The notes under the pieces are model-generated. The model had not been told where the DNA came from. It ran no database searches and was given only the letters and a program-made list of their open reading frames with translations. A program made the translations under genes and the position numbers. Of a stretch of DNA of 37,053 bases, positions 1 to 37,053 are shown in pieces. Position 1 is the stretch's first letter. Every line of letters begins with the position of its first letter. This DNA is from Thermoanaerobaculales bacterium (GTDB taxonomy: Bacteria > Acidobacteriota > Thermoanaerobaculia > Thermoanaerobaculales > Sulfomarinibacteraceae): the NCBI GenBank assembly GCA_025456385.1, contig JALOKS010000006.1, forward strand, positions 1 through 37,053. The letters run 5' to 3'.

Positions 1-135
1 AGTTATTGCAAATAAATGAGTTAATGTTTAGAGGGCGGAGCCGGGGTGGTTGACAGAAGTGCTTGCGTTTACATTGCCTTAACGAGATTTCCGCAGTTCT
101 TTCCACAGGCTTTTCCACAGCCGCCGCGACCTGCC

Positions 136-747
136 TCAGCCGTCGGGGTAGGGCTCCTCCCAGTCGCACCGGCCGGGCCGCAGGATGCGCGCATCGGGCC
201 CGCAGAGATCGATCAGCGTGCTCGCCGGGCCGCCCGCGGTGGCGCCGCCGTCGAGCGCGATCTCCGGCGCGCCGACCAGAAAGCGCAGTGCCTCGTCGAC
301 GGTCGTGCTCGGCGGCCGGCCGTGGCGATTCGCCGAGGTCCCGGTCAGTGGGCCGACCCGGTACATCAGCGCCCGCAGCTCGCGGTGGGCGGGAATCCTC
401 ACCGCCAGGGTGCCGGCGCTCGCGGCCGCGATCGGCTCCCGCGCCTCGAGCACCACCGTGAGGGCCGCCGGCCACAACCGCGACAGCCTCACCCGCCAGC
501 GCTCGGGCACCACGACCAGGGCCTCGAGCTGCTGCCAGTCGGCGCACAGCACCGGCAGGCCGAGCTCCGGGGGCCGGTCCTTGAGGGCGCGCACCCGCGC
601 GACGGCGGCAGCGGAGCGGGGGTCCGCCGCGAGACCGTAGAAGCTCTCGCTCGGGACCAGGACCACCCCGCCGGCCGCCACCACCTCGAGGGTCGGCGCG
701 ACCGCGGCCGCGACCTCGGCGGGCGCGATGAACGCGAGCCTCCTCAT
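136..747 (-). CDS. tsaC: L-threonylcarbamoyladenylate synthase (Sua5/YciO/YrdC family)
   Basis: Translation MRRLAFIAPAEVAAAV...VPSESFYGLAADP...LPVLCAD...LTGTSANRHGRPPSTTVDE has the YrdC/Sua5 motifs; start overlaps the upstream recN stop by 4 bp. Confidence 0.9.
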   Translation of the reverse strand: MRRLAFIAPAEVAAAVAPTLEVVAAGGVVLVPSESFYGLAADPRSAAAVARVRALKDRPPELGLPVLCADWQQLEALVVVPERWRVRLSRLWPAALTVVLEAREPIAAASAGTLAVRIPAHRELRALMYRVGPLTGTSANRHGRPPSTTVDEALRFLVGAPEIALDGGATAGGPASTLIDLCGPDARILRPGRCDWEEPYPDG

Positions 748-2447
748 GTCCCTCCGAGCAGCGCCCGGGCGTGGGCGAGGGCGGTCGCGGTGAGCTCGTC
801 GCCGGCGAGCATGCGCGCCACCTCGGCCTCGCGCTGCGCCGGGGCCAGGGCGCTCACCCGGGTGACGGCGCGGCCGCGCGTGACGACCTTCTCGACCCGA
901 AGGTGGGCGGCGGCGCGCGCCGCCACCTGCGGCAGGTGGGTGACGACCAGGACCTGGTCGACCGTCGCCAGGTCGGCGAGGAGCTCGGCGAGGGCCGCCG
1001 CGGCCGCGCCTCCCAGCCCCGAGTCGACCTCGTCGAAGAGCAGGGTCATGCCCGCCGCCTCGTGACGGCCGCGCAGCACGGTGCGCAGCGCGAGGTGGAC
1101 CCGCGACAGCTCGCCGCCCGAGGCGATGCGCGCGAGCGGGCGCGGCTCCTCGCCCGGGTTGGCGGCGAGCAGGAGCGCGCACTCCTCGACTCCCTCCGCG
1201 TCGAAGGCGACCGCCTGCCCGCCCCGCCGCAGGGGGCTCGACGCGTCCGCCCGCGGCCGCCACTCGAACTCGAGCCGGGTTCCGCCCATCGCCAGCCGGC
1301 CGAGGACCTCGGCGACCGCCGCCGCGAGCTCGCCGCCGGCGCGGGCGCGGGCGGCATCGAGCGCGGCCGCTGCGCGGTCGTAGTCGGCGAGGGCGCGCGC
1401 CGCCGCGGCCGCGGCCTCGCCCACCCTCTCCTCGACCGACTCGAGCTCCCGGCGCTCGTTCAGCAGGCGGTCCTGGCGGGCCAGCACCTCGGCGAGGGTC
1501 GCGCCGTAGCGCAGCATCAGCTGCTCGAGGAGGTGGAGACGGGACTCCACCTCGTCGAGGTCGTCGGGGTCGTCGTCCGGTCGGGCGACCGCCGCCTGCA
1601 GCTCGCGCACCACCTCCTCGACCTGGACCCGCGCCTCGGCGAGGCGCTCGATGCTCGGCGCCAGAGGCAGGCCGCACTCGACGAGGGTCTCGAGCTCGCG
1701 CTCGGAGCGGGCGAGCCCGTCGACGACCGCCCTCTCGCCGTCGCTGAGCCGTCCGAGCAGGGAGGCCGAGAGCTCGGCGATCCGCGCCGCGTGCCGCAGC
1801 ACCAGCCGGCGGCGGCGGAGATCCTCGTCCTCGCCGTCGCGCGGCGCGGCGGCCCCGATCTCGCCGAGCTGGAAGCCGATGACCGCGAGGCGCTCGTGCC
1901 GCGTGGCCTCCGCCGCGCGCAGCCGGGCGAGCTCGGCGGCGGCGGTCTGCCAGGCCGCGAATCGCTCGGCGGTCGCAGCCCGCAGCGCGTCGTGGCCGCC
2001 GAAGTCGTCGACCAGCCGGCGCTGGACCGCGGGGTCGGCAAGCCCGTGCTGCTCGTGCTGGCCGTGGATCGCGATCAGGTGGGGCGCCGTCCGCTGCAGG
2101 GCGCCGGCCGTCACCACGGTGTCGTTGATCCAGCAGCGGCTGCGCCCGCCCTCGCTGAGCTCCCGCCGCAGCACCAGCTCCTCGCCGGCGGGGACGCCGA
2201 GCTCCGCGAGGAGGTCGGCGAGCCCCGGGCAGGCCCGGGCCACGAAGACCCCCTCGACCTGAAGCCTCTCGTCGCCCGAGCGCACGAGGTCGGTCTGAGC
2301 GCGCTGCCCGCCGAGCAGCTTCAGGGACTCGACCAGCAGCGACTTGCCCGCCCCGGTCTCGCCGGTGAGGGCGACGAAGCCGTCCTCGAGCTCGAGCTTC
2401 ACCGCGTCGATGATGCCGAGGCTGCGGACCGAGAGCCTCTCGAGCAT
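744..2447 (-). CDS. recN: DNA repair protein RecN
   Basis: MLERLSVRSLGIIDAVKLELEDGFVALTGETGAGKSLLVESLKLLGG (Walker A), HGQHEQHGL, IASGGELSRVHLALR, LLFDEVDSGLGG and VVTHLPQVAA are RecN signatures. Confidence 0.95.
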   Translation of the reverse strand: MLERLSVRSLGIIDAVKLELEDGFVALTGETGAGKSLLVESLKLLGGQRAQTDLVRSGDERLQVEGVFVARACPGLADLLAELGVPAGEELVLRRELSEGGRSRCWINDTVVTAGALQRTAPHLIAIHGQHEQHGLADPAVQRRLVDDFGGHDALRAATAERFAAWQTAAAELARLRAAEATRHERLAVIGFQLGEIGAAAPRDGEDEDLRRRRLVLRHAARIAELSASLLGRLSDGERAVVDGLARSERELETLVECGLPLAPSIERLAEARVQVEEVVRELQAAVARPDDDPDDLDEVESRLHLLEQLMLRYGATLAEVLARQDRLLNERRELESVEERVGEAAAAAARALADYDRAAAALDAARARAGGELAAAVAEVLGRLAMGGTRLEFEWRPRADASSPLRRGGQAVAFDAEGVEECALLLAANPGEEPRPLARIASGGELSRVHLALRTVLRGRHEAAGMTLLFDEVDSGLGGAAAAALAELLADLATVDQVLVVTHLPQVAARAAAHLRVEKVVTRGRAVTRVSALAPAQREAEVARMLAGDELTATALAHARALLGGT

Positions 2448-2535
2448 GCCGGCACATGCTAGCCCGCCCGGCCCTGCGGCGCCACCGCCCGGGTTACAAT
2501 CGGCCGACCGCCAGCGCGTCCAAGGGAGGCCCGCC

Positions 2536-3614
<1,079 letters not shown>

Positions 3615-3618
3615 ACCC

Positions 3619-3674
<56 letters not shown>

Positions 3675-3681
3675 GACGGAG

Positions 3682-4512
3682 TTACAGATCCCGGCGCGCC
3701 TTCGCCGCGGCCAGTGTGTTCGCCATCAGCATGGCGATGGTCAGCGGGCCGACGCCCCCGGGCACCGGCGTGATCCGCGAGGCCTTCGCGGTCTCGCGGT
3801 CGCCCACCCGGTGCATGCCGACGTCGACCACCACCGCGCCCTCCGCCACGTGCTCGGGCCCGATCAGCGCACACACCCCGGCGGCGGCGATCAGGACCTC
3901 GGCCTCGCGGGTGACGGCCGCGAGGTCGCGGGTGCGCGAGTGGCAGATGGTCACCGTCGCGTGCGCGTGCAGGAGCATCACGGCCATCGGCTTGCCGACG
4001 ATGTCGGAGCGGCCGACGACCACCGCCCGGCGGCCCGCGAGCGCGATGCCTTCGCGCTCGAGCAGCTCCATGATGCCGGCGGGGGTGCAGGGGCGGAGCG
4101 CGGGCCGATTCTGCTGCAGCAGCCCGACGTTCATGGGGTGGAAGCCGTCGACGTCCTTCGCCGGGTCGACGCGGCGCAGGATCGCCGCGGTGTCGAGCTG
4201 GCGCGGCAGCGGCAGCTGGACGAGGATGCCGTCGACCTCCGGGTCGGCGTTGAGGCGGTCGACGAGGGCCTCGAGCTCGTCTTGGCGGGTCGCCGCCGGC
4301 AGGCGGTGGGTCTCGGAGCGCATGCCGAGCTCGGCCGAGGTCCTCGCCTTGGAGCCGACGTAGACCTCGGAGGCGGGGTCCCCGCCCACCAGCACCGCAT
4401 CAAGCCGCGGCACGACCGCGCGCGCCGCGAGCTCGGCCACCGCGGCCGCGACCTCGGCGCGGATGGCCGCCGCGACCCGGGACCCGTCGAGGATGCGCTG
4501 GTCATCGCTCAT
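3682..4512 (-). CDS. folD: Bifunctional methylenetetrahydrofolate dehydrogenase / methenyltetrahydrofolate cyclohydrolase
   Basis: MSDDQRILDGSRVAAAIRAEV...VDGILVQLPLPRQLD...DVDGFHPMNVG...PCTPAGIMELLE...VVVGRSDIVGKPMAVMLL...PVPGGVGPLTIAMLMANT. Confidence 0.95.
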   Translation of the reverse strand: MSDDQRILDGSRVAAAIRAEVAAAVAELAARAVVPRLDAVLVGGDPASEVYVGSKARTSAELGMRSETHRLPAATRQDELEALVDRLNADPEVDGILVQLPLPRQLDTAAILRRVDPAKDVDGFHPMNVGLLQQNRPALRPCTPAGIMELLEREGIALAGRRAVVVGRSDIVGKPMAVMLLHAHATVTICHSRTRDLAAVTREAEVLIAAAGVCALIGPEHVAEGAVVVDVGMHRVGDRETAKASRITPVPGGVGPLTIAMLMANTLAAAKARRDL

Positions 4513-5216
4513 GGTGTCTCCCGCGGCGGGCGCCGGCCCTCGTAGAGGGCGGCGACGCCGCCGGTCAACGGCCGCGCGCCGACCTCGACCAGGCCGGCCG
4601 CCTCGAGGCTGCGGCAGAGCGCCGCCCCCTCGGGAAAGGTGCTGACCGAGGCCGGCAGGTAGCTGTAGGCCTCGAGGTCGCCCGACAGCAGCCGGCCCAG
4701 CCGCGGCGGCACGGTGCGGACCCACCAGCCGAGCGCCGGCGCGAGCGGCCCGCGCGGCCGCGCGAACTCGAGCACCAGCAGCGCGCCGCCCGGCCGCAGC
4801 ACCCGCACGAGCTCGCGCAGGCCTGCGTCGAGGGCCTCGAAGTTGCGCACGCCGAAGGCCACCGTCACCGCGTCCACCGTCGCATCGGCGAAGGGCAGGC
4901 GCAGGGCGTCGGCCGCGCACAGGGGCAGCGCCCGGCCGCGGCGACCGGCCTTGCGGCGGGCGAGCGCGAGCATCGGCAGGCAGAAGTCCGCTCCCACCAC
5001 CGGGGCCGCGAGGGCGAGCGCGAGATCGCCGGTGCCGGTGCAGACATCGAGGACCAGGGCCGGCTCGTGGGCCGCCACCCGCCGCGCGACCACACGGCGC
5101 CAGGCCACGTCCCGGCCCAAGGACAGCAGCCGGTTGAGGAGGTCGTAGCGGCCCGCGATGCGAGCGAACATGGTCCGGATCTCGGACGACTGCTTGCTCA
5201 GGAGCTCGCGCCGCAT
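4509..5216 (-). CDS. ubiE: Demethylmenaquinone/ubiquinone C-methyltransferase (UbiE/MenG family)
   Basis: MRRELLSKQSSEIRTMFARIAGRYDLLNRLLSLGRDVAWRR...VLDVCTGTGDLAL...DAVTVAFGVRNFEALDAGLRELVRVLRPGG. Confidence 0.92.
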   Translation of the reverse strand: MRRELLSKQSSEIRTMFARIAGRYDLLNRLLSLGRDVAWRRVVARRVAAHEPALVLDVCTGTGDLALALAAPVVGADFCLPMLALARRKAGRRGRALPLCAADALRLPFADATVDAVTVAFGVRNFEALDAGLRELVRVLRPGGALLVLEFARPRGPLAPALGWWVRTVPPRLGRLLSGDLEAYSYLPASVSTFPEGAALCRSLEAAGLVEVGARPLTGGVAALYEGRRPPRETP

Positions 5217-5257
5217 GGCGCGCAGGGTACCACGCCCGACCCGTCCGACTCTGACAG

Positions 5258-5302
5258 GTTAAACGTCTGAACGTTCAACGTTTCAACGTTCAACGTTCAA
5301 AC
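5258..5302 (-). repeat. Imperfect 7-8 bp tandem repeat, unit GTTCAAC (TGAACGT on the rdgB strand)
   Basis: gttaaac gtctgaac gttcaac gtttcaac gttcaac gttcaaac; overlaps the rdgB stop codon. Confidence 0.9.
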
Positions 5303-5851
5303 GCTTTCGAGGGCGGCGCGCAACGCGTCGAAGGCCCGCCGGCGGTGGGAGATGGCGTTCTTGTCGTCATCGCTCATCTCCCCGAAGCTGCGGCCGCCCG
5401 CGCCCTCGGGCACGAAGACGCTGTCCCAGCCGAAGCCCTGCCGGCCGCGCGGGGCGGCGGCGATGCGGCCCTCGACCACGCCCTCGCCGAAGACCTCCGT
5501 CTCGCCGTCGCTCGCGCACAGCAGGCAGCGCGCGGTGGCCCGCGGATCGCCGAAGGCCTGCGCGATGCGGGCGATGCCGGCGGCGCCGACGCTCGCGAGC
5601 AGCCAGCGCACCAGCGGGCCGGGAAAGCCGCCGAGGCCCGCGAGCTCGAGCGCGGTGTCCTCGACCAGGACCGGGCGCCCGAGCCGGCGGCAGGCCGCCG
5701 CCGCCTTGTCCCGCACCACCTCGCGGAGGTCGAGGGACTGGATCTCGGGCAGGTCGAGAGCGCAGCGCTCGAGCTCGCGGCCGAGCAGCGCCGCCGCCTC
5801 GCGGAGCTTGCCCTCGTTCGAGGTCACGAACACCAGCTCGTCGAGGCGCAT
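5297..5851 (-). CDS. rdgB: Non-canonical purine NTP pyrophosphatase (RdgB/HAM1)
   Basis: LVFVTSNEGKLREAAALLG...LVEDTALELAGLGGFPGPL...GFGWDSVFVPEG...SFGEMSDDDKNAISHRRRAFDAL. Confidence 0.94.
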   Translation of the reverse strand: MRLDELVFVTSNEGKLREAAALLGRELERCALDLPEIQSLDLREVVRDKAAAACRRLGRPVLVEDTALELAGLGGFPGPLVRWLLASVGAAGIARIAQAFGDPRATARCLLCASDGETEVFGEGVVEGRIAAAPRGRQGFGWDSVFVPEGAGGRSFGEMSDDDKNAISHRRRAFDALRAALESV

Positions 5852-7431
5852 CAGGAGCCGGACCCGACGGCAGCCCGCGACGGCAGGCGCACGGCGAAGA
5901 TCTCGATCGTCCGGCTGAGACCCTTGAGCTGGACCGAGCCGAGCGGCTCGGTCGGGAAGAGCCCGGCGACCGCCGCGTGGGTGCTCTCGCCGAGGACGAT
6001 GGTCCCGGGCTTCGCCACGTGCTCCTCGAGCCGCGCGGTGACGTTGACGGTGTTGCCGAGCACCGTGTAGTCGACGCGCTTCGCGGAGCCGATGTCGCCG
6101 ACCACGACGGGGCCCGAGTTGACCGCCACCCGGACCTCGATCCGGTCGAGGCCCTCGGCCGCCCGTTCGGCGTTCCAGCGATCGAGGGCCTCGAGCAGCT
6201 CGACGGCCGAGCGCACCGCGCGCTCCGCGTGGTCCTCCTGCGGCAGCGGCGCGCCGAAGAAGGCCATGACCGCGTCGCCGATGAACTTGTCGAGGGTGCC
6301 TCCGTACTTGAAGATCACGTCGGCGGCGAGCGAGAAGAACTGGTTCAGGAAGAGGGCGACGTCCTGCGGCGGCAGGCTCTCGCAGCGCGCGGTGAAGCCG
6401 ACGATGTCGGCGAAGAGGATCGATGTCTCGCGCAGGGTCACCGACGCGCGGTCGGCCCCGGAGTCCGAGAGCACGGCCTCGATCACCGCCGGCGAGTGGT
6501 AGCGCTCGAGGCGGTCGCGCGCCTGGCGCTCGCGGCGGATGCGGTCGTTGAGGCGGGCGCGCTCGATCGCCACCGCGGCGTAGTTGGCGAGCGCCGTCAG
6601 CAGGTCGAGGTCGGAGGTCGAGAACGAGCCGACGTGCAGCGGCGAGTCGACGTAGATGGCGCCGATGACCCGCTCGCGGTGCCACAGCGGCGCGCACATC
6701 GCGGAGCGGATCTGGTGGATGCGGACGCTGCGCCCGGCCTCGAAGCGCTGGTCGGCCTGGGCGTCATGGGTCAGGATCGCGACCTGCTGGTGCGTGACCA
6801 TGTCGAGGATGGTGCGCGAGATCGGCACCTCGACCTCGCCTCCGGTCGGCGACTCGCGCACCCGGTTGAGCTCGAGCTTCGGCTCGCCGTCCTCGTCGAA
6901 GAGAACGATGAAGCCGCGGTCGACCAGGAGGTGGTCGAAGACCAGGTCCATGACCTTCTCGAGAACCGGCTCGAGCTCCTCGACCTGGATCAGCACCTTG
7001 GCGACCTGGGCGAGGATCTCGAACACCCGCTCGCGGGGGCCGACCTCCTTCGAGATCTCCTGCGGCTTGCCCTCGAGGCCGTAGTCCTGGTTGAACTCGG
7101 ACAGCGGCCGCAGGTAGGTGGCCGAGGTCAGGCCGGAGACTTCGGCGGTCGAGGCGTGCTCGACGCTGAGCTCGAAGCTGCCGATGCCGACCACGTCGCC
7201 GGCGGCGAAGGTCCCGGAGCGCACGAAGCTCTCGTTGATCCGGATGCCGTTGGTGGACTCGAGGTCGACGATCGTGTACACCCCGCCCTGCTGCTCCACG
7301 CGCGCGTGGTGGCGGGAGACCGAGAAGTCCCGCAGAACGACGTCGTTGTCGCTCGAACGCCCGAGCGACAGCCCGTCCCGCACCGGGACGCGGTGGGCGT
7401 GGCCGCCGTCCTCGTACACGAACTCCAACAT
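5851..7431 (-). CDS. FHA domain - GAF domain - class III adenylate/guanylate cyclase
   Basis: FHA (LSLGRSSDNDVVLRDFSVSRHHARV...DLESTNGIRIN), GAF-like middle (FIVLFDEDG...SAMCAPLWHRERVIGAIYVDSPL), cyclase catalytic domain (TSILFADIVGFTARCE, DKFIGDAVMAFFGAP, DYTVLGNTVNVTARLE). Confidence 0.92.
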   Translation of the reverse strand: MLEFVYEDGGHAHRVPVRDGLSLGRSSDNDVVLRDFSVSRHHARVEQQGGVYTIVDLESTNGIRINESFVRSGTFAAGDVVGIGSFELSVEHASTAEVSGLTSATYLRPLSEFNQDYGLEGKPQEISKEVGPRERVFEILAQVAKVLIQVEELEPVLEKVMDLVFDHLLVDRGFIVLFDEDGEPKLELNRVRESPTGGEVEVPISRTILDMVTHQQVAILTHDAQADQRFEAGRSVRIHQIRSAMCAPLWHRERVIGAIYVDSPLHVGSFSTSDLDLLTALANYAAVAIERARLNDRIRRERQARDRLERYHSPAVIEAVLSDSGADRASVTLRETSILFADIVGFTARCESLPPQDVALFLNQFFSLAADVIFKYGGTLDKFIGDAVMAFFGAPLPQEDHAERAVRSAVELLEALDRWNAERAAEGLDRIEVRVAVNSGPVVVGDIGSAKRVDYTVLGNTVNVTARLEEHVAKPGTIVLGESTHAAVAGLFPTEPLGSVQLKGLSRTIEIFAVRLPSRAAVGSGS

Positions 7432-7463
7432 GTGCCCTCATTGTAGCGCTGCCGCGGCGGCGG

Positions 7464-8510
7464 TCAGCGCGCTGCCGGTCTCGGAGCTCCGGCGGCCGTC
7501 AGCGGTCTGAACCACCGCAGGAGCTCGCGCCGCTGGGCCGCGTTGCGCTCGCTGCCGGCGTCGAGGGCCGACAGCTCGAGGAACGGACCGCCGCAGGCGT
7601 AGAGCCGGCGCGCGGCGGGCAGCCCCCACTGCGGGTCGCCCTTGTCGAGGACGTTGACCCAGAGGACGCAGGCCTCGGGGCCCATCGGTTCGACTCCCGC
7701 CGCACCCATCGCCGCCAGGCGCTCGCGCTGCACGGCGACGCCGTCGACGGCGCAGCCTCCCCGCGCCCACCGTTGCAGGGCCGCGTCGAGGCCGGCGAAT
7801 GCCTGCTCGTAGACCTGCGGGCCCCAGCCGTGGTGGCCGCCCTCCGGAATGACGATGAAGCGGCTGAGGCTGAGCGACTCGATCAGCTTGAGGAGCCCGA
7901 TCCGGAGCCCGCGGTCCGCAGCCAGCCGGTAGCCGCCCGCCAGCAGGTCGAGGTCGCCGACGTCGACCACCTTCTCGACCGCCAACAGGCAGTCGGCCGG
8001 CGTCCGCTGCAGGGTCACCGCGTCCCAGCCCGGCAGGCTCGCGCCTCCGTGCGCCAGCGCCGACTGCAGCCACAGCTCGACGAGCGACCGCCGGCGCAGG
8101 GTGCTCGCCACCCAGGCCATCTCCTCGTCGAGCGCCTCCGCCGCACTGGCGTCGACGCCGCCCCTGACGTCCGGCAGGCGGTCCGCGATGAGGTCGCGGT
8201 AGCCGTAGGCGGCGGCCTGACGGAGCCGCTGCGAGGGCGAGCCGACAGCCTCCCGGTAGAGCGGCAGCAACACCGGGTCGTGGAAGGCTGCGCCGCCGAG
8301 CAGGACGCCGAGCCGCTCGTCCTCGGCGAGCGCGCCGGACCGCCACAGCTGCAGGAGCGCGGTCGGGCCGGGCCAGCCGCTCAGCACCTGGCGCTGCAGC
8401 GAGGCGCGGGCGTAGCGGTCGAAGTAGTCGCCCGGAAACCACTGCAGCTCGTCGGCGGCGAGCGGTGATGCCGCCGTCGCCGATGCCAGCACGAGCGCCA
8501 ACACGCCCAT
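7464..8510 (-). CDS. Hypothetical protein with putative signal peptide
   Basis: 348 aa ORF, N-terminus MGVLALVLASATAASPLAADE; no recognised domain. Confidence 0.7.
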   Translation of the reverse strand: MGVLALVLASATAASPLAADELQWFPGDYFDRYARASLQRQVLSGWPGPTALLQLWRSGALAEDERLGVLLGGAAFHDPVLLPLYREAVGSPSQRLRQAAAYGYRDLIADRLPDVRGGVDASAAEALDEEMAWVASTLRRRSLVELWLQSALAHGGASLPGWDAVTLQRTPADCLLAVEKVVDVGDLDLLAGGYRLAADRGLRIGLLKLIESLSLSRFIVIPEGGHHGWGPQVYEQAFAGLDAALQRWARGGCAVDGVAVQRERLAAMGAAGVEPMGPEACVLWVNVLDKGDPQWGLPAARRLYACGGPFLELSALDAGSERNAAQRRELLRWFRPLTAAGAPRPAAR

Positions 8511-8545
8511 CGCCGCCCCCTCCGTTCCGTGCGAGGATACCCGGG

Positions 8546-9295
8546 ATGAGCGCCCGCATGAAGCTGGTGGTCGCCTACCTCGGGGCGCCCTTCGCGGGTT
8601 GGCAGCGCCAGCGGAACCAGCCGACGGTCCAGGGCGAGCTCGAGCGCGCCCTCGCGCAGGTCACCGGCGGCCGCGCCGGCGCCGTGGTCGGGGCCGGCCG
8701 GACCGACGCCGGCGTCCACGCCGCCGGCCAGGTCGCGCACTGCGACCTGCCGGAGCGGCTGCCCCCCGCGGCCCTGGTGCGGGCCCTCAACGCGGCGCTG
8801 CCGCCGGCGATCCGGGTCCGCGCCGCGGCCCGGGTCGATCCCGGCTTCCACGCGCGGTCGAGCGCGCGGGGCAAGCTCTACACCTTCCGCGCCGGCTGGC
8901 GGGAGCCACTTCTGCCCTGGCTCGGGCTGCGGGTCGCGACGGTGGCGCCGGTCGACCTCGACGCGCTCGGGGCCGCGTTGCGGATCCTGCCGGGCACCCG
9001 CGACTGGGCGTCGTTCACGGTCCCCGAGCCGGGGCCGGACTCGACCGTGCGGACCCTCTTCCGAGTCGATCTCCGCCGTCGGCGAGCGGGCTTCGAGGCC
9101 GACTTCGTCGGCGACGGCTTCCTGCGCTACCAGGTGCGCCGCATGATGGGCGCCGCGCTCGAGGTCGCCGGCGGTCTCCGCAGCCCCGAGGACCTGCGCG
9201 CGCTGGTCGCGGACCCGCGGCCCGGCGCCGCCATCCGCACCGCGGCCGCGGGGGGCCTCTGCCTCGAGCGGGTTTACTATCGGAGCGGACCCTGA
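8546..9295 (+). CDS. truA: tRNA pseudouridine synthase A
   Basis: MKLVVAYLGAPFAGWQRQRNQPTVQGELERAL...GAGRTDAGVHAAGQVAHCD...FRVDLRRRRAGFEADFVGDGFLRYQVRRMMGAALEV. Confidence 0.95.
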   Translation: MSARMKLVVAYLGAPFAGWQRQRNQPTVQGELERALAQVTGGRAGAVVGAGRTDAGVHAAGQVAHCDLPERLPPAALVRALNAALPPAIRVRAAARVDPGFHARSSARGKLYTFRAGWREPLLPWLGLRVATVAPVDLDALGAALRILPGTRDWASFTVPEPGPDSTVRTLFRVDLRRRRAGFEADFVGDGFLRYQVRRMMGAALEVAGGLRSPEDLRALVADPRPGAAIRTAAAGGLCLERVYYRSGP

Positions 9296-9386
9296 GCCGC
9301 AGCCCCTGAGGCTCGCCCTTCGCGCGCGACGACGACGACCGGGGCCTGCGGTCGCTGTGGTAGACTCCACGATCCTGGTGCTTTGA

Positions 9387-10202
9387 GTGATGCAACCCCT
9401 CGATGAGATCGCACAGCCCGGGTCGCGCGAGCGCGAGATCCTGGAGCGCCTCGACCCGCACCGGCTGCCACGCCACGTCGCCATCATCATGGACGGCAAC
9501 GGCCGCTGGGCGCAGGCGCGCGGCCTGCCCCGGGTCGAGGGGCACCGGGCCGGCGTGCGGGCGGTTCGCGAGGTGGTCGAGACCGCGGCCCGGCTCGGCC
9601 TCGAGGCGATCACGCTCTACGCCTTCTCGACCGAGAACTGGAAGCGCCCGCGGCACGAGGTCCTCACCCTGATGGCCCTGCTCGAGGAGTACATCGGCCG
9701 CGAGCTCGAGACGATGCGCTCGAACAACCTCCGCTTCCGTCCCATCGGCCGCCTCGACGAGCTCGACCGCTCGGTCCAGAAGGCGCTCGCGCGCGCCGTT
9801 GCCCAGACCGCAGCCTGCACCGGCACCGTCATCCAGATCGCCCTCAACTACTCCGGCCGGCAGGAGCTCACCGAGCTCGTGCGCGCCGCGGTCGCGGAGG
9901 CGCGTCTCGGCGCCGTGGCGGCCGAGGCCGTCGACGAGGCCTGGGTCGAGGCCCGGCTCGCCACCAGCGGGCTTGCGGACCCCGACCTCCTGATCCGCAC
10001 CTCGGGCGAGCAGCGGATCTCGAACTTCCTGCTCTGGCAGCTGGCCTACACGGAGATCGCCTTCAGCCCCGTCCTCTGGCCGGACTTCCGCCAGGCCGAC
10101 CTGCTCGAGGCCCTGGTCGACTACCAGCAGCGCGAGCGGCGTTTCGGCGGCCTCGCTCCGCAGGCCGGGGTGTTGTCAGCGCCCGGCACCGCGCGGGCCT
10201 AG
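9387..10202 (+). CDS. uppS: Undecaprenyl diphosphate synthase
   Basis: LPRHVAIIMDGNGRWAQARGLPRVEGHRAGV...ITLYAFSTENWKRP...LNYSGRQEL...DPDLLIRTSGEQRISNFLLWQLAYTE. Confidence 0.95.
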   Translation: MMQPLDEIAQPGSREREILERLDPHRLPRHVAIIMDGNGRWAQARGLPRVEGHRAGVRAVREVVETAARLGLEAITLYAFSTENWKRPRHEVLTLMALLEEYIGRELETMRSNNLRFRPIGRLDELDRSVQKALARAVAQTAACTGTVIQIALNYSGRQELTELVRAAVAEARLGAVAAEAVDEAWVEARLATSGLADPDLLIRTSGEQRISNFLLWQLAYTEIAFSPVLWPDFRQADLLEALVDYQQRERRFGGLAPQAGVLSAPGTARA

Positions 10203-10205
10203 GCG

Positions 10206-11021
10206 ATGGCGCGCGGTCAACGGGAGCTCGTCGCGCTCGCCGCGATTCCCGCCCTGGCGGCGATCGTCATCTTCCTGCCGCCGTGGGTCTTCCTGGCGGT
10301 GCTCGCGGCCGCGGTGGCGGTGGCCTGCGACGAGCTCCTGGCCATGGCGCGCGGCGCCGGCTTCATCACGGGCCGCTGGCTGCAGGTCGCATCCCTGCTC
10401 GCGCTCCTCGCGGCGTCCTGGACCCGCGGCGTCGGCGGCCTGGCGGTCGCGGTCATCGCCGTCGTCGTCGTCCTGCCGACCCTTCGCCTCGCCGACCCGC
10501 GCGCGCCGCAGGGGGCGCTCGGGGGCATCGCCGTCGAGGTCCTCGCCATCGTCTACCTCGGCGCGACGGCGGCCTGCCTCGGCTGGCTGCTGCTGTGGCC
10601 CGCACCGCCGCAGGGCCTCAAGCTCCTGTTCTTCTACCTCGCCTGCATCTGGATCGGCGACTCGGGCGCCTACTACCTGGGCCGCTCGCTCGGACGGCAC
10701 AAGATGTCGCCCCGGATCAGCCCCAACAAGACCCTGGAGGGGCTCGCCGGCGGCGTCACGGTGACCTTCGTCGCCGCCTGGCTGGCGGCGTGGGTGCTGC
10801 AGCTCGAGCTCGCCGCCGTCCACGTGTGGGCGCTCGCCGCCATCCTCGCGGTCGCCACCCCGCTCGGCGACCTCATCGAGTCCCTCTTCAAGCGCGACAC
10901 GGGCGTCAAGGACTCGTCGTCCCTGCTGCCGGGGCACGGCGGTCTCCTCGACCGCACCGACAGCCTGCTCTACCCGGCGCCCCTGGTCGTCGCCTACCTG
11001 GCGCTCTGCGGGCTCCTGTGA
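10206..11021 (+). CDS. cdsA: Phosphatidate cytidylyltransferase
   Basis: Multi-TM protein with IGDSGAYYLGRSLGRHKMSPRISPNKTLEGLAGG and LGDLIESLFKRDTGVKDSSSLLPGHGGLLDRTDSLLYPAPL (CDP-DG synthase signature). Confidence 0.94.
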   Translation: MARGQRELVALAAIPALAAIVIFLPPWVFLAVLAAAVAVACDELLAMARGAGFITGRWLQVASLLALLAASWTRGVGGLAVAVIAVVVVLPTLRLADPRAPQGALGGIAVEVLAIVYLGATAACLGWLLLWPAPPQGLKLLFFYLACIWIGDSGAYYLGRSLGRHKMSPRISPNKTLEGLAGGVTVTFVAAWLAAWVLQLELAAVHVWALAAILAVATPLGDLIESLFKRDTGVKDSSSLLPGHGGLLDRTDSLLYPAPLVVAYLALCGLL

Positions 11022-11127
11022 TCGACGCCGACGACCCCGCCCGCAGCCCAGCTCCCGCACCGCGCGCCGAGCCTGGGCGGCGCGACGCCGGGAATGGCGG
11101 CATGCCGGCCGCCGGTTCGGACGAGCG

Positions 11128-12477
11128 ATGCTGACTCTCATCGCCTTCGTCTTCGTGATCGGGGTGCTGATCACCATCCACGAGGCCGGCCACTTCGTGG
11201 TCGCGCGGTTGCTCGGCGCACCCGTCGAGGTCTTCTCGATCGGTTTCGGCAAGCGGCTGTGGGGCTTCCAGCGCGGCGGCACCGACTACCGGATCTCGTT
11301 GATCCCGCTCGGCGGCTACGTGCGCATCATCGGCCTCGGGCCGGACGAATCGGACGTGGTCGCGGGCGGCGCGGGTTCCACCGATCTCCTGCCCCGCTGG
11401 CGCCGCGCCCTCATCCTGCTCGCCGGGCCGCTGACGAACATCGCTGCGGCGGTGGGTTTCGTCGCCCTCGCCTTCGCGATCGGTGTCGAGACCGCGGCCT
11501 ACCTCGAGGAGGAGCCGCGGGTCGGCTGGGTCGCCCCGGGCTCGGCGGCCGAGGCGGCCGGCATCCGCGAGGGCGACCTCGTGCGGGCCGTCGCCGGTGA
11601 TGCCGTCGCGGCGTGGCGTGACCTCGAGATCGCCCTGCTGACCGCCGGCAGCGGCGAGCTCTCGCTGACGATCGAGCGCGCGGGAGAGACGCTCGAGACG
11701 CCGATCGTCCTCGCCGAGGCCGGGGCGCTCGGCGTCGCCGACTCAGGCATCGAGCCGCGCCTCGCGGCGATCGTGCAGCCGGTGGCCAACGGGCCGGCGG
11801 CGCGGGCCGGCATCGAGGCCGGCGACCGCGTGCTGTCGATCCGGCGCACCCCGGTCGAGGACCACGAGCCGATGCCGGTCGCCCAGTACTACGACCTGCC
11901 CCGCCTCATCGAGCCGCTGCCGGCGACCGAGATCGTGGTCGAGGTGCTCCGCGACGGTGCGACCCGGTCCTTCACCGTGACCACCCGCAACGAGGGGGGC
12001 ACGGGCAAGATCGGCGTCGGCGCGGTGTTCCCCACCGTGACCCTCAAGCTCGCGCCGGGGGCGGCGCTGGAAGCTGGATTCTCCGAGTGCCGTCGGATGA
12101 CCCACCAGACCTTCCGGGTCATCGGCCAGCTGCTGACCGGCCGCACCTCGATCCGCCAGATGTCGGGCCCCGTGGGCATCGCCCAGATCTCCGGCGAGGC
12201 CGCCCGCAGCGGGCTGCAGTCTCTGATCATGTTCATGGGCGTCATCTCGCTGCAGCTCGGCATCTTCAACCTGCTGCCGATCCCGATTCTCGACGGCGGC
12301 CACCTGACGATCATCGCCTTCGAGACCGTCATCCGCCGTGATCTCCCGCAGCGGGTCAAGGAGCGGATCCTCGAGGTCGGCTTCTACCTTCTGATCCTCC
12401 TCATGATCGTCGTCACCTTCAACGACATCGTCGGCCGCCTTCCCGAGAGCGTCCGCCAGTTCTTCTTCCGTGGCTGA
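11128..12477 (+). CDS. rseP: Site-2 protease, RIP metalloprotease RseP (PDZ domains)
   Basis: ITIHEAGHFVVARLLGAPVEVFSIGFGKRLWGF...IPLGGYVRI... and C-terminal NLLPIPILDGGHL. Confidence 0.94.
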   Translation: MLTLIAFVFVIGVLITIHEAGHFVVARLLGAPVEVFSIGFGKRLWGFQRGGTDYRISLIPLGGYVRIIGLGPDESDVVAGGAGSTDLLPRWRRALILLAGPLTNIAAAVGFVALAFAIGVETAAYLEEEPRVGWVAPGSAAEAAGIREGDLVRAVAGDAVAAWRDLEIALLTAGSGELSLTIERAGETLETPIVLAEAGALGVADSGIEPRLAAIVQPVANGPAARAGIEAGDRVLSIRRTPVEDHEPMPVAQYYDLPRLIEPLPATEIVVEVLRDGATRSFTVTTRNEGGTGKIGVGAVFPTVTLKLAPGAALEAGFSECRRMTHQTFRVIGQLLTGRTSIRQMSGPVGIAQISGEAARSGLQSLIMFMGVISLQLGIFNLLPIPILDGGHLTIIAFETVIRRDLPQRVKERILEVGFYLLILLMIVVTFNDIVGRLPESVRQFFFRG

Positions 12478-12510
12478 GCCGGCGCGACCGACGTGCTAAG
12501 GTTTGCGCCG

Positions 12511-13212
12511 ATGGCCCGACGTGCCCTGGCAGTGGTCGTCTTCGTGGCCTGCGCCGGCACGGTGTTCTGGTTCTCGCTCGTCCACACCGTGCACCGCGGG
12601 ACGCTGGCCGTTCCCGACCTCGGGGGGCAATCTGTCGCCAGCGCCCGGGAGCGCGCGCACGACCTCGGGCTCGAGATCGCGGTCGAGGAGCCCGGGGTGT
12701 TCTCGGTCGCGGTCGAGCCCGGCGCGATCGCCGCTCAGGAGCCGGCGCCGGGCTTCCACGTCAAGGCCGGTTCCACCGTCACGGTTCGAGTGAGCCTCGG
12801 GGGCGAGCGCATCGCGGTCCCCGAGGTCAGGGGCGGCTCGCTGGCCAGCGCCGAGCGCGAGATCGAGCGGGTCGGCCTCGCGATCGGGCGACGCGCGCGG
12901 GTGGAGGCGCAGGGTGCGGCCGACCGCGTGGTCGCCACCGGGCCGCCGGTCGGCCGCCTGCTGGCGCCACAGTCCAGGGTCGACATCCTGGTCAACGCCG
13001 CACCGGCGGCGGAGACCTGGGTCATGCCGTCGCTGGTGTCGCAGCCCCTGGCCTCGGCGGAGAGGCTGTGCCGCGTCAACCGCCTGCGGCTCGGGCAGGC
13101 CCGCGAGGTCGACTATCCGGGGCTGGCGGCCGGGGTCGTCCTCCGCCAGTACCCGCCGGCCGGCTCGCCGGTCGCGGCCTCCGATATCATCACCGTGTGG
13201 GTGAGCCGATGA
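12511..13212 (+). CDS. PASTA-domain membrane-anchored protein (no kinase domain)
   Basis: N-terminal TM then PASTA-like repeats (VPDLGGQSVASARERAHDLGLEI, VPEVRGGSLASAEREIERVGLAIG, MPSLVSQPLASAERLCRVNRLRLG). Confidence 0.82.
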   Translation: MARRALAVVVFVACAGTVFWFSLVHTVHRGTLAVPDLGGQSVASARERAHDLGLEIAVEEPGVFSVAVEPGAIAAQEPAPGFHVKAGSTVTVRVSLGGERIAVPEVRGGSLASAEREIERVGLAIGRRARVEAQGAADRVVATGPPVGRLLAPQSRVDILVNAAPAAETWVMPSLVSQPLASAERLCRVNRLRLGQAREVDYPGLAAGVVLRQYPPAGSPVAASDIITVWVSR

Positions 13213-13874
13213 CCGTCCGCCTCGCGCCTTCCCTGCTGGCAGCCGACTTCTCCTGCCTGCGGTCGGAGATCGCGGAGGTGCAGGGGCTGGGGGTCGAGCT
13301 CCTCCACCTCGACATCATGGACGGGCACTTCGTCCCCAACCTCAGCTTCGGACCGCCGGTGGTGGCGCCGCTGCTCCCGCACTGTCGGGTTCCGCTCGAT
13401 GCCCACCTCATGGTCTCCGACCCCGACCCGCTGGTCGCCGAGCTCGGCGCGCTGGGAGTGGCCCGGATCGCGGTCCACGTTGAGACCTGCCCACACCTCC
13501 AGCGCAGCCTCGCCGGAGTGCGCGCCGCGGGCGCCTCCCCCGGGATCGCCATCAACCCGGCGACGGCGCTGGTCCTGCTCGAGGACGCCCTGGCGTGGGC
13601 CGACTTCGTGCTCGTCATGTCCGTCAACCCGGGCTTCGGCGGGCAGCCCTTCATCCCCGAGAGCATCGAGCGGGTCCGGCGCCTGCGGCGCATGGCCGTG
13701 GGCCGCACCCTCGACATCGCCGTCGACGGCGGCGTCGACCGCTCGAACGCCGGCGAGCTCGCGGCCGCCGGTGCGACCACCCTGATCGCCGGCTCGTCGG
13801 TGTTCGGCACCACCGACCGCCCAGGGGCCGTCGCCGCCCTGCGGCGCGCGATCGCCGAAGGAGTAGCCCGATGA
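13209..13874 (+). CDS. rpe: Ribulose-phosphate 3-epimerase
   Basis: LAPSLLAADFSCLRSEI...LHLDIMDGHFVPNLSFGPPVV...DAHLMVSDP...VMSVNPGFGGQPFIPES...VDGGVDRSNAGELAAAGATTLIAGSSVFG. Confidence 0.96.
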   Translation: MTVRLAPSLLAADFSCLRSEIAEVQGLGVELLHLDIMDGHFVPNLSFGPPVVAPLLPHCRVPLDAHLMVSDPDPLVAELGALGVARIAVHVETCPHLQRSLAGVRAAGASPGIAINPATALVLLEDALAWADFVLVMSVNPGFGGQPFIPESIERVRRLRRMAVGRTLDIAVDGGVDRSNAGELAAAGATTLIAGSSVFGTTDRPGAVAALRRAIAEGVAR

Positions 13875-14608
13875 CGTATCCGAGACGCGTGCCGACGGTC
13901 GTGCTCGCGGCCCTTCTGATGACGGCCGCCTGCGCGAGCGGCAAGCGCGAGAGCGACCTCCTCGACCAGCTGGCGAACCTGGACAAGGAAACGATCTTCG
14001 AGCAGGCCGAGGCCCTGTACCAGGAGAAGGAGTACGCCCGGTCGCGCGACCTCTTCGGCTTCGTCTACGACACCTTCCCGAACGACCCCCTGGGTCACAA
14101 GGCGGCCCTGCGGGTCGCCGACACCTACGCGATCAAGAGGGACGTCGGCAACCTGACCGAGGCGCGCCTCCGCTACCGCGACTTCGCCAACCGCTACCCG
14201 AACGACCCCGACCGCGACTACGCGCTGTTCATGGTCGGTCAGACCTACTCGGCCCGCAGGCTGCGCCCCGACCGCGACCTCAGCGACATCGGCGAGGCCC
14301 TCGCCGCCTACCAGCAGCTGATCGCCCTCTACCCGAACTCGACGCACCTCGCCGAGGCCGAGGCGCAGGTGCAGGAGCTGCGCGAGCTGCTCGCCGAACA
14401 TGACTGGCTTGTCGCCGACTTTTATCGCAAGAATAGGTTCTACCAAGGGGCTCTGTGGCGCCTTGAATATATCGTGGAAAACTACCCGAATTACTCGAAA
14501 ATCGAGCTTGTCAACTCGCGGATTAGCGAGCTGCAAACCTTGATTCAAGAGCGCGAAGCAGCGTGGAAAAAGCGGCTCGAAGAGCTGCAGAAACAGCCTG
14601 AGGATTGA
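13871..14608 (+). CDS. bamD: Outer membrane protein assembly factor BamD
   Basis: Lipobox-like N-terminus (LLMTAACASGKRES) and TPR-like repeats (FEQAEALYQEKEYARSRDLFGFVYDTFPNDP..., AYQQLIALYPNSTHLAEAEAQVQEL). Confidence 0.85.
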   Translation: MTYPRRVPTVVLAALLMTAACASGKRESDLLDQLANLDKETIFEQAEALYQEKEYARSRDLFGFVYDTFPNDPLGHKAALRVADTYAIKRDVGNLTEARLRYRDFANRYPNDPDRDYALFMVGQTYSARRLRPDRDLSDIGEALAAYQQLIALYPNSTHLAEAEAQVQELRELLAEHDWLVADFYRKNRFYQGALWRLEYIVENYPNYSKIELVNSRISELQTLIQEREAAWKKRLEELQKQPED

Positions 14609-14667
14609 CGGATCGGCGGGCGCTGGGTTAACCTGAAGTCGTGGTATCTACAGCGGGGAGAGGGCTT

Positions 14668-15759
14668 ATGAGCGCCACGATTCGGATCGCCATCATCGCC
14701 GTTCTGCTTCCTCTGGCGGTCGCGGCTCAGTCGGTGGCACCGCCTCCGAGGCCGCTGCACCTCGTCAACGACCACTGGACGCCTTACGATCCGCCCTCCG
14801 AGTTTCCCGAGAACGCCGTGGTCCACACCATCGTCAAGGGCGACACCCTGTGGGACCTCGCGGCCCACTACCTCGGCGACCCCTTCCTGTGGCCGCAGAT
14901 CTGGGAGCGCAACCCCTACATCAAGGACTCGCACTGGATCTACCCCGGCGACCCCCTGGTCATCGACCTCGCGGTGCAGGAGGCGGCGCCGGTCGCGGAG
15001 GCGGTCCCGGCGGCTGAGGAGCCGGTCCCGGAGCCCGTCCCTGATGCCGGTGTCGGGGCCGTGGAGGAAGCGCCACATCCGCTCGGCAGCTCGGCCGACG
15101 TCTACTGCTTCGCCGAGCTCGTCCAGGACGAGGGCGTCTTCTCGCGCACGATCAGCTCGGCGGAGCGCATCACTTTCCAGGACCAGTACTCGGAAGGCGA
15201 CATCGTCTACGTCGACGGCGGCGCCGCGCAGGGCATGCAGGCGGGGGACCGCTTCTTCATCCTCCACCGCATCCGCCCGCTCGCCCACCCGGTGTCGGGT
15301 TCCAGGCTCGGCGTGGTCTACAGCCAGGTCGGCCAGCTCAAGATCCTGTGCGCGCAGGAGAACACGTCGATCGCCGAGATCACGATGGCCTGTGACCCGG
15401 TCTCGATCGGGGACGTGCTGAAGCCCTTCTCGCCGATTCCGGTGCCGCTGGTGATCAGCCCCGACCCGGCCGACCGCTGCGACCTGCCCAACGGCAAGCC
15501 GCTCGGCTACCTCACCTACAACCGGGACGACCAGATCGACATCGGCACCCACTGGCTGGTGTTCCTCGACCTCGGCGCCGCCGACGGCGTCTATCCGGGC
15601 ACCTTCGTCACCGTGTTCCGCGACAACCCGGTGGTGGGGATGCCGCGGCTGGTGATGGGCGAGGCGGGCGTGCTGCGCACCGACGAGACCTACTCGACCG
15701 CCATCATCACCCGCGCCTGGGCGCCGCTCGCCATCGGCGACCGCATCGAGATCAAGTAG
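14668..15759 (+). CDS. LysM domain secreted/periplasmic protein
   Basis: Signal peptide then VVHTIVKGDTLWDLAAHYLGDPFLWPQIWERNPYIKDSHWIYPGDPLVI (LysM). Confidence 0.85.
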   Translation: MSATIRIAIIAVLLPLAVAAQSVAPPPRPLHLVNDHWTPYDPPSEFPENAVVHTIVKGDTLWDLAAHYLGDPFLWPQIWERNPYIKDSHWIYPGDPLVIDLAVQEAAPVAEAVPAAEEPVPEPVPDAGVGAVEEAPHPLGSSADVYCFAELVQDEGVFSRTISSAERITFQDQYSEGDIVYVDGGAAQGMQAGDRFFILHRIRPLAHPVSGSRLGVVYSQVGQLKILCAQENTSIAEITMACDPVSIGDVLKPFSPIPVPLVISPDPADRCDLPNGKPLGYLTYNRDDQIDIGTHWLVFLDLGAADGVYPGTFVTVFRDNPVVGMPRLVMGEAGVLRTDETYSTAIITRAWAPLAIGDRIEIK

Positions 15760-15779
15760 CCCGCGCTCCCGACACGTCC

Positions 15780-15806
15780 GGGGCCCCGCGTGCGGGGCCC
15801 CTTTTT
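15780..15806 (+). terminator. Rho-independent terminator
   Basis: GGGGCCCCG-CGTG-CGGGGCCCC perfect 9-bp stem followed by TTTTT, just after the LysM gene. Confidence 0.93.
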
Positions 15807-15820
15807 GTTATGCTCGCGGC

Positions 15821-16291
15821 GTGCTCCCGGGCTGGGTCTTCGACGACGCCGATCGCGCTTTCATGGCGCTCGCCTTGGCAGAGGCGGAGGCAGCTGCGGT
15901 GCGCAGCGAGGTGCCCGTCGGGGCGGTGGTCGTTCGCGACGGCGAGCTCGTGGCCCGCGCCGGCAACCGGCGGGTCGAGCTCGGCGACCCGACCGCTCAT
16001 GCCGAGCTGCTGGTGGTCGCCGCGGCCGGCCGTCGTCTCGGCGACTGGCGGCTCGCGGGCTGCACGCTGTACGTCACCCTGGAGCCCTGCCCGATGTGCA
16101 CCGCGGCCTGCCGTCAGGCGCGTCTCGGGCTCGTCGTGTGGGGTGCCGCGGACCCGCAGCTCGGCGCCTGCGGCTCGGTGCTGGACCTCGCCGGCGACCC
16201 CCGCCTCGGCCCACCCCTCGCCCAGCGCGGCGGGCTCGAGGCCGAGGCCTGCGCCGCCCTCGTGCGCGGCTTCTTTGCCAAACGGCGCTGA
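15821..16291 (+). CDS. tadA: tRNA-specific adenosine deaminase
   Basis: EVPVGAVVVRDGELVARAGNRR...DPTAHAELLVV...LYVTLEPCPMCTAACRQARLGLVVWGAADPQLGA; zinc motifs HAE and PCPMC. Confidence 0.92.
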   Translation: MLPGWVFDDADRAFMALALAEAEAAAVRSEVPVGAVVVRDGELVARAGNRRVELGDPTAHAELLVVAAAGRRLGDWRLAGCTLYVTLEPCPMCTAACRQARLGLVVWGAADPQLGACGSVLDLAGDPRLGPPLAQRGGLEAEACAALVRGFFAKRR

Positions 16292-16316
16292 GCGTCGTAG
16301 AATACAGGGTCCGCGC

Positions 16317-16406
16317 GGAGAGGTGCCGGAGTGGTCGATCGGGGCGGTCTCGAAAACCGTTGACCTTTCACGAGGTCCGAGGGTTCGAATCCCTCCCTCT
16401 CCGCCA
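16317..16406 (+). tRNA. tRNA-Ser (anticodon CGA)
   Basis: Acceptor GGAGAGG/CCTCTCC, loop CTCGAAA, long variable arm, T-arm GAGGGTTCGAATCCCTC, encoded CCA. Confidence 0.95.
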
Positions 16407-16426
16407 GCTTCCTTGACAACCCGACC

Positions 16427-16516
<90 letters not shown>

Positions 16517-16531
16517 CTGCCACCGAGCCCG

Positions 16532-16642
16532 GCATGGAGCTCGGGCCCTGTGCATCGTCGTCCTCCGAACCGTGTCAGGCCCGGAAGGGAGCAGCACTCA
16601 GGGGGAACGCGACGAGTGCCGCAGGTCGCCTGAGCTCCATGG
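16532..16642 (+). ncRNA. ffs: Signal recognition particle 4.5S RNA
   Basis: Domain IV signature GTCAGGCCCGGAAGGGAGCAGCAC; termini pair as CATGGAGCTC / GAGCTCCATG. Confidence 0.93.
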
Positions 16643-16709
16643 CGGGCTCGTCCGTCGTCGGCGCCGGCACCCGGGCTCGCGGCCCTGCCCGCTCCCGCAC
16701 CGGCGCATC

Positions 16710-17801
16710 TCAGCCGAAGACGCCCGGGAAGCGCTCCAGAATCGCCGCCGCGGCGGCCGCTGCGCCGTCGTCGGTCGACGGCTCGCGCGGCGCCATCGCC
16801 AGCAGCTCGGCCACCACGGGCAGCCAGCGCCCGGTCGCGAAGGTCTCGCGGTCGAGCTCGCGGGCGTTGAGCCGCGCCTCGACGAAGCTCGCCAGCACCG
16901 GCGACTCCGGAAACTCCGGTCGGCTGAGGTAGGCGAAGGCGACCCCCGTGCGCAGCGCCTCGGCGGTGGTGCTGTAGCCCAGCTTGCCGACCACCGCGTC
17001 GGCGGCCGCCACGAGGTCGGGGTGGTAGTGACGGCCGTGAAAGGGCAGCGTCAGGAGGCGGCCGCGGCGCCCGGCACGCGCGGCGCCGCCCGGAACCACC
17101 GTCCAGGCGCCCGCCGCAGCCAGGCCCCCGAGCGGGCCGTAGTCCCAGGGCACGCCGCCCATGCTCGCGAGCACCACCGGCTGGCCGTCCGGCGGGATGC
17201 CGAGGAGGCGGCGCACGGTCTCCCGCGGCAGACGCGGCCGGCGCGCGATCGGAGGCACCGCCGTCGCACCGGCGACCTCCTCGCAGCAGGGCCGGGCCTG
17301 GACCCGGAGCTCGGCCCGTGCCACGTCCTCCGCCATCTCCCGGCCGAGCCGCTGCAGCGCGCGCGGCGCGCCCGGCAGGCGGTCGTAGATCCAGCCCCAG
17401 GTGAAGCTCTCGACCAGCACCGCGGGCAGCCCGGCGCAGGCGGCGACCCGCAGGCCGAGGGCCGAGATGTCGGCGACGACGAGCGCGCAGCCGAGGGACT
17501 CGAGATGCCGCGCCAGCCGTGCGACGGCCGCCGGGTCGTTCCAGGGCGAGGCCGCCAGGCGCTCGACCGTGGCCGCGGGATCGGCGTCGAGCGGCGAGGT
17601 CTGCACGAGCCCGACGTCGCAGGCCACGCGGTGGTAGCGGAAGGGAGCGGCGAGCGACTCGCTGAAGAACCACCGCGGCACGGTCGTGAAGAGGTGGATC
17701 TCGAGACCGGGGCGACGGTCGGCGAGGGCCTCGAGCACCGCGGCGGCCCGCGCCGCGTGCCCGAAGCCGTGCGGCGAGACGAAGAAGGCGACGGCCACCA
17801 T
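16710..17801 (-). CDS. Glycosyltransferase-like protein (MurG/GT28-like fold)
   Basis: MVAVAFFVSPHGFGHAARAAAVLEAL... (N-terminal GT-B GHxxR-like start) and C-terminal HPDLVAAADAVVGKLGYSTTAEALRTGVAFAYLSRPEFPE. Confidence 0.75.
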   Translation of the reverse strand: MVAVAFFVSPHGFGHAARAAAVLEALADRRPGLEIHLFTTVPRWFFSESLAAPFRYHRVACDVGLVQTSPLDADPAATVERLAASPWNDPAAVARLARHLESLGCALVVADISALGLRVAACAGLPAVLVESFTWGWIYDRLPGAPRALQRLGREMAEDVARAELRVQARPCCEEVAGATAVPPIARRPRLPRETVRRLLGIPPDGQPVVLASMGGVPWDYGPLGGLAAAGAWTVVPGGAARAGRRGRLLTLPFHGRHYHPDLVAAADAVVGKLGYSTTAEALRTGVAFAYLSRPEFPESPVLASFVEARLNARELDRETFATGRWLPVVAELLAMAPREPSTDDGAAAAAAAILERFPGVFG

Positions 17802-17870
17802 GCCCGCCGAGTGTAGTCCGCTCCCTGCGCGCCGATCCCGGCCCGCCTCGCCCTGTGCTACGATGCGGCC

Positions 17871-18731
17871 GTGCGACGCGCTCTCGTCACGCTGCTCGTG
17901 ATCGTGTCCGTGGCCGGGTTTGCGGACGCGCAGAGTGCGTCGGCCCGTGCCTGGCAACAGCGCCTGCAGCTCGAGATCCCCCTACCGGTCCCGCTGGTTG
18001 CGCTCGAGGCGGTCAACCCGTTCGCGGTCGAGATCGACGAGCCGCCGACACTGCTGCAGTCGACCCTGCCCCGCAAGGTCGACGTCGCGGGCACCGCAGT
18101 GGTCGCGGCCTACGTCGACGCCAAGGGCGAGAGCCTCGGGGGCGTGCCGCTCAGCCTGCCCTTCCCGGGCCTGACCGCGCCCCTCGTGCAGGGGCTGACC
18201 GGCGCGCGCTTCGACGCCGCCGCGGCCGGCCCGGCGCCGCAGGCGTCGTGGGTGCTGCTCGAGATCAACCTCGAGGGACGGGTGAAGGAGGCCTCGGTCC
18301 TCGACCCGGCTCTCGAAGCGCCCGACCCGGCGGCGCCGCCGACCCCGACGCAGCAGTCCGAGATGGCGCCCCCGGGCGCTCTCCGCAACCTCCCTTTCAC
18401 GCCGCAGGCGCAGCTGTCGCGGACCGCAGCCCCCCGGCGCCTGAGCATCAGCGCCCCGGCGCGCGATGACGAGATCCCGGTCCGCGCCCTCGTCCACTTC
18501 ACGGCCGACGGCCGCTGCGACCGCTACGTGCCGCTCGACCTTCCGGCGGGCCTCAACCCCTGGCTGTCGGCCTACCTCGCGAGCTGGCGGGTGCAGCCGG
18601 CGACCCGCGACGGGGCAGCCGTCGACTCGTGGTCGCTGTACTCCGCGAGGCTCGTGCTCAAGCTGTCCGGGCTCGACTCGACCGAGGTCCGCGTCGTCCG
18701 CGACCGCGAGTATCGGCCTGACGCGACGTGA
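17871..18731 (+). CDS. Secreted hypothetical protein with two possible TonB C-terminal-like domains
   Basis: Signal peptide; VVAAYVDAKGESLGGVPLSLPFPGLTAPLVQGLTGARFDAA and VRALVHFTADGRCDRYVPLDLPAGLNPWLSAYLASWRVQPATRDGAAVDSW resemble TonB_C. Confidence 0.6.
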   Translation: MRRALVTLLVIVSVAGFADAQSASARAWQQRLQLEIPLPVPLVALEAVNPFAVEIDEPPTLLQSTLPRKVDVAGTAVVAAYVDAKGESLGGVPLSLPFPGLTAPLVQGLTGARFDAAAAGPAPQASWVLLEINLEGRVKEASVLDPALEAPDPAAPPTPTQQSEMAPPGALRNLPFTPQAQLSRTAAPRRLSISAPARDDEIPVRALVHFTADGRCDRYVPLDLPAGLNPWLSAYLASWRVQPATRDGAAVDSWSLYSARLVLKLSGLDSTEVRVVRDREYRPDAT

Positions 18732-18737
18732 GTCGGC

Positions 18738-20648
18738 TCAGCCGCCCCGGCGCACGATGCGGCGCCGGTCGCCGTGGCGCACCGTCACCCGCTCCGAGTC
18801 CAGCCACTCCAGGGCCGGAATCGCCAGCTTGCGGGTCAGCCCGAAGCGGTCCTTGAACTCGGCGACCCCGAAGTCCTCGACCTGCCAGTCCCGCACCCGC
18901 CCGGCCACCTCGTCGAGTACCGCCCGGTGGATGAGGAACTTGCCGTCGAGGCGCACCAGCCGGCGGCGCTGGACGAGAAACCGGCAGATGCCCTCCACCG
19001 CCTCCGGCCGCGCGGCGAGCTGCTCGGCCACCGCCTGCGGCGACGGCGCCTCGAAGCCGAGCTCGCGGTAACGGGCCTCGACGCGGCGTGCGAGCTCCTC
19101 GCCCGCCTCCGTCATGTGGCTGTCGCGGCCCGGCGGCACCACCCGCCCGCCGGCGAGCTCGATCACGCCGCGCGCCCGCAGCTGCTCGAGGTAGAGGTCG
19201 GCGAAGGGCAGTGCCGGCGCCGCCAGCAGCCCGCCGGCGAAGTCGCGCGCCGGAATGCCGGCCGAGACCTCCTCGCCGGCGAGGCGATCGCGGAGGGCGC
19301 GGGCGGCGGCCTTGGCGAGCCGCTCGACTTGCGCGGTGCTGACGAAGCGGGGCGGCTGGGTCGGGAGGGGACGGATCGAGCCGCCCTCGAGGAGGCGCCC
19401 GAGCGGGGCCTCGAGGGCCTCCTCGAGGGCCCCGAGCCGACCCGCCATCGCCGGCACCGCCAGGCCGGCGAGATCCTCCGCCTCGATCCAGGCGGCGAGC
19501 AGCCGGGGCCACGCCTCCGGCTGCACGGAAGGCAGCTCGGCGAGCGCCGCGGCGTCGCGGCGGCGCCAGCGCCGCAACCGCGCGTCGAGAACCCGGGCGC
19601 CGGCGAAGGTGTTGACCGGCGCCGGTCGGCGCAGGACCATGCGGTCGCCGGGAAAGAGCAGCAGGGGCTCGCGCAGCAGCAGCTGGCCGTTGCTGCGGCC
19701 TCCGGGCTCGAGGGGGCGGCGGGCGAGCCGCTCGATGCGGGCCGGCACCCGCGCCGCCAGGGCGTGGACCTCGACCTCGTCGCCCTCGTCGAGGGCCGCG
19801 GGGGCGGAAGCGAGCAGCTCGAGGTCGACGGTCGCCAGCAGGGTCGGCTGCCAGGGTCCCGGCGAGAGAACCTGGTGGCCGCGCTCGAGGGCGTCGCGGG
19901 CGAGTCCGGTGAGGTTGATGGCCACCCGCTCGCCGGCCTCGACCCGCTGGCGCTCGGCGCCGTGGACGTGCAGGCGGCGGACCCGCGCCGGGGCGCCGAG
20001 CGGCTGCACGACGACCTCCGAGCCGACCTCGAGCGCGCCCGAGAGCGAGGTGCCGGTGACCACGGTACCGGCACCGGTGAGGCTGAAGACGCGGTCGATC
20101 GGCTCCCGGAACGGGCGCCCGGCGACCAGGTGCGGTCGGGCGCGGGCGCCCTGCTCGACGAGCAGCCGCTTGAGCTCGGCGATGCCGGCGCCGGTGTGCG
20201 CCGACACCGGCAGGACCGGGACGCCCGCGAAGGGGGTGCCCGCGAGCAGCTCCCGCACCTCCTCCGCGGCCAGCTCGACGAGCTCGTCCGGCACCAGATC
20301 GGTCTTGGTCAGGGCCACCGCCCCGCCCGGGACCCCCATCAGCCGGATCACCTCGAGGTGCTCGCGGGTCTGCGGCATGACGCCCTCGTCGGCGGCGATG
20401 ACCAGCAGCGCGAGGTCGATGCCGGCGGCGCCGGCGATCATGGTGTGCACCAGCCGCTCGTGCCCCGGCACATCGACGAAGTGGAGCTGGGTGTCGCCCT
20501 CCGAGAGCTCGGCGAAGCCGAGGTCGATGGTGATGCCCCGCAGCTTCTCCTCGGGCAGGCGGTCGCAGTCGGTCCCGGTCAGCGCCTTGACCAGGGTGGT
20601 CTTGCCGTGGTCGATGTGCCCGGCTGTGCCCCACACGACGTGCCGCAT
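18738..20648 (-). CDS. selB: Selenocysteine-specific translation elongation factor SelB
   Basis: [48 protein letters not shown]...[23 protein letters not shown]...ALTKTDLV plus C-terminal winged-helix-like region. Confidence 0.95.
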
Positions 20649-20734
20649 GTGGCCATGGTACACGGCGCCCGATCCCCGCCGGCGCCGCCTGCCGCGACCT
20701 TGGCCGGCGGCCGCGGAGCCGGTATTCTCGGCTG

Positions 20735-21301
20735 GTGAGCGCCGCAGGGGTCGAAACCGAGCTCAAGCTCCCGGTCGGGGACCACGAGCCGGTCCGCTGC
20801 GCTCTCGCCGCCCTCGGCGCGGTGCGGACGGACACCCTCGCGCGCGAGGTCAACCTCCTGCTCGACGGCCCGGAGCGCCGCCTCGCAGCCGCGGGCTGCG
20901 TGCTGCGGCTGCGCCGCTACGGCGACCGGCACCTTCTCACCTTCAAAGGACCGGCGAGCTTCGTGGGCGCGGTCAAGAGCCGGGTCGAGCACGAGCTCGA
21001 GATCGGGGACGTGGAGCTCATGCGGCGGGTGCTGGAGGCGATCGGGCTCGAGGTCGTCATGCGCTACGACAAGGACCGCGAGGCCTGGCGCCTCGACGAG
21101 CTCGCCATCGTCCTCGACCGCACGCCGATGGGCGACTTCGTCGAGATCGAAGGGCCGGCGGGCAGGCTCGAGGCGGCGGCGCGGGCCCTCGGCCTCGACC
21201 CGGAGGCGGCGGTCCGCGGCTCCTACGTCAGCCTGTGGCAGGAGCTGCGGTCGGCGCACCCCGAGCGCGCCCTGCCGGCCGACATGGTGTTTCCGGAATG
21301 A
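20735..21301 (+). CDS. CYTH domain protein (class IV adenylate cyclase / triphosphatase family)
   Basis: VETELKLPV (ExExK), [38 protein letters not shown]. Confidence 0.9.
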
Positions 21302-22257
21302 GCGGCTTCGCGGCCGCCATGGTGCTCGCGGCCGGCCGTGGGGAGCGGATGCGGCCGCTGTCCGACGTGCTGCCCAAGCCCGCGCTGCCGCTGCCGGAGG
21401 GGCCGGTCGTCGCGTCGGCCATGCGCCTCGCCGTGGTGGCCGGCGCGCGGCGGATCGTCGTCAACACCTGGCACCTCGGCGCGCAGATGGCGGCGGCGGC
21501 GGCCGAGGTCGCCCTGCCGGGAGTGGAGGTCCTGCTGTCGCCGGAGCCGACTCTCATGGGCACGGCCGGCGGTCTCGCCCTGGCGCGCGACCGCGGCCTG
21601 CTCGACGGTGAGGGGCCGATCCTGGTGCTCAACGGTGACGGCGTGCTCGACCTCGAGCTCGCACCGCTGGCGGCGCGGCACGCCGCGAGCGGCGACCTCG
21701 TGACGCTCGCGCTGCGCCCGCACCCCGACCCCCGGCGCTGGTCACGGGTCGTGCTTGCCGCCGACGGGCGGGTGGAGAGGATGCTGCCGGCCGGGCCGGC
21801 GGCGCCCGCGGACAACGGGATGCTCTACCCGGGGGTGATGGTGGTGGCGCGCGAGGCCCTCGCGCGCCTGCCGCCGGGCCCCGGCGGGATCGCGCAGCTG
21901 CTGTGGGAGCCGGCGCTGAGCGCGGGGCGGCTCGGGGGGGCGGTGGTGCCGGGGCGCTGGCGGGAGGTCGGCACCCCGACCGACTACCGCGAGCTGGTGG
22001 TCGCGCGGCTCGGTGACCGGGCCTGGGTCCACTCCTCGGCGTCGGTCGCGCCGTCCGCCGTCCTCCGCGGGGCGCTGGTCGGCGCCGGATCCCGCGTCGC
22101 CGCGGAGGCCGTGGTCCGCGCTTCGGTGGTCGCTGCCGGCGCGCAGGTCGGCGCCGGCGCCGAGATCAGGGGCTCGGTGCTTCTCGGCCGGGTCGCCGCG
22201 GCGCCGGACGAGAAGCTGGACGGCGTGCTGCGCGCCCAGGGCCCGCCGGTCTGCTGA
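21298..22257 (+). CDS. NDP-sugar nucleotidyltransferase (NTP_transferase family, hexapeptide-like C-terminus)
   Basis: [27 protein letters not shown]...[13 protein letters not shown]...[15 protein letters not shown]-terminal [26 protein letters not shown] repeats. Confidence 0.9.
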
Positions 22258-22279
22258 CGGGTCGCCCGCCGCCGCCGCA

Positions 22280-22900
22280 TCACAGGCCCGCCTCGCGCCA
22301 CTCCGGCCAGCCCGCGCGCCAGAGCAGGGAGTTGATCCGCGCGGTCGAGCCGTAGATCCGCAGCACCCGCATCCGCACCCTGTGGTCGCTCAGGTAGACC
22401 GAGCTCGGCGTGGCGCGGCCGTCCGGGCTGAAGGTGATGATGTCGCCGCGCCCCGCGCGCACCGGGTCGCCGGGATCGCCGGCGAGGCGGCCGCGGCCCG
22501 AGGGGTCGGGCACGAACTCGCCCGCGAGGATCCCGAGGCCGGCCTCGCCGGGTGCGAACTCGAGGACCTCGGAGATGAGGGGGTCGGCGCCCGACTCGAG
22601 GTCGGTGTGCAGGATGCCGTCGCCGTCGCCATCGGCGGCGATGAAGCAGCGCCACGAGCCGTCCGGCCGCCGCTCGAAGACGAGCCCGGTGGCGCGCTGC
22701 TCCATGACCGCCACCGCCCGGCAGCGGAACATCAGGCCGCGCAGCCGCGCCGCGGCCCCGGCGAGCGCCGCGGCCCGCCGCGCCTCCGCGAGGTCGGGGA
22801 CCGCGACCCCGACGATGAGGGCGGCGAGGAGGAGCGCGGCGAGCACCTCGACCAGCGACTGCCCGGCCTCGCGGGCGGCACGGGTGCGGTCAGCGACCAT
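22280..22900 (-). CDS. Type IV pilin-like / GspH-FimT-type pseudopilin
   Basis: N-terminus ...REAGQSLVEVLAALLLAALIVGVAVPDLAEARRAA (G/QSLVE prepilin-like site plus hydrophobic helix). Confidence 0.8.
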   Translation of the reverse strand: MVADRTRAAREAGQSLVEVLAALLLAALIVGVAVPDLAEARRAAALAGAAARLRGLMFRCRAVAVMEQRATGLVFERRPDGSWRCFIAADGDGDGILHTDLESGADPLISEVLEFAPGEAGLGILAGEFVPDPSGRGRLAGDPGDPVRAGRGDIITFSPDGRATPSSVYLSDHRVRMRVLRIYGSTARINSLLWRAGWPEWREAGL

Positions 22901-23014
22901 GAGACCTCCCCGGAGGAAGAGGCGGCCCCGAAGGGCCGCATCCCGTCCACGCTGTGCTCGGGTCATCCGCCCCGGGGCAGGCCCATCCCGCCCGGAGCCG
23001 ATGACAGTTGCTCG

Positions 23015-23338
23015 TCAGGCGCCGCTGCGCGGCGACCGCACCTTGGCGCTCAGGGTCGTCGCCCCGCTGGTCGCGAGGTAGGGACGCAGGCGCTCGAGAG
23101 CCGCCTCGCCGATCCCCTTGACCGCGACGATCTCGTCGACGCTGCGGAAGGCCCCGTTGGCCTCGCGGAAGTCGACGATGCGGGCCGCGAGCGCCGGGCC
23201 GACCCGCGGCAGCAGCTGCAGCTGCTCGGCGGTGGCGGTGTTGATGTTGACCACCCCCGCGGGGGTGCCGTCGGCGGCGACGGCGAGCGCGGCGGTGGCG
23301 AGGACCAGCAGCAGGGCGAGGGTCGTGGAGGTCTTCAT
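23015..23338 (-). CDS. ComEA-like helix-hairpin-helix protein
   Basis: Signal peptide then VVNINTATAEQLQLLPRVGPALAARIVDFREANGAFRSVDEIVAVKGIGEAALERLRPYL. Confidence 0.92.
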   Translation of the reverse strand: MKTSTTLALLLVLATAALAVAADGTPAGVVNINTATAEQLQLLPRVGPALAARIVDFREANGAFRSVDEIVAVKGIGEAALERLRPYLATSGATTLSAKVRSPRSGA

Positions 23339-23431
23339 CGCATGCTCCTTTCCGTTCGGGTTGGTGATCGGGGTTGCGGTCCGTCCTCAGCTGGCATCCA
23401 TAACGGCCTCCTTTCGCTCGCCGCTCCCAGG

Positions 23432-23447
23432 GGCAGCTTCCGTGCCA
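23432..23447 (-). promoter_or_regulatory. Candidate sigma-54 (-24/-12) promoter for comEA/pilin
   Basis: Minus strand reads TGGCACG-GAAG-CTGCC; GG and GC separated by 10 nt; about 85-95 nt upstream of the comEA start. Confidence 0.6.
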
Positions 23448-23581
23448 CCTGGAGTGGTTCTCGTAAGTATCTGGAATGAATGGCTTTCGACGAAGCCGGT
23501 CCGACCGGCCTCCGATGGGAGCTGACAACCAAAGCTGTCACCCCGACGGTGGGCTCAGGTCCGGGGACTGGAACAAATTTA

Positions 23582-23604
23582 TGTCAGTGACAGCCTGCTA
23601 TACT
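23582..23604 (+). promoter_or_regulatory. Palindrome TGTCAGTGACA with adjacent extended -10 (TGCTATACT), putative ubiX promoter/operator
   Basis: tgtcagtgaca 23582-23592; tgctatact 23596-23604; ubiX starts at 23666. Confidence 0.5.
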
Positions 23605-23665
23605 CCGCCGATGCGGCTCGGGAGCCAGCCCGTTCTGAGCGCCCCGCGATGGTCCCGGAGCAACG

Positions 23666-24280
23666 GTGGCGGCTGAGTACGCGCTGCTCGTCTCGGGCGG
23701 CTCCGGCGCCCTGCTGGCGACCCGCTTCGCCGCTGCGGCGCTCGCGAGCGGCCGGGTGGAGGCGCTGCACCTGGTGGTGACCGGGCCGGCGGCCAAGGTC
23801 CTCGGCCACGAGCTCGGGCCAGCCTGGGCGGGCGCCCGCGGCTTCCGCGACCAGCTGCCGGTGAGCGACGAGCTCCGCGCGCGCATCCTTCCGCACGCCG
23901 ACTCCGAGATCGAGGCGTCGATCGCCTCCGGCTCGCACCGCCTCGGGGGGGTGGTCGTCCTGCCGTGCTCGGCGGGAATGGCCGGTGCGCTGGCTCACGG
24001 CATCTCGCGCGGTCTCGCCCAGCGGGTCGCCGACGTCGCGCTCAAGCAGCGCTGGCCGCTGATCCTCGGCATCCGCGAGACGCCGATGTCGGCGATCCTG
24101 CTCGAAAACCTGCTCCGCCTCGCGCAGGCCGGCGCGCACATCGTGCCGCCGCTCCCCGCCTTCTACCTCAAGCCCGACGCGGCCACCGCGCTGAGCACCT
24201 TCGCGGACCACTACTGCCTGCGGCTCCTGGACCTGCTCGGCCTGCCCGGCGACGACCGCGGCCTGCGGTGGAATGCGTGA
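23666..24280 (+). CDS. ubiX: Flavin prenyltransferase (UbiX/Pad1 family)
   Basis: YALLVSGGSGALLATRFAAAAL...SIASGSHRLGGVVVLPCSAGMAGALAHGISRGLAQRVADVALKQRWPLILGIRETPMSAILLENLLRLAQAGAHIVPPLPAFY. Confidence 0.92.
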   Translation: MAAEYALLVSGGSGALLATRFAAAALASGRVEALHLVVTGPAAKVLGHELGPAWAGARGFRDQLPVSDELRARILPHADSEIEASIASGSHRLGGVVVLPCSAGMAGALAHGISRGLAQRVADVALKQRWPLILGIRETPMSAILLENLLRLAQAGAHIVPPLPAFYLKPDAATALSTFADHYCLRLLDLLGLPGDDRGLRWNA

Positions 24281-25158
24281 GCCTCGGCACCTCGCAGCTC
24301 GTTGACGGGCTCGCCGAGACTGCCGACATGATCGCCTTCAAGCACACGGTCTTCGCCCTGCCCTTCGCCGTGATCGCGGCCGTTACGGCGGCGTCGCCGG
24401 GTTGGCCGTCGGTCGCGACCTGGGCCTGGCTCGCCGTCGCGATGGTCGCGGCCCGTACCGCGGCGATGGCCTTCAACCGCCTCGCCGACCACCGGCTCGA
24501 CGCCCTCAACCCGCGGACCAGCGGCCGGGCGCTCCCCGCGGGCCGCCTCAGCCGACACTTCGCGTGGGCGGTGACCGGGGTGTCCGCCGCGGTCCTCCTC
24601 CTCGCCGCGGCCGCACTGAACCCCCTGTGCCTCGCACTCGCGCCGCCGGCCCTCGCCGTGATCCTCGGCTACTCCCTCGCCAAGCGCTTCACCGTCGCCG
24701 CGCACCTGTGGCTCGGCGCCGCCCTCGGCATCGCCCCGGTGGGGGCCTGGATCGCGGTCAGCGGGCGCCTCGACTGGCCGGCGCTGCTGCTCGCCGCCGC
24801 GGTCGGCGTGTGGGTTGCAGGATTCGACGTGATCTACTCGCTCCAGGACGAGCACTTCGACCGCAGCCTGGGCCTGCACTCGTTGCCGGCGCGGCTCGGC
24901 GGCGCGCGCGCCCTCGGCGTGGCCAGGGCGCTGCACGGCTCCGCGGTGGCGGGCTTCCTGGCCTTCGCGCTGGCGGCGGGTGGCGGACCCTGGCGACTCG
25001 GCGCGGTGGCGGCGGCGGCGGCCCTGCTGGTGCGCCAGCACCGGCTGGTGAGGGCGCACGACCTGAGCGCGGTCGATGCCGCCTTCTTCGCCTCGAACGG
25101 CATCCTCGCGCTCGTCATGGGCGTTCTCTTCGTGGCCGCCCGCGTGCTCGAGCCCTGA
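24277..25158 (+). CDS. ubiA: UbiA-family prenyltransferase (4-hydroxybenzoate polyprenyltransferase-like)
   Basis: ARTAAMAFNRLADHRLDALNPRTSGRALPAG, GYSLAKRFT, GFDVIYSLQDEHFDRSLGLHSLPARLG; multi-TM; 4-bp overlap with ubiX. Confidence 0.92.
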   Translation: MSLGTSQLVDGLAETADMIAFKHTVFALPFAVIAAVTAASPGWPSVATWAWLAVAMVAARTAAMAFNRLADHRLDALNPRTSGRALPAGRLSRHFAWAVTGVSAAVLLLAAAALNPLCLALAPPALAVILGYSLAKRFTVAAHLWLGAALGIAPVGAWIAVSGRLDWPALLLAAAVGVWVAGFDVIYSLQDEHFDRSLGLHSLPARLGGARALGVARALHGSAVAGFLAFALAAGGGPWRLGAVAAAAALLVRQHRLVRAHDLSAVDAAFFASNGILALVMGVLFVAARVLEP

Positions 25159-25203
25159 GCCGTGGATGACGCGACCGCCGGCGCAGGCTAAGATCGGGGC
25201 GCG

Positions 25204-25860
25204 ATGAGCGCGCGCAAGATGCCCTTCCGCCACATTGCCGTCGAGGGCCCGATCGGGGTCGGCAAGACCTCGCTCGTGCAGCTGCTGGCCGAGCGCTTCG
25301 AGGGCGTGATGGTGCTCGAGGACATCACCAACCCCTTTCTGCCGTCCTTCTACGAGGGCCGGCCCGGGGCCGCCTTCCAGGTCCAGATCTACTTCCTGCT
25401 GTCGCGCTTCCAACAGCAGCGCGAGATCGCGCAGATGAACCTGTTCCAGCGCCTGGTCCTCGCCGACTACACCTTCCCGAAGGACCGCATCTTCGCCTAC
25501 CTCAACCTGGACGACACCGATCTCCGGGTCTACGAGAAGCTCTACCCGGTGCTCGAGCAGGAGGTCCCGAAGCCGGACCTCGTGATCTACATGCAGGCCT
25601 CGGGAGCGGTCCTGATGGAGCGCATCCGGCGCCGGGCCCGCGACTTCGAGCGCGGCATCGAGCCGGCCTACCTGCAGCGGCTGAGCGAGGCCTACTCCTA
25701 CTACTTCTTCCACTACCGGGAGACGCCGCTGCTGGTGGTCAACACCGACGACATCGACTTCGTCAACGACCCCGCCGACCTCGAGGCGCTGATCGAGCAG
25801 GTCATGCGCAGCCGCCGGGGCACCCAGGTCTACGTGCCGATGGGCTCGCAGCGGCCATAG
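25204..25860 (+). CDS. Deoxynucleoside kinase (dNK family)
   Basis: FRHIAVEGPIGVGKTSLVQLLAERF...FQVQIYFLLSRFQQ...LADYTFPKDRIFAYLNL...PDLVIYMQASGAVLMERIRRRARDFE. Confidence 0.9.
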   Translation: MSARKMPFRHIAVEGPIGVGKTSLVQLLAERFEGVMVLEDITNPFLPSFYEGRPGAAFQVQIYFLLSRFQQQREIAQMNLFQRLVLADYTFPKDRIFAYLNLDDTDLRVYEKLYPVLEQEVPKPDLVIYMQASGAVLMERIRRRARDFERGIEPAYLQRLSEAYSYYFFHYRETPLLVVNTDDIDFVNDPADLEALIEQVMRSRRGTQVYVPMGSQRP

Positions 25861-27609
<1,749 letters not shown>

Positions 27610-27661
27610 GCAATTTCTTCCATTCTGACGAGGAAAACGGAGTCATTTTGCAAAAATTCGC

Positions 27662-27690
27662 TTGACTCTTCGAAATTCCAGTCTCAGAAT
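27662..27690 (+). promoter_or_regulatory. Candidate sigma-70 type promoter upstream of glnA
   Basis: TTGACT - 17 nt - CAGAAT within an AT-rich island 31 nt before the GTG start. Confidence 0.5.
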
Positions 27691-27720
27691 CCGCGGAACG
27701 ACGCGCCAGGAGGCTTCACC

Positions 27721-29052
27721 GTGCCAACGACCCCGACCGCGATCCTGACCCGCTGCAAGAAGGAGAACGTCCACTTCATGCGGCTCCAGTTCACGGACAT
27801 CGACGGCGTCATCAAGAACGTCGAGGTCCCGTCGAGCCAGTTCGAGAAGGCGCTCGACGGCCAGATCATGTTTGACGGCTCCTCCATTCAGGGCTTCACC
27901 CGCATCGAGGAGTCGGACATGCTGCTGGTGCCCGACCTCGAGACCTTCCAGGTCTTCCCCTGGGTGACGGATCACGGCCGGGTCGGACGCCTGGTGTGCG
28001 ACATCGCCAACCCCGACGGCTCGATCTTCGCCGGCTGCCCGCGCAGCGCGTTGAAGCGCGCGGTCGAGCGGGCGCGGCGCATGGGCTACCGGATGATGGC
28101 GGGGCCGGAGGCCGAGTTCTTCCTCTTCCAGCGCAACCACAACGGCGAGGCCCTGGCCGCGACCCACGACTCGGGCGGCTACTTCGACCTCAGCCCGCGC
28201 GACCTCGGCGAGGAGGCGCGGCGCGAGATCACGCTCGCGCTCGAGGCGATGGGCTTCGAGGTCGAGGCGGCCCACCACGAGGTGGCGCCCGGCCAGCACG
28301 AGATCGACTTCAAGTACGGCGACGCCGTCGACACCGCCGACGCGATCGTCACCTTCCGCTTCGTGGTCAAGAAGGTCGCCCTGATGTACGGCCTGCACGC
28401 GACCTTCATGCCGAAACCGCTGGCCGGGGTCAACGGCTCCGGCATGCACACCCACCAGTCGCTGTTCTCGTCCAAGGGCAGGAATGTCTTCCACGACCCG
28501 AAGGGCCCGTGGGAGCTGTCGGCCGTCGCCCGCGCCTACATCGGCGGCCTGCTCGACCACGCGCGGGCCTTCGTCGCGGTGACCAACCCCCTGGTCAACT
28601 CCTACAAGCGTCTGGTGCCGGGCTACGAGGCGCCGGTCAACGTCGCCTGGTCGGAGAAGAACCGCTCGCCGATGATCCGGGTGCCGGCGCGGCGAGGGAT
28701 CGGCACCCGCTGCGAGGTCCGCGTCCCCGACCCCTCCTGCAACCCCTACCTGGCCTTCGCCGTGATGCTGGCCTCCGGTCTCGACGGCATCGAGCGCGGC
28801 CTCGACTGCGGCGAGCCGGTCAACCGCAACATCTTCGACATGAGCGAGCGCGAGAAGCGGCGGCTCAAGATCGTGCAGCTGCCGGCGAGCCTCGACGAGG
28901 CGCTCAACTTCCTCGAGAGGGACGGCGTGATGCGCGAGGCCCTCGGCGAGCACATCTTCGAGCACTTCCTCCACAACAAGCGCACCGAGTGGGCCGAGTA
29001 CATCAAGGAAATCCACGACTGGGAGCTCGACCGCTACCTCGACCGCTACTGA
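27721..29052 (+). CDS. glnA: Glutamine synthetase type I
   Basis: VHFMRLQFTDIDGVIKNVEVP...MFDGSSIQGFTRIEESDMLL...GPEAEFFLF...NGSGMHTHQSL...NRSPMIRVPARRGIGTRCEVRVPDPSCNPYLAFAVML. Confidence 0.97.
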   Translation: MPTTPTAILTRCKKENVHFMRLQFTDIDGVIKNVEVPSSQFEKALDGQIMFDGSSIQGFTRIEESDMLLVPDLETFQVFPWVTDHGRVGRLVCDIANPDGSIFAGCPRSALKRAVERARRMGYRMMAGPEAEFFLFQRNHNGEALAATHDSGGYFDLSPRDLGEEARREITLALEAMGFEVEAAHHEVAPGQHEIDFKYGDAVDTADAIVTFRFVVKKVALMYGLHATFMPKPLAGVNGSGMHTHQSLFSSKGRNVFHDPKGPWELSAVARAYIGGLLDHARAFVAVTNPLVNSYKRLVPGYEAPVNVAWSEKNRSPMIRVPARRGIGTRCEVRVPDPSCNPYLAFAVMLASGLDGIERGLDCGEPVNRNIFDMSEREKRRLKIVQLPASLDEALNFLERDGVMREALGEHIFEHFLHNKRTEWAEYIKEIHDWELDRYLDRY

Positions 29053-29102
29053 GCACGGGTGCCGGGCGAGCAGGCGGGCCCGTGCGAGGGTAAGCTTGGG
29101 CC

Positions 29103-30506
29103 GTGAACACGGTCCTCGTGATCACCGACGACGAGGCCCGGCGGAAGGTCATCGAGGCGCAGCTCCTCAACCATGACCTCAAGCTGGTCGCCGCCGGCTC
29201 GCTCGAGCGCGGCCTGGCAGTGGTCGAGGAGGGTCACGCGAGCCTGGTGCTCGCCGTCCTGCCGCTGGCCGGAACCTCGGCAGTCGGGGCGCTGCGGGCG
29301 ATCCACGCCCGCGACCCGCGGCTGCCGGTGGTCGTGCTCACCGCCGCCGCCTCGACCGAGGAGGCCATCGAGACCACCAAGGCCGGCGCCTTCGACTACC
29401 TGCTGCTGCCGCTCGAAGAGCGGGAGCTGCTCACCGCGGTCGGGCACGGATTCGAGGCCGGCCGCCTGATGCGGTCGCCGGTGTCGCTCGACCAGGAGAG
29501 CGAGACCTGGTCGGGGGACGCCCTCATCGGGCGCTCGCGGCCGATGCAGGAGATCTACAAGGCGATCGGCCGCGTCGCCCCGACCGACTCGACGGTGCTG
29601 ATTCGGGGCGAGTCCGGGACCGGCAAGGAGCTGGTCGCGCGCGCGATCTACCAGCACTCGGCGCGCGCCGCGCGGCCCTTCGTGGTCGTCAACTGCGTGG
29701 CCATCCCGGAGACCCTGCTCGAGAGCGAGCTCTTCGGCTACGAGCGCGGCGCTTTCACCGGCGCCGTCGGAGCCAGGATCGGGAAGGTCAAGCAGGCCGA
29801 CGGCGGCACCCTCTTCCTCGACGAGATCGGCGACATGCCGCTCGCCATCCAGGCCAAGCTCCTGCGCCTGCTCGAGGACCGCAGCATCGAGCCGATCGGC
29901 GGCCGGCGGCCGATCGCTGTCGACGCGCGGATCATCGCCGCCACCAACCGCGACCTCGAGGCGGCGATCGACGAGGGGCGGTTCCGCAAGGACCTCTTCT
30001 ATCGCCTGAGCGTCGTCCCGATCACCCTGCCGCCGCTGCGCGAACGCCTCGACGACCTGCCGCTGCTGTGCGACTACTTCCTGCGCCGGCTGACCACCGA
30101 GCTCGGGATCCGCAACCCCGGTCTGACGCCGGACGCCTACCGGCTGCTGGCGAGCCACCCCTGGGCGGGCAACGTCCGCGAGCTCGCCAACGCCATGGAA
30201 CAGAGCCTGATCTTCAGCCGCGGGCGTCAGATCGACGCCGAAGCGGTCGGCGCGCTGGTGCTCACGCCGTCCAGGGGCCGCGCGGCCGCCCTCGCGGCCG
30301 GCGACGAGGCCCTGCGGCGCTGGGTGCACCAGTCACTCGCCTTCGGCCGCGAGGGCCTGCTGCCGGCGATCACCGAGCACGTCAGCGAGCGGGTGATCCG
30401 CGAGGTCCTCGCGATCACCGCCGGGAACCGGGTGCGCGCCGCCCGCCTGCTCGGCATCTCCCGTCCCACCCTGCTCGCCCGGATCAAAAAGTACGGGCTG
30501 GAGTGA
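29103..30506 (+). CDS. Sigma-54-dependent transcriptional activator (receiver-like, AAA+, Fis HTH)
   Basis: AAA+ with GESGTGKELVARAIYQHS, GAFTGA, GGTLFLDEIGDMP, NVRELANAMEQ; C-terminal GNRVRAARLLGISRPTLLARIKKYGLE; N-terminal receiver-like fold. Confidence 0.95.
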   Translation: MNTVLVITDDEARRKVIEAQLLNHDLKLVAAGSLERGLAVVEEGHASLVLAVLPLAGTSAVGALRAIHARDPRLPVVVLTAAASTEEAIETTKAGAFDYLLLPLEERELLTAVGHGFEAGRLMRSPVSLDQESETWSGDALIGRSRPMQEIYKAIGRVAPTDSTVLIRGESGTGKELVARAIYQHSARAARPFVVVNCVAIPETLLESELFGYERGAFTGAVGARIGKVKQADGGTLFLDEIGDMPLAIQAKLLRLLEDRSIEPIGGRRPIAVDARIIAATNRDLEAAIDEGRFRKDLFYRLSVVPITLPPLRERLDDLPLLCDYFLRRLTTELGIRNPGLTPDAYRLLASHPWAGNVRELANAMEQSLIFSRGRQIDAEAVGALVLTPSRGRAAALAAGDEALRRWVHQSLAFGREGLLPAITEHVSERVIREVLAITAGNRVRAARLLGISRPTLLARIKKYGLE

Positions 30507-30630
30507 GGCGCGACGGGGACCCCGTCTCAAGGCGTCGCCGACGGTTGAGGAAGCCCCCGCAAGGGGCTAGAGTGGGTCCCCGGCGGCATTCGCGCCAGGT
30601 CCAGGCGGCGACGGAGGAGCACCCAGCACC

Positions 30631-32034
30631 ATGCCAATCGTCTCGATTTCCCAAGGCAGCTACAGCGGCTCGAAGCAGCTCGCGGACGCGCTCAGCAAGA
30701 GGCTCGGTTTCAAGGTCGTCAGGCTCGAGGACGCGGTCGCCGCAGCCAAGCGCTACGGCATCTCCGAGGAGGAGATGTACCGCGGCCTCGACATGCCGGC
30801 CAACTTCTTCGAGCGCTTCACCCAGCGCAAGGAGCGCTACATCCTCGCCATGCAGGCGACGCTCGGCGGGCTCTTCGCCGACGGCAACGGCATCTACTGC
30901 GGGCTCGTCGGTCAGTTCATCTTCCACGGCCTCTGCGGCGTCTTCAAGGTCCGGCTGGTGGCGCCGCTCGACTTCCGGATCAACGCCACCATCGCCAGCC
31001 TCAGGCTCTCCCACGAGGAGGCCGTGCGCTACATCCGCGACGCCGACGAGCGGCGGGCCAAGTGGGGACGGCAGATGTTCAACGCCGACCTCAACGATCC
31101 CGACCTCTACGACCTGGTCGTCAACCTCGAGCACATGAACATCGAGACCGCCGCCGACATGATCACCGGCATCATCAAGCGCAAGGAGTTCCCCGAGGAC
31201 TGCTACCGCCAGTTCCAGAGCTTCGCCCTCGAGAAGCGAGTGCGGGCGGCGTTGCGCTTCAACTCGCCCTACGAGTCCGACAGCGTCCAGATCCAGGCCG
31301 CCGACGGCGTCGTCACGCTGTCGGGGGGGGCCTCCTTCGAGGGGTCGCGCGCGGCGATCGTCGACTTCGTGAGCCGCATCCGGGGCGTCCGCAAGGTCGT
31401 GACCGACGCCGGCGAGGTCGCCTCGGTGGACTCCACCCTCGATCTCGACCTCGGCGTCTCGACCCGGGACACCACGGCGCGCGACGTCATGCTGCCCCCC
31501 GACGGCTACCCGCACTGCACCCTGTCGTGCACGATCCGCGACGCGGTGGTGGCCCTGAGCGCCTCGGCGGTGAAGCTCGAGGACGGCTACACCATGGTGC
31601 CGCGCTACGTGCTGATCCTCGACGACGAGCGGCGGGAGCTGCGCGGCATCGTCAGCCGCCGCGAGCTCCTGAAGGGCCTCATCCCCCACCTCCAGCGGGA
31701 CAAGGAGTCGGAGGCCCAGATCCGCAAGCTGGTGCCCTTCGCCGGCCAGGTGCCGACTGACCTGCTCATCCGCTGGACCTCGCTCTTCACCCCCGCCGCG
31801 CTGGAGGCGGCGCGGCGCCCGGTGAGCTCGATCATGGTGCCCATCCGGGGCACCGTCCAGGTCGGCGACTCCCTGTCGACCGTCATCTCGACCATGCTCA
31901 CCCACGGCGTCGACCTCGTGCCGGTTCTCGACGGCCAGCGGGTCGCCGGCGTGGTGCTGATGACCAACATCTTCGACATCGTCGCCCAGTTCGTGATGGA
32001 GCACGGCGGGACCGGCCCGCGGGGGCGCGGCTGA
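30631..32034 (+). CDS. Cytidylate kinase-like - BON - CBS pair fusion protein
   Basis: N-term MPIVSISQGSYSGSKQLADALSKRLGFKVV...YDLVVNLEHMNIETAADMI (cytidylate kinase-like), middle KRVRAALRFNSPYESDSVQIQAADGVVTLSGGASFEGSRAAIVDFVSRIRGVRKV (BON), C-term two CBS motifs. Confidence 0.82.
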   Translation: MPIVSISQGSYSGSKQLADALSKRLGFKVVRLEDAVAAAKRYGISEEEMYRGLDMPANFFERFTQRKERYILAMQATLGGLFADGNGIYCGLVGQFIFHGLCGVFKVRLVAPLDFRINATIASLRLSHEEAVRYIRDADERRAKWGRQMFNADLNDPDLYDLVVNLEHMNIETAADMITGIIKRKEFPEDCYRQFQSFALEKRVRAALRFNSPYESDSVQIQAADGVVTLSGGASFEGSRAAIVDFVSRIRGVRKVVTDAGEVASVDSTLDLDLGVSTRDTTARDVMLPPDGYPHCTLSCTIRDAVVALSASAVKLEDGYTMVPRYVLILDDERRELRGIVSRRELLKGLIPHLQRDKESEAQIRKLVPFAGQVPTDLLIRWTSLFTPAALEAARRPVSSIMVPIRGTVQVGDSLSTVISTMLTHGVDLVPVLDGQRVAGVVLMTNIFDIVAQFVMEHGGTGPRGRG

Positions 32035-33584
32035 TGGCCGACGCAGTCGCCGCCGGTAAGCAGCGCCGCCCGCTCCTCTTCCGCCCCCGACCGCACTCCG
32101 AGATCGACTGGAAGCGGATCTTCTTCCTGAGCCTCGGGCTGGGGCTGTTCTTCGCCGTCCATCTCTCCCCGCCCTGGCCGGTCGCCGTCGACCCCATGGG
32201 GGAGGAGTTCGTGCTCAGCGCCCAGGGCAAGGCGGCACTCGGGCTCTTCCTGCTCGCCGCCGTGTGGTGGGTCTTCGAGGTGCTGCCGATCGGCGTCACC
32301 GCGATCTCCATCGGCGTCGTCCAGGCCCTGTTCCTGATCCGGCCGGACCTCGTGGTGGCGGGCGGGGGCGACCCGATCGACGGCGCCGAGCTCGCCTTCA
32401 AGGAGTTCATGAACCCCTCGGTGTGGTTCATCTTCGGCTCGATCGTCATCGGCATGGTCTTCACCAAGACCGGGCTCACCAAGCGCCTCGCCTACATGAT
32501 GCTGATGCTGGTCGGCGAGCGGACCAGCCGGATCTACCTCGGTTGCTTCGTCATGACCGCCGCCCTGACGCACGTGATGGCCCACACCGCGGTCGCCGCG
32601 ACGGTCTTCCCGCTGCTGGTCGCCATCTACCGCCTCTACGAGGAGGGCGACACGCCCACCCGCTTCGGCAAGGGGCTCTTCATGGGCATGGCCTACATCG
32701 CCGGCGCCGGCTCCATCATCACCCTGCTCGGCGCCGCCCGCGGCGCGGTCGCGATCGGCTTCTACAAGGAGATCACCGGCAAGGAGGTCAGCTTCTTCGG
32801 TTTCAGCTACTACCTCTTCCCCCTCGGCTGGGTGATGGTGTTCGCGCTCTGGGCCCTGATCATGGTCCTCTACCGGCCGGAGCGCGCGGTCATACCCGGC
32901 CTGCGCGAGCGCGCGCGCGACCTCTACACCCGCCTCGGGCCGATCTCGGCCAAGGAGCTGCAGGCCGCCGTCATCGTCGTCGCCGCCGTCGCCCTGATGA
33001 GCCTTCGCTCCTTCGTGCCGGCGCTCGCCGCCATCGACAAGACCGCGATCATCCTCGTCGCGACGGTGCTGTTCTTCATCCTCAAGATCCTCGAGATCGG
33101 CGACCTCGAGGACGTTCCCTGGAACATCGTCCTCCTCTTCGGCGGCGCCATGAGCCTCGGCTACTGCCTGGTGCTGACCGGCGCCGCCGACTGGCTCGCC
33201 ATCAACACCGCCTCCGCGCTCGAGGCCGCCCCGGCCCTGGTCTTCATCCTCGGCATGGCCCTTTTCGTGCTCATCATGACCAACCTGATCATGAACGTCG
33301 CCGCGATCGCCATCTGCCTGCCGGTGGCGCTCAAGATGGCGCCCTACCTCGGCGTCGGCGGCGACGTGATCTTCTTCAGCGCCCTGGTCACCGCCGGCAT
33401 GCCCTTCCTGCTGCTGGTGGGCGCCGCGCCCAACGCCATCGCCTACGAGAGCAAGCAGTTCAGCTCGGGCGAGTTCTTCCGCGCCGGAGTGCCGGCGAGC
33501 GTGATACTGATGGTCGTGCTCGCGCTCTTCGTGACAGTTGTCTGGCCGCTGATGGGCATGGAGGTGATGGTCCCGAGGCCCTGA
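32034..33584 (+). CDS. SLC13/DASS-family anion permease
   Basis: About 12 hydrophobic segments; WWVFEVLPIGVTAI, NPSVWFIFGSIVIGMVFTKTGL, FGGAMSLGYCLVLTGAADWLA typical of the DASS family; start overlaps the upstream stop (ATGA-type). Confidence 0.88.
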   Translation: MADAVAAGKQRRPLLFRPRPHSEIDWKRIFFLSLGLGLFFAVHLSPPWPVAVDPMGEEFVLSAQGKAALGLFLLAAVWWVFEVLPIGVTAISIGVVQALFLIRPDLVVAGGGDPIDGAELAFKEFMNPSVWFIFGSIVIGMVFTKTGLTKRLAYMMLMLVGERTSRIYLGCFVMTAALTHVMAHTAVAATVFPLLVAIYRLYEEGDTPTRFGKGLFMGMAYIAGAGSIITLLGAARGAVAIGFYKEITGKEVSFFGFSYYLFPLGWVMVFALWALIMVLYRPERAVIPGLRERARDLYTRLGPISAKELQAAVIVVAAVALMSLRSFVPALAAIDKTAIILVATVLFFILKILEIGDLEDVPWNIVLLFGGAMSLGYCLVLTGAADWLAINTASALEAAPALVFILGMALFVLIMTNLIMNVAAIAICLPVALKMAPYLGVGGDVIFFSALVTAGMPFLLLVGAAPNAIAYESKQFSSGEFFRAGVPASVILMVVLALFVTVVWPLMGMEVMVPRP

Positions 33585-33621
33585 CCGCGTTCGTGCCGCG
33601 GCTCATGACGGGGAGGTGCCG

Positions 33622-34245
33622 ATGCCGACTCAGAAGGTGATCGAAGGCCACCGCCGGTTCCGTGAGAAGTTCGAGTCCGAGAACGAGGTCTTCGCCCGCC
33701 TTGCCGAGGAGGGCCAGAACCCGAAGGTGCTGTGGATCGGCTGCTCGGACTCGCGGGTCATCCCGGAGCTCATCACCGGCGCCGACCCTGGCGAGCTCTT
33801 CAACGTGCGCAACATCGCCAACGTCGTGCCGCCGGCCTCGGGCGAGGCCTGCTCCACCGGGGCGGCGATCGAGTACGCGGTCCTCCATCTCCGGGTCGAC
33901 CACGTCGTCGTCTGCGGCCACACCGGCTGCGGCGGCATCAAGGCCCTCGAGGCACCCCCCTCGCCCGAGGCCGAGCCGCACATCGCCGGCTGGCTCGGGC
34001 TCGCCGCGCCGGCGCGGCAGCAGGTGCTCGCGCGCGGCACGGCACCCGAGGAGGTCTACCTCGAGACCATCAGGGCCAACGTGCTGCTGCAGTGTGGGAA
34101 CCTGCGCACCTACCCCTGCGTCCGGGAGCACGAGCAGGCCGGCGACCTCAGCGTCCACGCCTGGCTCTACGACCTCCGCTCCGGCGTGATCGAGGAGTAC
34201 CGGCTGGCCAGCGGCACGTGGGAGAGCGTCGCGCACTCCCGCTGA
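33622..34245 (+). CDS. Beta-class carbonic anhydrase
   Basis: VLWIGCSDSRVIPELITGADPGELFNVRNIANVVPP...VDHVVVCGHTGCGGIKAL (CxDSR and HxxC zinc motifs). Confidence 0.95.
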   Translation: MPTQKVIEGHRRFREKFESENEVFARLAEEGQNPKVLWIGCSDSRVIPELITGADPGELFNVRNIANVVPPASGEACSTGAAIEYAVLHLRVDHVVVCGHTGCGGIKALEAPPSPEAEPHIAGWLGLAAPARQQVLARGTAPEEVYLETIRANVLLQCGNLRTYPCVREHEQAGDLSVHAWLYDLRSGVIEEYRLASGTWESVAHSR

Positions 34246-34301
34246 GCGTGCCCGCCCCCGCCGGCGCGTCCCGCGGCAGCTGTCAAGCTCCCCGACACCC
34301 C

Positions 34302-34318
34302 TGGCAAGTTTCTTGCCA
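34302..34318. promoter_or_regulatory. Perfect palindrome TGGCAAG-TTT-CTTGCCA, candidate activator site
   Basis: Read directly; about 110-125 bp upstream of the sigma-54 -24 element. Confidence 0.6.
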
Positions 34319-34425
34319 CTCCGGCCCCGTCGCGGTCCCGCCCCGGTCCGGGCGACGGGCATCTATCCCACGTTGCCACAATCAGTTCAGCCCGCATCAC
34401 GCACCCCGGGAGGAGCCCGGGGCTG

Positions 34426-34441
34426 TGGCACGGGCGTTGCT
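34426..34441 (+). promoter_or_regulatory. Sigma-54 (-24/-12) promoter upstream of the histidine kinase operon
   Basis: TGGCACG-GGCG-TTGCT matches the consensus TGGCACG-N4-TTGCW, with 10 nt between GG and GC. Confidence 0.88.
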
Positions 34442-34483
34442 CACCAGCAGGCGGGCCTGCCCGCCACGGAGGCACCTCGAAAC

Positions 34484-35089
34484 ATGCTGATCTCGAAGGA
34501 CACCTCGATCCCGTTGTCCCGGCGCTTCCGGCTGCCGGCGGTGGTGGCGGCGCTGGCGGTGATCTCCGTGGCGCCGATGGTGATCACCGGCGCCATCAAC
34601 TTGCAGCAGTTCCGGGCCGCCTACAAGGACAAGGTCCGCGACCACATCGGCGAGCTCGTGCAGCGCCACGCCGAAACCGTCGACGCCTTCGTCGAGGACC
34701 GGCTCTCCGACATCCGGGTCGTCGCCCGCGAGCACGAGCGCGCGGAGCTCGAAGACCCGGCGTCCCTCCGTCAGCTCCTCAACGTGCTCCGCGAGGAGTA
34801 CCACGGAGCCTTCGTCGACCTCGGTCTGGTGACGCGGGACGGCGTGCAGATCGCCTACGCCGGCCCCTTCAACCTGACGATGGCCGACTACTCGTCCGCC
34901 GAGTGGTTCGAGAAGGCGCGGCTCCGAGAGCACTACGTCTCGGATGTCTTCGCCGGCCTGCGCGGCAGCCCGCACTTCATCGTCACCGCCGCCCGGTCGC
35001 AGGGCGACGAGCGCTACTTCGTGAAGGCGACCATCGACTTCGAGGCCTTCAACAACCTGGTCGGCAACATCCGTCGTCGAGGGTCGTGA
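34484..35089 (+). CDS. N-terminal fragment of a histidine kinase: TM plus Cache-type extracytoplasmic sensor
   Basis: LPAVVAALAVISVAPMVITGAINLQQFRAAYKDKVRDHIGELVQRHAETVDAFVEDRLSDIRVVA...ADYSSAEWFEKARLREHYVSDVFAGLRGSPHFIVTA; ends ...GNIRRRGS*. Confidence 0.8.
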   Translation: MLISKDTSIPLSRRFRLPAVVAALAVISVAPMVITGAINLQQFRAAYKDKVRDHIGELVQRHAETVDAFVEDRLSDIRVVAREHERAELEDPASLRQLLNVLREEYHGAFVDLGLVTRDGVQIAYAGPFNLTMADYSSAEWFEKARLREHYVSDVFAGLRGSPHFIVTAARSQGDERYFVKATIDFEAFNNLVGNIRRRGS

Positions 35090-35090
35090 C

Positions 35091-36094
<1,004 letters not shown>

Positions 36095-36098
<4 letters not shown>

Positions 36099-36535
36099 TC
36101 GAACTGTCGGTGCTGCTGGTTGACGATGAGGAGGCGTTCGTCGACGCGCTGGCGCGGCGCCTCGGCAAGCGAGGCTTCCGGGTCGCCACGGCGACCAGTG
36201 GGGACGGGGCCCTGCAGGCCCTCGACGAGGGCGGCGCGACGAGGACCGATGTCGTGGTCCTCGACGTCAAGATGCCCGGTCTGGACGGGCTCGAGACGCT
36301 GGCCCTGATCAAGGAGCGCCACCCCCTGGTCGAGGTGATCATGCTGACCGGTCACGCGACGGTCGAGTCCGCCATCGAGGGCATGAAGCGCGGCGCCTTC
36401 GACTACCTGATGAAGCCGTCCGACATGGACATCCTGATCGCGAAGCTCAGCCAGGCCGGCCAGAAGAAGCGCGACCACGAGACCAAGATCCTCGAGGCTC
36501 GCGCCACCCTGATCGCGCTCCGCCGCGGGGACTGA
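36095..36535 (+). CDS. Stand-alone response regulator receiver protein
   Basis: VLLVDDEEAFVDALARRLGKRGF...DVVVLDVKMPGLDG...VIMLTGHAT...GAFDYLMKP. Confidence 0.92.
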
Positions 36536-36538
36536 GCG

Positions 36539-36931
36539 ATGGCCGGCGACGAGAGGCCGATCCGGCTGCTGCTGGTGGATGACGAGGTCGGGTACCTCGA
36601 GGTGCTCGGGAAGAGGCTCGCCAAGCGGGACTTCCAGGTGACGACGGCGCGCTCCGGGACGCAGGCCATCCGCTGCCTGCGCGACCACGACTTCGACGTC
36701 GCGGTCGTGGATCTCAAGATGGAGGACATGGACGGCATCGAGCTCCTCAAGGTGCTCAAGCAGATGCTGCCCGAGCTGCAGGTGATCATGCTCACCGGTC
36801 ACGGCTCGGAGCGGGCGGCGCGGGACGGGCTCGCCCTCGGCGCCTTCGACTATCTGCTGAAGCCGATCGATCTCGAGATCCTGCTCGAGCGGGTGCTGGC
36901 CGCGGTCGGGCGAGGCGGCGATGGCTCCTGA
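36539..36931 (+). CDS. Stand-alone response regulator receiver protein
   Basis: RLLLVDDEVGYLEVLGKRLAKRDF...DVAVVDLKMEDMDG...VIMLTGHGS...GAFDYLLKPIDL. Confidence 0.92.
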   Translation: MAGDERPIRLLLVDDEVGYLEVLGKRLAKRDFQVTTARSGTQAIRCLRDHDFDVAVVDLKMEDMDGIELLKVLKQMLPELQVIMLTGHGSERAARDGLALGAFDYLLKPIDLEILLERVLAAVGRGGDGS

Positions 36932-36971
36932 ACTCAAGGCGGAGGCGCTGCATTTTTTTCAGGCGAAGTCT

Positions 36972-36991
36972 GCCGGCCCGCGCAGGCCGGC
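36972..36991. other. Hairpin GCCGGCC-CGCGCA-GGCCGGC between receiver gene and next ORF
   Basis: Perfect 7-bp inverted repeat; no T-tract downstream. Confidence 0.5.
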
Positions 36992-37018
36992 TGCAGTCCT
37001 GTCAAGGGAGGGAATGGT

Positions 37019-37053
37019 ATGAGCTTCTTCAGAGACTGGGGAGAGATGATGTC
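37019..37053 (+). CDS. Start of a CDS truncated by the window end (MSFFRDWGEMM...)
   Basis: ATG preceded by gggaggga SD; runs off the window. Confidence 0.6.
   Translation, partial: MSFFRDWGEMM

What the first reader, a model, noticed from the sequence alone, without database searches (positions are those of the whole stretch)
30631..32034. Unusual fusion: cytidylate-kinase-like domain + BON + two CBS motifs
The N-terminus looks like the cytidylate-kinase-like family, but the phosphate-binding segment reads SISQGSYSGSKQLADAL rather than a canonical GxxxxGK[ST] loop, so it may be a nucleotide sensor rather than an active kinase. It is joined to a BON domain and a CBS pair, and its stop overlaps the start of the permease gene. 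This looks like a dedicated regulatory subunit.
Basis: partly seen in the sequence, partly recalled or inferred. Interest (0 to 1): 0.6.

Follow-up and report, generated by a model that had tools for sequence, protein, structure and literature searches.

The report
Kinase-like sensor fused to anion-transporter regulator
A sediment bacterium with sulfate-reduction genes carries a three-part protein, made of a kinase-shaped domain that has probably lost its activity, a BON domain and a nucleotide-sensing CBS pair, translated together with an anion (probably sulfate) transporter, and its relatives occur almost only in genomes with the sulfate-reduction gene aprA, so it is probably a sensor that tunes sulfate uptake.

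Summary
In detail: ORF 30631-32034 (467 aa) is Cytidylate_kin2 (PF13189) + BON + a CBS pair, and its TGA overlaps the ATG of an SLC13/DASS permease by one base. Profile hits, a good AlphaFold2 model and Foldseek agree. The missing Walker lysine is a trait of the whole PF13189 family, not special to this protein. The window is from the genus of Ca. Sulfomarinibacter (Acidobacteriota), and its genome has aprA and dsrAB. The order fusion-SLC13-beta-carbonic anhydrase-(NtrC)-Cache histidine kinase-receivers recurs in relatives. The fusion itself is found in six genomes of two genera. In a distant family the same SLC13 (62% identical) lies beside SulP and a CK2-receiver fusion, and CBS-only homologues lie beside receiver-SLC13 fusions. 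Across 297 Acidobacteriota genomes, CK2-BON proteins co-occur with aprA (17 of 23 versus 3 of 274, p=6e-20), and some sit directly upstream of aprBA. The best reading is a nucleotide-sensing (AMP/APS/ATP) regulatory partner of a sulfate-type DASS transporter, the counterpart of the DASS+Cache-kinase+CBS clusters described in Desulfobacteraceae. The substrate and ligand are inferred. The carbonic anhydrase leaves bicarbonate uptake or exchange as a live rival. A new variant of a known kind, interest about 0.6.

The parts
30631..32034 (+). CK2-BON-CBS fusion protein, 467 aa (the finding)
   Evidence: ORF and translation; Pfam; AF2 model and Foldseek; five orthologues 54-60% identical
30637..31131 (+). 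Cytidylate_kin2 (PF13189) domain, residues 3-167; P-loop-equivalent segment at 30643-30693 lacks the Walker lysine
   Evidence: Pfam E 3e-30; solved relatives 3fdi/3hdt; residue table
31225..31404 (+). BON domain, residues 199-258
   Evidence: Pfam E 8.7e-8; family profile matches OsmY E 2.6e-15
31477..31692 (+). CBS motif 1, about residues 283-354 (GIVSRRE motif)
   Evidence: two CBS stretches in Pfam; AF2 and Foldseek CBS-pair matches; solo homologues; boundaries taken from the model, approximate
31825..31983 (+). CBS motif 2, residues 399-451
   Evidence: Pfam best stretch
32034..33584 (+). SLC13/DASS permease, 516 aa, start overlaps the fusion's stop; binding-loop motifs AHT / GAARG / MNV / APN instead of SNT / GTPPN / SNT / PPN
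   Evidence: PF00939 E 1.5e-49; TIGR00785 198.3 bits against cut-off 198.6; PDB DASS relatives; motif comparison
33616..34245 (+). beta-carbonic anhydrase, 209 aa, with CSDSR and CGHTGC metal/active-site motifs
   Evidence: PF00484 E 5.9e-47; PDB beta-CAs; among 40 relatives the close homologue occurs only in the seven genomes with this locus
29103..30506 (+). NtrC-type sigma-54 response regulator, likely regulator of the locus
   Evidence: Pfam; homologue 61% identical lies just after the carbonic anhydrase in L025, and in L130
34484..35089 (+). N-terminal part of the Cache (dCache_1) sensor histidine kinase; frame broken
   Evidence: weak Pfam dCache_1 match on the N-terminal ORF, 33.5 bits under the cut-off of 45, strong in the L025 homologue; 63% identical to the single-ORF kinase of L025; start taken from the homologues
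35091..36098 (+). C-terminal part of the same histidine kinase (HisKA, HATPase_c)
36095..36535 (+). receiver-domain protein 1
   Evidence: PF00072; conserved order in L025, L129, L131
36539..36931 (+). receiver-domain protein 2
   Evidence: PF00072

Best explanation
The protein is a cytoplasmic sensor-regulator of the permease it is translationally coupled to, in a locus for inorganic-anion (most likely sulfate) uptake in a dissimilatory sulfur bacterium. Shown: the three domains, the overlap, the conserved locus with carbonic anhydrase and a Cache two-component system, recurrence of CK2-type and CBS-type modules beside SLC13, SulP and TauE transporters, and tight co-occurrence with aprA. Inferred: the kinase-like domain no longer phosphorylates but still binds a nucleotide or nucleotide-like ligand (AMP, APS or ATP are the natural candidates), the CBS pair binds adenine nucleotides, the BON domain attaches the protein to the membrane or transporter, and ligand binding opens or throttles the DASS permease so that uptake matches sulfate activation and energy state. 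The Cache kinase and response regulators set expression from an external signal.
For: Domains and fold (Foldseek hits include AMP/ADP/ATP-bound CBS proteins and an APS kinase with AMP-PNP and APS). Overlap conserved in six of six. Fusion-SLC13-CA seen intact in G000, G002, G004 and G006, with matching SLC13-CA contig starts in G003 and G014. Independent linkage: SLC13 62% identical next to SulP and a CK2-receiver fusion in G150/G284; SulP-CK2REC-HK in G003, G004, G006, G014; CBS-solo next to SulP (L037, L038) and between a Cache HK and a receiver-SLC13 fusion in G150, G284, G141. Transporter genes within two genes of CK2 genes 35/174 against 5/176 farther away, p=1.6e-7. aprA association p=6e-20 over 297 genomes; CBS-part homologues in six genomes, all aprA+. 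The window genome has aprA and dsrAB; Ca. Sulfomarinibacter encodes the full sulfate-reduction pathway (PMC8528874). Desulfobacteraceae DASS sulfate loci carry Cache kinases and CBS proteins (PMC11887813).
Against: No transport, binding or interaction data. The carbonic anhydrase has no obvious role in sulfate uptake. The permease has lost the SNT motifs that build the Na+/substrate sites of known DASS proteins, so neither substrate nor coupling ion can be read off. CBS2 lacks the usual phosphate- and ribose-contact residues (GVVLMTN). Genome counts are not phylogenetically independent. Six CK2-BON genomes lack a detected aprA (two of them weak hits, one a 67%-complete genome). Many short CK2-BON genes sit by TauE or MFS genes, so the module is not specific to SLC13.
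Confidence: 0.5

Rival explanations
1. The locus handles inorganic carbon: the SLC13 protein carries bicarbonate (or exchanges bicarbonate for sulfate), the beta-carbonic anhydrase feeds or drains it, and the fusion protein is an adenine-nucleotide sensor of carbon status, working like cyanobacterial SbtB on SbtA.
For: A beta-CA with intact motifs follows the permease, and among 40 relatives its close form (61-69% identical) occurs only in the seven genomes that carry this locus. The permease lacks carboxylate-type motifs. SbtB is a nucleotide-binding regulator of the SbtA bicarbonate transporter (PMC8352866, PMC10991534; titles and abstracts only).
Against: The CA is absent beside the same SLC13 in G284. 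CK2 and CBS modules follow aprA; carbon-fixation genes were not tested. The linked SulP is closest in the PDB to plant sulfate transporter 4.1 (2.4e-93) rather than BicA (1.4e-31), although BicA is held only as a shorter chain.
Confidence: 0.2
2. The fusion protein acts on the two-component system rather than on the transporter: it modulates the Cache kinase or its receivers and so gene expression.
For: CBS-solo homologues lie between a Cache kinase and receivers, and other CK2 proteins are fused to a receiver domain.
Against: In the window and orthologues the gene is translationally coupled to the permease. In G150, G284 and G141 the receiver is fused to the SLC13 transporter itself, which points to control of transport.
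Confidence: 0.18
3. The N-terminal domain is an active small-molecule or nucleotide kinase with an unusual P-loop, and the other domains regulate it.
For: Lid-like and core residues R116, D139, R142, W145, Y160 and D161 are strongly conserved across 53 members; the fold is that of NMP/shikimate/APS kinases.
Against: The Walker lysine position is Gly or Ser in nearly all members. The fusion clade also has L92 and Q95 where most other members have polar residues and His. The family has no characterised catalytic member among solved structures.
Confidence: 0.1

Closest known systems
DASS-type sulfate-uptake cluster of Desulfobacteraceae (Desulfosarcina variabilis Dvar_38230-38430; PMC11887813)
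   Same: DASS permeases, Cache sensor kinases, response regulators and CBS-domain proteins in one locus of sulfate-reducing bacteria; CBS proteins proposed there to sense APS or energy state.
   Different: A different phylum; here the CBS pair is fused to CK2 and BON, a beta-carbonic anhydrase is present, and the response regulators are receiver-only plus NtrC-type instead of WalR-type. The Desulfosarcina proteins could not be compared directly with these tools.
Cytidylate_kin2 family PF13189 (structures 3fdi, 3hdt)
   Same: Sequence family and fold, including the GSGG-type loop without Walker lysine.
   Different: Those structures are of uncharacterised proteins of about 200 aa without BON or CBS; here the domain is joined to BON and CBS and coupled to a transporter.
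SbtB-SbtA (PII-like nucleotide sensor and bicarbonate transporter)
   Same: A small nucleotide-sensing protein encoded with the anion transporter it is thought to control.
   Different: SbtB is a PII-fold protein; this one shows no PII match and is built from CK2, BON and CBS.
CBS-regulated transporters (MgtE; AcuB/CBSX/DarB-type CBS pairs)
   Same: A cytoplasmic CBS pair as the sensing module; Foldseek matches MgtE, CBSX2-AMP, AcuB-AMP/ADP/ATP, DarB-c-di-AMP.
   Different: Here it is a separate, coupled polypeptide with two further domains.
DASS/SLC13 transporters VcINDY, NaCT, NaDC, NaS1
   Same: Pfam Na_sulph_symp and overall alignment over the whole length.
   Different: SNT and GTPPN binding motifs replaced by AHT, GAARG and MNV, invariant in the complete close relatives.

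Membership tests
PF13189 Cytidylate kinase-like family | Score above the curated Pfam cut-off over the full model | tested here: met
   106 bits against 28, model positions 1-175 of 176
(d)CMP kinase, active NMP kinase | Walker A lysine in the P-loop | tested here: not met
   S14 at the lysine position, G in nearly all relatives; TIGR02173 23 bits against cut-off 102
(d)CMP kinase, active NMP kinase | Phosphotransfer activity | not testable with these tools
   needs enzyme assay
BON domain | Score above Pfam cut-off | tested here: met
   32.8 bits against 27; OsmY match by family profile
CBS-pair (Bateman module) regulators | Two CBS motifs forming a pair | tested here: met
   two stretches above threshold; Foldseek CBS pairs with target TM about 0.7-0.8
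CBS-pair (Bateman module) regulators | Adenine-nucleotide contact motif G-h-h-S/T-x-x-D | tested here: inconclusive
   CBS1 GIVSRRE is close, CBS2 GVVLMTN is not
DASS/SLC13 transporter | Pfam Na_sulph_symp above cut-off | tested here: met
   PF00939 169.8 bits against 27
DASS/SLC13 transporter | NCBIfam TIGR00785 (dass) above cut-off | tested here: not met
   198.3 bits against 198.6, just under
DASS/SLC13 transporter | SNT motifs of the Na+/substrate sites | tested here: not met
   AHT and MNV
Desulfobacteraceae-type DASS sulfate cluster | DASS + Cache sensor kinase + CBS protein in one locus | tested here: met
Desulfobacteraceae-type DASS sulfate cluster | WalR-type response regulators | tested here: not met
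   receiver-only proteins and an NtrC-type regulator
Desulfobacteraceae-type DASS sulfate cluster | Sulfate transport | not testable with these tools
   needs uptake assay
PII-like SbtB | PII fold / family match | tested here: not met
   no PII family in Pfam/NCBIfam or among the Foldseek hits listed

The most novel reading that the evidence does not exclude
CK2-BON proteins are a new, previously unnamed family of sensors of APS/AMP (the substrate and product of APS reductase) derived from a nucleotide kinase fold, spread through Acidobacteriota with dissimilatory APS metabolism. By fusion or adjacency to CBS, receiver and transporter modules they couple the cell's sulfur-activation state to sulfate, sulfite and possibly bicarbonate transport.
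Probability: 0.25. Interest if true: 0.82.

Novelty: new variant of a known kind. Interest (0 to 1): 0.6.

Why it matters
How sulfate reducers match uptake of sulfate, whose activation costs ATP, to their energy state is open; a recent paper (PMC11887813) could only speculate that CBS proteins sense APS or energy. This protein and its family give a concrete candidate sensor with a named transporter partner, a strong genomic tie to aprA, and small soluble domains that can be tested directly for ligands.

Tried and rejected
A first AlphaFold2 run with six sequences was too poor to use (mean pLDDT 51); 53 sequences fixed it. In the 59-sequence alignment the CBS-solo rows were misaligned onto the CK2 part, so they were dropped for the model. 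The first genome-contig scan with the single protein found nothing; the alignment scan found four Acidobacteriota loci. Plasmid searches gave only distant hits. Literature searches for the cytidylate-kinase-like family with CBS, BON or sulfate found nothing relevant. Considered and rejected: an ORF artefact (orthologues in five further genomes, coding-type third-position GC); a chance neighbour of the permease (conserved overlap and independent linkage). The SLC13 beside CK2-BON in L030/L034 is not taken as the same transporter (it has normal SNT/GTPPN motifs, and lies by a secA gene); it is included in the raw neighbour counts. The viral fold library gave only general P-loop kinases.

Full report
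Observation. The stop TGA shares its A with the ATG of the SLC13 permease. In five orthologues (54-60% identical) the overlap is 8 bases. An AlphaFold2 model with 53 sequences has mean pLDDT 78.8. Foldseek matches the N-terminus to 3fdi and 3hdt, two uncharacterised PF13189 proteins, and to P-loop kinases including an APS kinase, and the C-terminus to CBS pairs with AMP, ADP, ATP or c-di-AMP.

P-loop. The quoted segment lacks a canonical Walker A, but so do the solved members of PF13189 (GSGGH, GSGGR) and nearly all 53 relatives gathered here, which have Gly where the lysine should be. So loss of the lysine is a property of the family. The fusion clade differs further: L92 and Q95 replace mostly polar residues and His, and in this copy R8 is Q. 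Conserved R116, D139, W145, Y160 and D161 suggest that a ligand pocket is kept. This fits a binding domain more than an enzyme, but it is an inference.

Host. Orthologous loci carry the names Candidatus Sulfomarinibacter kjeldsenii and Thermoanaerobaculales bacterium. The window genome is of the same genus as the former. It has aprA over the curated cut-off and dsrA, and Ca. Sulfomarinibacter was reported to encode a complete sulfate-reduction pathway (PMC8528874).

Locus. Around the fusion lie glnA, an NtrC-type regulator, the SLC13 permease, a beta-carbonic anhydrase with intact motifs, a Cache histidine kinase and two receivers. The order fusion-SLC13-CA is seen intact in G000, G002, G004 and G006. 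In G003 and G014 the contig breaks inside SLC13, and another contig starts inside SLC13 and continues with CA and the two-component genes; G017 shows the same downstream part. In G004, and in G002 as far as its contig reaches, the two-component genes do not follow the CA. After the receivers come a TauE-type transporter and a second SLC13 in G006 and G014. glnA precedes the fusion in all six. The triple fusion itself was found only in six genomes of two genera of this order.

Independent linkage. In two genomes of a distant family (G150, G284) the closest SLC13 (62% identical, same AHT/GAARG/MNV/APN motifs) lies beside SulP and a protein in which CK2 is fused to a receiver domain, with a Cache-type kinase next to it. 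In G003, G004, G006 and G014 the order is SulP, CK2-receiver, histidine kinase, receivers. Homologues of only the CBS half lie beside SulP in G009 and G011, and in G150, G284 and G141 between a Cache kinase and a protein that is itself a receiver-SLC13 fusion. Shorter CK2-BON proteins lie by TauE, MFS or PEP-synthase-like genes, and directly upstream of aprBA in G009, G011, G012 and G022. Within two genes of CK2 genes, 35 of 174 genes are TauE, SLC13, SulP or MFS transporters, against 5 of 176 four or more genes away (p=1.6e-7). The loci come from related genomes, so the p-value is optimistic.

Co-occurrence. In the same sample of 297 Acidobacteriota genomes CK2-BON proteins (E<=1e-20) occur in 23 and aprA in 20, both in 17 (p=5.6e-20), over seven families. 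Among 40 close relatives it is 17 of 18 against 2 of 22 (p=4e-8). The CBS-half homologues occur in six of the 297, all aprA-positive. Relatedness inflates the p-values, but the spread over seven families makes a pure lineage effect unlikely.

Mechanism. The most economical reading is a sensor-regulator of sulfate-type anion uptake. A closely similar gene set (DASS permeases, Cache kinases, CBS proteins) was described in Desulfobacteraceae as the sulfate-uptake system, with the speculation that CBS proteins report APS or energy state (PMC11887813). Our locus differs by the CK2-BON part, the carbonic anhydrase and the response-regulator type. The permease substrate cannot be read from sequence: its SNT and GTPPN motifs are replaced, with an arginine in the loop (GAARG), and the receiver-fused SLC13s also have an arginine there (GGRN). 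The adjacent carbonic anhydrase keeps bicarbonate transport, or sulfate/bicarbonate exchange, alive as a rival. SulP from the sister loci matches a plant sulfate transporter far better than BicA among solved structures, which leans to sulfate.

Verdict. Real, conserved and functionally placed, with a plausible and directly testable role. It is a new variant of a known kind (CBS-type regulation of DASS sulfate uptake), and the CK2-BON family behind it appears undescribed in the literature searched. Ligand, physical interaction and substrate remain unshown.

Noticed in passing
window 34484-36098: The Cache histidine kinase is broken: two ORFs (ending 35089, starting 35091) replace the single 577-598 aa kinase of L025, L129, L130 and L131, with about 50 residues of the Cache domain missing and the frame shifted; a real lesion or an assembly error.
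   Followed up: partly
L118:6016-8064, L119:5304-7475, L121:5061-7097: Receiver domain fused to the N-terminus of an SLC13 transporter, next to a Cache kinase and a CBS protein: a transporter apparently controlled directly by phosphorelay.
   Followed up: partly
L100:6625-7836, L101:13616-14830, L132:5372-6679, L134:6422-7717, L135:6985-8235, L102:4307-5596: Cytidylate_kin2 domain fused to a receiver domain; beside a SulP permease and a histidine kinase in all but L102, which is from the window's own genome (short contig, Cache kinase only).
   Followed up: partly
L029:3309-7048, L032:325-4155, L035:5901-9840, L036:5988-9973: A CK2-BON gene directly upstream of aprBA in the same direction in four genomes.
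   Followed up: partly
L034:277-6361, L031:6745-13173, L075:6141-10561: Roughly 855-aa proteins with PPDK_N and PEP-utiliser domains recur with TauE transporters, Alph_Pro_TM membrane proteins and CK2-BON genes; function unknown.
   Followed up: no
L028:3805-5346, L077:7888-9363, L083:8318-9925, L085:1052-2527, L091:8234-9706: A DHA2-type MFS efflux gene follows CK2-BON in the same direction in several genomes.
   Followed up: no
L104:2950-5770: An SLC13/CitMHS transporter with a TrkA_C domain directly before a CK2 gene in G004.
   Followed up: no
window 27721-29052: Glutamine synthetase (glnA) lies upstream of the fusion gene in all six genomes; reason unknown.
   Followed up: no
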